A stretch of DNA of 61,059 nt from Phycisphaerales bacterium (GTDB lineage Bacteria > Planctomycetota > Phycisphaerae > Tepidisphaerales > Tepidisphaeraceae): contig JANYKD010000563.1 of the NCBI GenBank assembly GCA_025361735.1, forward strand, positions 1 to 61,059, written 5' to 3'. Under the pieces are notes generated by a model. That model was not told where the DNA came from, ran no database searches, and worked only from the letters and a program-made list of their open reading frames with translations. This document shows, in pieces, positions 1 to 61,059 of this stretch (within the stretch, counting starts at the first letter, position 1; each line of letters starts with the position of its first letter). The position numbers and the translations under genes were made by a program.

Positions 1-3000
1 CGCCAGCGCCTCGACGCCGCGGCGCTCGCCGAGCAGCGCCAGCAGGTAGGCCGCGCGGCTGGCCGAGTCACTGTCAGTGTCCTGTAGAAACGGAGCGATC
101 TGTTCCGCCTTGAGGCTTGCCGGAGGCGAAAGGTTCACCGCGTCGGGACCGGAAACATAACTCGTCGTGGAGCTGTGGTTGAACATGAAGCGCCCGGGCC
201 AGTAGGCGATTTGGCTTGTGTCGCCGGCGAGATACGCCAATGCGGCGACCTTGAGCCGGGCTTCTGTGCCGCCCAGCATTTGCACGGCAAGTTTCGCGCC
301 CTCGTCGGCGGGGCTGGCCAGCATCAGGACGCGATACGCATCCAGGCGGAGTTCGGCCGAGAGCGTGGTTTCCTGGAACACCTTGGTCGCGTTCTCAGCC
401 GCATCCGTCGTGGAAACGTCCAGCAGCAGTGCCAGGGCGATCACGCGCTGCCGGGGCGATCCGGCCTGGGCGCGCGGCGCGACGGCCGCGACTGCGGCCT
501 TGCGTTGCTCGTTGGAGAAATTGTTGGGCAGGCCGTAGCTGCGGCCGATGTAGACCAGGCGGAGCGCGCTGTAAGCCGACCTGTCCGTATCCTCGCTACC
601 CTTGCCGGCGAGCACGCCCCAGATGGCCTCGGCGGCGGTCGGGTCCGGGATCCGGGCCATGGACTCGATGATGTCGCCGCTGGCCTTGCCCGGCGCCAGG
701 GCGTTGAGCTTGCGGAAAAAATCGGGGCGTTGTTCGCGGGGAAGCCAGGGAATAGCCTCGTGTGCGAAGAGGGCGACATCGGGACTGGCTTTGGCCGCTT
801 CAAGGAGCACCGGGCGGGCCTTTTCCTCGGCCCCGAGGGCAATCAATGGCACGGCGGCCGCGCCGCGTTCCAGGGGCGTAGGGGCCTCGAGCATTTTCAG
901 AAGTTCTGCCTTGCAGGCGTCCGCCCAGATGGGGCGGTCCTTGCCTGCGCGAAACTCATCGACCCAGGCGTTGGCGTCAGGTTGTTTGGCTTGCGCCGCC
1001 CGGCCGCCGAAGATATTGCCCAAGAACGATGTTCGCCGCGGGGGGCTGTCCGGATTCTCGCTGGGAAGCAGACTGTGCAGTGCCTCGGCCAGTCCACGCG
1101 CGGCGGCGACGCGGACAGAGGTATCGGGGTCCTGGAGCACGCTCTTGAATTCCGCGCCCGGTTCCAGTTTGGCCAGGCCGCCGATAGCCGCGGAGCGAAC
1201 CAGCGAAGAAGGGCTGGCGAGCATCTTCCGAAGTTGGGCGATGGCAGTCCGGGAGTTGGCATCCCGGCCGGAGATGTTCCTGACGATTTCCTGGGCGAGT
1301 TGGGGGTTCTTCTCGGCGGCCTTGAGAAGCGGCTCGATACGCAGCGGTGTGTCGGCATCCTGCAGGGCCGTGGCAGCACGACTGACAACGAACGTGTCTG
1401 GATCGTCCAGCAGGCGAATCATGGCGGCGTAGTGGTCGGCCTGGGACGACGCGGAGGCGTTGGAGCGCTTGCCGAGAATCTCCTGGAGGGCTTCGATGGA
1501 TTCAGCTCGGACGCGCCAGTTGGCGTGCTCCAGCAGCTTGGTCAGCGCGGCGGCGGCGCCGGGCTCGGCCGAACCGCGCAGCACGCGGACAGCGTGGACG
1601 ACCAGGTCCGGGTCCGTCTCCTTTTGTGCGTACGCCCCGACACTGAGCAACGCGGCCTTGTCGGGCGGCGATTCGGCGAATTGCTTGAGGACGGCCGCGC
1701 GCACGTTGGGCGAGGGGTCGTCCAGGAGACGCAGGAGCGAGGTGGAGGCCTCGGGGCCGCCGACGCTCTGCAAGGCGCGCAGGCTGAGTTCGCGGACCAG
1801 GGCGTCGGGATCGCTGAAGAGTTCGAGCAGCAGGGCGGCGTCGGCCGCTCCGGCGCGTTTGACCAGTTCGTGTGCGGCGGCGTTGCGCGTGCGGGCGTCA
1901 AGCGAAGCGAGACGTTCGATGCCGCCGGGCCATTGCAGGGCGAGGATGCTGGAGGCAACCAGGCGGTAGCGCAGGTGAGTCAGCCGCTGCCGCTGTTCGT
2001 CGGTCGAGGCCCTGCCAAGGTGCCCGTACACCTCGGGCAACAAGCCGGATCCGAAGCGCGAGAGGCGTTCGATGATGGCCTGGATCTCCACGGCCGAGTC
2101 GGAAGCCACGAGGCGATCGAGATCGGGACGGATCTGGAGAAGCTGTTCGGTGCTGAGAGCGGCGGGCTGGGTGGCGGAGGCTTGGGGGACAGTCGTGGCC
2201 CATTTCTTAAGCTGCGCCAGGCGCTCCGGGGTAAGGGTCTTGGGCTGCCATGGGTCCAGGCCGTCGACCGGCGCGCGCCAGGCTGAGAGCAACTCCAGCG
2301 AGGAAAGACGCAGGGCCAGCGTGCCGCCCTGGAAGGCTTTGGCAACGGGCTCGGCCGAGATTGCGGGCAGCGGCAGGAGCCGGCGGATGGCCGCTTCGCG
2401 AATGGCGGGTTGGGCGTCGGCCAGTCGCTCGATGATGCGGGTCAGCGCCGCTGCATCGGGCCGGCCGGCGGCGGCCAGTTCGGGAATGGCCGAGGCACCG
2501 GCGGCGGCCTGGTGGCTGCCGAGCCAGTCTATGAGCTGAGCGGCGGTGCGGAATCCGACTTCGCGGGCGACAACGGTACCATCTGAGGCAAGAATACGCA
2601 GCTCGGGAATGGCATTAGCGCCCATTTCGCGAGCCTCGTCGCTCTTGTCGATATCGAGGTGAACATAGACCCATTTCTGCAGAACGACGCGGGTTTCCGG
2701 TTTGTCGATCTCGCGCTCGAGCATGTGGCACGGCCCGCACCATTCAGCGCCGAGGATAAGCAGGATGGGCTTCTGCTGGTCGATGGCCTGCTGGAGCGCC
2801 TGCTTGAGCGTGAGCGAAGGCAACGGCGCCGGAGCAGTCGCGGGCTGCGTGGTCGCAGGGCGGGTGGTTGCCGGGCGCGTCGTAGTGGATTCGAAGGCGA
2901 TAAGTGACGTCAGAGCGGCCGCGGTCACTGGCTGCCCGTTCAGCCAGATCGCCAGCAGTATTATGACGCTATACACGCGCAACGTCGCGTGCCGCGCAAG

Positions 3001-3060
3001 CGCTAGCCCAGTCCGACACGGAGGAGTCATTCGATTCATGTGTTTTAGGGGCGTTATCAT
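1..3060 (-). CDS. Secreted thioredoxin-fold protein followed by HEAT-like repeats (3' end runs off the window)
   Basis: Manual minus-strand reading, absent from ORF track because it has no stop in the window: MITPLKHMNRMTPPCRTG...LKQALQQAIDQQKPILLILGAEWCGPCHMLEREIDKPETRVVLQKWVYVHLDIDKSDEAREMGANAIPELRIL. CGPC thioredoxin motif, then Ala/Leu-rich HEAT-like repeats. Start overlaps the upstream stop (ATGA). Confidence 0.8.
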   Translation of the reverse strand, partial: MITPLKHMNRMTPPCRTGLALARHATLRVYSVIILLAIWLNGQPVTAAALTSLIAFESTTTRPATTRPATTQPATAPAPLPSLTLKQALQQAIDQQKPILLILGAEWCGPCHMLEREIDKPETRVVLQKWVYVHLDIDKSDEAREMGANAIPELRILASDGTVVAREVGFRTAAQLIDWLGSHQAAAGASAIPELAAAGRPDAAALTRIIERLADAQPAIREAAIRRLLPLPAISAEPVAKAFQGGTLALRLSSLELLSAWRAPVDGLDPWQPKTLTPERLAQLKKWATTVPQASATQPAALSTEQLLQIRPDLDRLVASDSAVEIQAIIERLSRFGSGLLPEVYGHLGRASTDEQRQRLTHLRYRLVASSILALQWPGGIERLASLDARTRNAAAHELVKRAGAADAALLLELFSDPDALVRELSLRALQSVGGPEASTSLLRLLDDPSPNVRAAVLKQFAESPPDKAALLSVGAYAQKETDPDLVVHAVRVLRGSAEPGAAAALTKLLEHANWRVRAESIEALQEILGKRSNASASSQADHYAAMIRLLDDPDTFVVSRAATALQDADTPLRIEPLLKAAEKNPQLAQEIVRNISGRDANSRTAIAQLRKMLASPSSLVRSAAIGGLAKLEPGAEFKSVLQDPDTSVRVAAARGLAEALHSLLPSENPDSPPRRTSFLGNIFGGRAAQAKQPDANAWVDEFRAGKDRPIWADACKAELLKMLEAPTPLERGAAAVPLIALGAEEKARPVLLEAAKASPDVALFAHEAIPWLPREQRPDFFRKLNALAPGKASGDIIESMARIPDPTAAEAIWGVLAGKGSEDTDRSAYSALRLVYIGRSYGLPNNFSNEQRKAAVAAVAPRAQAGSPRQRVIALALLLDVSTTDAAENATKVFQETTLSAELRLDAYRVLMLASPADEGAKLAVQMLGGTEARLKVAALAYLAGDTSQIAYWPGRFMFNHSSTTSYVSGPDAVNLSPPASLKAEQIAPFLQDTDSDSASRAAYLLALLGERRGVEALA

Positions 3061-4436
3061 GGTTGGTCCTCCGGGGGCAGCACCGCGAGGCGGCGGGGAG
3101 TGACTTTCGCTTTCTCTCCGTGTTTGATCTTTGGCCAGTAGACGTCGTACTTGAACGCGGGACTGTTTTCGCGGTCGTGGCATTGAGTGCATTGGTCAGC
3201 GGCGCGGAACGGAGTCTTGATTCGCGGATCCGCGGCATGTGCGGCCGAGGGGCCATGGCACGATTCGCAACCGACCGCGAGGCGGTCCTCGCTACGGGCA
3301 ACGGAGATAAATCCTCCGGGCATGGCGTAACCCGTGGTGTGACATTCCTGGCAGAATGGGTCTACGTGGAAGCCCTTGTTCTGGAGCGTGTTCCAGGCGT
3401 TCTGGTGCGCGGTTGTCGTCCAGTGCTGGTAGTCGGCGCCGTGGCAGAAACTGCATTCGAGAGTGCCCGCGACCTTGAATCCCGCCGGCGCCGAAACCGG
3501 CGGCACAATCAAGCCGGTCTGCGGTGCGGGATAGTCGCTGCGGGCCAGTTGATCGAGAAACTGCCGGTGGTTGGCGGACTGGCCGGGATCGTCGGGAAAA
3601 GCGGCGGTCAACTCGACAATCTGTCCGGTCCAGGCATCGGCGCGAGCGGGCGGGATTTGAAGCTGTACCATGAATTTGCCCTTGCTTGTCGCTGACACGA
3701 GCAGGCAGGGGCCGACTTGCCTTGGCGCAATCGGCTGACCTGTCGGGCCGCCCAGAATGACATCGGCCTCGGGCAGCGAGGCGGCGAGCTGCTGGAGTTC
3801 GTCTTCGGGCATGTAGGCGAGCACGACGAGTCCATCGTACGGTTCATGTGCCTGTTGGACCGCGGCGAGGATCGCGGACTTGGGCTCCCGCACTTGGACG
3901 GCGGCGGTTGCGAAGGAGGGCGATACAACGCCGGTAACAGCGATGCGCCGTCCCGCGGCCGAAACGATGCGGATGAGTTGGGCGATGGGCTGGCCCTGCG
4001 TATCGCGGGCGTTCGCGGAGAGCAGGGGCGCGGAAGTGTCGCGGACGAGTTCGCGGAGGCGCTGCGGACCCAAGGCAAGTTCAGCGCGCCCGAGGTTGTG
4101 GGCGAGGAGGCCCATGCGCGTCTCGCCGGCAAGAATGGCGGCGAATTTCGCCTGGTGGTAGGGGGAGTCTCCCGAGGGCGCGCCACCGACATCGACGTAA
4201 AGGACATCGGCTCGCTTGCGCAGATCGGCAAGGTACGAGCCGCGGCGAAGCAGCCCGCCGGACTGGTTGGCCGTGCAGCCGCAGGGCGTGATCCAGCCCG
4301 CGGTGTCGCCGCTGGCGACGAGGATGGCCGGGCGTGTGGCCGGCGCGACCCGGACGGACGAATGGTCGCACGCCACCGGGCCAAGTGCGGCCAGCACGGA
4401 GATCAGGGGAATGAGGATGGCGGCGGCTCGAAACAT
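3057..4436 (-). CDS. UshA/5'-nucleotidase-like domain fused to tetraheme cytochrome c-554-like domain, lipoprotein-like N-terminus
   Basis: TPCGCTANQSGGLLRR motif, then CSFCH, CQECH, CESCH, CTQCH heme motifs. Confidence 0.75.
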   Translation of the reverse strand: MFRAAAILIPLISVLAALGPVACDHSSVRVAPATRPAILVASGDTAGWITPCGCTANQSGGLLRRGSYLADLRKRADVLYVDVGGAPSGDSPYHQAKFAAILAGETRMGLLAHNLGRAELALGPQRLRELVRDTSAPLLSANARDTQGQPIAQLIRIVSAAGRRIAVTGVVSPSFATAAVQVREPKSAILAAVQQAHEPYDGLVVLAYMPEDELQQLAASLPEADVILGGPTGQPIAPRQVGPCLLVSATSKGKFMVQLQIPPARADAWTGQIVELTAAFPDDPGQSANHRQFLDQLARSDYPAPQTGLIVPPVSAPAGFKVAGTLECSFCHGADYQHWTTTAHQNAWNTLQNKGFHVDPFCQECHTTGYAMPGGFISVARSEDRLAVGCESCHGPSAAHAADPRIKTPFRAADQCTQCHDRENSPAFKYDVYWPKIKHGEKAKVTPRRLAVLPPEDQP

Positions 4437-4445
4437 GGGGTTCGT

Positions 4446-5168
4446 TTAATGAGTCAATGCGTAAGCCAGGATGTTAACATTGATCTGCATGGCATTGGTG
4501 ATCTCGTTGCCCCCGCAGCAGCAGCAACCCTGGGCGTGCGAGGTGTCATTGAGGCCGTCAACCGAATAGAGCACGCCGAGACGCCCGCCGATGCTGATGC
4601 CTTCGAGCGGGCGGATGTTGCCGTGCTTGGCCTGGAGCCGGTCGATGTCGGTGACAGTGTGGAAGATCGGGTGATCCATGGCGACGCCCTTGAGTTCGTA
4701 TTCGGGGAAGACGCGGGCCATTTCGGCGCGGAAGGAACGATCCCAGTCGGGTGAGGAGCAGCCGGCCGAGGCGAGCAGAAACCCGCCGCGCTCGACGTAT
4801 TTGCGAAGCAAAGACCGCTCGGCGTCGGGAAGCTGGAAGGCCCCTTCGCCGGTCATGATCACCAGCGGAAACTCGAAGAGTTCCTCGGACGACAGTTTGA
4901 CCGCGTGAAAGCGGCGGCTCGTGGAGATCGAGGAAACCCGCTCGGCCTCGGCCAGGAAATGATCGGAAAAGCACTTGCTGCTCTTGGAATCGGCGTAGAC
5001 GAGATTGGCAACCTGCACGACGCCCTGGGTCTCGCCGCCGGTCTGGCGAACGTCGATCCTGCGGTTGGCGGCGGGGCGCGTGGCGGGATCGGCGCCGAGC
5101 AGGCCGACTGCGAGCGTCGTCAGAAGGGCGGTGCGGGCAAGGCGAGCGATGTATTTGCGAGTGGTCAT
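4446..5168 (-). CDS. DUF4159 domain-containing protein
   Basis: 240 aa; LVIMTGEGAFQLPDAERSLLRKYVERGGFLLASAGCSS...DHPIFHTV...GISIGGRLGVLYS pattern. Confidence 0.75.
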   Translation of the reverse strand: MTTRKYIARLARTALLTTLAVGLLGADPATRPAANRRIDVRQTGGETQGVVQVANLVYADSKSSKCFSDHFLAEAERVSSISTSRRFHAVKLSSEELFEFPLVIMTGEGAFQLPDAERSLLRKYVERGGFLLASAGCSSPDWDRSFRAEMARVFPEYELKGVAMDHPIFHTVTDIDRLQAKHGNIRPLEGISIGGRLGVLYSVDGLNDTSHAQGCCCCGGNEITNAMQINVNILAYALTH

Positions 5169-5195
5169 GGGCGACCTCCACAGTCCTCGGGCATT

Positions 5196-7964
5196 TCAAG
5201 GGTTGGACAGTTCATCTGCGACACGTTGGAAGTAGGCGCCGACACGACGTTTGTAGGCGGCCGGCGCCGGCACATCGGTCTGGCCGGCGAGCGGGTTGCG
5301 CGCGGACGCGGAACCGGCGCCGCCGGCGGCAGCATCTGGATTGGACGAAATGGTGGATCCTGCCGGACCCGTGCCGTCGCCCGAGCGCGAGGCGGTCGAG
5401 CGCAACGGAAGGTGGCCGTAGACGCCGACGTTCTGGGAAGTGTTGCGCGACGCGGAATAGCCACCCTGGCCGGCCTTGGCATTGAGTCCGGAGGCGGCCA
5501 GAAGCTGCTCAAGCGTGTTGCCCAGGCAGCTCGACAGTTTGGGGTTGAATTTGAGGCACTGGCCGGCCTGATCGCCGAAACCTTCGCACTTGCCGATGAA
5601 TTTGGCGAGGATGTCGGCGGCGGCTTTGGCATGGAGGTAGCCGCGCGGGCCCGAGAAATCGGCCAGGCCTTCCTGGGCGCTGTTCATCTCGTCCTGGGCG
5701 CCGCTCTCGCGGACCCGGCGGGCGATCTCCTTCGCGGTGTCGCGCAGATCGGCGACGGCCGGGTCGTCGGGCAATTCGGCGGCGTGCTTCTCAATGTCGT
5801 CAAGCAGATCGCGCAGCTCATCGCGAAGTTCGGCCTGCCGGGTCTCCAAGTCGCGCATGCGCGGCTTGATCGATGGGTCGTCGGCGCCGGTCTTGTCCTT
5901 CAGCGACGCCAGCCGCTGCTCGAGATCGCGCTGCTCTTCATACACGCGGATGAAGCGAGCCTCATCCTGGAGCAGGGGGAAGACCTTGGCGAGAAGCTCC
6001 ATCGGCAACGTTACGTTCTTGTCGAAATCCTCCTGCTTCTCCTCGAGTTGCTTGCGAAGCTTCTCCAGTTCCTTGCGGGCCTTGTCGGGGTTGATGCCCG
6101 ACATCTTTCCGATCCCGGCGGCCGCCTTGGAGGACTTGGACAGTTCGTCGGCGAGTTTCTCCAGTTCCTTCTTCATTGCCTTGTCGATGTCGAAGGGGAG
6201 GTCGTGCTGGGCGAGATCCTCGATGGCGGCGGCATGGCGGGCGAGTTGCTCGGCGAGGTTATCCATTTCCTCCGCAATCTTTTTCGCCTCGGGGCTATCG
6301 GGGTCCATCTTTTCGAGTTTCTTTTGCAGCTTGTCAATTTCGCTACGGGCGGCCTCGAGATGGCGGCGGGCCTCCTCATACTTGGACTGGAGCACGTCCA
6401 TGCCCTGGCGGGCCAGCAGCATCTCCTCGTAGTCCTTTTCGGAGATGATGCGCACTGTGGTCACCGGGCTCTCCGCGCCTTTGCCTCCGGCCGGATCATT
6501 GTCCACGACGCGGGCGAAGAGCTTGATCACATCACCGGGGTGCAGGCCGTATTCCGCCAGCGGCAACGCCGAGGTGATCACGAGACGGGTCGGCTGGGAT
6601 GGCGGTACGGACAGATCGATGGGCAGTGCGCGGGAATCGTTGAGACTGCGATAGAGCTGCACGCCGGCGACTCCATAGTCGTCCTCCGCGGAGATCTCCA
6701 CGGGTAGCACGCTGCGCGGCGTGGCGAACGAGGTCGCCAGGGGCTGGATGATGCGGACCAAGGGGCGTTCATCCACGAGAATCGCGACAGGGGCGACGAA
6801 CTTGTCGAGCGAATCCTGCCCGGCGGTGTCGGTGATGCGCAGTTCCATTCTCCCGGCGCGCTGCAGTGTGAAGCTCCCGATGGCGGCATTGGGCGGATCC
6901 GCGGCGGGCTTCATGGCGATTGTCAGGAATTCGGCCGGCCGGGTGGATGGAGCACCGGGCGGGCGCAGTTCGATCGTGCCGCCGCTGAGGGGCCGATTGC
7001 TCTGCGCGGTGACGTCGACGCGCGTGCCCGGCAGGCCGGAGATGCCGCCCTGGGGAAGCGGACCCTGGTATGGCCCCAAGTGTGTGTAGGCCGGCGGCGT
7101 AATGCGGAAGGCCACCGATTGGAGCACGGGCACGGTGGCGACGGTGATCTGGTAACGGCGCGAGCGAACGTCGGGGCCCTGTACGAAGTATTTGCCGGAC
7201 GAAATAACGCCGGCAATCGTCGTCCGCCACTTGCCGGTGGCTTCCATGAACATCGGCACGGTCTCAGGCGTGCTGCAACCCTCGGGCTGGTAAATGACGT
7301 CGAGTCTTTCGACGCCCGGCCCGTCGGTGTCCACGCGGATTTCCAGCGGCGTGCCGTAGATGACCCGTGTGTCACCGGGCGAGATGCGCAGGATGATGCG
7401 CGAGAAGGGTGGATGATCGCCGAAGGGATCGAAGAAGCGGGCGCACTGGGTCATGATGAGCCGCGGGGCCAGCAGCGTGGCGAGGAGAGCAACAGCCGCG
7501 ATGCACGCCAGCGAGATGGCCGGGCGACGCAGCGGGACCAGCGGGATGGCGCGGCGAGGATCAATGGCCGCCGCCAGCGTTGCCGCCCGCGCGATGGCGA
7601 TGCGGGCGAGTTGAGCGGTGAGCGTTTCCTGAGCGACGGCTCCAGAGAAGTGCAGGTCGACGCCGCTGAGAATCTGGCCGCCCGTATTGCCGGCGGCGTC
7701 GATTCGCCCGGCCAGGCGCCGTGGCGCGGCGTGTTGGCGAATCCGCCCGGCCGCGGCGACCAGAACCAATGCTGCAGCCACCCCGACGCCCAGCGACCAG
7801 GCCAGGCGCAGCGGCGAGGCCAACTCCGTCATGAGATCGATCCACATGCCCGCCAGGAGGATGACCGCAGCGATGGCGATTGCCCAGGCGAGCGCCGTAC
7901 ACGAGCCGAGAGCCAGCGTGCGCCGCCTGAATGGCATCAATTGCTGCTGGAGTTGGGTGCTCAT
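5196..7964 (-). CDS. Large membrane-anchored coiled-coil protein (DUF4175-like) of the MoxR/BatA operon
   Basis: N-terminal TM segments, Ig-like middle, long charged coiled coil (EEARRHLEAARSEIDKLQKKLEKMDPDSPEAKKIAEEMDNLAEQLARH). Start MSTQLQQQ chosen over the longer ORF to 8165. Confidence 0.7.
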   Translation of the reverse strand: MSTQLQQQLMPFRRRTLALGSCTALAWAIAIAAVILLAGMWIDLMTELASPLRLAWSLGVGVAAALVLVAAAGRIRQHAAPRRLAGRIDAAGNTGGQILSGVDLHFSGAVAQETLTAQLARIAIARAATLAAAIDPRRAIPLVPLRRPAISLACIAAVALLATLLAPRLIMTQCARFFDPFGDHPPFSRIILRISPGDTRVIYGTPLEIRVDTDGPGVERLDVIYQPEGCSTPETVPMFMEATGKWRTTIAGVISSGKYFVQGPDVRSRRYQITVATVPVLQSVAFRITPPAYTHLGPYQGPLPQGGISGLPGTRVDVTAQSNRPLSGGTIELRPPGAPSTRPAEFLTIAMKPAADPPNAAIGSFTLQRAGRMELRITDTAGQDSLDKFVAPVAILVDERPLVRIIQPLATSFATPRSVLPVEISAEDDYGVAGVQLYRSLNDSRALPIDLSVPPSQPTRLVITSALPLAEYGLHPGDVIKLFARVVDNDPAGGKGAESPVTTVRIISEKDYEEMLLARQGMDVLQSKYEEARRHLEAARSEIDKLQKKLEKMDPDSPEAKKIAEEMDNLAEQLARHAAAIEDLAQHDLPFDIDKAMKKELEKLADELSKSSKAAAGIGKMSGINPDKARKELEKLRKQLEEKQEDFDKNVTLPMELLAKVFPLLQDEARFIRVYEEQRDLEQRLASLKDKTGADDPSIKPRMRDLETRQAELRDELRDLLDDIEKHAAELPDDPAVADLRDTAKEIARRVRESGAQDEMNSAQEGLADFSGPRGYLHAKAAADILAKFIGKCEGFGDQAGQCLKFNPKLSSCLGNTLEQLLAASGLNAKAGQGGYSASRNTSQNVGVYGHLPLRSTASRSGDGTGPAGSTISSNPDAAAGGAGSASARNPLAGQTDVPAPAAYKRRVGAYFQRVADELSNP

Positions 7965-7974
7965 AAACGACTCC

Positions 7975-10215
7975 TCAGACCAGCCCGCCCGATCGGCGGA
8001 CAAACCAGGTGACCGTCCAGAGAGCGATGACGGCCGCCAGGATCCAGGCGCGGTCCCACGCCGTGATTCTACGAACCTGGCGCGGCTGCGTGACATCCAT
8101 ATATTTCTCAAAATGCGCGGCGATCTCCGAGGCCCCGTCGACTCCGACCACCTTGCCGGAGGCATCGGCGGCGATGCGGGCCATCAGATCAGGCCGGATA
8201 CGCAGGTTTAACAGTTCCTCGCCCTGGTCACGCACGTCAAAAACGGTGACGAGCGAGGGATCGTCACCCGCGCCGGCGACGCGGGCCTGATAGCGTCCGT
8301 CGGGCAGCGTCCCGAAAGCGATGCGATAGCTGCCGGGCTGATCGCCAAACGGCGCCGGTGTGAACGCGGTCGCCTCGGTTGTAGTTTCGGCGCGAAGCTC
8401 AATCTTCGGAAGCGGTGCGGCTCCGGGCGATCGCAGCAGCAACGTCACGGTCGCGGGCTCAGACGTATCGAACCGCACCTTGTCGCAGCGAAGCGACATG
8501 TTCTGGCCGGGCAGCAGCGGCGTGCTGGATGCGAGCCAGCGGAGAAGACTCCGCCAGAGGTCGCCATAGATATCCTCGAGTTGCTGGTTCTGCGGCGGCA
8601 GGAATGCCCAGCGCCACATGCCCCCGCCTTCGACCACCACTACGCGGCCGGTGCCATAGGGCTGGAAGACGACGGCCGGCTCGTTGTTGCCGGAGTCGCC
8701 CGCGACGGTCGCCAGGACGACCGTCAGCGGCTTCGAGGTATCCACAGTCGACGATCGGGCCAGCGGTGGCAGGGCGGCCATCGGTTCGGAGCCGGGCAAC
8801 CATTGCAGGTCCCGCCCCTGCGGCGTGAGGCTGATGTGAGCGTGCGACTCGCGCGACGGAGTCCAGCGCACGGGCATCAGTCGCGCCAGTTTCTGGCTGA
8901 CCTGGGCAGTGGGTGCGCCGCGGGAACAGACCAGCGCCCCGCCTTCTTGCGAGACCCAGGTCTGAATCTGGTTGATGGCCGCGTCGGTAAGGAAAACCTC
9001 CGCGTCGCGCCCGAGGACAATCACCTGATATTCTTTAAGGCTCTGGGGGCTGGCCAGGACCTGGGCCGGATCGCTGAGGATGCTCCAGGTTTGCGGCCGG
9101 CTCGGACGCGTCTGGGGCGTCGGCGTTGCGGACACATTCTCGGGCGCGATGGAGCGGCGGATGAAGCGCCCTTCGGCGAGTTTGACGATGCTGTCGACCG
9201 CCACGGCCGGGTCGGCCGCCAGCGTTCGGAGCAGGAACTTGTTGTCCCAGTAAGGCTTGCCCTCGAGCACGAGCACGCGCACGGGCAGACTCACCACACG
9301 CAGCAGGTACGAGGCCGAATTGTTCGCCTGGTTGGTTTCGCCCGGCAGCGGCTCGACGCGAACCTCATAAGGATAAAGCCCCGGCTTTTGTTGCCCGACC
9401 AGAAAGCGGACTTCTTCGGGGGCGTCTGGGTGAACGACAACCGTCTGTCGCGCCTGCTCCTTGCCCTCGTACATCAACATCACGTTCGTCGAGGTCGGCC
9501 CGCCGCCCTGAAGTTTTACGCGCGCCTTGAGCGGAACCTGTTGCTGGACGAAGGAAAGATCCTGCGGCGAGCGCAGCTCCACAGATACGTCGCGGGCCAC
9601 CGTGTCCGCGCCGAGCGTGACGGGATAGATCGGCGACGAGGCCGCCCGGGCCAGGCGCACGGCATCGTGTACGCGGTCGGCTGGGCCGGCATTGTGGATG
9701 CCGTCGCTCAGCAGAACCAACGCCTGTCCCTGGGGCCGGTCGGGCTCAATCGATCCGGAAAGCGCCCCGGCCAAGTCGGTGCTGCGTCCCTGCGGCGCTG
9801 CAGGTTGCCGCGCGGGATCGAGGGATGTCAGTGCCTTGGCGAATCCCCGCACGCGCACGTCAAAAACCCCGCCGAGCTTTCGGTTGAACTCGACAGCCGC
9901 CTTGAGAGCAGCCTGGTGGCGGGTCTGGCCGCCGGTTGCGTCAGGCGTAGCCATGCTGGCCGACTCATCCACGAGGACTGTCAACAGCGGCTTGCCCGCC
10001 GGTGGAGCGACCGGCTCGACCCAGGTGGGGTTCAGCAGCAACAGCAGCACGGCCGCAGCCATCGCCGCATGGAGCACGATGACGCCGGCCCAGCGCTTGC
10101 GCGAGAGTGTTCCGGGTCGCTGGATGGCATACCACGCGAGCAGAACGGTTACCGCGACCGCCAGTGCGGCCCACAGCGAAGAAGGAATCAGTGGTTCGAA
10201 GCTCAGCCAGCCCAT
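7975..10215 (-). CDS. VWA/glutamine-amidotransferase-like membrane protein
   Basis: 746 aa; N-terminal TMs, LLTVLVDESASMATPD MIDAS-like motif, C-terminal TM. Confidence 0.75.
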   Translation of the reverse strand: MGWLSFEPLIPSSLWAALAVAVTVLLAWYAIQRPGTLSRKRWAGVIVLHAAMAAAVLLLLLNPTWVEPVAPPAGKPLLTVLVDESASMATPDATGGQTRHQAALKAAVEFNRKLGGVFDVRVRGFAKALTSLDPARQPAAPQGRSTDLAGALSGSIEPDRPQGQALVLLSDGIHNAGPADRVHDAVRLARAASSPIYPVTLGADTVARDVSVELRSPQDLSFVQQQVPLKARVKLQGGGPTSTNVMLMYEGKEQARQTVVVHPDAPEEVRFLVGQQKPGLYPYEVRVEPLPGETNQANNSASYLLRVVSLPVRVLVLEGKPYWDNKFLLRTLAADPAVAVDSIVKLAEGRFIRRSIAPENVSATPTPQTRPSRPQTWSILSDPAQVLASPQSLKEYQVIVLGRDAEVFLTDAAINQIQTWVSQEGGALVCSRGAPTAQVSQKLARLMPVRWTPSRESHAHISLTPQGRDLQWLPGSEPMAALPPLARSSTVDTSKPLTVVLATVAGDSGNNEPAVVFQPYGTGRVVVVEGGGMWRWAFLPPQNQQLEDIYGDLWRSLLRWLASSTPLLPGQNMSLRCDKVRFDTSEPATVTLLLRSPGAAPLPKIELRAETTTEATAFTPAPFGDQPGSYRIAFGTLPDGRYQARVAGAGDDPSLVTVFDVRDQGEELLNLRIRPDLMARIAADASGKVVGVDGASEIAAHFEKYMDVTQPRQVRRITAWDRAWILAAVIALWTVTWFVRRSGGLV

Positions 10216-10234
10216 AGGGGTCTCTCTGAAGGTG

Positions 10235-12331
10235 TCAGGTTCGGAAGAGCTTGAGGGTCAACAGTTCCAGCAACAGGAATACAGCGCACGCGACAAGACA
10301 CCAGGCCCACACGGTGTCGTGTCGCTGCGGATCGTCAGCCAGGCTGCGGATGTCGATCTTGCGTCCGCCGGCAAGCCGGTTCTTGAGCACCTGCGGATCG
10401 AGGCTGCGCAGGTCCGATTCGCCGGGCGGCACAGCAGCGGCCACAGCGAACACCGTCTGCTCGCCGCGCTGCACGCGGTAGATTCCCGGCGAACCCATGG
10501 TGTCGCATTTCCAGAGGATAAAGTTGTTGTCCGGGCGGAGTTGGCCGAGGTTGGTGGTGCCCTCCGGTCCAATCAGCTTGAGATCGTCGCTCCAGGTGAT
10601 GTCCGCGGGCAGGTAGCGGGCCAGCGCCTGGCCCGATGGCACGGCCGAATCCTCCGAGCGGCGCTGCCCGAGCAGACGCGCGGCGAGTTCTTCGATCAAC
10701 GGCACGAAGGCTGATGAGTTCGGCAGGTTCGACTGATCGAGATCGGCATTGAGCACGGCCAGCGAACCCGCGCCGCACGCCGATACCACCAGACACGCGG
10801 AGCGATCGGAATAGACCGCCAGCAAGTCATCTTCCAGGCCCGTGGTCAGGCGTCGCGAGGCAAGCCCACCGCCGAAACGCAGGCTCGAAAGCACCGCCGG
10901 AAGCGTTTCCCCGAAGGCGTTGAACGGCGACTGATTGGCACGATGCTCGAGGATAAAGAGATCTCGCCGCGGCGCCTTGGGCTGTGGCGGCAGCAATTCG
11001 ACCGGCAACTGCAAGTCGCCGCCTGCCGTTTGGGCGAACATCTTTAGATTCGACGCATCGATCGAATCGGCCGCCACGTACAGCAGCGCCTTGCCCCGCC
11101 GCACAAGTGATGCCAGCAACGTCACCTGCGGCTGCGTGAGATGGCCGGGGTGGTCCAGGACGATGAGGTCGGCGGCGATGATGGCATCCCGGTCGAGCTG
11201 CGCCGGATCGAGCCGCACCACTTTCCCGCCCGTCTGCGGCGGCTTGGGCAGCAGGGGGAGCAGAGCGCGCTCGAGATAGTGGCTGGAAGCCGCGTGCGGC
11301 TTCGCCGGTTGCCGTGAAACCATGGCGAACACGGGCATCGGCCGGATGTCGATGACAAAGGAACGGCTGTTGTCGGCCGGCAGCGCATCCTCGGCATTGA
11401 TCAGCCGAGCCGCGCCGGATACCCAACCGGCCTGCGGGAGCGTGACGTTGGCGGCCAGTGTCGTGACCGAATTTGGCGGGCAGGTTCCATTCAGTCGGAA
11501 TTGCTGCGTGCCGATGGAAAGCTCGACCTGCAGCTCACGCGTTACCGGAGAATAGTTGCCGACGTCAACTTCGATGCGCGTCTCGCGGTCCTGCTCGACG
11601 CGGCCCTGTGGCGCCACGCGCAGGATCGCCAGGTTCGCCGGCGCCGCGGCCGGCGCGACGTTATGCAGTTGGATCACCGTGTCCTGCGGCAGGGGGGAGA
11701 AGTCGACTGTTGCCCAGTTGCTGCGCTGCAGGTCGGAGATGACCAGCAGTTCGCGGCGGTTCTGCCCGGGCGATGTCGCAAGCATCAGGGCAGCATTCGC
11801 GATGGCGGCCTGAAGATCAAGTTGTTCGGGCCGGGGTTGCGCTTTGGCAAGTTCCTCTCGCAGCGCCCCCACGTTGCTGCTGGGCTGGTCGAACACCGCC
11901 AATGGTTTGGCGCCCGCGAGGATCAGGTTCACCATGAGTCCCGGCCGGCCCGCGAGCGACTCGGCCGTCACCGGCCGGCCACGTTCGAACACGCCGATGC
12001 CGTTGCTTACCGCGGCCATGCTCTGGCTGCAATCGAGCACCACGACGCGGGTGGTGTCGCCTGCCGGGGCGGATGACGCCAGCGTGGTCCGTTCCGTGAG
12101 TGGCCGGGCGAACGCCGCCGCCAGCAGCAGCACGGCCACGATCCGGCAGAGAAGCACGATCACATCACGCAGACGATGGCGCGCTCGGCGCTGGCGGATC
12201 ACCTCCAAAAGGAAGCGGATCGTCGAAAGCGGTACGCGCGTGGGGCGAGGCTTGGTCAGCCAGTGGATGATCAACGGCAGTGTTGCCGCCGCGATTCCGG
12301 CCAGGAGTGCCCAGGGATGAATGAGCGTCAT
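10235..12331 (-). CDS. BatA-domain / VWA membrane protein
   Basis: MTLIHPWALLAGIAAATLPLIIHWLTKPRP N-terminus and VVVLDCSQSM. Confidence 0.8.
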   Translation of the reverse strand: MTLIHPWALLAGIAAATLPLIIHWLTKPRPTRVPLSTIRFLLEVIRQRRARHRLRDVIVLLCRIVAVLLLAAAFARPLTERTTLASSAPAGDTTRVVVLDCSQSMAAVSNGIGVFERGRPVTAESLAGRPGLMVNLILAGAKPLAVFDQPSSNVGALREELAKAQPRPEQLDLQAAIANAALMLATSPGQNRRELLVISDLQRSNWATVDFSPLPQDTVIQLHNVAPAAAPANLAILRVAPQGRVEQDRETRIEVDVGNYSPVTRELQVELSIGTQQFRLNGTCPPNSVTTLAANVTLPQAGWVSGAARLINAEDALPADNSRSFVIDIRPMPVFAMVSRQPAKPHAASSHYLERALLPLLPKPPQTGGKVVRLDPAQLDRDAIIAADLIVLDHPGHLTQPQVTLLASLVRRGKALLYVAADSIDASNLKMFAQTAGGDLQLPVELLPPQPKAPRRDLFILEHRANQSPFNAFGETLPAVLSSLRFGGGLASRRLTTGLEDDLLAVYSDRSACLVVSACGAGSLAVLNADLDQSNLPNSSAFVPLIEELAARLLGQRRSEDSAVPSGQALARYLPADITWSDDLKLIGPEGTTNLGQLRPDNNFILWKCDTMGSPGIYRVQRGEQTVFAVAAAVPPGESDLRSLDPQVLKNRLAGGRKIDIRSLADDPQRHDTVWAWCLVACAVFLLLELLTLKLFRT

Positions 12332-12364
12332 GGTGACGATCCTTCAGTCAAAGCGATACAGTCG

Positions 12365-13309
12365 TCAGCCGGTGCGTTCGACCAGGAAACTGCCGAGCGT
12401 CTGCAAATAGGGGATGGCGGTCGACACTCGGTGGTACTCGCACCCCGTTGCCAACGCCAGCTCGCGCAGCGCCGTGACGTGCTCATTGAATCGTGCTTCG
12501 TACAGCCTTGCCACTTCCGCGGGCGATGCATCCACACGACCATCGTTCTCCAGCCCTTCAAAACGACACGCCAACGCGCTGGGAAGCCGTTCCTCTTCCG
12601 GATGAACAATGTGCAGTACGACTACTTCCCACCTGCGATGCCGGAACAGGCGCAGCGCCGCGAACGGTTCTTCGAGATTGTCCACGAGGAAATCACTGAG
12701 TACCAGCAGCACGCCGCGCCGGGTCAATCGCGAAAACAGATCGAGCAGCCCGTCGCCCAGTCGCGTGGCCGGTTTGGTATTGATGCCGGCGATCAGTTCG
12801 TGCAGCCGCGCCAGATGCAGCGAGGTTCCCGCCGGCGGAATTACTTCCTGCAATCCGTCCGCCAACACCGCCACTCCGACCTGGTCCTGTTGAGTCACGA
12901 TCATGTGGCTCAGGGCCGTACTGAGGTACTGCACGTATTCGAGCTTGGAACCCGCGTTCGGCGCCAGTCCGCGAAAATCCATCGACCCACTTGCATCGAT
13001 GGCGAGTGTACACAGCAGATTCGTCTCATCCTGAAATATCTTCGTGTACGCCCGGCCCGTGCGGGCGAGCACTTTCCAGTCGAGCCGGCGCAGATCCTCG
13101 CCTTCAACATACTCGCGGTAATCGGCGAATTCCCCCGCTCCGCCCTTCTGGCGAGAGCGGTGTCGTCCGCTATATGCACCTTCGATCTGCCGCCGCGTCG
13201 CGAATCGCAGGTGCGACAGCGAGGTCAGGGCCTTCAGATCGAGAAAGCGGCTCTGGACCGGCGCGGACTGAGCGGCCAGCGTGGCCATCGAATACCCCCT
13301 CTCACGCAT
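12365..13309 (-). CDS. DUF58 domain-containing protein
   Basis: GEFADYREYVEGEDLRRLDWKVLARTGRAYTKIFQDETNL and DASGSM; likely start 13288. Confidence 0.9.
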   Translation of the reverse strand: MRERGYSMATLAAQSAPVQSRFLDLKALTSLSHLRFATRRQIEGAYSGRHRSRQKGGAGEFADYREYVEGEDLRRLDWKVLARTGRAYTKIFQDETNLLCTLAIDASGSMDFRGLAPNAGSKLEYVQYLSTALSHMIVTQQDQVGVAVLADGLQEVIPPAGTSLHLARLHELIAGINTKPATRLGDGLLDLFSRLTRRGVLLVLSDFLVDNLEEPFAALRLFRHRRWEVVVLHIVHPEEERLPSALACRFEGLENDGRVDASPAEVARLYEARFNEHVTALRELALATGCEYHRVSTAIPYLQTLGSFLVERTG

Positions 13310-14309
13310 GCACTTCCTGAAGCAGGCGGCGGACGACGTGATCCGCCGTCACACCATCACCCACAGCGCGATGGTTGACGATCAGACGGTGCCGCAATAT
13401 CGGCGGGGCCACCTGGACGACATCGTCGAGTGTCGGCGCCGTTCGTCCTTCCAGCAACGCCCTGGCCTTGGCGGCGCGCACCAGGTTCTGCGACCCGCGC
13501 GGCCCGGCGCCCCACTGCACGTATTCCTTGATAAACGTCGGCGCCCGCGTGTCGCCCGGCCGGCTCGCCCCGCAAACCTTCACCGCATACGCCGCCACGC
13601 TTGACGGCACCGGCACTGCCCAGACCAGATCGCGCAGTTCGATAAATGTCGCCCGGTCAAACGCGGCCGCCGGCAACGGTGGAGTCGCACCGGCTGTCTT
13701 CAGCACGATTTCCTCTTCCTGCTGCGGGCTGGGATAATCAATATCGATTTCCATCATGAAACGGTCGAGCTGCGCCTCGGGCAGAGGATAGGTACCCTCC
13801 TGCTCGATGGGGTTTTGCGTGGCCACGACGAGGAACGGTTCTTCCAGCGGATACGTCCGCCCGCCGACCGTCACATGTTGCTCGGCCATCGCCTCCAGCA
13901 GCGCCGACTGCGTTCGCGGCGTGGCTCGGTTGATCTCATCGGCCAGCAGCAGATTGCAGAAAACCGGACCCGGCCGGAATGTCATGCGTGGGGCGCCGGT
14001 GGCCTCATCGCGCCCCAGCAGTTCGTACCCGGTAATATCCGAGGGCATCAAGTCGGGCGTGAACTGGATGCGTGAGAATTTCCACGAGAACGCCGACGCC
14101 AGCGCCTTGACCATAAGTGTCTTGGCCAGCCCCGGCACGCCCACGAGCAAGGCATGCGACCCCGTCAGCGAGCAGACCAGCAGCAGGTCGATGACGCTCT
14201 CCTGCCCGATCACGACCTCGTGGAGGCTCTTGCGTATCGACTGCACGCGCTGCGCGAACGAGCCGACACGTTCTTCGGCCACCGCGGTAACCGCAACCTG
14301 TGTTGTCAT
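13302..14309 (-). CDS. MoxR family AAA ATPase
   Basis: GVPGLAKTLMVKALA, LLADEINRATPRTQSALLEAMAEQHVTVGG, ATQNPIEQEGTYPLPEAQLDRF. Confidence 0.95.
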   Translation of the reverse strand: MTTQVAVTAVAEERVGSFAQRVQSIRKSLHEVVIGQESVIDLLLVCSLTGSHALLVGVPGLAKTLMVKALASAFSWKFSRIQFTPDLMPSDITGYELLGRDEATGAPRMTFRPGPVFCNLLLADEINRATPRTQSALLEAMAEQHVTVGGRTYPLEEPFLVVATQNPIEQEGTYPLPEAQLDRFMMEIDIDYPSPQQEEEIVLKTAGATPPLPAAAFDRATFIELRDLVWAVPVPSSVAAYAVKVCGASRPGDTRAPTFIKEYVQWGAGPRGSQNLVRAAKARALLEGRTAPTLDDVVQVAPPILRHRLIVNHRAVGDGVTADHVVRRLLQEVHA

Positions 14310-14493
14310 GAGATATTCGGCGTCAGTGTCCCAACGCCGTCCCTGAGGACCACCTGGAACCACACACCCGCGACCTACCTGATGTCGAGTCGTAGTATAA
14401 TATCCGTCACGGCGAAATCAATCCTCTGTTGGTGAAAACATGAACGAATGTGTGGGCTAGACCCGCGCTCCGGCTCCCCTTATTCTAGCGGGG

Positions 14494-15870
14494 ATGTCTG
14501 ATAGCCTGATTCACAAAGCCCACTTGCTCATCGTGGACGACGAGCAGGACCATGCGCAGGTCATGTCCGAAGCCCTCGAACGGCTCGGGCATCGCGCCGA
14601 TCTGGCGTATAACCTTAACGAAGCCCGTGAGCGACTCGAAAAGAAGGCCTACGACGTTGTCGTCACTGATCTCATGATGGATGGCCGGCGCGACGGCCTG
14701 GAAGTCCTGCGGCTGGCGACAAAGAAGGAACCGCCGCCGCCGGTGCTGCTGGTGACGGCCCACGCGGACGTCCCCACGTGTCGCGAGGCATTGCAGGCGG
14801 GAGCCTACGACTACATCGAGAAACCGTTGGACCTGGAATTCTTTCGCACGCAGGTCAACCGTGCGGCCGAGAAAGCCGCACTTCAGAAGCAGAACCAGAT
14901 TCTCCAGGACAGTCTCGCTGACCGCACCGGTTTCGAGGCCATCATCGGCACCAGTCCTTCTTTGCGCAAGGCCGTCGATGCCGCGCGTCGGGTTGCGCCG
15001 CTGGACTATCCCGTGCTGGTTCTCGGCGAATCCGGCACTGGCAAGGAGCTCTTTGCCAACGCCATCCACAACGCCTCCCGTCGCCGCAAGGCCCGCCTCG
15101 TGGCCATGAACTGCGCCGCCATGACCGAGTCGATCATGGAGGACGAACTGTTCGGCCATATCAAGGGAGCTTACACCGATGCCCGTCAGGAGCGCGCCGG
15201 CCGCTTCGAGCACGCCGACGGCGGCACGCTGTTCATGGACGAGATCGGCGACATGCCGCCGGCCATGCAGGCCAAGCTCCTGCGCGTGCTCGAGAATGGC
15301 GAAGTTGTGCGTCTCGGCTCCAACGACCCGATCACGGTCGATGTGCGGCTGATCTCCGCGACCAATCGCAACCTCGACGAAATGGTCGCCGAGAAGCAGT
15401 TCCGCCAGGATCTTTATTTTCGCATCAAGGGCGTGACCATCAGCATTCCGCCACTGCGTGAGCGCCGCCAGGACATTCCGCTGCTGACCCACTTCCTGCT
15501 GCAGCAGGCGTGCGAGAAGCACCACAAGGAAATCGAAGCCATCACGCCCGAAGCCCAGCAATTCCTGATGAGTTTTTCCTGGCCCGGCAATGTGCGCCAA
15601 CTGAAGACGATCATCGAGAATATGGTGATCCTCACGACTTCCAAGCGGCTCGGCCTGGACTCCATCCCTGACGACATCCGTCCAACCACGGAACAGCCGA
15701 TCCAGAGCGCGTCGAATCTCTTCGGCATGAGCATCGAACAAGCCGAACGGGAACTCATCAAGAACACGTTGAAGATGACCGAGGGCAACCGCGAACAGGC
15801 GGCCAAGCTCCTGGGCATTGGCGAACGTACGCTTTACCGCAAGATCAAGGAATACGGCCTCATCGAATAA
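14494..15870 (+). CDS. Sigma-54-type (NtrC family) response regulator
   Basis: REC domain (LLIVDDE...VVTDLMMDG), AAA domain [16 protein letters not shown]-terminal Fis HTH ([25 protein letters not shown]). Confidence 0.95.
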
Positions 15871-15956
15871 TGCTCGTTCACCACGGTGTCTTTCTCTGTG
15901 TGGACAAACTCGCTGCGTCTCTTCCTGTTCCGCTGTCTTTCCATAGAATCAACCCC

Positions 15957-16991
15957 ATGCCCGAACGCATTACCATTCTCGGCGACGGAGCCATGGCCAC
16001 CGTCTGCTCGATCATCTTTGCCCAGAAGAACCACTCCGTGGTTATGTGGGGACCCCTCGAACAGACCATCGAATCGCTCATGCAGGATCGCGAGAACCGC
16101 CGGTTCCTGCCGGGCGTGCGCGTGCCACAGTCCGTACGCCTCACCGGCTCGGAGCGGGACTGCTTCGAGAACTGTACGCTGATTCTCTCGGCCATCCCGA
16201 CCCAGTACATCCGATCCGTGTGGGGCCGCCTGCGCCCATATCTTCCGGCCGGCGTGCCAATCGTGTCCGTGGCCAAGGGCATCGAGAATGAGACGCTGCT
16301 CTGTCCCACGCAGATCATTGCCGACGTCCTGGGCGGCAAGAAGAGTGTCATGACCGCCCCGAGTTGCGACTGGCCGCTGGCCGCGCTCTCCGGTCCGAAT
16401 ATAGCGGCCGAGCTCGCCCGTTATCTCCCGGCGACATCGGTAGCCGCGTCCCAGACCCCGGAGCTCGCCGAGCGTGTGCAATCCATCTTCTCCACCGAGT
16501 GGCTCCGCGTTTACACCAACACCGATCTACTGGGCGTCGAACTGGCCGGGGCGTCAAAGAACGTCATCGCCATCGCCGCGGGCATCCTCGACGGCCTGGG
16601 CGCTGGATCCAACGCCAAATCAGCGCTGGTCACCCGCGGCCTCGTTGAGATCACCCGCCTGGGCATGGCCATGGGCGCCAAAGACGCCACATTCAGCGGC
16701 CTTGCGGGCCTGGGCGACCTCATCACCACCTGCATCTCGCCCGAAGGTCGCAATCGCTTCGTTGGCGAACAGATCGGCAAGGGCCGCAAACTGGCCGACA
16801 TCCTGGCCAACATGAACAGCGTCGCCGAGGGGGTGCCCACAACTCGTTCGGTTCGCGAACTGGCTCGTCGCCATCATGTGGAAATGCCGATCACCGAGGC
16901 CGTGCATGACGTGCTCTTTGACGACAAGGATGTCATCACCGCACTGACGGAACTTATGAGCCGCGATCCCAAGCCGGAGCGGCGCAGTTGA
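15957..16991 (+). CDS. gpsA: NAD(P)H-dependent glycerol-3-phosphate dehydrogenase
   Basis: ITILGDGAMATVCSII, KGIENETL, LAGASKNVIAIAAGILDGLGAGSNAKSALVTRGL, MPITEAVHDVLF. Confidence 0.93.
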   Translation: MPERITILGDGAMATVCSIIFAQKNHSVVMWGPLEQTIESLMQDRENRRFLPGVRVPQSVRLTGSERDCFENCTLILSAIPTQYIRSVWGRLRPYLPAGVPIVSVAKGIENETLLCPTQIIADVLGGKKSVMTAPSCDWPLAALSGPNIAAELARYLPATSVAASQTPELAERVQSIFSTEWLRVYTNTDLLGVELAGASKNVIAIAAGILDGLGAGSNAKSALVTRGLVEITRLGMAMGAKDATFSGLAGLGDLITTCISPEGRNRFVGEQIGKGRKLADILANMNSVAEGVPTTRSVRELARRHHVEMPITEAVHDVLFDDKDVITALTELMSRDPKPERRS

Positions 16992-17100
16992 TTGCCGTCC
17001 AATAACCAGCCCGTTCGTGTCGCCGGCGCCCGGTCACTTCAGTCCCATGTCCTTTGCGACGAAGAACCTTTCTGGAAGCTATTGCAGGAAGGGCCGGAGA

Positions 17101-18480
17101 ATGCAGGACGGGAGAGCGATATCGGACAATGCGCATCCGCGTACGCGGGCAGCCGAGCGGCTTCGCCAGTTCGCCGGCATGCTGTTGGCCGCGGCCATCG
17201 CAGCAGGGGGGGCATGGATCCTCAACGAACTGCGCCGCCTTCCGCAATCTCAGGCATCGTACATTACGCTGAACGCCACCACCCAACCGGCAACGATTGT
17301 CAGCATCCCGAGCCCGGCCGAGATCTTCGCTCGATGCTCGCCCGCCGTCGTCCGCGTTTTCGCCTTCGACGCCCAGGGCCAGCGCGGCCAGGGGTCCGGA
17401 TTCATCCTCAGCGATGATGGCCTGATCGTGACCAACAACCATGTCATTGATGGTCGATGCACCTATCAGATTGCTTTGGGCGACGATCGGCTGATCGCGG
17501 TGGACCGCGTGGTTGCGGTTGATCGTGCCGCCGATCTGGCACTGTTGAAGGTCGATGCGAGCCACCTGCCGATGTTGACTCTTTCGCCCGGCGCGCTGAG
17601 TCAGCGCACCGGGCCATCCATTGGCACCCGGGTCTACGCGATCGGCTCGCCGCGCGATCTGAGTAATACGCTTTCCGAAGGTCTCATCTCCGGGCTGCGA
17701 CACGAGACTCCCGGCGTGACCCATATTCAGACGACAGCGCCCATCAGTCCCGGTTCGTCCGGCGGGCCGCTTCTCGATGAAACCGGCCGCGTGATTGGCG
17801 TCACCAGCGCCTTTCGCGCCGATGGCCAGAATCTCAATTTCGCCATCGACACGGTCCGCGTGGGCGAACTACTGGATCTGGGGCGCTTCTACCTCGAATC
17901 CGTGAGGTTGCCGGGCTCGCCGCAGTGGTGGCTGGCCCATGCTTTGCGGAATGCCTCGCGCACCGACGAAACCCGACCCACCGTATTCCTTGCCATCGGC
18001 CACGCAGCCATCGAGGCTGGCGACGCCAAGGCCGCCGGCTGGGCCGCCCGCTTTGCCGAACGCGCGGGTCTCAGTGGCGGCGATACGTTTGTCTGGCAGA
18101 TTCCCGTCGCCCAACTGTATCGTCAGTCGAATCAGCCTGAGCGGGCATTGCGACTGTTGGAATCGGCCGGCGTAGCCCAGGCGGATATCGACGGAGCCAT
18201 CGTCCGCGAGGAAAAGCCGATGGAATCAGACCGCAAACTGGTTCTGGCCTGCGCCCAGCGCGCCGCCGCCAACCAGATCGAGGCCGCGTGTGATATCGCC
18301 TCGGGAATCACCGCCTGGCGTGAACGCGCCGAGGCCGTACGCTGCATTTCCCGCGCGCTCAGTGGCCGCGCCGCGCCGGAGAAGGTGCTCTCGTGGATCG
18401 AACAACAGGGGGATGGCTGGGAAGCATCTCCGCTCCGCGCAATCGGCTGTCTCGGGCCAATCGACGTGCAACGCCGATGA
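17101..18480 (+). CDS. HtrA/DegP-like S1C serine protease with N-terminal TM
   Basis: GSGFILSDDGLIVTNNHVIDG, AADLALLKV, SPGSSGGPLLDETGRVIGV: apparently intact H-D-S triad. Confidence 0.88.
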   Translation: MQDGRAISDNAHPRTRAAERLRQFAGMLLAAAIAAGGAWILNELRRLPQSQASYITLNATTQPATIVSIPSPAEIFARCSPAVVRVFAFDAQGQRGQGSGFILSDDGLIVTNNHVIDGRCTYQIALGDDRLIAVDRVVAVDRAADLALLKVDASHLPMLTLSPGALSQRTGPSIGTRVYAIGSPRDLSNTLSEGLISGLRHETPGVTHIQTTAPISPGSSGGPLLDETGRVIGVTSAFRADGQNLNFAIDTVRVGELLDLGRFYLESVRLPGSPQWWLAHALRNASRTDETRPTVFLAIGHAAIEAGDAKAAGWAARFAERAGLSGGDTFVWQIPVAQLYRQSNQPERALRLLESAGVAQADIDGAIVREEKPMESDRKLVLACAQRAAANQIEAACDIASGITAWRERAEAVRCISRALSGRAAPEKVLSWIEQQGDGWEASPLRAIGCLGPIDVQRR

Positions 18481-18547
18481 TCGTTTCTCACGCCGCTGGG
18501 GTGACAGGAACTCCGCTGCACCATCCGACTCGGCGCTCGTCCTGAAA

Positions 18548-19261
18548 CTACTCGACAAGCTTCGGCGGATTCTCCATCATCAATCGCCGGATCGTCGCTT
18601 CATCGGCCAATTCCCGGACGCGCGCCAATCCCCGCAGGCGGATCTCAAATGACCGCAGGTTGTGTGTGTCCGAGCCTAGCATGAAGTAACGACCTTCCCG
18701 CAGGAACCGCTCGGCCAGTTGTCGCGTCATGGCCGTGTCAGGATCGCCAAAACACTGGAGGTTGCCTTGGAAAAGTAGCCCGATCTCCGCAAACCAATCC
18801 ATGACCTCGGGATGCAGATGCGTCACTCTCATCCGCTCGGGGTGGGCGAGGATCACTGTCAGCCCGTGGTTCTGGAGGAACCGGACGCAGGGTTCAAAGC
18901 ACGATGGAATCTCGTCGATCCAGATATCAAACAGGCAGAATCGACCCTTCAGGTTGTAGGTGACAATCTGTGGTCGCGTCATTTCCAGCCAGTCCGGCCG
19001 CATACTGAGCTCGCCGCCGGGGAAGAGCTCCAAGGGGACAGACGCATCGTCCAGTCTCCGCTGCAGTTGGTCCACGTATGACGCGACCTGATCGGGCCGG
19101 TTGAAATGGGCAAGGTTCGGCCAGATGTGCGGCGTGCAGAATGCCCGTGTATAGCCGGCCCGCACCAGCGCCCGGGCACATTCCAGAGACGCGGCAAATG
19201 TCTCGCAACCGTCGTCGATTCCAGGCAGGATATGGCAATGCGTGTCAAAGAGCCCGTTCAT
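18548..19261 (-). CDS. CpsB/CapC (YwqE)-family PHP tyrosine-protein phosphatase
   Basis: FDTHCHILPGIDDG, CTPHIWPN, VILAHPERMR. Confidence 0.85.
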   Translation of the reverse strand: MNGLFDTHCHILPGIDDGCETFAASLECARALVRAGYTRAFCTPHIWPNLAHFNRPDQVASYVDQLQRRLDDASVPLELFPGGELSMRPDWLEMTRPQIVTYNLKGRFCLFDIWIDEIPSCFEPCVRFLQNHGLTVILAHPERMRVTHLHPEVMDWFAEIGLLFQGNLQCFGDPDTAMTRQLAERFLREGRYFMLGSDTHNLRSFEIRLRGLARVRELADEATIRRLMMENPPKLVE

Positions 19262-19856
19262 GCTTCCTCATTACGATCGTGCAATCGCCGTCGACATAGC
19301 TGTCGTCCAGCACAACGGACGGGCAGAGCCGGCGGGCAAAGTCGAGCACTTTATCGCGACTGTGCCATGTGAGCCAGTCCGCGGCCGCCAGTTGCGACGA
19401 GCAGAGGAAGTTGAACGCCAGCGCCGCCGCCGCGGCCTCGCTGGCGACCGTGAGCGTATCGTAGAACTGCTTTTCGCTGAGCGTGTTGAGCGACCCGCAG
19501 AATACGACGACATCGGCCCCGACCAGCATCCGCGCCGGATGTGTAACGAAGTCATCTTGAATGATGATGGCGTCGTCGTGTGCCTTTCGCATCGCCGCCT
19601 CGGCCAGTTCCGGCAGGGCTTCAATGCCGGTGTAGTGTGCCGGGAGTGTCTGGCGAGCAATGAGGAAATCAAGCAAGTCAGCGCGCCCGCAGCCGACATC
19701 CAACACGTTCAAATCGGCAAATGGACAGTGCCTGGTGAGTGCGGTGAACCGCGCGGCCTGCGATTCCGGGCTGGCCCAGAGCAGTGAATGGAACCCATCG
19801 CCATGCTCACGAATGGCGCGGTGGTAGGGACGGAGGTATTTGGGGGCGGAGGACAT
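19245..19856 (-). CDS. Class I SAM-dependent methyltransferase
   Basis: LNVLDVGCGRADLLDFL motif I; likely start MSSAPKYLRPYHRA. Confidence 0.75.
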   Translation of the reverse strand: MSSAPKYLRPYHRAIREHGDGFHSLLWASPESQAARFTALTRHCPFADLNVLDVGCGRADLLDFLIARQTLPAHYTGIEALPELAEAAMRKAHDDAIIIQDDFVTHPARMLVGADVVVFCGSLNTLSEKQFYDTLTVASEAAAAALAFNFLCSSQLAAADWLTWHSRDKVLDFARRLCPSVVLDDSYVDGDCTIVMRKHERAL

Positions 19857-19970
19857 CGATGGGGCAATATAAGGTGAAGAGGATCGTGTGGCTATGGAGT
19901 GGTCGGCGCTGAGTGTGGCAGGATTCCTCGTGTATTGGACAAAGACCGAATCCGGGATGAAGATGCCGGC

Positions 19971-20621
19971 ATGAGTCGATCTTACGAAGTCACGCCGTCG
20001 CTGGATTACATTCCTACGTTCAATGAACTGCTTGCAAAGGCGGCGGGTAACTTGAATGATTTTGTCGGCAGGATTGGCATCAAGACGCATTTCAGCTTAA
20101 CGGTCGAGCTACGGCAGAACACCCGTTGGCACGAACGCATCGTATTGCCCATCGACTTGAATGGTGCTTCCTGGTGGACAACAGGGCCGCAGCTTGCATG
20201 GTTCGGCGTGGACGGGTATACGGGCGGAAGCGATGCGTGGACACGCGAATTAGGCGATAGGGCTCGGACGGATTTGCAGTCAAGAACAAAACGGCGTCCC
20301 GAGTGGTCGGAACGTATCGAACGCATGTCACGGGTTGGAAGGGAGTGGTGTTTTTTCCGTTCGATGAATCAGCCTCCCATCATTTGCGTCACTTATGGCA
20401 TTCTTGCCGCCTCGCTGGCTGAACTAACCGACGGCATGGTCAGCTCGTGCGACTCTTGGGGCATTAGTTTTCTACCAGTCACGGGGGGCGAGTTTCTGCG
20501 GCGTTATCTGTCGCCGGACCATGTGGACGACGCCGGCGAGAGAGCCGAGGCGGTTCATCTCCTGAATGAGCTCAAAGAGCAATTGCAGGCACCAAAGTCC
20601 GAGGCATCCACCGGCAACTGA
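19971..20621 (+). CDS. Hypothetical protein, no family recognised
   Basis: 216-aa ORF MSRSYEVTPSLDYIPTFNELL..., no overlapping better ORF. Confidence 0.6.
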   Translation: MSRSYEVTPSLDYIPTFNELLAKAAGNLNDFVGRIGIKTHFSLTVELRQNTRWHERIVLPIDLNGASWWTTGPQLAWFGVDGYTGGSDAWTRELGDRARTDLQSRTKRRPEWSERIERMSRVGREWCFFRSMNQPPIICVTYGILAASLAELTDGMVSSCDSWGISFLPVTGGEFLRRYLSPDHVDDAGERAEAVHLLNELKEQLQAPKSEASTGN

Positions 20622-20628
20622 TCACCGA

Positions 20629-21864
20629 TCACTGTTTCTCCGGCGTCGTCCCCAGATTTATCGATACCCGCTGCGCCTGCTCGCCACGCAACACCGTCAA
20701 CGTCGTCTGCCCTCCGCGGGCCGAGAGAGCGGCCCATGTCGTCAGATCGCCGATGGGCTCGGCGCCCATCTCCAGGATGAAGTCGCCTCGTTGCAGGCCC
20801 ACCCGCTCCGCAAGCGAACCCGGCGTAACCTCATCGACCAGCAGAGCCGGCCGATCGGCGAGTTGTAACAGTTGTCGGCGGACGGGATCGTCCGCGCGGA
20901 TTTCCGTCAGCCTCGCCCCAAGTACTGCTCGTTGCACCACGCCAAGTTTAATAAGCTGGTCGATCACCGGCCTGGAGGCCGATCCCGCCAGAAACTGGCC
21001 ATAGCGAACGATGCCGGAGATTGTCCCGTCGAGCGCCACGACAACGCCGTACTCTCGCTCGCCGCCGGTCCAGAGGGAAAGTTTACCCGCGCCACCCGTC
21101 GGGTTCAGCAGCATCACCAGCGAACCATCCGCCGGCCGCACACCCGTGAGTTTCACCGGCCGACCAATCAGCTTGGTCATCTTGAGAATTGTCACCTGCG
21201 TCTTCTCGTCCGATCCGACGAAACTCGCGGTCGTTTCCTCGTTGCCGATCATCATGCGGACGGGCGCCTGGCCGATGGCTTCCTTTTCGATGTACACCGG
21301 TACGAGCACATGGCCGGAAGCGTCCAGCACCAGCCCGAGATTATTGGGCGAGAACGTCCCGCCGACTGGCAACCGCAGCCGCAGCGGCGCATTCGGGCTG
21401 GGGTTGTTCACTGCGCCGGCGTTGATGACCAGCGCCCCTGGCCGGTCCCCACGGGATTCGAGCACGAACTCACCTGTTGCTGTCTGCCGGGAAACCCACA
21501 TCCCTTCGACATTGCCTGTGGCACTTTGCGTGGTCGTTTGCGTTGTCGCAGAGCTAATGTGGAAGCTCAGTTTGCTGCTTTGCGTGCCCTTCAGCGACGC
21601 TTCGCGGCGGTCTTCGATGGCCTTGCGGACCTGTGGATCGACGACATTTTCCCACTTGCGCAACGGATCGTTCTTTGCGGCCGCCTCGCGTGCCCACAAC
21701 GGCACCGGCAACTGCACCCGGACGATGCCCGCTTGCACTTCGTTATAGAGCGATTGAGTCTGCTGATTGAGCTGTTCCAGCAGAGGATACTCAGCGCGAG
21801 AAACAGCCGGCATGGCGAGCAACGCAATCCCGAGCACAAGACCCTTCAGGGTATTGTTGTTCAT
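20629..21864 (-). CDS. Trypsin-like fold protein with degenerate triad and C-terminal PDZ domain
   Basis: Signal peptide MNNNTLKGLVLGIALLAMPAVSRA; PDZ LLVDEVTPGSLAERVGLQRGDFILEMGAEPI; H/D/S positions not conserved. Confidence 0.7.
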   Translation of the reverse strand: MNNNTLKGLVLGIALLAMPAVSRAEYPLLEQLNQQTQSLYNEVQAGIVRVQLPVPLWAREAAAKNDPLRKWENVVDPQVRKAIEDRREASLKGTQSSKLSFHISSATTQTTTQSATGNVEGMWVSRQTATGEFVLESRGDRPGALVINAGAVNNPSPNAPLRLRLPVGGTFSPNNLGLVLDASGHVLVPVYIEKEAIGQAPVRMMIGNEETTASFVGSDEKTQVTILKMTKLIGRPVKLTGVRPADGSLVMLLNPTGGAGKLSLWTGGEREYGVVVALDGTISGIVRYGQFLAGSASRPVIDQLIKLGVVQRAVLGARLTEIRADDPVRRQLLQLADRPALLVDEVTPGSLAERVGLQRGDFILEMGAEPIGDLTTWAALSARGGQTTLTVLRGEQAQRVSINLGTTPEKQ

Positions 21865-21994
21865 TCGTTGTTTGCTGTATCTCGTCGGCATGGCAAGTTG
21901 TGTGGTACGGTCGAATCTCAAACTCCGCATCTCAGATTTCGAATTCCAAAATCCAAATTTCAAATCTGAAATCTCAATTTTGAAATGTTAAACT

Positions 21995-22525
21995 TCAAAA
22001 CTTCCCCGACCTCACAACCAGATATCCATTCCTGATCTGCTCCTGCTGGTCCTGCCAATGGCGCAGATCATCGGAAAACTCGCGGGCCTGATCCGCGGAG
22101 TTGAAATGCTGCACGCCCAGAACCCGCCCGGAGTCATCGGAGACACTCACTTGATAGGCTGACGCTGGCGAGGTGTGATTGGCCGGCAGGACCGGCCCGC
22201 CCCGGCCGATCCAGCCGATGCCGAAGCCGATCGCCATGCAGGCGGCGATGGCGCCCGTGGCCCGGGTAAATCGGCCATACAGCGTCCATCGCCGTCGCCG
22301 GGCGATGTTCGCCTCGACGCGATTGAGAAAATCGCGGGTCTCGCCGTCGCTTGGCTCCATGGCCGCGAAATGAGCTTCGCGCACTTCCCGCTCCAGCCGC
22401 AGGTCCGCAAGCGTTGCTGACAGATCCGGTTCGGCCGTCAGCCGTCTCTGCAGTTCCACGCTCTCGACGGGACCAAGTTCACCATCAAGCCACGTTTCGA
22501 GAATATCGAGTTCTGTTTCCGTCAC
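21995..22525 (-). CDS. Anti-sigma factor-like protein with single TM
   Basis: MTETELDILETWLDGELGPVESVELQRRL N-terminal domain; TM GAIAACMAIGFGIGWIG; ATGA overlap with ECF gene. Confidence 0.75.
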   Translation of the reverse strand: MTETELDILETWLDGELGPVESVELQRRLTAEPDLSATLADLRLEREVREAHFAAMEPSDGETRDFLNRVEANIARRRRWTLYGRFTRATGAIAACMAIGFGIGWIGRGGPVLPANHTSPASAYQVSVSDDSGRVLGVQHFNSADQAREFSDDLRHWQDQQEQIRNGYLVVRSGKF

Positions 22526-23091
22526 GGCATTTCCTCTTCGCTCGTGTGTTTCTCGCGGGCAATCCGTTTTTCCTTGAGCCGCTCGCCCTTGGGCTTGGAC
22601 TCCATGAATCCTTTCAGCTTCTCACCCAATTGTCTTCGGCCGCGATGGAGCCAGGTCTTTACCTGCGGCACGCTGGCATCCAGAATCCGGGCGATCTCCA
22701 CATAGGGCATATTCTCATACTCACACAGCACCAGTGCCGCCCGGAAGTGCTCCGGCAACTCGGCGATGGCATCCTGAACCAATCGCATGGTTTCCCGGTC
22801 AACCATTCCGCCGACGGGCGTCTCCGAGCGGCCGGGATGATCATCGGCCACCAGGCTCATCCGCGGGGTGCGCAGCGTCCGAAGTGCCTCGTTCACGACC
22901 GTTCGCCGCAGCAACCCAATCGGCTCGGTCCAGTCATAGCGAGCCCGATGCTCGTACAGGTTCAGGATCGCCTGCTGGAGCACGTCCTCGGCCGCCGCCT
23001 GCGTGCCAACGATGCCGCGTGCAATGGCCAGCAATCGCCTCGAATGGAGGCGGACGGCTGTTTCGAAAAGCTCGATCGTCGGATCTGCCAT
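22522..23091 (-). CDS. ECF RNA polymerase sigma factor
   Basis: AAEDVLQQAILNLYEHRARYD (region 2), ELPEHFRAALVLCEYENMPYVEIARILDASVPQVKTWLHRGRRQL (region 4). Confidence 0.9.
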   Translation of the reverse strand: MADPTIELFETAVRLHSRRLLAIARGIVGTQAAAEDVLQQAILNLYEHRARYDWTEPIGLLRRTVVNEALRTLRTPRMSLVADDHPGRSETPVGGMVDRETMRLVQDAIAELPEHFRAALVLCEYENMPYVEIARILDASVPQVKTWLHRGRRQLGEKLKGFMESKPKGERLKEKRIAREKHTSEEEMP

Positions 23092-23240
23092 CGCGCCTTG
23101 AGGCTATCTGAAAGAAGAAACCGGTGGAAGTGGAAAAGTTGCGGGGATTTTGTACAAAACAGATACGCATTATCACGCCAACCTTGGCTTGCCACTCCCT
23201 CGGCACTATCATCCTGCCCGGCTGTCTGAGTGGACCAACT

Positions 23241-24347
23241 ATGTTTCGCGGACTCATCATCACCACCGTCGTTGTCTACCTGGCTATCGCGCTCGGGTGT
23301 TCGTTCTCCACCGCGGGCGACGGTCCGCCGTTGCCAAATAGCTGGAAGTCCCACATCCGGCCGGCGCCGACCCTTGCCAAAGGCGAGCGTGCGATCGGTC
23401 TGCCCATGCGCGGCGTGGCCATGCAGATCCAACGCATCGACTGGATCGAAACCGAGTACCGCAAGTCCATCGACGAGATCGTCAATCTCGGCGCCGATTC
23501 CGTGTTCTTCGTCGTTGATGCCCATCAGGAAAACGCCGGCTCCACCACCATTTATCTCGATATGCGCCTGATGCCGACGCCCGCGCAACTCGGCAGCCTG
23601 ATCGACTACGCCAAGAGCAAGAAACTCCGCGTGATGCTCATGCCGATCGTCCTGCTGGATCGCCCGCGTTCATACAGCGAATGGCGCGGGACAATCCGGC
23701 CGGACGACTGGAGCGCGTGGTGGGAAAGCTACCGCGGCATGCTCTACCATTTCTCCTGGATTGCCGAATCGCACGGCGTCGATGTGCTCGTTGTTGGTTC
23801 CGAACTCGTCAGCACCGAGGATCAGGCCGAGCAGTGGGAGAAGTCCATCAGCATGGTCCGCAAGACCTTCAAGGGCATGCTGACCTACTCGGCGAACTGG
23901 GATCACTACAAGGAGGTCAAGTTCTGGGAGTGGCTCGATTTCGCCTCCATGAACAGCTATTACACGCTCGGCGAAGACAGCAAAGTCTCTGCGGGCCAGA
24001 TCCAGAGCAACTGGATCAAATACAAGAACAAGCTCCTCGATTTCCAGAAGCAGATCGGCAAACCAATCTTCTTCACCGAGGTCGGCTGGTGCAGCCAGGC
24101 GAATGCAGCCAAGGAACCGTGGGATTACACCCAGGAGAGTGTGCCGCTGGATCTGGAACTGCAAAAGCGACTGTGGGAAGGGTTCTTCAACAGTTGGTAC
24201 GGCGTCCCCGAGTTCGGCGGATTCATGATCTGGGAATGGCCCCCCGGCGATGGTGGACCCACCAATCGGAGCTATACGCCCGAGGGCAAACCGGCCGAGA
24301 AAGTGATCCGCGAATGGCTGGCGAAGGACCGTTGGGAAGTCAAATAG
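23241..24347 (+). CDS. Secreted TIM-barrel glycoside hydrolase-like protein (GH113-like)
   Basis: GADSVFFVVDAHQENAG, VLVVGSELVS, KPIFFTEVGWCS, GGFMIWEWPPGDGG. Confidence 0.7.
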   Translation: MFRGLIITTVVVYLAIALGCSFSTAGDGPPLPNSWKSHIRPAPTLAKGERAIGLPMRGVAMQIQRIDWIETEYRKSIDEIVNLGADSVFFVVDAHQENAGSTTIYLDMRLMPTPAQLGSLIDYAKSKKLRVMLMPIVLLDRPRSYSEWRGTIRPDDWSAWWESYRGMLYHFSWIAESHGVDVLVVGSELVSTEDQAEQWEKSISMVRKTFKGMLTYSANWDHYKEVKFWEWLDFASMNSYYTLGEDSKVSAGQIQSNWIKYKNKLLDFQKQIGKPIFFTEVGWCSQANAAKEPWDYTQESVPLDLELQKRLWEGFFNSWYGVPEFGGFMIWEWPPGDGGPTNRSYTPEGKPAEKVIREWLAKDRWEVK

Positions 24348-24371
24348 AAAGAGGCACGCATCGACTTCTTT

Positions 24372-24557
24372 AGCCCCGGTAGGGGCGATAGATAATAGCC
24401 CATGGCGTAAGCCATGGGAAAAATAGGCGTGGTGTTCAAACAGCCCCGGAGGGGCGAAAGAAGTCTTCTTTCGCCCCTCTGGGGCTGATCATTGTTCTCA
24501 CTGCATTTTCCCACGACTTACGTCGTGGGCTATTGTCTACCGCCCCTGACGGGGCTG
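24372..24557. repeat. Nested palindromic intergenic element with mirrored arms
   Basis: AGCCCCGGTAGGGGCGATAGATAATAGCCCATGGCGTAAGCCATGGG ... CAGCCCCGGAGGGGCGAAAGAAGTCTTCTTTCGCCCCTCTGGGGCTG ... CCCACGACTTACGTCGTGGGCTATTGTCTACCGCCCCTGACGGGGCT. Confidence 0.85.
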
Positions 24558-24594
24558 AGAGAATTCCGCGACGTTCTCCCGGACTCATACAATC

Positions 24595-26259
24595 TCACTG
24601 GATACCATGCGGCGCCGCTGGTATCACCGATCCCGCCGGCATCGTTGTCGGCCGCGTCGATGCGGCCGCCTCCCGAATCCGCAGGTTCTTCTTGATCTCC
24701 AGCCAGCGTCCGCTCGGATGACAATCGCCGCAGGTATATACACCTTTGGGATCGCGCCACCCGATTGCGCTGAGCCCACCATCGTGGCAGTCCGTGCACA
24801 GCATGTTTTCATGCGGCCCCAGGCCCGTCCACGCCTCGTTGATCTTCATCGGGTGATCGAACTTCTTCTCGATGATCGTGTTTGGCGATCCGGGTTGCCG
24901 GTACTGGAACGTGTGACAGGCATTGCAGTCAGACGTGATGCGCTGGCTGCTATCCGCGATGTGCAGCCCGTCATGGCAGCGAAAACACCCGGGCGACTCC
25001 ATATGCCCGATGTGGTTCGGGTATGTCCGCCAGTCCACATTCATGTCCGGAAAGATCGCGTCGTGGTAGATGTTCCGCACGGCCTCAACGGCCTTATCGA
25101 CAGCCTCCCGTCGATTGGTCCAGACCTCGGGGTAATTGTCGCGATAGAAGCCCTGGAGTCCCTTCTCAATGGCCTCCAGTCCTTCCGGCCGGGTCTTGTA
25201 CGGCTGCGCCAGCAGACTCACCGACTCGCGCTTGATGTAGGGGAGAGACACGTCCAGTCGTTTGACCAGGAGGGCGTGATCGACCGCGCGCTCGGGTGAC
25301 GGAAAATCGTGGCCAATCTGGTTGTGGCAGTCGATGCAGTCGAGCCTGCGGAGTCCGCCCGCCGGCCGGGGTTCGCTCTCCGGCTTCCCGTCGGATCGGA
25401 AGACCACGGTCTTGCCATCGGGATACTTGTATCGCACCCAGGGAATATGATCGAGTCGGTGATCGTCGGAGACATACTCGATGCGATCGAGCATGTGCAT
25501 GTGAATTCCCTCGGCCTGTCCCATACGGGCGTTGGCGCCGCCCACCTTGACCAGAACCTCGTAATCGTGTCGCGTGTTCGTGGCGTCCGGCGCAAAATGA
25601 GCGATCTTCTTAAGCTGCCCACCGAAGAAGTGCGACGGCCAGTGGCACTGCTCGCAGGTATCCCTTGCCGGGCGCAGTTCCGTGATGGCCGGCGGAATCG
25701 GGCGCGAATAAGTGTTCAGCGCCGTCTTGAACACCTGCCGCATTCCTGACAGTTTGGATTTGACGAACGGGGTCGCCCCCGGGCCGATGTGGCAGCCCGC
25801 GCAGGTCACCCGGGCGTGCGGTGACTGCTCGTAACGGACAAATTGCGGGTCCATGTTGTGGCAGATGGTGCCGCAAAACTCGGCCGACTCTGTGAAGTGA
25901 TACCCTTTGTAGCCGCTGACGCCGAGCACCGGCAGGATCAGGAAGAACGTGATGCCCAGGAAGATCAGCGCCTTGCGGACGGAGATCTCCTTGATCACCG
26001 CGTGGTGCTTGAGCCGCCACTTTCGGTAGACAATCCCGGCCGGGCACATGATCAGCCCATTGACCAGGATGCCCGGCAGGATCATGAAGCCGATGGCGCA
26101 GAGATACTGGTTGTTCTCGGCCGACGGCGACAGGGCGATGAATAGCCAGAACGTCCCCAGCAGAAGAATCCCCGCGGCAACGAACAGCAGGCCCATGAGC
26201 GTGATGGGATTGGTCCAGAGAAGCGGGCGCTTTTCTGGCGACGATGGGGTTTCCGACAT
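24595..26259 (-). CDS. NapC/NirT-like membrane multiheme cytochrome c (8 heme motifs)
   Basis: N-terminal TMs; CGTICH (CX3CH) plus CAGCH, CEQCH, CIDCH, CFRCH, CNACH, CTDCH, CGDCH. Confidence 0.85.
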   Translation of the reverse strand: MSETPSSPEKRPLLWTNPITLMGLLFVAAGILLLGTFWLFIALSPSAENNQYLCAIGFMILPGILVNGLIMCPAGIVYRKWRLKHHAVIKEISVRKALIFLGITFFLILPVLGVSGYKGYHFTESAEFCGTICHNMDPQFVRYEQSPHARVTCAGCHIGPGATPFVKSKLSGMRQVFKTALNTYSRPIPPAITELRPARDTCEQCHWPSHFFGGQLKKIAHFAPDATNTRHDYEVLVKVGGANARMGQAEGIHMHMLDRIEYVSDDHRLDHIPWVRYKYPDGKTVVFRSDGKPESEPRPAGGLRRLDCIDCHNQIGHDFPSPERAVDHALLVKRLDVSLPYIKRESVSLLAQPYKTRPEGLEAIEKGLQGFYRDNYPEVWTNRREAVDKAVEAVRNIYHDAIFPDMNVDWRTYPNHIGHMESPGCFRCHDGLHIADSSQRITSDCNACHTFQYRQPGSPNTIIEKKFDHPMKINEAWTGLGPHENMLCTDCHDGGLSAIGWRDPKGVYTCGDCHPSGRWLEIKKNLRIREAAASTRPTTMPAGSVIPAAPHGIQ

Positions 26260-26528
26260 GGCGTACCTCGTGCCTGTTGCCGATGCACCCGTGGCCGCAG
26301 GCAGCTCCCGTCCGGGAGCGCGCTCGGCGAAAAACGTGGAAACAAACCGGGCGCTGTCCGATCAGCGAACCTATGAGCACTAGAATACTCCGGTTTCCGC
26401 CGTACCGCAAATGTCGGCCGGTTACACCGACAATTCTGTGGACTGATGCATCCGCTGATGGCATAATCCCTCCCCAACACCGCGACCCCGTCGCCGGCCG
26501 CGGTTCGTGCCTCGCGATTCGTCTGTAG

Positions 26529-26547
26529 CCGCGATCGCTGATCGCGG
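26529..26547. repeat. Hairpin CCGCGATCgctGATCGCGG
   Basis: Perfect 8-bp inverted repeat; related copy at 54444-54462. Confidence 0.7.
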
Positions 26548-26613
26548 TTCATGTGTCTGCCGCAGGCCACGGAATGCCCGGCGAACAGGTTCCTCCAACA
26601 CAGGAGATACGAA

Positions 26614-27720
26614 ATGTCCGACAATCAGGTCACCCGTCGCGAATTCGTCCAGACCACCGCCGGAGCAGCTGCGGCCTTTGCCGTCGGAGCGAGCGTCCTG
26701 CCCCACGTCATCGCCCGGGCGGACGACGCGGCCGACATCAAGAAGACCCGCAGCTACAACCCCGAGATGGAATACCGCCGGCTCGGCAAGACCAACATGT
26801 GGATCTCCGCCGTCTGCATGGGCGGCCACTGGAAGCGCATCGACACCGCCATCAAGGGTGGTAAAAACGCCGGCTACAGTCAGCCCACCGGCGACGAGAA
26901 AGCTCGTTTCGCCCAGAATCGCCACGACATTGTGAGCCGTTGCCTGGAGCATGGCATCAACCTGGTGGACGCCTGTACCGGCGGCGAGGTCATGGCCTAC
27001 TCCGCGGCGCTCAAGGGCCGCCGCGACAAGATGTTCCTCAACTTCTCCTGGTACGAAGGCGAAATGCGCAACGAAACGTGCCGCAAGAAAGAGAAGCTTC
27101 TGGAAACCCTCGACAACGGCATGAAGCAGGCGGGTCTCGAATATGTCGACCTCTGGCGCGTCACCTGCAACGAGAAGGGCGGCACGCACACGCAGGCCGA
27201 AGTTGACGAACTCATCGCCGCCCTCGACGCCGCCCGCAAGGCCGGCAAGGCCCGCTTCACCGGCATCTCCACGCACGACCGTCCCTGGATCAAGAAGATG
27301 GTCGAGACCTATCCCGATACGCTCCAGGTCATCGTCACTCCGTACACCGCGGCCTCCAAAACGCTGCCGACCGACAGCGTGTTCGAAGCCATCATCAAGC
27401 ACGATATCGGCGTGCTGGGCATCAAGCCGTTCGCCTCCAACTCCCTCTTCAAAGGCGACTCGTCGCTCGATAGCCCCCATCGCGAGGAGGACGACAAGAT
27501 GGCCCGCCTGGCGATTCGGTACATCCTCTGCAACCCCGCGATCACGGCTCCCATTCCGGGCATGGTCCACACGCAGCAGGTTGACAACGTCGCGGCCGCC
27601 ATCAAGGAGCACCGCCAGCTGGACGCCAACGACAAGGCCGAGCTCGAGCAGGCCGGGCGCGAAATGTGGGCCAGACTCCCGGCCGATTATCAGTGGCTGC
27701 GTGACTGGAGAAATGTCTAA
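26614..27720 (+). CDS. Tat-exported aldo/keto reductase
   Basis: MSDNQVTRREFVQTTAGAAAAFAVGASVLP Tat signal; MEYRRLGKTNMWISAVCMGGHW. Confidence 0.85.
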   Translation: MSDNQVTRREFVQTTAGAAAAFAVGASVLPHVIARADDAADIKKTRSYNPEMEYRRLGKTNMWISAVCMGGHWKRIDTAIKGGKNAGYSQPTGDEKARFAQNRHDIVSRCLEHGINLVDACTGGEVMAYSAALKGRRDKMFLNFSWYEGEMRNETCRKKEKLLETLDNGMKQAGLEYVDLWRVTCNEKGGTHTQAEVDELIAALDAARKAGKARFTGISTHDRPWIKKMVETYPDTLQVIVTPYTAASKTLPTDSVFEAIIKHDIGVLGIKPFASNSLFKGDSSLDSPHREEDDKMARLAIRYILCNPAITAPIPGMVHTQQVDNVAAAIKEHRQLDANDKAELEQAGREMWARLPADYQWLRDWRNV

Positions 27721-27728
27721 GGGGAGAT

Positions 27729-27840
27729 GGTGATCGGTGATCGGTGACCAGTGATCGGTTAACTGAACGACTGATCACCGACCACTGATTACCGATCACG
27801 TATCACTGATGACCGCTCACTGCCCACCGATCACCGATTA
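27729..27840. repeat. Heptanucleotide tandem array, 16 units in exact 7-bp phase
   Basis: GGTGATC GGTGATC GGTGACC AGTGATC GGTTAAC TGAACGA CTGATCA CCGACCA CTGATTA CCGATCA CGTATCA CTGATGA CCGCTCA CTGCCCA CCGATCA CCGATTA. Confidence 0.9.
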
Positions 27841-27856
27841 CACAAAGGAGTCTCCC

Positions 27857-28345
27857 TTGCCGCGTACTGTTGTCCTTCTCACCCTCCTCCTGGCCGCCCT
27901 CTCTCTTGGGGCCGACAAGAAACCCACCACGCGGCACGCGATCGAACCGGCCGACAACTCCTATTGCCTCACCTGTCATATCAACTTCCAGGAAGAGAAA
28001 CTCGCGTCACAGCATCAGAAGATCGGCGTGGCCTGCTCAAGCTGCCACGGCCCTTCCGACAAGCACAGCTCCGACGAGGATGGCCTGACCGCCCCCGACA
28101 TCATCTTCTCCAAGGAGCTGATCGCCGTTACCTGCACCGCCTGCCACAAGAACGGCGCGCTCGAAAAGGACGGAGCCCACGCCCCGCTTCTGGCGGGGAA
28201 GGCTGCCGAACCATACAAGTTCTGCACCGATTGCCACGGCAAGCACGCCATGGCCCATCGCACGCGCCGCTGGGACAAGAACACGCGTAAACTCATCTCC
28301 GACGACGGCGTACGTATGATGAACCAGGTTCCGGAGAAGAAATAG
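27857..28345 (+). CDS. Secreted tetraheme cytochrome c
   Basis: TTG start with AAAGGAG upstream; signal peptide; CLTCH, CSSCH, CTACH, CTDCH. Confidence 0.85.
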   Translation: MPRTVVLLTLLLAALSLGADKKPTTRHAIEPADNSYCLTCHINFQEEKLASQHQKIGVACSSCHGPSDKHSSDEDGLTAPDIIFSKELIAVTCTACHKNGALEKDGAHAPLLAGKAAEPYKFCTDCHGKHAMAHRTRRWDKNTRKLISDDGVRMMNQVPEKK

Positions 28346-28352
28346 GACCGTG

Positions 28353-28457
28353 GTTCAAGGGTTCAAAGGTTCAAGAGTTCAAGGGTTCAAAAGTTCAAGA
28401 GTTCGCCCCTTGAACTCTTGAACTCTTGAACTTTTGAACTCTTGAACTCTTGAACCC
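28353..28457. repeat. Octanucleotide tandem array folded as an inverted repeat
   Basis: 6 x GTTCAARR + GTTC, short spacer, then 6 x YYTTGAAC. Confidence 0.9.
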
Positions 28458-28519
28458 GACCGAAATAGGATCAAGCTTCCAGCAGTAGGATGATCCACTT
28501 CTCAAAATGGAGTCCAATC

Positions 28520-29359
28520 ATGAAACGTCGTTGTGTCGCTCGGATCGCCACCTCCTTCCACTTCGTGCCTTCGTGCCTCCGTGCCTTCGTGCCTTTCCTT
28601 GTCCTCGCCGCCATCGTCCCCGCCACATTCGCCGCCGAACTCGTCAAGGCCAAGGACGGCTCGGGGGCGTACGGCTACGATGACACCCCCGTGCTCCCCT
28701 GGTGCGGCTACCGCGTCCACGACGCCAACCGGCCATATCCCAAGAAAGTCGATCCGGGTCCGGCCCCGGCGCCTGCTCCGATTCCCTCCGACGCCATCGT
28801 GCTCTTCGACGGCAAGAACCTCGACCAGTGGCTGGCCGGCGAGAACAAGCTCGTCGACGGCTGTATCGAAGCCGGCGGCGCCGTCAGCCCGGCCACCAAG
28901 GAGAGCTTCGGGAGTTTTCAACTCCACATCGAGTGGATGCCGCCCAAGGATTTCAAGGGCCCCTGGTACAACCAGGGCAACAACGGTGTCCTGATCCATG
29001 GCCTGTACGAGATCCAGATCTTCGATTCCTACAACGAGAAGATCTACGCCGATGGCATGTCCGGTGCGATTTACGGCCAGACCCCGCCGCTGGTCAACGC
29101 CATGCGTCCTCCCGGAGAATGGGAGACCTACGACATCGCCTTCACCGCCCCCGTCTTTGACGGCGAAAGACTGGTAAAACCCGCCCGCGTCACGGTCTTT
29201 CACAACGGCATCCTTGTGCAGAACGATGAGGAGATCCACGGCCCCACCGGCCACCGGATTTTGCCCGCGTACAAGAAGCCCATCGTGAAAGGCCCGATCA
29301 TCCTTGCCGGCCACGGCTGCCCCGTCCGTTTCCGTAACATCTGGCTGCGGCCGCTCTGA
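28520..29359 (+). CDS. DUF1080 (3-keto-disaccharide hydrolase-like) protein
   Basis: SDAIVLFDGKNLDQWLAG...NQGNNGVLIHGLYEIQIFDSY...GAIYGQTPPLVNAMRPPGEWETYDI. Confidence 0.9.
   Translation: MKRRCVARIATSFHFVPSCLRAFVPFLVLAAIVPATFAAELVKAKDGSGAYGYDDTPVLPWCGYRVHDANRPYPKKVDPGPAPAPAPIPSDAIVLFDGKNLDQWLAGENKLVDGCIEAGGAVSPATKESFGSFQLHIEWMPPKDFKGPWYNQGNNGVLIHGLYEIQIFDSYNEKIYADGMSGAIYGQTPPLVNAMRPPGEWETYDIAFTAPVFDGERLVKPARVTVFHNGILVQNDEEIHGPTGHRILPAYKKPIVKGPIILAGHGCPVRFRNIWLRPL
28561..28596 (+). repeat. Octanucleotide array (CTTCGTGC)n inside the DUF1080 signal peptide
   Basis: CTTCGTGC CTTCGTGC CTCCGTGC CTTCGTGC CTTT. Confidence 0.8.
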
Positions 29360-29384
29360 GCCGCCCACACGGGTCTTTGCATGG

Positions 29385-29463
29385 AGTGCCGCCGGTGTCA
29401 CTGGCGGAATCCCACGATAGGCGAGCAATGCCAAACACCGCCCGTGAGGACACCGGCGGCACT
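29385..29463. repeat. Palindromic element, 15-bp perfect inverted repeat ends
   Basis: AGTGCCGCCGGTGTC (29385-29399) ... GACACCGGCGGCACT (29449-29463); diverged copy at about 32938-33008. Confidence 0.8.
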
Positions 29464-29529
29464 GAATGGCAGGCGACGATTCGCAGCCGCGCGTCCTTCC
29501 GCTTGACACCCATCCACACCGGGGCTATT

Positions 29530-29550
29530 ACTTAACATACTTTATTAAGT
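29530..29550. promoter_or_regulatory. Possible operator upstream of ROK regulator: ACTTAA-N9-TTAAGT
   Basis: 6-bp inverted repeat in AT-rich patch 8 bp before ATG at 29558. Confidence 0.4.
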
Positions 29551-29557
29551 GTTCCCT

Positions 29558-30730
29558 ATGGCCACGCCCTCCCATCTGCGGCAGCTCAATCAACGACGGG
29601 TGATCTACGCCCTGATGCGCCTCGGGCAGGCTTCGCGCGCGGACCTGGCGAAGGCGACCGGCTTGAGTCAGCCGACCGTCGGGAAGATTGTCGATGAGTT
29701 GGTGGGGACACATGTTGTGGATTCCGCCGATGGGACTGCCGGCGACGATGCCGGTTCGCCCCGATTGGGCCGGCCGGGGCAACTCGTCAGGCTGGATGGA
29801 CGCAGGCAGCGCTTCCTGGCGATACAACTGGGCGTCATGAACACGCGACTGGCAACGCTGCCGATCGCCGCCAGACTGGTCGACGAGTGGGACACCGAGT
29901 TCGCCACACCGTCGTCTCCCCAGGCCTGGGTGAAGGCGCTCAAGAAGGCGATGGACCACCTGCCACTACAGGGGCTGGAGGCGCTGCTGGTCAGTGTGCC
30001 CGGCGTGGTGAACGAAACCAGCGGGGACGTGCTGCTCTGTCCGAATCTGCGCTGGGCCGAGAAGATGAACCTCAACCAGATGCTCACCGGGCTCACGCCG
30101 ACGCCAATCCTGCTGGTCCAGGAGATCCGGGCGCTGGCGTTGGGGCAACTCGCCGTGGACCCGGCCGAGGGGGACTTCCTCCTCGTCGATTTTGCCGACG
30201 GTGTCGGTGGAGCGGCCGTCGTCGGCGGCAAACTGTTCACCGGTTCGGCTCCGCTGTCGGGAGAACTGGGGCACACGCCAGTGCTCGGCAACAACCGGAA
30301 ATGCGGCTGCGGCGCCGTGGGCTGCGTGGAGACACTGGTTTCCCGGCGCGGTTTACTGGCGACATTCGCCGCCGAGACCGGCCGGAATACCACTGATTGG
30401 CCGGCGCTTGTCGAGCATGTGCAGCGGCGCGGGCTCGATCCGTGGCTGATCGCTGCCCTGGAAACCGCGGCCACGACCATCGCCGGTGCGATCAACGTGC
30501 TGGGCCTGCACCGGGTGGTGATCACCGGCTCGCTGACCGAACTGCCGGACTGCGTCATGAATCACCTGGCCGACGCCGTTCGCCGAGGCGCACTGTGGGG
30601 ACGATACGGAGAAGTGCAATGCGTCGCGGCTCCGCGTCGCCGGACGGCCGGCCTCGTGTCGGTCGCGATTGACCGGTTGTTGTGTCCGGATGTCGGGAAC
30701 AGCCAGTGGTCGGTGGTCAGTGGTCAGTAG
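29558..30730 (+). CDS. ROK family transcriptional regulator
   Basis: N-terminal HTH (ASRADLAKATGLSQPTVGKIVDELV); ROK motif GHTPVLGNNRKCGCGAVGCVETLVS. Confidence 0.9.
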   Translation: MATPSHLRQLNQRRVIYALMRLGQASRADLAKATGLSQPTVGKIVDELVGTHVVDSADGTAGDDAGSPRLGRPGQLVRLDGRRQRFLAIQLGVMNTRLATLPIAARLVDEWDTEFATPSSPQAWVKALKKAMDHLPLQGLEALLVSVPGVVNETSGDVLLCPNLRWAEKMNLNQMLTGLTPTPILLVQEIRALALGQLAVDPAEGDFLLVDFADGVGGAAVVGGKLFTGSAPLSGELGHTPVLGNNRKCGCGAVGCVETLVSRRGLLATFAAETGRNTTDWPALVEHVQRRGLDPWLIAALETAATTIAGAINVLGLHRVVITGSLTELPDCVMNHLADAVRRGALWGRYGEVQCVAAPRRRTAGLVSVAIDRLLCPDVGNSQWSVVSGQ

Positions 30731-30759
30731 TTGGGATTTTGAAATTGCGATTTCAGATT
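30704..30759. repeat. Heptanucleotide array overlapping the ROK stop codon
   Basis: CAGTGGT CGGTGGT CAGTGGT CAGTAGT TGGGATT TTGAAAT TGCGATT TCAGATT; encodes C-terminal SQWSVVSGQ. Confidence 0.85.
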
Positions 30760-30830
30760 GACAATGAATAGAAGTTGAAGGACAGTGACGATACGGTTCA
30801 GTGGGCGATTGACATCATAAGGAGTACACG

Positions 30831-31823
30831 ATGAAACGAGGACTTGGATTGTGGCTGACGGGCGCGGTGGCGCTTGCATTGGGAATGGGGTTGCTGGTGT
30901 CCTGTAAGGACGACACCGCCAAGAAGGACCCGGGCGCTACAGGCGGCAAGAAGAAACTGGTGGTTGGTTTCTCGCAAATCGGGGCCGAGTCGGCCTGGCG
31001 GACAGCCAACACCGATTCGATCAAGGCCGAAGCTGAGAAGCGCGGCATCGAGTTGAAGTTCGCCGACGCCCAGCAGAAGCAGCAGAACCAGATCGGCGCC
31101 ATTCGCGCATTCATCACGCAGAAGGTGGACGTGATCGCCTTCTCGCCGGTCGTGGAGACCGGCTGGGAGCAAGTGCTCAAGGAAGCCAAGGCGGCCGGAA
31201 TTCCGGTTGTGCTGTCGGATCGCGCCGTGAAGGCCGACGACTCGCTCTACGTGGCGTTCCTCGGCGCTGACTTCATCGAAGAAGGCCGCCGCGCCGGCAC
31301 ATTCCTGGCCAAGGCCACCGGCGGCAAGGCTCAGATCGCCGAACTGCGCGGCACGCCGGGTTCGGCTCCGGAGCTTGATCGCGCCAAGGGTTTCCGCGAG
31401 GCGATCGAGAAGTATCCGGACATGAAGATCATCAAGTCGCAGACGGGCAACTTCGAGCGGGCCAAAGGCAAGGAAGCCATGGAAGCGTTCCTGAAGAGTC
31501 CTGAAGGCGCGCAGATTACCGCGCTGTATGCCCACAACGACGACATGGCGTTGGGAGCCATCCAGGCCATCGAAGAGGCCGGCAAGAAGCCCGGCAAGGA
31601 CATCACCATCGTCTCGATCGACGGCGTGAAGGCCGCGTTCGAGGCCATGGTCGACGGCAAACTCAACTGCACGGTCGAATGCAACCCGCTGATCGGCGCG
31701 CAGCTTTTCGACATCATCGAAAAGGTGGCCGCCAAGAAGCCCGTCGAAAAGCGGATCGTCGTCGAGGAAGGCGTCTTCGAGCAGGAGAAGGCGAAGGACG
31801 CATTGCCCACGCGGAAGTATTGA
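30831..31823 (+). CDS. Sugar ABC transporter substrate-binding lipoprotein (YtfQ/RbsB-like)
   Basis: Lipobox LLVSC; KKLVVGFSQIGAESAWRTANTDSIKAEA, DVIAFSPVVETGWEQVLKEAKAAGIPVVLSDR. Confidence 0.9.
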   Translation: MKRGLGLWLTGAVALALGMGLLVSCKDDTAKKDPGATGGKKKLVVGFSQIGAESAWRTANTDSIKAEAEKRGIELKFADAQQKQQNQIGAIRAFITQKVDVIAFSPVVETGWEQVLKEAKAAGIPVVLSDRAVKADDSLYVAFLGADFIEEGRRAGTFLAKATGGKAQIAELRGTPGSAPELDRAKGFREAIEKYPDMKIIKSQTGNFERAKGKEAMEAFLKSPEGAQITALYAHNDDMALGAIQAIEEAGKKPGKDITIVSIDGVKAAFEAMVDGKLNCTVECNPLIGAQLFDIIEKVAAKKPVEKRIVVEEGVFEQEKAKDALPTRKY

Positions 31824-31959
31824 TTCTCAAGACGAGCGAGTTGAGCGGAAGCCCCGCGAAAAAAGTATTTTCGGGAGGGCAAGGGGGTGGTCTGGAGATA
31901 AGTAATGCATCAATAAGGTATTGCGGATTTCCTGGCAGGGCAAGGGACGTAAAAAACAA

Positions 31960-32010
31960 GGTCCTTTCAGGGTCCAAATGGTGTCCCGTTGGGTCCCGTT
32001 TGGGGCCCGG
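31960..32010. repeat. Degenerate 10-11 bp tandem repeat (GGTCCCGTTTG-like)
   Basis: GGTCCTTTCAG GGTCCAAATG GTGTCCCGTTG GGTCCCGTTTG GGGCCC. Confidence 0.6.
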
Positions 32011-32016
32011 GATGCA

Positions 32017-32051
32017 GTTGCCAGTTGGTCGTTGTTAGTTGCCAGTGAAGA
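32017..32051. repeat. Heptanucleotide array, GTTGCCA-type
   Basis: GTTGCCA GTTGGTC GTTGTTA GTTGCCA GTGAAGA. Confidence 0.65.
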
Positions 32052-32162
32052 ACGCAGGAGACGAAAATGGTGCAAATTCGCGCGGTGCCGGGCGGTGGTA
32101 TCGTTCGCAAGTTGCGTATTGGAAATTGTTTACGAATCGATCGCTGCGGTCCGGGGGCGAAA

Positions 32163-32270
32163 GAATTGACATAAAACTGACCGAAAACTGGACAGGAACT
32201 GGACTGGAATTGACATGGAATTGACCGAAAGTGACATGGAAATGACCGAAACTGACATGGAATTGACGAG
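32163..32270. repeat. Tandem array with 10/11-bp (21-bp higher order) period, about 10 units
   Basis: GAATTGACATA AAACTGACCGA AAACTGGACAGG AACTGGACTGG AATTGACATGG AATTGACCGA AAGTGACATGG AAATGACCGA AACTGACATGG AATTGACGAGA. Confidence 0.8.
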
Positions 32271-32345
32271 AGCTGGCGGTCAGTCGGTGGGAATGACGAA
32301 AGTCGATGGGCGAATGACCAGAGAAGCACGAAGCACCAATGAGTC

Positions 32346-32475
32346 CGGCGCGGCAATTTTTTCGGGCACATGGAGTAGCATAGGCGTTTCGCCTGTGTCA
32401 AAGTGCTCGGACACAGCCGAGACGGCCGTGCTACTTTCATCGGCTTGGCGTTCTCCCGAAAAAATTGCCGTGCCG
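32346..32475. mobile_element. MITE-like 130-bp element with 21-bp terminal inverted repeats and inner 26-bp inverted repeat
   Basis: CGGCGCGGCAATTTTTTCGGG / CCCGAAAAAATTGCCGTGCCG (1 mismatch); AATGAGT at 32338-32344 and 32476-32482. Confidence 0.7.
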
Positions 32476-32579
32476 AATGAGTAATGAGCTCGTCGCGCGG
32501 CGGACGAGGCGGGGTGAGTTGTTAAAGAACCGGTCCGCCGGCGCCGGCCGAGAAGGCAAGCCCTCTATATATTTCGCTG

Positions 32580-32613
32580 GCGCTGCGCGCCCGGCGCGGT
32601 TGGCGCGCAGCGC
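32580..32613. repeat. Strong hairpin GCGCTGCGCGC-N12-GCGCGCAGCGC
   Basis: Perfect 11-bp inverted repeat. Confidence 0.7.
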
Positions 32614-32937
32614 TGGAGCTGCGAAAACGGGTTTGACGCTGGACAGGTGCGCTGAAAAATTCCGAATGGATTTGTATGCGCACAAGCGTTGCGCGCAGCG
32701 CGCGGGAGCGAGGCCGGTTGTTAGTTGTGAGGGATTAGAGGGTTATGGCGCATAAGGGTGGGAGAAGAGGATTGTCAAGCCGAGGGGTTGGTTGTGGGTT
32801 TATAGTGGACTTAATGATTGCATTCCGGTGGCGTGTCGGTTGGTAAGTCGCGTTTGGGGCACTGGTTATGCAATCGGAAGGCCAGCGGGGACGCTGGCCC
32901 CACTCGCGGAAATGGCGCCAGCACATGACCGCTGAAA

Positions 32938-33008
32938 GCGCCGCCAGTGCTCTTACTGGAGGAATACGGAGCAAAACCGCCCGTGGGGGTACTGCGAGGC
33001 ACTGAATG
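32938..33008. repeat. Diverged copy of the 29385 palindromic element
   Basis: GCGCCGCCAGTGCTCTTACTGGAGGAAT...AAAACCGCCCGTGGGGGTACTGCGAGGCACTGAATG aligns to the 29386-29467 element. Confidence 0.6.
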
Positions 33009-33167
33009 CGATGGGCCTGCCAGATACGACTGATCAGTACTGGTTTTGTTGACACGTCGCGGGCTGCGCTACATGATGTTCGTATCGTTCATCCGGGTTG
33101 TGCCGAGGCTTGCCGTCTTGGGGTCCGGCCGGGGTGGATTTGTGGTGATGGTCTGGAGGAGCGGGCT

Positions 33168-36100
33168 ATGTTTTCACGATTGATGGCGAAGTGGCGTCGG
33201 GGTCGATCTGCGAAGGTGGAGCGTCGGTTGCGGAATGCTGTGTGTCAGCCGCTGGAAGGGCGGGTGCTGCTGGCGCACACGATCTACGTGGATGTGAGTT
33301 CGCCGGATTCGGGGCGAGATGGAATGTCGTGGGGGAGTGCGTTTGCGGATTTGCAGTTGGCGCTGGGCGCGGCAGTGTCGGGGGACACGATCCGGGTGGC
33401 GGCTGGGACCTATAAGCCGACGGCAGGGACGAGTCGGACTATCTGCTTCCAGTTGAAGACGGGCGTGGGAATTTACGGCGGATATGCCGGGTACGGGGCG
33501 GCAGATCCGGATGCGCGGGATGTGGCGACGAATGCGTCGATTCTGTCGGGGGACATCGGTGTGGCGGGGGACAAGAGTGACAACAGCTATCATGTGGTCG
33601 TTGGAAGTGCGACGGACGGGACAGCGGTTCTCGACGGATGTACGATTACTGCGGGCTATGCCAACGATGGCACGGGCAAGGATGGGGACTATTCAGGTGG
33701 CGGGATGTACGTTTCCTCCGGCAGCCCAACACTGACCAACTGCAGTTTCCGCACGAACACAGCCGACCAGGGTGGTGGGATGTACAGTTCGTCCGGAAGT
33801 CCAACGTTGACTGGTTGCACGTTCATCGGCAATTCAGCGAGGAGCGGCGGGGGGATGCAAGTTTATTCTGGAAGCCCAACGCTGACCGGCTGCACGTTCA
33901 TCGGGAATGCCGCGGTCGATGTCATGAGTGGAGGTGGTGGAATCTCCATTGGCGGCCCGGCAACGCTAACCAATTGCTCGTTCAGCGGGAACACGGCTGA
34001 TTATTGGGGTGGTGGAATAAGTCTTTACGGCGACGCAATGCTCGTAAACTGCGCGATTAGTGGGAACACGGCTGGCTACGGTGGTGGCGTGTGTGGTCTC
34101 CACGGAATAATAAGCAATTGTATTGTCTGGGGTAACAGCGATGAAGATGGGGCAATGGAGGCGCTGTGGCGGCAGGGCGGCGGGCAGGGGACGGACAAGC
34201 GCACTGTGGCCTGGAGCGACATCCAGGGCGGTCGGGCGGGCACTGGCAATATCAATGCCGATCCGAAGTTTGTCCGCAACCCGAGTCCTGGTGCTGATGA
34301 TGTCTGGGGCACAAGCGACGATGACTACGGCGATCTTCGGCTGCGAGATGATTCTCCTTGTATTGACGCAGGGAACAATGCGGCCGTTCCCGGCGGCGTG
34401 ACTACCGACCTGGCGGGTGAGAATCGGTTCTACGATACGCCTGTGTCCGATACCGGGTCCGGAACGGCTCCGATTGTGGACATGGGCGCCTACGAGGCCC
34501 ATTTCGTAGTCGGCGCCAGTGCGGGTGGGCCGTACACGGTTATTCAGGGACAGAGCATCACCCTCAGCAGCTTCGGCGCCAGCGCCGCGGCAGGGGCGTT
34601 GCAGTACGACTGGGAGTGGAGCGGGGATGGGAAGTTCGATGATGCGACGGGAGCAAATCCGGTGTTTTCGACGGCCGGGCTGCCGCTGGCTAACGTGACG
34701 GTCTGGTTGCGGGTGACAGACGGGGCAATGAATAGTGCCGTGGCAACAACCACGGTCGCGGTCGTACCGACGGTCGTGTATGTGGATGGCAACGCAACCG
34801 GGGCGAATACCGGTGTGACCTGGGCCGATGCGTACGCGCGCCTGAGCACCGCTATGAAACAGGCGGTTGTTGGCCAGCAAATCCATGTTGCCGACGGAAC
34901 CTATACGCCCACCGGAGGCAAGGATCGCTTCGCCTCATTCCACCTCAAGAGCGGGATCGGATTGTATGGCGGCTATGCCGGATATGGCGCGGCCGATCCG
35001 AATGTCCGGGACGTGATGCTGTACCCGACGATCCTTTCGGGAAGAATTGGGACGGCCGGCTTAAGTTATCACGTGGTAGCCGGCAGTGGTGTCGATGCGA
35101 CCGCGGTTCTGGATGGATTTACGGTTATGCGGGGAGGTGCCTACGATTGGACGATTGTTGTATACACGGGAGGTTATGGCGGCGGGATGTACAACGATCA
35201 TTCCTCGCCGACGTTGATCGATTGCACGTTCAGCGGCAACTCCGCCGGCTACGGCGGCGGGATGTACAACGATCATTCGTCTCCGATGCTTGTCAACTGC
35301 ACGTTCAGCGGAAACTCGACAATCGGATTCAGCCAAGGCGATATCGTCAGAAGAGGCGGCGGCGGTGGCGGCATGTTCAACGTTCATTCCTCGCCGACGC
35401 TCGTCAACTGCACGTTCAGCGGAAACTCGTCACCCGGATTCGACGAGCGCAAGATCCTCATGGATGGTGCCGGCGGCGGAATGGACAACACCGATGATTC
35501 CTCACCGACGGTGACCAACTGCAGGTTCTACGGTAATTCGGCCGCCTATGGTGGTGGGATCTACAACGTCCAGTCTTCGCCGCGGTTGACAAATTGCCTC
35601 GTCTGGGGGAACACTGCCAGCGAAAACGGCGGTGGCATCGGCATGAATGATGCTATGTACTTCAGCAACGGGTTCCTCGCAGGCCTAGGCCCATCCACGC
35701 CTACACTGATCAACTGCACCGTCAGCCGCAACAGCGCCGGCTGGGGGGGTGGCGGAATATGGGGTTACCCACAGTCCCGGCCGACGCTGACCAATTGTAT
35801 CGTGTGGGGGAACACCGCGACGGCCAACGGTGGGCCGCAGATCGGCCCCGTCATCGCGTTCAGCGAGGCGATCGTGACCTACAGCGACATTGAGGGGGGC
35901 TGGACGGGTGCAGGAAATATCAATACCGATCCGAAATTTGTACGAGGCGCCAGTTCCGGGGCAGATGGCACATGGGGCACTGCCGACGACGATTATGGTG
36001 ACTTGAGTTTGCAGGTGGCGTCACTATGTATCGGTAGTGGCAAAAATGAGGCTGTACCGGCCGACATTACCACAGACATTGCCGGCAATGCTCGAATTCA

Positions 36101-36839
36101 ACGTGGCACGGTGGATATGGGGGCATACGAGAGCGCCCGTGAGGCGTTTCCGAGGCTGTCGATCAACGATGTTGCGGTGCAGGAAGGTGACAGCGGGACG
36201 ACCAAGATGGTTTTCACCGTGACCCTGTCGACCACGAGCACCGCGGTCATTTCAGTGGGATACGCCACCGCCAACGCCAGCGCATTGGGCAAGAAGGATT
36301 ACCTTGCTGCGAGCGGCAGCATCACCTTTGCTCCCGGGCAGAAGAGCAAGACGATCCAGGTCCTGGTTAAGGGCAATAGCATCTATGAGGCCAACAGGTT
36401 CCTGAAGTTGAACCTGAGCGGCCCTATGAACGCCAGCATCGCGGATGGGCAGGGAATCGGGACAATCATCGACGATGATGCCCCGAAGGTTCCCCGGATT
36501 GCCGTAGCCACGACGAACCCGGTGGCGACGATCAGGTCCGGGCAGGCGGGAGCAGTGACGTTTGGGTCAACACGCGTGGGCATGGCCGTGGCGACCAAGG
36601 GGTTTCGGGTGACCAACACGGGGACCGCCAACCTGATTCTCGGGAAGATCAGCGTGCCGGCCGGCTATCAACTGATGGATGGGCTGGTTGGAAAACTGGC
36701 ACCGGGGCAGTCGGATGTATTCACGATCAAGCTGCTGACCAAAAAGGTCGGGACGTATGCGGGGGTCGTGAGTTTTGGGACGAATACAGCCGGGAAGATG
36801 TTCCGGTTCTCTGTCAGCGGGACGGTGACGAAGGCGTGA
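33168..36839 (+). CDS. LEPR-XLL-type secreted beta-helix protein with PKD-like, Calx-beta and choice-of-anchor-like domains
   Basis: RLRNAVCQPLEGRVLLAHTIYVD N-terminus; two copies of GIYGGYAGYGAADP...ILSG...YHVV.GS..D.TAVLDG; Calx-beta RLSINDVAVQEGDSGTTKMVFTVTLS; RBS GGAGGA. Confidence 0.85.
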   Translation: MFSRLMAKWRRGRSAKVERRLRNAVCQPLEGRVLLAHTIYVDVSSPDSGRDGMSWGSAFADLQLALGAAVSGDTIRVAAGTYKPTAGTSRTICFQLKTGVGIYGGYAGYGAADPDARDVATNASILSGDIGVAGDKSDNSYHVVVGSATDGTAVLDGCTITAGYANDGTGKDGDYSGGGMYVSSGSPTLTNCSFRTNTADQGGGMYSSSGSPTLTGCTFIGNSARSGGGMQVYSGSPTLTGCTFIGNAAVDVMSGGGGISIGGPATLTNCSFSGNTADYWGGGISLYGDAMLVNCAISGNTAGYGGGVCGLHGIISNCIVWGNSDEDGAMEALWRQGGGQGTDKRTVAWSDIQGGRAGTGNINADPKFVRNPSPGADDVWGTSDDDYGDLRLRDDSPCIDAGNNAAVPGGVTTDLAGENRFYDTPVSDTGSGTAPIVDMGAYEAHFVVGASAGGPYTVIQGQSITLSSFGASAAAGALQYDWEWSGDGKFDDATGANPVFSTAGLPLANVTVWLRVTDGAMNSAVATTTVAVVPTVVYVDGNATGANTGVTWADAYARLSTAMKQAVVGQQIHVADGTYTPTGGKDRFASFHLKSGIGLYGGYAGYGAADPNVRDVMLYPTILSGRIGTAGLSYHVVAGSGVDATAVLDGFTVMRGGAYDWTIVVYTGGYGGGMYNDHSSPTLIDCTFSGNSAGYGGGMYNDHSSPMLVNCTFSGNSTIGFSQGDIVRRGGGGGGMFNVHSSPTLVNCTFSGNSSPGFDERKILMDGAGGGMDNTDDSSPTVTNCRFYGNSAAYGGGIYNVQSSPRLTNCLVWGNTASENGGGIGMNDAMYFSNGFLAGLGPSTPTLINCTVSRNSAGWGGGGIWGYPQSRPTLTNCIVWGNTATANGGPQIGPVIAFSEAIVTYSDIEGGWTGAGNINTDPKFVRGASSGADGTWGTADDDYGDLSLQVASLCIGSGKNEAVPADITTDIAGNARIQRGTVDMGAYESAREAFPRLSINDVAVQEGDSGTTKMVFTVTLSTTSTAVISVGYATANASALGKKDYLAASGSITFAPGQKSKTIQVLVKGNSIYEANRFLKLNLSGPMNASIADGQGIGTIIDDDAPKVPRIAVATTNPVATIRSGQAGAVTFGSTRVGMAVATKGFRVTNTGTANLILGKISVPAGYQLMDGLVGKLAPGQSDVFTIKLLTKKVGTYAGVVSFGTNTAGKMFRFSVSGTVTKA

Positions 36840-36980
36840 TTGGTCCTGCGCAACATGGTGCGCACAGATGCACACACCATGCCGGTGGGTCGCGGGCCCA
36901 CGGCGCGTGACTCACTTTGGCCGATTGATCTGGCTCGGCGAGATCAACTCGACGACGAGCATTTCACCGGGAGTGTGTCG

Positions 36981-38033
36981 TTAGAACTGCGGCATCTGCT
37001 GGGTCAGGCAGTGGATGGCGCCGCGGCCCCAGATGAGGTCGTAGCAGTCGATGCCGACGACCTTGCGGTCGGGCAGGCGCTTCTGGAGGATCTCGACGGC
37101 TTTGGCATCGTGCTTCTTGTGGCGATAGGTGGGCACGAGGACCGCGCCGTTGACGAAGTAGAAGTTGGCGTAGGTGGCCGGGAGGCGCTGGTTTTCGTAC
37201 TCGACAACGCCGGGCATGGGGAGTTCCACGATCTCGAATGGCCGGCCATCGCGGTCGCGAAGCAGTTCGAGGCGGTGGCGGTTGTCGCGCAGTGCCTTGT
37301 AGTTGACGTCCTTCGGGTCCTGCTCGACGGCCGCCACGATGGTTGTCGGGCTGATGAAACGGGCCAGGTCGTCGACGTGTCCGTCGGTGTCGTCGCCGAC
37401 GATTCCCTCGCCGAGCCAGCAGACCTGCTTCACGCCGTAGAAATCGCAGAGATTCCGCTCGATCTGCTTCTTCGAGAGGTTGGGATTGCGATTCTTGTTG
37501 AGCAGGCACGATTCGGTGGTCAGGACAGTTCCGGCACCGTTGAAGTCGACCGAGCCGCCTTCGAGGATCATGGCGGGGCGAAAGACCTCGAGACGGAGCA
37601 GTTCGGCGATGCGCGTGGGGACGGCATCATCATCGTCAAACGGCGGGTATTTGCCGCCCAGGGCGTTGTAGCCCCAGTCGACAACGGCGGCCTGATGTCC
37701 GCCGCCTTTCTTCGGCTTGAGGACAAATGCCGGGCCATGGTCGCGGCACCAGCACTCGTTGGTCTTCACATAGTGGAAGTAGATATTCCAGAGCGGGCGG
37801 CCGTGGTTTTCGAGCTGGCTGCGGACAATGTATTCGTAGTTGGCGTTGGGTACGTTGACGTGGACTTCCTCACGGGCGGCGATTTCGCGGATGATCTTCG
37901 AGAGGTTGTCGGGGATGGTGTGGTACTTCCCGGGAAAGGAAAGAGCCTCGGGACGCGGCCATGACAGCCATGTCCCGCGATGCGGGAACCATTCGGGAGG
38001 AAACGTGTAGCCGAGTTCTGCGGGTGTTTTCAT
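36981..38033 (-). CDS. aguA: Agmatine deiminase
   Basis: EWFPHRGTWLSWP, ECWCRDHGPAF, LEGGSVDFNGAGTVLTTESCLLN, GDDTDGHVDDLARF. Confidence 0.93.
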   Translation of the reverse strand: MKTPAELGYTFPPEWFPHRGTWLSWPRPEALSFPGKYHTIPDNLSKIIREIAAREEVHVNVPNANYEYIVRSQLENHGRPLWNIYFHYVKTNECWCRDHGPAFVLKPKKGGGHQAAVVDWGYNALGGKYPPFDDDDAVPTRIAELLRLEVFRPAMILEGGSVDFNGAGTVLTTESCLLNKNRNPNLSKKQIERNLCDFYGVKQVCWLGEGIVGDDTDGHVDDLARFISPTTIVAAVEQDPKDVNYKALRDNRHRLELLRDRDGRPFEIVELPMPGVVEYENQRLPATYANFYFVNGAVLVPTYRHKKHDAKAVEILQKRLPDRKVVGIDCYDLIWGRGAIHCLTQQMPQF

Positions 38034-38048
38034 GGCTGTCTGTGGTTT

Positions 38049-39011
38049 CTAGTCTATGAAGCGACGGGACAGTTCGGCGTAAGCGTCGGTCCGGCGGTCG
38101 CGAAGGAACGGCCAATGTGTCCGGCTGTACTCGACGCGGTCGAGATCGCAGGGGACGATGACAATTTCCTCGCGGCCGGGCGACGCCCGGTGCATCACCT
38201 GGCCATCGGGCGAGGCGACAAAGGATTGGCCCCAGAACTCGATGCCGTTCTGGGTGCTGGGTCCTGGGTGCAGAGTGGACAATACCGAGTTCTGAGTGCT
38301 GAGTGCTGAGGCGGAAATGCGTTCGTGGCCAACACGGTTGGTGGCGCAGACGTAGCAGCCATTGGCGATGGCGTGGGAGCGCTGGATCAGTTCCCAGGCT
38401 TCGTGCTGGGCCTTGCCGAGTTGCTGTTTCTCGGCCGGGTGCCAGCCGATGGCCGTGGGGTAGAAGAGGATGTCGGCGCCCTGGAGGGCGGTCAGGCGGG
38501 CGGCCTCGGGAAACCACTGGTCCCAGCAGATGAGCACGCCAATAGTGGCATACCTGGTCTTCCAGGACTTAAAGCCCAAGTCACCGGGCGCGAAATAGAA
38601 CTTCTCGTAATAGAGCGGATCGTCGGGAACGTGCATCTTGCGATAGATGCCCAGGAGCGAGCCATCGGCGTCGATGATGACGGCCGTGTTGTGATAGAGC
38701 CCATTGGCTCGTTTCTCAAAGATCGAACCGACGATGACCACGCTGCGCTTGCGTGCCAGTTTGCGGAGCGCGTCGGTGGTTGGGCCGGGGATCGACTCGG
38801 CCAGAGCGAAGTGGGCGTAATCTTCGGATTGGCAGAAGTAGGGGGTTCGGAACAGTTCCTGGGTGCAGAGGATGCGGGCGCCGCGTGTGGCGGCCTGTTC
38901 GAGGAGGTGCAACTGACGGTCGAGGTTGGTTGCGGGATCGGCCGAGCAGGCCATCTGGGTGAGCCCGATGGTTACGCTGTTGTCAGAAGTTCTCGGTTTA
39001 CGGCTTGTCAT
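38049..39011 (-). CDS. aguB: N-carbamoylputrescine amidase (nitrilase superfamily)
   Basis: TIGLTQMACSADPATNLD, CTQELFRTPYFCQSED, YRKMHVPDDPLYYEKFYFAPGD, GVLICWDQWFPEAAR. Confidence 0.92.
   Translation of the reverse strand: MTSRKPRTSDNSVTIGLTQMACSADPATNLDRQLHLLEQAATRGARILCTQELFRTPYFCQSEDYAHFALAESIPGPTTDALRKLARKRSVVIVGSIFEKRANGLYHNTAVIIDADGSLLGIYRKMHVPDDPLYYEKFYFAPGDLGFKSWKTRYATIGVLICWDQWFPEAARLTALQGADILFYPTAIGWHPAEKQQLGKAQHEAWELIQRSHAIANGCYVCATNRVGHERISASALSTQNSVLSTLHPGPSTQNGIEFWGQSFVASPDGQVMHRASPGREEIVIVPCDLDRVEYSRTHWPFLRDRRTDAYAELSRRFID
38247..38309. repeat. Heptanucleotide array (9 x 7 = 63 bp) in frame inside aguB
   Basis: GTTCTGG GTGCTGG GTCCTGG GTGCAGA GTGGACA ATACCGA GTTCTGA GTGCTGA GTGCTGA; minus-strand translation SALSTQNSVLSTLHPGPSTQN. 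Confidence 0.9.
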
Positions 39012-39148
39012 TGTTTTCTGGTCGCCAAGATGGCATGATAAGCTCAAAGGCGTCCAATAACCATCCGCCGGCTTGCTATCCGGGGCTTTACCGTGAAGAA
39101 TATTGCCTTGGATCGCAAGATCTACGCACCAGGAACCGACACCAAGGA

Positions 39149-40606
39149 ATGGCGGCGCCGTCCGCCAGGAGTACGCCAGTGCCAATCCGCGTTCGATGTC
39201 CACGCTGCTGGGAAACAGCGGAAGTCCCCGACGAGGCCCGCGGCAAGATGGGGCGATGCAATTCCTGCGGCGCCATCGTGAAAGTTCCCGAGCGAATCGC
39301 CAAGGTATGCTTTATCTGTGGCAAGGATGTCACTCATCTTAAGCACACCAAGGATGTGGATAACAACTATCTCTGCATGGATTGCTGGGAGAACCGCAAC
39401 CCGGCACAGCGGGAGAGTTTCAACATTCCCACGGTCGAATGTTCGATCTGCCATGCCACCTTCGCCGAGGGCGAGGGGTTCGACCGCGACGGGAAACCCC
39501 TCTGCCGCGACTGTCATCGCGTGCTGAGCAAGGACAAGGATAACGTCGGCGTCAGCCAGGCTTTCGCCGCGGCCGGGGACGGCTCGTTCTTCGCAGACGA
39601 CGATCTTGAGGTCAAACCGCAGATGGCGGGCACCGCTGCCTCGGCAACGTTGGCGGCCACGGCGCCGGCGGTCAAGCCTTCCCTGCAGAATCTCGACGAT
39701 CTGGTGCGGATTCGCGAACCGGAAAAGCACCTGGACGACGAGGAGGAGTCGAAATCGAAGATGCCGGCCAAATGGGAGCCGCTCTCGGTCATCGGCGATC
39801 GTGAGTTCTCTACATCCAAGCCCTCGACAGCCCAGTTGGCCGCCGCCGTTGCACAGGCTCGCCGGCTGGATGGGATGCTGCCCACGGCGATGGCGCTGCT
39901 GGCGCTGGCGGCCGCCGGCTTTGCCATCTATTTGCACCACGGTTCGCGCCCGACATGGCTGGAGGCAAATCGCACGCGGTTGGAGATACTCAAAGCGCAG
40001 GGCGATGTGCTGGTTGACGCCGGCCGGGCGGACAAGGGCATCGCGAAATACCACCAGCTTCTGAAGATGGTCAACGGCCAGGCGATTTCCGATGCGGAGA
40101 TCCGCAAGCTCATCAAGGACACGCAAGTGGCGGCCGACCGGGCGGGTGCGATGGTGATCGATCCCTGGGAAGACCAGAACCGGACCAAGTTGCTGGTGTT
40201 GCGCGCGGAGGCGGATATCCTCGTGCTCGTCGGCAAGCAGCGCGAGGGTATCGAACGCTACACGGAGATGATCCGCATGGCGGCCGGGCATCCGCTCAGC
40301 AAGGAAATGAACGAGGAGATCCATCAGGCGCAGATAGCCATGCAGCAGGCGAAGAGCGAGCCGCTGCGGGTCGAGCCCACGCCAAGCCGCCGGTTACGAT
40401 CCCAAATCCCAAGCCGCCGGTCGATCCCGGGCCGAAGGCGACGGTCGTGCCGACGCCCGTGCCGGTACCTGTTCCCACACCTGTGCCGACGACCAAGACG
40501 ACCGATACGCACGTGGCCGGCCAGAATCCCGATCCGCCGCCTGTCGATCCGAATCACAAAATCAGGCCGAACATATTTGACACCCCCCCGGATAAGCCGG
40601 ATCTGA
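39149..40606 (+). CDS. Zinc-ribbon/LIM-like N-terminal, TM, TPR-like protein; C-terminus apparently frameshifted
   Basis: CPRCWETAEV..CNSCGAIV..CFICGKDV..CMDCWENR..CSICHATF..CRDCH; Pro-rich tail continues in another frame to 40647. Confidence 0.7.
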   Translation: MAAPSARSTPVPIRVRCPRCWETAEVPDEARGKMGRCNSCGAIVKVPERIAKVCFICGKDVTHLKHTKDVDNNYLCMDCWENRNPAQRESFNIPTVECSICHATFAEGEGFDRDGKPLCRDCHRVLSKDKDNVGVSQAFAAAGDGSFFADDDLEVKPQMAGTAASATLAATAPAVKPSLQNLDDLVRIREPEKHLDDEEESKSKMPAKWEPLSVIGDREFSTSKPSTAQLAAAVAQARRLDGMLPTAMALLALAAAGFAIYLHHGSRPTWLEANRTRLEILKAQGDVLVDAGRADKGIAKYHQLLKMVNGQAISDAEIRKLIKDTQVAADRAGAMVIDPWEDQNRTKLLVLRAEADILVLVGKQREGIERYTEMIRMAAGHPLSKEMNEEIHQAQIAMQQAKSEPLRVEPTPSRRLRSQIPSRRSIPGRRRRSCRRPCRYLFPHLCRRPRRPIRTWPARIPIRRLSIRITKSGRTYLTPPRISRI

Positions 40607-40692
40607 AGGCCCCCAAGTCGACGACGCGAAAATCGGTATTTGACTAGCGGTTTTGTTCGCGACCGGGCGGTCTTCCGCTAATATCATTACTC

Positions 40693-41541
40693 GTGGAACC
40701 ATTGGGTCTTATCGCAGGCGAGGGGATTTTTCCCGTGCTCGTGGCCCGCGGCGCGAAAGCGGCGGGGCGGCGGGTGATCTGCGCAGCGCTGAATGGTTGT
40801 GCTTCGCCGCAGCTCCAGCTCGAGTGCGACGTCTTTCGCTGGGTGGGCGTGGTCCGCATGGGGCAGTGGATCCGCCTGTTGCAGCGTGAGGGCTGTTCCC
40901 AGGCGATTATGGTCGGGCGCGTCCGAAAAACCCACATGTACGATCCGTGGCGATATCTGCGCTTCATCCCGGATTTCCGCACGATCAGCCTCTGGCTGCG
41001 GCGGCTGCGTCGCGACAAACGTCCGTACACCATGCTCAAGGCCATCGCCGACGAGCTCTCATCCTCAGGTGTTCAATTGATCGACTCAACAACGTATTGT
41101 CAGGAACATCTGGCCCTTCCCGGTGTCATGACTCGCCGCCAGCCGACCGAACAACAGCAATTGGATATCGTGTTCGGCTGGGAGCTCTGTTCGGCGCTGA
41201 GCCGCATGGACGTGGGCCAGGCCATCGCCGTCTATCAGCGCGACGTGATCGCGGTCGAAGCCCTGGAAGGCACCAACGCGATGATCGAGCGGGCCGGCCA
41301 GCTATGCAAGGTGAAGGGGTGGACGGTCATCAAGGTGTCCAATACGCAGCGCGACATGCGCGTCGATGTGCCCGTGATCGGCGCTCAGACGATCGAGAAA
41401 CTGCACGAGGCGGGCGCCGGCTGCATCGTGCTCGAGCCGGGCAAGACGCTGATACTCGAGAAACCCAAGGTGCTGGAACTGGCCGACCGGTATAAGATCG
41501 CCATTGTGGGGTTCGAGTCGGCCGTCAAAGAGAAGGTGTGA
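40693..41541 (+). CDS. lpxI: UDP-2,3-diacylglucosamine diphosphatase LpxI (DUF1009)
   Basis: GLIAGEGIFPVLVARGAKAAGRRVICAAL; QRDVIAVEALEGTNAMIERAG; MRVDVPVIGAQTIEKLHEAGAGCIVLEPGKTLILEK. Confidence 0.88.
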   Translation: MEPLGLIAGEGIFPVLVARGAKAAGRRVICAALNGCASPQLQLECDVFRWVGVVRMGQWIRLLQREGCSQAIMVGRVRKTHMYDPWRYLRFIPDFRTISLWLRRLRRDKRPYTMLKAIADELSSSGVQLIDSTTYCQEHLALPGVMTRRQPTEQQQLDIVFGWELCSALSRMDVGQAIAVYQRDVIAVEALEGTNAMIERAGQLCKVKGWTVIKVSNTQRDMRVDVPVIGAQTIEKLHEAGAGCIVLEPGKTLILEKPKVLELADRYKIAIVGFESAVKEKV

Positions 41542-41614
41542 GGCGTTTGGCGTCGCCAGATCGGCGGACACCGCGATCGAGTTTCGGGGCGATTTTCACT
41601 GGAAACACATTGTT

Positions 41615-41630
41615 TTGAGTATATACTCAA
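41615..41630. promoter_or_regulatory. Perfect 16-bp palindrome TTGAGTATATACTCAA, probable TA operator
   Basis: 8 bp before ATG of the BrnT-like ORF. Confidence 0.7.
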
Positions 41631-41638
41631 TACGTACG

Positions 41639-41875
41639 ATGAGGCCGCGCGACTACGGTTTTCACTGGAACGCCTGGAATGTCGCCCAGGTGGAAAAGCA
41701 TGGCCTGACGGTAGCGGATGTCCAGTTCGTTGTTTGGAATGCGCGTCATCCATTCCCGAGACACTACAAGCGTGGTGGATGGGAGGTGCGCGGCCGCACA
41801 CCGCAACAGCGGTTGATTCAGGTCTTTTTCTTTGTCGACAATTATGGTGACATCTATGTCTATCATGCCGAATAG
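41639..41875 (+). CDS. BrnT-like (RelE/ParE-fold) toxin, short form
   Basis: YGFHWNAWNVAQVEKHGLTVADVQFVVWN resembles the BrnT FxWDxxKxxxNxxKHG pattern. Confidence 0.6.
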   Translation: MRPRDYGFHWNAWNVAQVEKHGLTVADVQFVVWNARHPFPRHYKRGGWEVRGRTPQQRLIQVFFFVDNYGDIYVYHAE

Positions 41876-42218
41876 ATCGCTCGGAAAAGCACCGATGAAG
41901 AAAGAACGCCCTCTGCGTAACGCGTGGCCGAGTATGTCCGATGCCGAACGCGAGGCCTTTATCGGGCAGATGAAACTCGATCTGGAAAAGGGGATACATG
42001 AGGTGCCGGAGGCGGACGAGCAGGCCCGTTTGGACCAGGTGATGACCCGGCTGCGGAGCCGAGGACGGCCGCGGATTGGGAAGGGGGCAAAGCGCGTGCT
42101 GGTAACGATCGAAAGGGATCTGTTGGCGCGTGCCGACAAATTCGCTCGCAAGAATGGCTACACGCGGGCGGCCCTGATAGCGCATGCTCTTCATAGTGTG
42201 ATGTCTCGTGCAGGATGA
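41856..42218 (+). CDS. Probable RHH-type antitoxin (BrnA-like)
   Basis: Overlaps toxin by 20 nt; MKKERPLRNAWPSMSDAER...RGRPRIGKGAKRVLVTIERDLLARADKFARKNGYTRAALIAHAL. Confidence 0.65.
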   Translation: MSIMPNRSLGKAPMKKERPLRNAWPSMSDAEREAFIGQMKLDLEKGIHEVPEADEQARLDQVMTRLRSRGRPRIGKGAKRVLVTIERDLLARADKFARKNGYTRAALIAHALHSVMSRAG

Positions 42219-42248
42219 CGAGTTTCGCCCGGACCGGGCAGGAGCACC

Positions 42249-43289
42249 ATGGACACCGATACCACACAAACTCCCCCGCAGCCGCCGGCGTCGCCTCGGG
42301 CAACGCGGGGTCGCACGCTCGTGCTGGTTCTGACGCTTATGTCGGCCGCCTGGTTGCTGACGGCCGCCGGGTTCTTCCCGCCGGCGGGGCAGAAGAAGGG
42401 GGATGCGCTGCGTCTGCTGGGGCGGCTTCATCCGCTGATGGTGCATCTGCCCGTCACGCTGGTGCCGCTGGCGGTTTTGTTTGAGGCGTTGGGCGTCTTC
42501 AAACGGTTCGAGCACTTGAAGCGAGCGGCCGGACTGGTGCTGGGCATGGCTGCCCTCACGGCCGTGGGGGCGGCTGTCCATGGCTATCTTCTGGCATCGG
42601 CCGATGGCTATGAGGTTACCTCGCTGCTGAAGTGGCACATGTGGACCGGGATCTCGGTGGCCATCCTGACCATGGGCTGTTGGACGGTGCGCTGTTTTAC
42701 GCCCAGTCGCTGGTGGCTGGGCAGCTTGTATGTGCTGTTGCTGACGGGGACGGTCGGCACGCTGTTCGTCGCGGCCCATTTCGGGGGCTCGCTTAGTCAT
42801 GGCGAGGATTATTTGACTGAGTTCCTTCCGCCATCGATCAGAGGTCGGCTGGGCATTCAATTGCACAAGAAAGCGGGCAGCCCGACTGCCCAGGCGGGCG
42901 AGACGCGTCCGTCGGGTCCGCCCACGGTGTATTTCACGATCATCGCTCCGGCCCTGGAGCGGCACTGTGTACAGTGTCACGGCGCGGTAAAGATCAAGGG
43001 CGGCTTGCGTCTGGACAGCCTTGACAGCCTACTCAAGGGCGGCAAGACGGGTGCGGTGGTCACGCCGAAGGATTCGGCCAAGAGCGACCTGTACCGGCGG
43101 ATCACGCTCAAGAGCGACGATGAGGATTACATGCCCCCCGATGGTAAGCCCTCGTTACCGGCGGATGTGGTCAAGATCATCGGCTGGTGGATACAGGATG
43201 GCGCGTCAGGCCAGCGCATGCTGGATGATCTGAAGTCGGCGCCCCAGGACATCCAGCAGGCGGCAATCAGATTGACGGCCGGCAAGTGA
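42249..43289 (+). CDS. DUF2231 membrane domain fused to planctomycete-type cytochrome c
   Basis: LGRLHPLMVHLPVTLVPLAVLFE; ALERHCVQCHGAVKIKGGLRLDS; MPPDGKPSL. Confidence 0.85.
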   Translation: MDTDTTQTPPQPPASPRATRGRTLVLVLTLMSAAWLLTAAGFFPPAGQKKGDALRLLGRLHPLMVHLPVTLVPLAVLFEALGVFKRFEHLKRAAGLVLGMAALTAVGAAVHGYLLASADGYEVTSLLKWHMWTGISVAILTMGCWTVRCFTPSRWWLGSLYVLLLTGTVGTLFVAAHFGGSLSHGEDYLTEFLPPSIRGRLGIQLHKKAGSPTAQAGETRPSGPPTVYFTIIAPALERHCVQCHGAVKIKGGLRLDSLDSLLKGGKTGAVVTPKDSAKSDLYRRITLKSDDEDYMPPDGKPSLPADVVKIIGWWIQDGASGQRMLDDLKSAPQDIQQAAIRLTAGK

Positions 43290-43323
43290 CATCCGCCGCG
43301 TCCGGCCGTAACATCCGCTTTCC

Positions 43324-43878
43324 ATGACCGCATTTCAACTTGTTCAATCCATCTACTGGCTGGCCCTGACCACATGGTTCGGGGGCTTGTTGTTCATTGC
43401 CGTCGCCTGGCCGGTAATTTTCACGGTCGTCAAAGAGGAAGATCCGACACTGCCGCGTGTGCTTTCGGTAAATGTGGATCACGATCATGCGAGCCTGCTG
43501 GCCGGGACGATCGTTGGTACGCTGGTTCGCCACATCGGCCTGATTCAACTGTGTTGCGCGTCGGTCGTCATGGTGATGCTGGTTTGCCAGTGGTTTGTGA
43601 TCGGCGATGGCTGGCACAACCGGCTGTCAGGAATCGTGCGCTGCACGTCGTTTGCGGGCTCGGCCATCATGCTCGTGGTCGATCGCTATGTAGTGTGGCC
43701 CAAGGCATGGAAAGCCCGCGAGGAGTTCATCGAGAACGCCGATGATCCCGACAAGGCGAATGTCATCCGCGAGCGTTTCATCAGGCACCAGCGGGAGAGC
43801 GTGCGGCTGATGCTCTATCAACTGGTCCTCCTTTCACTGATGGTGGTGTTCAGCAGCGCCATCACGCCGAGGTGGTAG
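43324..43878 (+). CDS. DUF4149-like membrane protein
   Basis: YWLALTTWFGGLLFIAVAWPVIF; 4 predicted TMs. Confidence 0.6.
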   Translation: MTAFQLVQSIYWLALTTWFGGLLFIAVAWPVIFTVVKEEDPTLPRVLSVNVDHDHASLLAGTIVGTLVRHIGLIQLCCASVVMVMLVCQWFVIGDGWHNRLSGIVRCTSFAGSAIMLVVDRYVVWPKAWKAREEFIENADDPDKANVIRERFIRHQRESVRLMLYQLVLLSLMVVFSSAITPRW

Positions 43879-43880
43879 CC

Positions 43881-44543
43881 ATGGCCGGTGTCACAATTAA
43901 GACCGTGCAACAGCGTGCCGAACGAGTCCAGATCATCCTGCCCGTGCTCAAGCGCATGTACCCGGATGCCAAGTGCAGCCTCAATCACACGAACCCGTTC
44001 GAACTGTTGATCGCCACGATTCTATCGGCCCAGTGTACGGACGACCGCGTCAACATCGTCACCAAGGACCTGTTCCGCAAGTATCGCAGCGCGGCCGAAC
44101 TGGCGCGTGTGGCGCAGGAAGAACTGGAGAAGGATATCCAGTCGACCGGGTTCTTCCGCAACAAGGCCAAAAGCCTGCGCGGGATGGCGACCGCGCTGGC
44201 TGAGAAGCATGGAGGCCAGGTGCCGGCCGAGATGGAATCGCTGACCTCGCTTCCTGGTGTCGGCAGGAAGACGGCCAATGTGGTGCTGGGAAATGCTTTT
44301 GGGAAGAACGAAGGGGTGGTGGTGGACACGCATGTCGGCCGGATTTCGCAGCGGTTGGGGCTGACGAAGCACGACGATCCCGTGAAGATCGAGCAGGATC
44401 TGATGCAGGTCATACCCCAGGAGGATTGGGCGCTGTGGTCACATCTGTTGATCTATCATGGCCGCCGGGTTTGTCAGGCGCGCAAGCCGAAGTGCGATGT
44501 CTGTGAGCTGGCCAAATGGTGTCCGTCGGCGGGGAGTGTGTAG
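43881..44543 (+). CDS. nth: Endonuclease III
   Basis: LIATILSAQCTDDRVN, LPGVGRKTANVVLGNAF, FeS CQARKPKCDVCELAKWC. Confidence 0.95.
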   Translation: MAGVTIKTVQQRAERVQIILPVLKRMYPDAKCSLNHTNPFELLIATILSAQCTDDRVNIVTKDLFRKYRSAAELARVAQEELEKDIQSTGFFRNKAKSLRGMATALAEKHGGQVPAEMESLTSLPGVGRKTANVVLGNAFGKNEGVVVDTHVGRISQRLGLTKHDDPVKIEQDLMQVIPQEDWALWSHLLIYHGRRVCQARKPKCDVCELAKWCPSAGSV

Positions 44544-44559
44544 AGGTCGCAACAAGAAT

Positions 44560-44576
44560 GGTCCGCAGTGCGGACC
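44560..44576. terminator. Hairpin GGTCCGC-AGT-GCGGACC between convergent genes
   Basis: Perfect 7-bp stem immediately after the stop at 44577 (minus strand); no U-tract. Confidence 0.4.
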
Positions 44577-45671
44577 TTACAGATCGTTTAGAAAATCAAT
44601 CAGCACGCGCAGGCGGGCGTGATCGCGGCGGTTGAACTTGAGCACCAGACGTGGAAGGTGCGCCAGGGCCGGTTCGTCGTATTCGAGCGGCAGGGGGGCC
44701 GAGACGCGGAATCCACCGTTGACCACGATGTCAGCGAATCGGATATTCATCTCCTTGAGCTGGGCCTCGCCGGGCTCCCGCTGAAGGCGGATGACCAGCT
44801 CATCGCGGACGGTGCGCACGCTGTGGTAGTTGTTGTAGAAATGCGTGATCTCCCGGATCGCCTCTTCGTTGCTGTCGGTGATCTTGAAGAGCGACAGGTC
44901 GGACTCGTTGATGAACTTCCGCCTGAGCAGCATGTCGATGGCCGGCTGGAGCCAGCCTTTCCAGTAGTCGCCGCCGGGGCGGTCGACGAAGACGATCGGC
45001 AACGGCACACTCTTGCCGGTCTGGATCAGCGTGAGAACTTCGAAGCCCTCGTCGAAGGTTCCAAACCCGCCGGGGAAGAGAGCCACCGCATGACTCGAGC
45101 GCACGAACATCAGCTTGCGCGTGAAGAAGTACTTAAAGTTGATGAGCTTGTCATTGTTGGCGATGGTCGGGTTGGTCTTCTGCTCGAACGGCAGGCGGAT
45201 GGCCAGACCGAAGGAGGGTTCGGGGCCTGCGCCGTCGTGTCCGGCCGCCATAATGCCGTCGCCGGCGCCGGTGATGACCATCCAACCCTTGGCGACAATC
45301 TCGCGGGCAAAGTTGGCGCACTGGATGTAGTCCGGATCCGTCCGTGCGGTCCGCGCGGATCCGAAGATGCTGACCTTGTGCGTATCGCGGTAGGGGGCGA
45401 ACACCTTGAGCGAGTAGCGGATTTCCTTGATGGCCTTGCTGATGAGCTTGATGTCACCGCGGTTGGTCTGGTCGCGCAACAGCTTGATGGCGGTCTCGAT
45501 GATCTCGCCCACGAGGTCGCCCTCGGCTTGCTGCTGCAGTTCGCCGATCAGGTCGGCCGCCAACTGCTGGATCCGGGCCATGGCATCGGGCGACGGCAGG
45601 TGGATGGTCTCGGCGCTTTCCTGAGTCTGCTCCGGATTTTCGGAAAAATGGTCTGTCATTGAAGTGGCCAA
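44577..45671 (-). CDS. LOG family protein (TIGR00730-type Rossmann fold)
   Basis: VSIFGSARTARTDPDYIQCANFAREIVAKGWMVITGAGDGIMAAGHDGA; ALFPGGFGTFDEGFEVLTLIQTGK (PGGxGTxxE). Confidence 0.9.
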   Translation of the reverse strand: MATSMTDHFSENPEQTQESAETIHLPSPDAMARIQQLAADLIGELQQQAEGDLVGEIIETAIKLLRDQTNRGDIKLISKAIKEIRYSLKVFAPYRDTHKVSIFGSARTARTDPDYIQCANFAREIVAKGWMVITGAGDGIMAAGHDGAGPEPSFGLAIRLPFEQKTNPTIANNDKLINFKYFFTRKLMFVRSSHAVALFPGGFGTFDEGFEVLTLIQTGKSVPLPIVFVDRPGGDYWKGWLQPAIDMLLRRKFINESDLSLFKITDSNEEAIREITHFYNNYHSVRTVRDELVIRLQREPGEAQLKEMNIRFADIVVNGGFRVSAPLPLEYDEPALAHLPRLVLKFNRRDHARLRVLIDFLNDL

Positions 45672-45796
45672 TCTTAATCCCTAAACCCTCCGGCCAGAAG
45701 ACCGATAATAGGAATAGTGCCGTTCTCATTGACATCACGGCCAGTCAAGTCTATTCCTTTAGGCGGCGCGTTTGGCGAACAACAGGAGTTGGCAAC

Positions 45797-46960
45797 ATGG
45801 AAAAGGTGCGATTGGGGATGGTGGGCCTCGGTAACATGGGGTCTCACCACATCAGCTATCTCAACACGGTCGACGGCGCGGTGCTGTCGGCGGTGTGCGA
45901 CGCGGATCCCGCGCGCACGGCCAAGTATGGGCAGGGGTCCGTGCAGCAGTTCAGTCATTACCAGCAGATGATCGATTCCGGCGCCGTCGATGCACTCGTC
46001 ATCGCCACGCCGCATTTCCAGCACGGCGAGATCTGCCGCGCGGCGTTTGCCAAGGGCATTCACGTACTCTGCGAGAAGCCGTTGGCTGTCACCATCGGGG
46101 ACGCGCGGGCGACCATCGCGGCGCACGCCAAGTCGCCGAATCTCAAGTTCGCCCTGGTCTTCCAGCAGCGGGCCACGCACCTGTATTCCAAGATGCGCGA
46201 CCTGGTTGCTTCGGGCGATCTGGGCACGATCACCCGCATCTCCTGGTTCGTCACCGACTGGTTCCGCGGCTGGTCCTACTACGCCTCTGGTGGCTGGCGG
46301 GCAACCTGGGCCGGCGAGGGTGGCGGCGTGCTGCTGAATCAGTGCCCGCATAACCTGGACCTTCTGCAGTGGATCGCCGGGATGATGCCCAGGCGGATCA
46401 CGGCGGTGGCGTTCCTTGGCAAGACCCACCCGATCGAAACCGAAGACGAAGCGTCGGCCATTCTGGAATTCGACAATGGCGCCATCGGACATTTTGTCAC
46501 CTCGACCGGCGAGGCTCCTGGCACCAATCGGCTGGAAATCTGCGGCGACCGTGGCAAACTGGTGGCCGAGCATCAGAAACTCACCTTCACGCGCACGCGA
46601 CGCTGTGTCCGCGAGGTTCGCGAGAAAGACCCGGCCGTTTTCCCCGCCGTCGAAGCGTGGGACATCGATATTCCCTACAAGAGCACAAAGGCTGAAGGGC
46701 ATGCCGTCATCACCCAGAACTTCGTCAATGCGATCCTGAAGAACGAGCCGCTGATTTCGGATGGCGACGATGGCGTCAAACAAGTGGAGTTGAGCAACGC
46801 GATCCTTATGGCCGGCATTACCCGCCAGTCCATTGAATTGCCGCTCGACGCGGGCGCGTACGATGCGTTTCTGAAAGAGATGACGCAGAAGTACGGCGGC
46901 CAGAAGAAGCTGGAAACGCGCGAGGCGGTCGTGGACATGTCGGCGTCGTTCTCGAGGTAG
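45797..46960 (+). CDS. Gfo/Idh/MocA family oxidoreductase
   Basis: VRLGMVGLGNMGSHHISYL; VLCEKPLAVTIGDAR. Confidence 0.92.
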   Translation: MEKVRLGMVGLGNMGSHHISYLNTVDGAVLSAVCDADPARTAKYGQGSVQQFSHYQQMIDSGAVDALVIATPHFQHGEICRAAFAKGIHVLCEKPLAVTIGDARATIAAHAKSPNLKFALVFQQRATHLYSKMRDLVASGDLGTITRISWFVTDWFRGWSYYASGGWRATWAGEGGGVLLNQCPHNLDLLQWIAGMMPRRITAVAFLGKTHPIETEDEASAILEFDNGAIGHFVTSTGEAPGTNRLEICGDRGKLVAEHQKLTFTRTRRCVREVREKDPAVFPAVEAWDIDIPYKSTKAEGHAVITQNFVNAILKNEPLISDGDDGVKQVELSNAILMAGITRQSIELPLDAGAYDAFLKEMTQKYGGQKKLETREAVVDMSASFSR

Positions 46961-46967
46961 TCTGGCT

Positions 46968-49715
46968 TTACTTGCGCCGCTCCAAGTTCATCTTCGCGCG
47001 TAGCCCATCGTTCTCAAAAATGAGGCCGAAATCCGCGGCGGAGTAGTTTCGCAGATACGGCAGCGGCAGGTCGGGCGACTTCGGGGCGGCCGGCAGTCCG
47101 AGGGCCGTCGACTCGTACGACTGGAACTGCTCGTTCCAGACGTACTTTCCTCCGGCCGGATCTAGGAGACGGGCATTGAAGTAGCGCGTGTACAATTCCA
47201 TCGGGTCGGCATCGGGATGCAGGCGACGAAGTTCGTTGAGGATCGGCAGATTCGCCCAGGAAAGAACCTGCGCCTGTTGCAGGAACGAGGTTCGCATCAG
47301 GGACTCAAATTGGGTCGCGACCGATGAGTTGGCATGCAACGCCAGATTCTGACCCGCCCACGCGGCCGTCGGACTCTCGCCCGGCTTGGCCGCCGCGCGG
47401 CGATCCAGGGATCGTTTGAGGAGCGGCTCGGAAAGGGTCAACACCAGCGCCTCGGGCGTCGGGGCGTAGTAGAGAGCGATCTTCTCCAACTCCCCGAGTC
47501 CGTTCCGCGGTGCCGGGGCCACGCGGACATAAGTCAGCCCGGCGTGCGTCCGGTTCTCCCAGGTGACCATGTTTGGAGCGGACTGATCGGCATAGGCGCG
47601 GATGGCCGTCAGGAATGCGGCGAGCTTCAATCCGCTCTTGCAGTCGATCCGCACGGCGACCGGCAGGCGATGCACTTCCTTCTGGATGAACTTCCACGCG
47701 TCCGGCGCCTTGCCTATCTCCTGCCAGAACGGATCGTCGTCCGCATAGACGGAGATACTGTCGCCAACCCACGACAGCGGCTTCTCAAGCTCCTTGTTCA
47801 CCATCTGAAAGAAACCACTGGCCTGTTTGAGCACCGGGCTGTCGGGATTGATCGCCAGCGCCAGATGCAGCGGCGCATCGTGCGGATCGCCGGAATCGGC
47901 CTTGAGGGAGGCGCCTTTGCTGAGCAGGAATAGTTCCTGCCGGTTGTAGTCGGATTCGCCGATCAGCGGCATGACCGTCACATCCAGTCCGAGCCGCTCT
48001 GTTGAGGACGAGAATCGCACGGCGATCGGGTCAAAGAACTGCCGGTAGCCGCGCTGGTAGCCGTCGCGCCACTGCTCGTAGGCCGCCTGTTCCCGGGGCG
48101 TCACCTTCTCGATCTCCAACTCGTCGATCGGCGTCATGAACGCTGCCGTGTTGTAGATCGACGAGCGAACGCCCGTCGGGCTCAGAGTCAGCGCGCCCAG
48201 GTCCAATGTCGGGCTAGCGTTGACCAGCGGCTCGGCGAGTTTGCCGTCGATTCTCGCGGCGTCCAAGTCGGCCAGGACCGCCAGCGCCGCCGTCCGCCGG
48301 GCATCGGCGATGCGCAGCCGCGGCCCACACCAGCGCCGGATCGTCGCGTCGGACAGAATCAGCAACGCGGTTTCATCCGCCTGGCCGCGTGGGTAGCGCT
48401 GGCGGAAGAATGTGTATTCCGGCGCGGCCGCCAGCGATTTCTGATGTTTCTTGAGAACGGCGGCGATGGCGTCAAGTTGCCGCGTCGAGTTGGTCACCAC
48501 GACAACGTTTCCGAATGTAGCCACATACGATGAAACCGTTCGGTCGGCCGTGGTTGCGCTGCTGTAGCTGTAAGCCTCGCCGTCGTTCTTGGCCGTCTTA
48601 ACCTCGGGGATGCGGGCCGTGTTGACGCTGATCTGCGCCAAGATGGCCTGGCGCAGCGCGTCGAGGCTGTTGGATCTGGCCTCAAACAGGAAGGTGATGT
48701 CCGAGCCCACACGCAGATACGGCGTCGATCCGGTGATGGCCACGGATTGAATCAGCGTCGGCCCCAGCACCTTGCCCAGAACAGTGACGGACAGGCCCAG
48801 TTGCGTCTGGTAGCGTTCGCGCGTCAGGGCATCTTCGGACCGTGATTCCACGAGTTGAAGCAGCGGCAGGGAATGCTCGTCCGCCTCATGCAGCAGCGTG
48901 TTGAAAGCCGTGAATGAGGGGAAGAAGATCGCATGCTGATACTCGGGCACAAGTTCGGCCAGCGCGTCGGTGGCCGGGTGAAGGTCTTTGATCAACGGCT
49001 TCCAGTCAAAGGCATTTACTGTGATCCCCTGGATCGTGCCGATGGGCACGGTGGCGGCATCGCCTGGCAGGTTGTTCTGGCGAAAGGCCCGGTTGAGTTG
49101 GAGGTTCTCGGCCACGGCGCGTCCGCCGCTGAACAGTGCGTAGGTGTCGGCGACATTGTCCGGCCGCGTGCTCCGCCAGTTTGAGACCTGCGGGCCGTTG
49201 CGCTCGTTGAGAGGCAACTCCTTGTCCGCCTCCCACAATTGTCGCCGGAAGAGCGCTGCGCCGGGTACCTGGCGGTTCAGCAATTCCGCCCGGTCGGCGA
49301 TCTTGCCCCGGAAGAAGAGCTTGCGGGCATCGTCTCCGCCGGCTTTCTCCGGCAGTGTGAACTTCAGAGTGGTCATGGCGCTGTAGTCGCGCGTGGGTAC
49401 GAACAGCCGGCCGGTTCGCACGGCCGCATCCGCATGCGACACGAGCGTTATTTCGCCTATCTTGGGGTAGCCGAATCGGTTGATATTGGAAAGATTCTCA
49501 GTGAAAAGATAGATCTCGCCGGGTCCATCCAGGACCGCGTACGGTCGCCTGGCTTCGGCGGCCGGGTTGGTGGGATAGGTGTAGTCGCTGGGGATCGCCC
49601 CGTTTGTCAGCGTGAGTTTGTCGAGGCCAACCGCCCGGTAGACGTCTTCAGCCACCGCCAATTGCGCCAGCCCGATCAACGTCAGTAACAACATTGCCCA
49701 AAATCGAGTCTTCAT
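46968..49715 (-). CDS. Large secreted hypothetical protein (915 aa)
   Basis: Signal peptide MKTRFWAMLLLTLIGLAQLAVA; no recognised domain. Confidence 0.7.
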   Translation of the reverse strand: MKTRFWAMLLLTLIGLAQLAVAEDVYRAVGLDKLTLTNGAIPSDYTYPTNPAAEARRPYAVLDGPGEIYLFTENLSNINRFGYPKIGEITLVSHADAAVRTGRLFVPTRDYSAMTTLKFTLPEKAGGDDARKLFFRGKIADRAELLNRQVPGAALFRRQLWEADKELPLNERNGPQVSNWRSTRPDNVADTYALFSGGRAVAENLQLNRAFRQNNLPGDAATVPIGTIQGITVNAFDWKPLIKDLHPATDALAELVPEYQHAIFFPSFTAFNTLLHEADEHSLPLLQLVESRSEDALTRERYQTQLGLSVTVLGKVLGPTLIQSVAITGSTPYLRVGSDITFLFEARSNSLDALRQAILAQISVNTARIPEVKTAKNDGEAYSYSSATTADRTVSSYVATFGNVVVVTNSTRQLDAIAAVLKKHQKSLAAAPEYTFFRQRYPRGQADETALLILSDATIRRWCGPRLRIADARRTAALAVLADLDAARIDGKLAEPLVNASPTLDLGALTLSPTGVRSSIYNTAAFMTPIDELEIEKVTPREQAAYEQWRDGYQRGYRQFFDPIAVRFSSSTERLGLDVTVMPLIGESDYNRQELFLLSKGASLKADSGDPHDAPLHLALAINPDSPVLKQASGFFQMVNKELEKPLSWVGDSISVYADDDPFWQEIGKAPDAWKFIQKEVHRLPVAVRIDCKSGLKLAAFLTAIRAYADQSAPNMVTWENRTHAGLTYVRVAPAPRNGLGELEKIALYYAPTPEALVLTLSEPLLKRSLDRRAAAKPGESPTAAWAGQNLALHANSSVATQFESLMRTSFLQQAQVLSWANLPILNELRRLHPDADPMELYTRYFNARLLDPAGGKYVWNEQFQSYESTALGLPAAPKSPDLPLPYLRNYSAADFGLIFENDGLRAKMNLERRK

Positions 49716-49888
49716 GGCAACCTCCCGAAAAGGACCACTGCTCCGAACGGCCGCATGAAATACGCTGAATAGTCTCGGACTTTTCTCCGGCTCCGTCAAT
49801 CGCCAAAGACGACGTTCCGCAATGAAAGCGTCCAAGACGGATCTGCCGCCTTGGACGCGTTTATGCATTTGTGGCCGACGGCCAAGGC

Positions 49889-50353
49889 TTATTTCGCGGC
49901 CGCTGCGGCGATGACGTCCACCTTGCGGGCTTCGCGCATGGGGACTTCCTCGTAGTGGGCGATCTTGCCGTCTTTGCCGATGACCACGGTGCCGCGCTTG
50001 GTGCAATTGAACGGTTCTTCACCGGCGAACATGCCGTACGCCTTGGCCATCTTGCGGGTGGTGTCGGCCAGAAGCGAATAGGGAATGCCGTATTGCTTCT
50101 TGAATGCCGCGTGAGAGAACGGGCTGTCGCAGGATACCCCGTAGACGACGGTATCGGCGCCGGGCGCGATCTTGCCAACTTGCGGGCCGAAGGCGCAGTG
50201 CTCTTCGGTGCAGATGGGGCTGAAGTCCATCGGATAGAACAGCAGCACGATTTTCTTGCCGCGCAGGTCAGCGAGTTTCACCACGGTCTTGGTTTCGTCC
50301 ATCAGCGCAAAATCCGGCGCTGCATCACCCACTTTTAACGTCGCATCGGCCAT
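49889..50353 (-). CDS. Peroxiredoxin (AhpC/TSA family)
   Basis: VGDAAPDFALMDETKTVVKLADLRGKKIVLLFYPMDFSPICTEEHCAFG. Confidence 0.92.
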   Translation of the reverse strand: MADATLKVGDAAPDFALMDETKTVVKLADLRGKKIVLLFYPMDFSPICTEEHCAFGPQVGKIAPGADTVVYGVSCDSPFSHAAFKKQYGIPYSLLADTTRKMAKAYGMFAGEEPFNCTKRGTVVIGKDGKIAHYEEVPMREARKVDVIAAAAAK

Positions 50354-50494
50354 AGTTTCTCCTTCTAAGGTTGTATGACCATAATAGTAGGCGATAGATG
50401 GAGCAAGGTAAAAGGAAGAACCCAACGAAAAATGCGAAACGCGAGATGGCAGAGATAATTCCCGTGATTGGGGATCGCGGATAGAATGGTGGGG

Positions 50495-50791
50495 ATGAAG
50501 TTTGGGCGTATCAAGCGACAGCATGGCCGGATTCTCGGGCTGGATGAGATTCTCGACGAAATCGTCGAGAATTGTCCACATGTGACGCGGATCGTCCCGG
50601 GCCGGATCAAGGTGCGCCGTGGCAAGACACCGGCCAACTTCCGGGTTCAGTATCCCACGCCAGGTGGACTGAAATGCCTGTACAACTCCACCGGCACGGT
50701 TCAGGAAGTGTTTCTCATCTGCTCGGATGACACGGCCGCCCGGCAGTGGCTTATCGATCAGGGAATTGCGACCAGCAAGGAGACCGAGTGA
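50495..50791 (+). CDS. DUF2103-like small protein
   Basis: MKFGRIKRQHGRILGLDEILDEIVENCPHVTRIVPGRIKV...CLYNSTGTVQEVFLIC. Confidence 0.6.
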   Translation: MKFGRIKRQHGRILGLDEILDEIVENCPHVTRIVPGRIKVRRGKTPANFRVQYPTPGGLKCLYNSTGTVQEVFLICSDDTAARQWLIDQGIATSKETE

Positions 50792-50810
50792 GAAGCCCGG
50801 AGCAAACGAC

Positions 50811-50887
50811 GGAAATGGGATTTGAAATCTCAGATTTGGAATTTGATATTTCAAATTTGACATTTGAGATTTGAGATTTGAAATCTT
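50811..50887. repeat. Heptanucleotide array GATTTGA-type, 10-11 units
   Basis: GGAAATG GGATTTG AAATCTC AGATTTG GAATTTG ATATTTC AAATTTG ACATTTG AGATTTG AGATTTG AAATCTT. Confidence 0.9.
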
Positions 50888-50916
50888 CTGATTCGCCTGT
50901 GAAATCCTCCCCGATC

Positions 50917-51891
50917 ATGTCTGTTTCCACGATATCTCTCGCCGTTTCGCTCCTGCGTGCGGGCCGGCTCGTCGGCATTCCGACGGAGACCGTATACGGC
51001 CTGGCCGCTGATGCAACCAATTCGGCCGCCGTTCGCCGGATATTCGCAGCCAAGGGCCGGCCTGGCACCAATCCGCTCATCGTGCATGTGCCCGATGCCG
51101 CGGTTGCCCGTCGCTACGCGGCCAACTGGCCGGAGGCAGCGTCGCGACTGGCCGAGGCGTTCTGGCCCGGTCCGCTTACGATCATCCTTCCGAAGGCACC
51201 GGCAATCGTCTCCGAGGTGACCGCGGGACTCGGCACGGTGGGGCTGCGTGTGCCCGCGCATGCCCTGACACTTGAGTTGCTGCGTGAGTTTGATGGCCCA
51301 CTGGCCGCGCCCAGTGCCAACCGCTCCACGCGAATCTCGCCGACGACGGCCCGGCATGTACGCGACGAACTCGGCGATGCGGTCGACCTGATCCTGGATG
51401 GCGGGGCCTGCACGATCGGCATTGAATCGACAGTGCTGGATCTCTGCGGCGACCGGCCACGGATTCTCCGGCCGGGCGGGCTTTCGCAGGCGGAGATCGA
51501 ACAGATCGTCGGACCTGTCGAGTACGGATTCGCTCATACGGATGCTTCGCGGCCGGCCGCGAGTCCTGGCCAGCAACTGGTCCACTATGCCCCAACCACG
51601 CCGGCGTTCCGCTTCCTGAGCACGCAGAAGCCCGGCATGCTCGCCCACGCCGGTGCGGCGGGTGGCGCTGCCGCAGTGCTCGCGTTGACCTCGGTTGAAC
51701 TTCCCGGCGGCCGGCTTGTGCAGATGCCTGTCGATCCGTTGGCTTACGCCCGGACACTGTACCACACGCTGCGCGAACTCGACTCGGCAGATCTGCGGGC
51801 GATTTATGTCGAGTTGCCGCCCGACGAGCCGCAATGGATGGCGGTTCATGATCGACTGCGGCGTGCTACCGTGTTGTTGCCGGCCGAATGA
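50917..51891 (+). CDS. L-threonylcarbamoyladenylate synthase (Sua5 type)
   Basis: LRAGRLVGIPTETVYGLAADATN; SANRSTRISPTTARHV; Sua5 C-domain GQQLVHYAPTTPAFRF. Confidence 0.92.
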   Translation: MSVSTISLAVSLLRAGRLVGIPTETVYGLAADATNSAAVRRIFAAKGRPGTNPLIVHVPDAAVARRYAANWPEAASRLAEAFWPGPLTIILPKAPAIVSEVTAGLGTVGLRVPAHALTLELLREFDGPLAAPSANRSTRISPTTARHVRDELGDAVDLILDGGACTIGIESTVLDLCGDRPRILRPGGLSQAEIEQIVGPVEYGFAHTDASRPAASPGQQLVHYAPTTPAFRFLSTQKPGMLAHAGAAGGAAAVLALTSVELPGGRLVQMPVDPLAYARTLYHTLRELDSADLRAIYVELPPDEPQWMAVHDRLRRATVLLPAE

Positions 51892-51926
51892 ATATCGCCG
51901 CCGTGTCAGGAAAACCGGCAAGGGGA

Positions 51927-52655
51927 TTACCTGCCGGCCCTGCCGCGAAGTCGGGCCACATCGGATAGCTTCTGATGTGCCAACTCGCAGGCGGCATCAA
52001 TCGTGATCGTCCGCCGATATCCCGCCATTTGTGCCGTCGGCTCGCTCTGGCCATCCGCCATCGCCAGGAATGGCTTGTGCAGTCGCTCCCATAGCCCCAT
52101 CACGCGCGCGTAGGTGCGTGCCGTGCCCGGATGTGGCCCGCCGGGCAACTCGTCGGCCAGCAACACAAACGCGCCCAGTGGCAACGCCGCGGCCAACTCA
52201 TCCACGGAAGCCCACTGCCGTGATGCGGGAACGGGGCCGTTCTCCTCGGGAATCACCGCTACGGCCAGGCCCTGGCCGGTCTCGTACGCGGCGGCCAGGA
52301 ATGTCTCCAGATACAAACTCCGTTCACGGGCCAGTCGCCGCACTCCGAGGGCCGGCGCGATCGTTCCCGGCCCGGCCACAAGCAGTTGTCCGAAAGGGTG
52401 CTGATCGACGATGCTGCTTACATCCGGTGCATCGGCGAGAATGTCGAGCCGCACGGTGCCCTCGCCGCAGCGCTGTCGCTTCTGGCGGCGTGCCTCCTGC
52501 AAAGGCATGTATACCCGCGCCAGCAGGTCATAGTCCTCGGATTCCCACGCGGCCGCCTCCACCAGGGCCAGCAACCGCTCGGCTTCGAGATAGCTGGTCC
52601 GCATGAGTTCGCGCTGGCCGTCCTCGCACAGCGTATCTGCTTGTTCGAGAGTCAT
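51927..52655 (-). CDS. Hypothetical protein (Leu-rich, TPR-like N-terminus)
   Basis: 242 aa ORF, good coding character. Confidence 0.6.
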   Translation of the reverse strand: MTLEQADTLCEDGQRELMRTSYLEAERLLALVEAAAWESEDYDLLARVYMPLQEARRQKRQRCGEGTVRLDILADAPDVSSIVDQHPFGQLLVAGPGTIAPALGVRRLARERSLYLETFLAAAYETGQGLAVAVIPEENGPVPASRQWASVDELAAALPLGAFVLLADELPGGPHPGTARTYARVMGLWERLHKPFLAMADGQSEPTAQMAGYRRTITIDAACELAHQKLSDVARLRGRAGR

Positions 52656-52680
52656 GATGTTTCAATAGTAGCAGTACAGG

Positions 52681-53322
52681 TCAGCGCAATCCGCTCACCA
52701 CGCCCTTGAGCGCTTCGAGTGTGCGACTCCATCGCTCATTCGCGTCGGCCATCTCGTACAGCAGCACATCACAGAGCGAGACATAGTCACGCTGCTCCAG
52801 CGCCGACTTCGTCGCTCGAAGCTGCTCGGTGAACTCGGCCAGCACATCTTCAAGCGCCTCGCCGCCCACGCGAATACAGGAGAGATCCAGCCGCAGCAAC
52901 TCCGCTGTCTTCGTGACTGAGTCCCGTGCCTCTTGCCATACGCGCAGACATGCGCCCAGGCTCTCCAGCGCCTTTGGAGTCTGGTTCTTCTGCAGCAGGT
53001 CGACGGCCGTTGCCTTGAATTTTTCGGCCTGCTCGAGCTGCGCCGTCATCTCATCCAGCACTTCCATGGCAAGCTTGCGCGGATCGGCGGTTTCAATGTA
53101 AATGGCGTGGCCCGCAAGTTCCACCAACCGAAGGCTTCCGAGTTTCGCATCCTCCGGCTCTTCACCGTCGATCAGCACCTGTACCACCAGCCGGTTGTCC
53201 TTGCGCAGATGCGCCAGAACCTGACCTACAGTCCGCAAACCCATTTCATCCGCCGCCAAAGGTTCCTGGTCCACGGTAACTGACAATCTGCACACTCCTT
53301 TTTGCTGCGGCACCAATTTCAT
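52681..53322 (-). CDS. Hypothetical protein
   Basis: MKLVPQQKGVCRLSVTVDQEPLAADEMGLRTVGQVLAHL...; four-helix-like C-terminal part. Confidence 0.6.
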   Translation of the reverse strand: MKLVPQQKGVCRLSVTVDQEPLAADEMGLRTVGQVLAHLRKDNRLVVQVLIDGEEPEDAKLGSLRLVELAGHAIYIETADPRKLAMEVLDEMTAQLEQAEKFKATAVDLLQKNQTPKALESLGACLRVWQEARDSVTKTAELLRLDLSCIRVGGEALEDVLAEFTEQLRATKSALEQRDYVSLCDVLLYEMADANERWSRTLEALKGVVSGLR

Positions 53323-53588
53323 GTCGCCTAAAGAGAATAACGCCTTTCTGCTCCGCTTGTTACGCACAATCCTGGGATTGGCGCGCATGGAATCGGTGGC
53401 CGGTCCGACGATGATGGAACCGAACGGCCAGCAACGGACACGGGCCCCCGCGCGCGATCACCGCCAACTCCGGTGTCGATTGTGGCCCAAGGCGTAAAAA
53501 GAGCCCTGGCCGGAACAACGTCGTCCACCCGACGTCGGTAGATCGAATGTCCGACGCCCACGTAACGGCGTCATTTACAGGAGAATTC

Positions 53589-54359
53589 ATGTTCCCGTTC
53601 CTTCGCAACACAGTCATCGCCGCCGCTCTTGGCTTCACCATGGTCTTGCCGTCGTTCGCGGCCGAACCCGCCGCCGCACAGGCCAAGCCCGCGGTCGCCG
53701 CACAACCCAGACCCAAGGAATCCGCCACCGAACCCAAGCCGCGCGATGCCAACTGGGTCAAGCGACATGAAGGCTTCCTCAAGGAGGTCAAGGAACTGGC
53801 CGGTAAGGTCGACCTGCTCTTCGTCGGCGACTCCATCACCGACGGCTGGCGCCGTACCGGCAAGGCGGTCTGGGATGAGAGCTACGCCCCGCTCAAGGCT
53901 TTCAACATCGGCATCGGCGGCGACCGTACCCAGCATGTCATCTGGCGGTTGCAGAACGGCGAAGTTGAGGGCATCTCGCCCAAGCTCGCGGTCATGATGA
54001 TCGGCACCAACAACCTCGGCGGCAACACCAACGAAGAAATCGTGGCCGGCATCACCGGCTGCGTAAAGGAGCTTCAGACCCGCCTGCCGAAGACCAAGAT
54101 CCTGCTGCTGGGCGTGTTCCCCCGCGGCGCGGCGGCCGACAACCCGTCCCGCGCCCGCATCAAGGCCATCAACGCCGACATCGCCAAGCTCGACGACGGC
54201 GGCAAGACCGTCAAGTACATGGACATCGGCGATAAGTTCCTGGACAAGGACGGCGTGCTGACCAAGGAAATCATGCCCGACGCCCTGCATCCCAATGCCA
54301 AGGGCTACCAGATCTGGGCCGATGCCATCAAGGCCCCCATCGCGGAGATGATGAAGTAG
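53589..54359 (+). CDS. SGNH/GDSL-family hydrolase, secreted
   Basis: Signal peptide; VDLLFVGDSITDGW, GGDRTQHVIWRLQNGE, MIGTNNLG, DALHPNAKGYQIW. Confidence 0.92.
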   Translation: MFPFLRNTVIAAALGFTMVLPSFAAEPAAAQAKPAVAAQPRPKESATEPKPRDANWVKRHEGFLKEVKELAGKVDLLFVGDSITDGWRRTGKAVWDESYAPLKAFNIGIGGDRTQHVIWRLQNGEVEGISPKLAVMMIGTNNLGGNTNEEIVAGITGCVKELQTRLPKTKILLLGVFPRGAAADNPSRARIKAINADIAKLDDGGKTVKYMDIGDKFLDKDGVLTKEIMPDALHPNAKGYQIWADAIKAPIAEMMK

Positions 54360-54443
54360 CACTTTTGGCCGGAATCCCTCCCCGCATTTCGTGTGGCGTG
54401 TGCAAGTACGCTTGCCCGTGCTCCGGGGAGGCGATTCCTGTCG

Positions 54444-54462
54444 CCGCGATCGTTGATCGCCG
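54444..54462. repeat. Hairpin-like copy CCGCGATCgttGATCGCCG
   Basis: Similar flank GCGATTC..TGT.GCCGCGATC to 26529 element. Confidence 0.55.
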
Positions 54463-54544
54463 TTTGCCGGCGAATGACTTTCAAGAGCCCGCCGCGTTCA
54501 GCGGTTGTAGTGCAGGGTGGGTTGAGTGGGTAGAATCCTTGTCC

Positions 54545-54760
54545 ATGGACCTCAAACCGCGGCCCAATCATCGCCAGTACATCGAGGCCCTGCGGCGAAT
54601 GGGGCCCGAGGCTCGGCTGCGAAAAGCGTTTGAGCTGTCGGAGTTCACCAAGCGACTGTTCGTCCAGGGACTCAGGGATCGCTTCCCCGAACGGACTGAA
54701 CACGAGATCCACCAGCTCATGTTGGAGCGGCTGGCGAAATGTCACAACAGGAACTATTGA
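54545..54760 (+). CDS. Conserved small protein paired with nucleotidyltransferase
   Basis: MDLKPRPNHRQYIEALRRMGPEARLRKAFELSEFTKRLFVQGLRDRFPERTEHEIHQLMLERLAKCHNRNY. Confidence 0.7.
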   Translation: MDLKPRPNHRQYIEALRRMGPEARLRKAFELSEFTKRLFVQGLRDRFPERTEHEIHQLMLERLAKCHNRNY

Positions 54761-55305
54761 ATCGCGTCGTGCAGGTGCTTGATGCGGCCGGTATCGCCTA
54801 CATGGTCACCGGCTCAGTCGCGTCTAGCCTTCAGGGAGAACCTCGCGCCACGCACGATATCGACTTGGTTGTCGCGATACCTGCATCGGCCGCCGATTAC
54901 CTGATACAGGCCTTTCCGTCGCCCGACTTCTACCTGGACCGGGAATCGATCCTTGAGGCCATCGCACATCGAAGCATGTTCAATTTGATCGACGTGACGG
55001 AAGGCAACAAAGTGGATTTTTGGGTGCTGACGGACGAGCCGTTTGATAAGGCTCGCTTCGCTCGCAGGGAATCTCGACAAGTTGAAGGTTCCCACCTGGC
55101 CGTCTCCCGCCCTGAAGACACAATCCTCATGAAGCTCAGGTGGTCGGAAATGTCCGGCGGTAGCGAAAAACAGTTCACGGACGCACTGCGCGTGTATGAA
55201 GTCCAGTTTGGCCGCCTGGACATGGAGTATCTCGATGAATGGGCTGCACGATTGGGCATCACGTTGCTCTGGAAGCGAGTCACGGACGAGGGGCGGCCGA
55301 TCTAA
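54739..55305 (+). CDS. Nucleotidyltransferase-fold protein (MNT/AbiEii-like)
   Basis: YMVTGSVASSLQGEPRATHDIDLVVAI (GS-X10-DxD); overlaps upstream ORF by 22 nt. Confidence 0.8.
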   Translation: MSQQELLNRVVQVLDAAGIAYMVTGSVASSLQGEPRATHDIDLVVAIPASAADYLIQAFPSPDFYLDRESILEAIAHRSMFNLIDVTEGNKVDFWVLTDEPFDKARFARRESRQVEGSHLAVSRPEDTILMKLRWSEMSGGSEKQFTDALRVYEVQFGRLDMEYLDEWAARLGITLLWKRVTDEGRPI

Positions 55306-55369
55306 GTTCTGATCGCCGATAGTTTCTGGCAACACGCCACAGGCAAGTCGATTGGGGAGTGGCGCCAAT

Positions 55370-56674
55370 TCAGACCTTCCACGTTCCCCGATACGCCCGC
55401 GACAGCATCCGGTTGGCTGCGTCATCGTCGATGAAGCGTTCGGCGGCCGGATCCCAGCGCAGCTTCCGGCCCACTTGCATGGCGATATTGCCGAGGTGGG
55501 ATGGCGTGATTGAACGGTGGGCCACCTCGGCGGGGGCGGCGGTGATCCGGCGGCTCTTTACGCAGTCGATGAAGTTGCCGTGGTGGTCGCGGCTGTCGTA
55601 AAGATGGATCTCGCCCGGGCCGATCGTCTCCTGAGCCAGTTCCGGGCGATCGCTCCTGCCCTCGAGGTCGAGCCAGCCATCCGTGCCCTCGAAGCGCGTG
55701 GGGCCGCCGCTCTTGACGATCATCTTCACACCGCTGGCGTAGGTGCAGGTGAACTCGAAATTCTCGGCCGCGTTCCAGACACGCGACCGCGGCGGGTACG
55801 TGCCCTTGCCTTCGACCTCGATCGGGCCGGTTCGTTCGGTGCCCATGCCCCAGTGGGCCATGTCGACCATGTGGGCGCCCCAGTCGGTGACGTTCCCGCC
55901 GGAATAATCGAGGTTCCAGCGGAAGTTCCAGTGGCAACGGTTGTAGGTGTACGGCGCTTCAGGCGCGGGGCCGAGCCAGAGGTCGTAGTTGAATCCCTCT
56001 GGCACGGGCTCCGGGTCAAAGGTGGACTTCGCATTCTTGCGGAGCCAGTACTGGCCGGGCAGGCCCACGCGCACGGTCTGGAGCTTGCCGATCCGACCGT
56101 TGCGCACGAGTTCGCAGACATGCCGGCACTGCGGGCTGGAGCGGCGCTGGCTCCCGCATTGGAAGACTCGGCCATAACGCTGTACGGCATCCGCCATCGC
56201 CCGACCGTCAGCCACGGTGAGCGACATCGGCTTCTCGCAGTAGATGTCCTTGCCCGATGCGGCCGCCATCACCGTGATGCCGGCGTGCCAGTGATCGGGC
56301 GTGCCAACACAGACGGTGTCGATGTCCTTGCGATCCAGAAGCTGTCGGAAATCGCTGTAGCCGTCGGGCTTCTTTCCGCCGTAGCGTTTGGCGACGCTCT
56401 CGACGGCGGGCGCCAGGCCGCGAACCCAGTTGTCCTCGTAGCGGTCGCTGCCCGCATCCACATCGCACAGTGCGACGATCTGCACATCGTCGCGGCTCAG
56501 GAACGCACCCATATCCACGGTTCCCCGGCCGCCCAGCCCGATGCAACCCATGGTGATCCGATTGGACGGGGCAGGCCGCCCATCAGCACCGAGCGCGGAT
56601 GCGGGGATGACGTATGGCGCGGCGATGGCGGCCGACGCGGCGGCGAGAATACGACGACGGGAGAGGTGCGGCAT
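55370..56674 (-). CDS. Tat-exported Gfo/Idh/MocA family oxidoreductase
   Basis: MPHLSRRRILAAASAAIAAPYVIPASALG; MGCIGLGGRGTVDM; DIYCEKPMSLTVADGRAM. Confidence 0.92.
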   Translation of the reverse strand: MPHLSRRRILAAASAAIAAPYVIPASALGADGRPAPSNRITMGCIGLGGRGTVDMGAFLSRDDVQIVALCDVDAGSDRYEDNWVRGLAPAVESVAKRYGGKKPDGYSDFRQLLDRKDIDTVCVGTPDHWHAGITVMAAASGKDIYCEKPMSLTVADGRAMADAVQRYGRVFQCGSQRRSSPQCRHVCELVRNGRIGKLQTVRVGLPGQYWLRKNAKSTFDPEPVPEGFNYDLWLGPAPEAPYTYNRCHWNFRWNLDYSGGNVTDWGAHMVDMAHWGMGTERTGPIEVEGKGTYPPRSRVWNAAENFEFTCTYASGVKMIVKSGGPTRFEGTDGWLDLEGRSDRPELAQETIGPGEIHLYDSRDHHGNFIDCVKSRRITAAPAEVAHRSITPSHLGNIAMQVGRKLRWDPAAERFIDDDAANRMLSRAYRGTWKV

Positions 56675-56758
56675 GGAAGGACTCCTTTGCAGATGGTACG
56701 TCGGCATGTACCGCGTGTTGAGCGGAGCAGCGCGATCGATAATCGACGCGGTAGGGGG

Positions 56759-57724
56759 TCAATGCGCATCCGGCTCGAGTGGACCGGCCAGTTCCTTCAT
56801 GAAGAACAATCGGCCGGGCATCGTCGGCATCCAAGTGCTGGGAATCCACGGTGTCGGACCATATTGCAGCGTCACGCACAAACTCATGCCCTGCCACATC
56901 GCCCCGCGCTCGGGATAGGCTCCGTCGGCTCCTCCGATGCAGAAGTCGCTCTGAAGGAACAGGCCGGGGCCAATGGTGTTGGCGAAACAGGGCACCAGGG
57001 TCAACCGGCTGTTGAACGAAGTGATGGCATTCTGCTCGATGGTCAGCGGATGCAGCGCCACGCCAAGCCGGTGTGTCTGCCGCTTCCACTCAGCGAGGAG
57101 CGGATACTCGCCGGCCAGTTGCGGCTCCCAGAAGGCAATGTGACACACCCGGCCGATGCCGTAGACCGTCACAAGTCTCCCGCCGGCGGCCTTGATCTTC
57201 CCGATCTTGTCCGTGTAGGTCGGCAGATTCGGCCGCAGGGCGAAGTTCCTCTGCCGCTCTGGAACCGTTAATCGTCCCAGCGGATCGAAGAGTGCCGCCT
57301 TCATCGCATGCTCAAATCCGCCGGGCTGATTGCCCGGCATGGTGTTGCCCTTGGCGTCCGACCACTCGTCCATGTTGAATGTGGTCACGTGATCGCAGCG
57401 GGTGCGGCTCTTCTTGAGCCGGGCCACGACCGTGCGATACATCCCCATCGGCCCGACGGGCAGGATCAGTGCGAGTTGTCGCTTGTCTCGCCGCGCGGAC
57501 TCAATCTCATCGGCAATCGCGTCGCCCATGCGCCGGTCCAACTCGGTGACATTGCGTACGGGGACAGGCGAGAACGATCGGTCCCACCACTTGCCCCGCC
57601 GCGTGACGCCTTCGAGCCCCAGCCCGCAGCAGCGGTCCATTCGCCGCAGATCCCAGCCGGCCGGGTAGAAGCCTTCAAGCAGCGATCCTTTGATCGTGTT
57701 CAGCATCGTGAGTGTCTTTGGCAT
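56759..57724 (-). CDS. NagB/6-phosphogluconolactonase-like sugar-phosphate protein with altered active-site motif
   Basis: LPVGPMGMYRTVVARLKKSRTRCDHVTTFNMDEWSD; GIGRVCHIAFWEP; TGATG overlap with PIG-L gene. Confidence 0.75.
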   Translation of the reverse strand: MPKTLTMLNTIKGSLLEGFYPAGWDLRRMDRCCGLGLEGVTRRGKWWDRSFSPVPVRNVTELDRRMGDAIADEIESARRDKRQLALILPVGPMGMYRTVVARLKKSRTRCDHVTTFNMDEWSDAKGNTMPGNQPGGFEHAMKAALFDPLGRLTVPERQRNFALRPNLPTYTDKIGKIKAAGGRLVTVYGIGRVCHIAFWEPQLAGEYPLLAEWKRQTHRLGVALHPLTIEQNAITSFNSRLTLVPCFANTIGPGLFLQSDFCIGGADGAYPERGAMWQGMSLCVTLQYGPTPWIPSTWMPTMPGRLFFMKELAGPLEPDAH

Positions 57725-58473
57725 CACTTGCTCTCCTTCCCGAAGAGCCTGCCCAGCAAATCGTCCGCCGGATACGAGTGCGGCCGGTATTGCACGAAAT
57801 TCTCGGCGTACGTCACGCCGAGATCCTTGCCTCGCGCCGCGCTGCGACGCTTCATCGCGTCGACGTACTCGTCGATCCCGTGGTGCGCCCGCAACCACTC
57901 TCGCTGCGACGCATGACACGCCAGCATCCGGGTCTTGAGCTTGATTTGCTTGCTGATGTCCACAAGCGTCCCGATCTCTGCCGGCCGGCCGTGGTCGTCG
58001 ATGCCTTCGACGGGGTCGCCGAAATAGACATGCGGCACCGCCGCGTGTGGTGCCCGCGGCACCTGCGACACATTCGGTGCGCCGAAGACGAAGCTGGCTG
58101 CCCGCACAAGCTGACTGACCTGTTCGTGGTCCATCATGTAATCGCGGATCGGATGCGTAAACACCAGTTGTGGCGTTACCCTGCGGAACAGGTCGATGGT
58201 CTTGCCCAGCGACGATTTGTCGAACACGACCATACCGTCGCGCTCGTCGAGGCAGTGATACGTGGCGCCGATGAGTTTTGCCGCCTTGGCTCCTTCCCGC
58301 GTGCGTATCGACGCGATTTCCCACCGCGTATGTACCATCGTCCCGCAATCGCCGGGAGTTGCGGTGGCGATATGCACTTCCCAGCCGAGTCCAGCCAGCC
58401 GGATCAGCGTGCCGGCACAGAGAAACTCGGCGTCATCCGGATGGGCCATCAAAGCCAGAACCACGTTTTTCAT
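57724..58473 (-). CDS. PIG-L/LmbE family deacetylase
   Basis: MKNVVLALMAHPDDAEFLCAGTLIRLAGLGWEVHIATATPGDCG. Confidence 0.92.
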   Translation of the reverse strand: MKNVVLALMAHPDDAEFLCAGTLIRLAGLGWEVHIATATPGDCGTMVHTRWEIASIRTREGAKAAKLIGATYHCLDERDGMVVFDKSSLGKTIDLFRRVTPQLVFTHPIRDYMMDHEQVSQLVRAASFVFGAPNVSQVPRAPHAAVPHVYFGDPVEGIDDHGRPAEIGTLVDISKQIKLKTRMLACHASQREWLRAHHGIDEYVDAMKRRSAARGKDLGVTYAENFVQYRPHSYPADDLLGRLFGKESK

Positions 58474-58587
58474 AGGTGTCACCTTTGCTAACAGTATCTC
58501 CGGGAACTTTTTGCTTTCAATCGCGCCCTGCGCCGGGGTAAGATACGCCAGTCACATCTGTATCGGTCTTAAGAACGAGGAGTACAC

Positions 58588-58908
58588 ATGCCCGACTCGA
58601 TCGCCGTCACGTCGCCCCAACTGGATCTTGCCCGCATCGACGACCCGGAAGTGCGCCGCGCGCTTCGTGCTCTTCAGACAGAGTTCGCCGGCAAACTCAC
58701 GCAGATGCAGGTTCAGGTCGACGCGATGGTGCAGTTGCTGGTCGACAAGCACATCGGCACCCTCGGCGAATTCCGCCGGGAGGTCGCCAAGCTCCAGCAG
58801 GACCACGGGAAGCTCGAACGTCTGCACGGGGCCATGAGCGGTACGCCCTCGCCGCATCCGGCCAGCCCGGTCATCCGTAGTATCCCTCCGGGCGGCACGG
58901 CGCGATAG
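58588..58908 (+). CDS. Small coiled-coil hypothetical protein
   Basis: 106 aa, heptad-like helices. Confidence 0.6.
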   Translation: MPDSIAVTSPQLDLARIDDPEVRRALRALQTEFAGKLTQMQVQVDAMVQLLVDKHIGTLGEFRREVAKLQQDHGKLERLHGAMSGTPSPHPASPVIRSIPPGGTAR

Positions 58909-59026
58909 GAATCGTGCCATCGCTTCGAGAGAGCGACTGCGTGTCGCCTGCACGCGGCCCTCTCCGGCAAGCGAATGCCCCGGTGGCCCCTCGCGCAGCA
59001 GCTCGATTTCCGCTACAATAGTTCTC

Positions 59027-60112
59027 ATGCCCCAGACCCGATGGATCGCCACCGTCTTGTTTGTCGCGCTGTCTGCTGTTCCGTTGCTCGCCCAAACCAC
59101 GCGCAGCGTCACTCCGCCCGCCAGCCAACCCGCGGCCGCGCCTCACGCGGTCGCCGTCCCGGCCACCGAACCCAAGGTCGAACCCAACCCGTATCTCTCC
59201 CTCTACGTCGAGGAAGCCCTCGTTCTCTCCACCGCCATCGGCGCAATTGTCTGCGCCCCCATTCTCATCGAGTTCCTTGTCGAACGCCGTAAACGAAAAG
59301 AACACATCGCCCTCTCCATCGAAGTGACCAGCGTCGAGTCTCTCAAGCCCAGGCTTGCCGGCCTGGACGATCTACTCGACTCCATCGCCGACCTCATTGA
59401 TCGCGCACAGCATCCCAAGGACTATCAGACCCTCAGGGTCGGCAACGAGATCCTCATCATCGGCGGCCATCTTACCGGCAAGAAGACACTGGCCGCCGTC
59501 ATCGCCAAACGCGCTGAACTTGACCGCCTCATCACCGTCTACAATCCGCGCAACCCCGACGCGCTGGCCAAGGCCAAGAGCATCATCACCCGCTACCGCG
59601 ACGAGAAGGTTATGCTCCTGCTGCCCTCGATTGACCTGGCCTTCGACCAGGACGACGAGGAAATCCAGGCCGAGTTGGAAGCTCTCATCGAAAGCACGAG
59701 CGGCCTGGCCAATGTGCTGGTCATCGGCACTGCGACTTCGCTGCTACCCGATAGCGCGTTGGACAACCTCTTCGGTATCAAGCTGGTTTTGCCGGGACCC
59801 GCGTTGATTGAAACCGAGAAAAGGGAGATGTCGCCTCGCGCCAATCGCGTGCTCGAGGCCGTGTGCCGCTTCTACCTTGATGAAGCACGGCAGTTTGGCT
59901 GCGTTCTTTCGAGGATCACGCCGGAGCAATTCGAAGCTCGCGTCATGTCGGCCGTCACGAACGCCGCCGAGATCGAAGATATTGTCACATTGTGCGAGAC
60001 CACGGCCCTGCACCGCCGGCGTATCGGCAAGTCGGACAAGCTGGCCATCACGCCCGACATCCTGGAGACCTCAATCTCCAGGGTCATCGTGAGCCAGGTG
60101 AAGGCGGACTGA
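59027..60112 (+). CDS. Membrane-anchored AAA+-like protein with degenerate nucleotide-binding motifs
   Basis: Signal/TM N-terminus; NEILIIGGHLTGKKTLAAVIAKRAEL (Walker A-like); EKVMLLLPSIDLAFDQ (Walker B-like). Confidence 0.65.
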   Translation: MPQTRWIATVLFVALSAVPLLAQTTRSVTPPASQPAAAPHAVAVPATEPKVEPNPYLSLYVEEALVLSTAIGAIVCAPILIEFLVERRKRKEHIALSIEVTSVESLKPRLAGLDDLLDSIADLIDRAQHPKDYQTLRVGNEILIIGGHLTGKKTLAAVIAKRAELDRLITVYNPRNPDALAKAKSIITRYRDEKVMLLLPSIDLAFDQDDEEIQAELEALIESTSGLANVLVIGTATSLLPDSALDNLFGIKLVLPGPALIETEKREMSPRANRVLEAVCRFYLDEARQFGCVLSRITPEQFEARVMSAVTNAAEIEDIVTLCETTALHRRRIGKSDKLAITPDILETSISRVIVSQVKAD

Positions 60113-60120
60113 CGCGTGGC

Positions 60121-60921
<801 letters not shown>

Positions 60922-60943
60922 TCAGGTGATCAGTACCGTGCGA

Positions 60944-61059
60944 CGACTGCTCGCCACCCGCTCCCTCCGGGACGCCCGCGTCGCAATCGTCGGATCGGGC
61001 GTCATCGTCATCCTGCAGTTCCTGCTCTTCCTGCTGGTCGGCGTGGCGCTCTGGGCTTC
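60944..61059 (+). CDS. Sodium:solute symporter (SSS) family fragment, running off the window
   Basis: TVRRLLATRSLRDARVAIVGSGVIVILQFLLFLLVGVALWAF resembles the SSS xDQxxVQRxLxTxSLxxAxxA-TM segment; 5' part missing. Confidence 0.55.

Follow-up and report, generated by a model that had tools for sequence, protein, structure and literature searches.

Between a gene for an aldo/keto reductase and one for a multihaem cytochrome, the window (the whole stretch of 61,059 nucleotides analysed here) holds a tandem array of heptanucleotides. Across 27729-27841, within gap 27720-27857, five GGTGATC-type units lead into a joint of about 10 nt, which is followed by ten GATCACC-type units. The features of the locus are as follows.

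26614-27720, plus strand: aldo/keto reductase, the upstream gene (PF00248, E=5e-20), with its stop TAA at 27718-27720.
27729-27759, plus strand: 5' arm of RGT-NNNC units, GGTGATC GGTGATC GGTGACC AGTGATC GGT (direct reading, TRF and period scan).
27760-27769, no strand: joint TAACTGAACG between the two arms, about 10 nt (direct reading).
27770-27841, minus strand: 3' arm of ten ACYGNNN-type units, i.e. CRGT units read on the minus strand, with the letters ACTGATC ACCGACC ACTGATT ACCGATC ACGTATC ACTGATG ACCGCTC ACTGCCC ACCGATC ACCGATT AC (direct reading, TRF and period scan).
27857-28345, plus strand: multihaem cytochrome (CXXCH), the downstream gene (PF09699, 4e-8), with a TTG start after AAAGGAG.

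TRF and a period scan of the window both place period 7 at 27729-27759 and 27770-27841. The array is followed on its 3' side by ACACAAAGGAG and then by the TTG start at about 27857, whose context AAAGGAG...TTG is conserved in the nearest homologue (G003). A longer call for the cytochrome, beginning with an ATG at 27809 within the array, is unlikely. The sequence-only reading had described sixteen consecutive heptamers in perfect phase. The 16 x 7 bases, running to 27840/27841, are real, but only about 14 of the 16 heptamers are recognisable because TAACTGAACG is a joint and not repeat units. Nor is perfect phase across the joint a rule, being found in seven of the 24 two-arm arrays of this genome, where about 3.4 were expected, and joint lengths among the two-arm arrays run from -6 to 39 nt. 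The focal sequence gave 63 BLAST matches in the genome, and the gap probably holds one copy of a class of junction elements. Arrays of this kind number in the hundreds in the genome.

Further arrays lie in the same window, two of them absent from the list made from the sequence alone.

28352-28455, no strand: second two-arm array, period 8 (RGTTCAAR ... YTTGAACY), directly 3' of the cytochrome stop; missing from the earlier list.
28561-28595: octamer array of CTTCGTGC, close to where a 3-keto-disaccharide hydrolase gene begins and overlapping its called coding start; likewise missed.
30704-30728, plus strand: short CAGTGGT array (CRGT grammar), then ATTTS-type repeats to 30759 (scan).
20618-20632, minus strand: two-unit remnant TGATCACCGATCACT at an ORF end (by eye).
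32012-32047, plus strand: AGTTGCC-type units (CAGT+TGN), under the scan threshold (by eye).
21929-21999, no strand: ATTTSRR-type period-7 array, outside the CRGT grammar (TRF and period scan).
50811-50884, no strand: ATTTSRR-type period-7 array (TRF and period scan).
38247-38310, plus strand: CTGGGTG/CTGAGTG period-7 array overlapping a called ORF (TRF and period scan).

The earlier list had put arrays at six other positions. Those at 21914, 30704, 38247 and 50811 pass the period scan, but those at 20618 and 32017 have just two to four units and stay under its threshold. Elsewhere in the window, tandem repeats of 75 and 111 bp at 35178-35528 lie within the gene of a large Calx-beta/PMP-repeat protein.

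The genome is a 7.53 Mb draft (84% complete, 6% contamination), and the genome figures given here are drawn from 1.06 Mb of it. In 508 kb of unselected contigs, 26 period-7 segments were found against one in a local dinucleotide shuffle, and an unselected sample of 593 kb gave 28 arrays against one. Similarly, RGT arms in 7-nt register numbered 159, compared with 27 after shuffling. The 26 segments divide into 22 intergenic and four coding, with some error in these classes because the gene calls came from a simple codon-usage script; periods 3, 6, 9 and 12 occurred in coding DNA only. Period 7 is the dominant intergenic period of the genome and period 8 the second. Tandem heptamers in intergenic DNA, a mark of TAACTGA-type repeats, are a property of this genome. 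These counts bear out the proposal that period 7 is genome-wide and intergenic. Two findings named beforehand as telling against it, arrays no commoner than in shuffled DNA and an RNA gene at the site, did not turn up, as Rfam gave only sub-threshold microRNA look-alikes and no family above the gathering score for the array. The heptad array is probably a real element.

The units follow the formula CRGT+NNN, with a nearly fixed core and three variable letters. Among 304 units of the GTNATC family, G1 and T2 are 98-99% fixed and A4, T5 and C6 90-95%, while G/A/C/T counts are 180/70/40/14 at N3 and 203/80/19/2 at N7. The unit had been thought to wander freely at steady spacing; the spacing is indeed conserved and much of the unit drifts, but CRGT is nearly fixed and it is NNN that varies. 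The same grammar accommodates the AGTTGCC and GTRGTC arrays and the majority of words from phages and from 115 contigs of other organisms, with arrays of the ATTTSRR, CATTCGG and CACGAAG types falling outside it. The ends of the arms were located in three independent sets (this genome, other phyla and phages) by letting each arm grow with no more than one mismatch allowed per unit. On the outer side, a purine precedes the first GT (89% here), and the three positions further out show background composition. On the inner side, the G/T of the next unit are kept at 0.81/0.53 here, 0.81/0.61 in other phyla and 0.95/0.84 in phages, and the remainder falls to background; with a laxer extension (two mismatches) this signal weakens to 0.53/0.27 here. 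In all three sets, then, an arm begins with RGT and finishes with CRGT, its inner end being less certain than its outer.

These properties bear on the simplest account, namely that polymerase slippage multiplied heptamers which then mutated, without any function. An excess of heptamers in bacteria is known (PMC4692102), adjacent units are somewhat alike in other phyla and phages (N3 lag-1 likeness 0.728 vs 0.669 permuted), runs of identical units occur elsewhere (GTGATCG x17 in L122), and indels of 7 nt are seen. However, neighbour likeness, weak in those other sets, is absent here, where N3 and N7 of adjacent units are no more alike than permuted (304 units). Slippage of a single word was rejected on the fixed core together with this lack of memory. 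Further, the shared start phase of the arms argues against independent slippage seeds, which would start at any phase, and the free NNN beside a fixed core, the polarity of the arms and the slower change of the core in phages (both described below) also speak against the account. We regard functionless slippage as rather improbable.

The polarity is nearly absolute. Where opposed arms lie within 120 bp, the GT arm comes first in 33 of 34 cases here, in 42 of 43 in other organisms and in all 109 in phage contigs, i.e. 184:2 pooled over the genome, the 115 contigs of many phyla and the phage contigs. The order does not hang on the choice of strand, as GT-then-AC read on the opposite strand is GT-then-AC once more. 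Many of the statistics in this work were picked post hoc; the polarity and end-phase results were rechecked in sets outside those that formed them (other phyla and phages). Two-arm arrays sit in 22 co-directional, one convergent and four divergent gaps here, and in 23, two and none, respectively, in other organisms, a co-directional excess against gap counts with one-sided p of 0.03 and 0.0015. The upstream stop lies a median of 6.5 nt (here) and 5 nt (other organisms) away and the following start codon a median of 21.5 and 16 nt, respectively; some arrays touch the ATG.

Part of the polarity can be explained by translation initiation, since GT arms carry GTG codons as well as GGUGAUC, a sequence complementary to the beginning of the 16S 3' tail. 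Among paired arms lying no more than 40 nt from a start, AC type prevails by 18:1 here and 73:1 in phages, as is usual for TAACTGA-type repeats. An AC-type arm before the next start fits a translation-initiation constraint, the 16S-tail part of which we infer. Of the partnerless arms at that distance from a start, 36 of 38 in phages and 10 of 16 here are AC-type; as this last ratio (10:6) is not clearly biased, translation alone does not give the polarity in this genome. Two candidate purposes were rejected. Complementarity of GGTGATC to the 16S 3' tail as a cause is countered by the free variation of N3, which makes it a coincidence or a side constraint, and a supply of stop codons in all frames is countered by the common words CAGTGGC and CAGTTAT, which by reading have none in the entering sense.

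That the focal array can also fold had been noted from its sequence. As RNA it has a predicted MFE of -65.9 kcal/mol vs -38.3 kcal/mol when shuffled, and both two-arm arrays of the window fold strongly as single strands (z -7.0 and -10.5). The arms, however, do not covary: in three sets (genome, other organisms and phages) their letters at R and NNN agree no more often than permuted ones, and phage arms share spacer words no more within elements than between them (0.616 vs 0.625). A tract of at least six T in ten occurs in just seven of 66 flanks here and is absent at the focal array. A hairpin selected for its pairing and an intrinsic terminator are therefore both opposed by the data; selection for a perfect hairpin is ruled out by the lack of covariation between arms, and the terminator by the lack of a T-run. 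A looser version, in which selection on folding keeps an intercistronic RNA hairpin as a REP-like stabiliser, RNase III site or terminator, draws on the opposed arms, the co-directional gaps, the predicted folds and the presence of other hairpin elements in the same gaps of relatives. It has to contend with the absence of covariation, with 42 of 109 phage elements lacking any common spacer word and with most flanks lacking a T-run, and it gives no reason for GT-first polarity. Its probability is low, on a par with that of functionless slippage.

Comparison with relatives shows that arrays come and go at junctions. An array fills the entire 114 bp between nuoM and nuoN (both Proton_antipo_M) in this genome; the relatives have no array there, several having an ATGA overlap and one a different 111-bp hairpin. 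The latter, in G015 (L252), is an insert with GGGCGTCCCGCCCATG hairpin arms. Likewise, no such array occupies the equivalent gaps of the closest relative that carries the focal genes (75% identity). Such presence and absence could reflect a small mobile element inserted at gene ends by a RAYT/Y1-type transposase, and nine matches to Y1_Tnp were found among the genome's profile matches. However, copies in this genome resemble one another no more than if each had been drawn independently from the unit profile, the longest unit string they share being four, as in permutations, and arm sizes vary freely across the two-arm arrays. Copying of whole arrays between loci was rejected on the same grounds, there being no excess similarity in this genome. 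Mobility would fit the octamer CACGAAG elements better than the heptad arrays, and we hold it to be very unlikely for the latter. In those octamer elements, arms of TTAAACACGAAGnCACGAAGnCACGAAGCGG and its inverse bound stretches of about 155 bp with partly similar interiors (L168:1686-1839, L011:13725-13875, L015:3827-3979, L028:6015-6166, L184:6102-6263 and six more); the TTAAACACGAAGnCACGAAGnCACGAAGCGG-bounded element looks like a small mobile element.

Arrays could also be written in place: where a junction is broken or nicked, a templated, telomerase-like activity would add repeats to the two 3' ends, which are then joined. Such addition predicts the polarity, the RGT start and stop, independently built arms, a variable joint and the lack of unit memory. 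Yet the genome has just two reverse transcriptase matches, the enzyme and its template RNA are hypothetical, the block structure of units elsewhere resembles slippage, and the slower change of the core seen in inherited arrays is not predicted. This makes it an unlikely explanation. A slimmer chance still is given to its strong form, a dedicated directional 3'-end adder of CRGT+NNN, working from an RGT start to a CRGT end in bacteria and phages alike and producing an analogue of interstitial telomeric repeats.

The class reaches far beyond this genome. At least 115 stretches matched the exact pattern GTGATCRGTGATCRGTGAYC. Their record titles name Planctomycetota, Verrucomicrobia, Lentisphaerae, Chloroflexi, Bacteroidetes, Cyanobacteria, Acidobacteria, Deltaproteobacteria, Sumerlaeota, Omnitrophota, Elusimicrobia, Armatimonadota, Gemmatimonadota, Streptomyces, Clostridia and others, in a set that over-represents GTGATC because it was seeded by one genome scan with one word. 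Within the phylum the distribution is patchy, five CRGT cores in 7-nt register occurring in 36 of 149 genomes and in 8-nt register in 15. A control with the pattern reversed likewise finds matches in many of the phylum's genomes, so growth at period 7 is partly generic. No similar DNA was found in the plasmids or E. coli searched, and a literature search for the array strings found none.

Viral stretches accounted for 80 matches. In five IMG/VR contigs (L310, L333, L340, L349 and L366) nearly every gap holds an array, and two of these (L340 and L366) encode terminase, portal, tape measure, tail and baseplate genes, which identifies them as tailed phages or prophages. The loops of phage arrays are often AAAGGCAAAA or its complement, and AAAGGCAAAA / TTTTGCCTTT recur. 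At orthologous gaps, related phages can differ in their word, carry another hairpin or lack an array. In the 13 orthologous gaps that could be aligned, changes number 10/929 in the core, 28/590 in NNN and 158/3811 in non-array flanks; the real counts are about half, because each site was counted from both sides, and Fisher p on halved counts is 0.003 and 0.0006. The core thus changes at about a quarter of the rate seen in NNN or flanking DNA. The 13 gaps are not independent, so this is suggestive and not proof of constraint; on these few sequence comparisons, the core is probably under constraint in phages. The commonest indel inside arrays is a step of 7 nt (4/10). Two side observations concern phage-like sequence: in L306 (IMGVR_UViG_3300049183_000013) gaps repeatedly hold CACCGATCACTGATCACCGATCACCCGGCACTT, several with CTGAAAACTGAACACTGAAAACTAGCAAACT about 25 nt later, and in the bacterial genome a heptad array adjoins a phage portal-like gene (L014:5889-5974).

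The earlier statement that no equivalent has been described is too strong, as TAACTGA (PMC4679880) and GGGNATC (PMC4692102) heptamers are known in several groups. The TAACTGA heptamers of Beggiatoaceae, Cyanobacteria and Bacteroidetes lie as forward units just 5' of start codons (MacGregor 2015, PMC4679880). They resemble the present arrays in being intergenic, in their period of 7, in the mixed heptamers of Microcystis and in an AC-type orientation that is often found before starts, and the complement of TAACTGA, CAGT+TAT, falls within the CRGT+NNN grammar. However, they are reported as one exact word, mostly in direct order and of very limited distribution, whereas the arrays studied here are degenerate, with opposed arms, strict polarity and a spread over many phyla and phages; the exact TAACTGA word is absent from the focal array, which has GGTGATC/GATCACC units and variants. 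The G-quadruplex GGGNATC heptamers of Xanthomonas and Nostoc are, like ours, genome-wide, non-coding, near stops and starts, and placed between aligned ORFs and rarely between divergent ones, but they have a G-tract word, prefer four units and lack a CRGT core (PMC4692102). REP/BIME palindromes share the many intergenic copies, the inverted arrangement and the operon junctions, but the arrays here are tandem 7-bp units whose arms do not covary. To our knowledge, no core-and-spacer grammar or polarity has been recognised in cyanobacterial heptanucleotide STRR sequences. By their description, those of Calothrix are likewise tandem heptanucleotides with several words per genome (cited in PMC4692102). 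The array class is a broader, more degenerate relative of the known heptamer repeats.

The nearest working model comes from plasmid pSM19035, where Omega acts on parS heptads, contiguous 7-bp units of WATCACW in direct or inverted order, and needs several units for activity (PMC9499535). ATCAC is common to WATCACW and the focal GATCACC units, a likeness of sequence alone. Placement differs, as the parS sites lie at the promoters of one plasmid family in mixed orientations, and the arrays here at gene junctions in one polarity. No Omega repressor (PF07764) was matched in the genome, and the control was likewise without a match anywhere.

Our best reading, to which we give a probability of about 0.36, is a sequence-specific CRGT array at gene junctions, with its core read by a putative factor and units added by slippage. 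The reader of the CRGT cores would be a factor that binds nucleic acid sequence-specifically, requires several cores in register and may act on DNA or on intercistronic RNA. Selection would retain the core and the register while NNN drifts, units would be gained and lost through 7-nt slippage or recombination, and whole arrays would come and go at junctions. The large number of words within one genome and the octamer and ATTTS arrays without CRGT are hard to reconcile with a single protein, and an array in all gaps of a phage late operon would be unusual for a DNA-binding operator. The strongest rivals to the CRGT-reading factor are slippage on which some unrecognised selection acts, and an intercistronic hairpin under loose selection.

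Bacteria have been recognised since 2007 to carry an excess of heptamers, for which there is no accepted cause (PMC4692102). The grammar of core and spacer, the fixed ends, the nearly absolute polarity and the phages in which almost every gap has an array turn this into a testable question, namely what reads or writes CRGT every seven bases. If such a factor exists, it would act across many phyla and at junctions inside operons.
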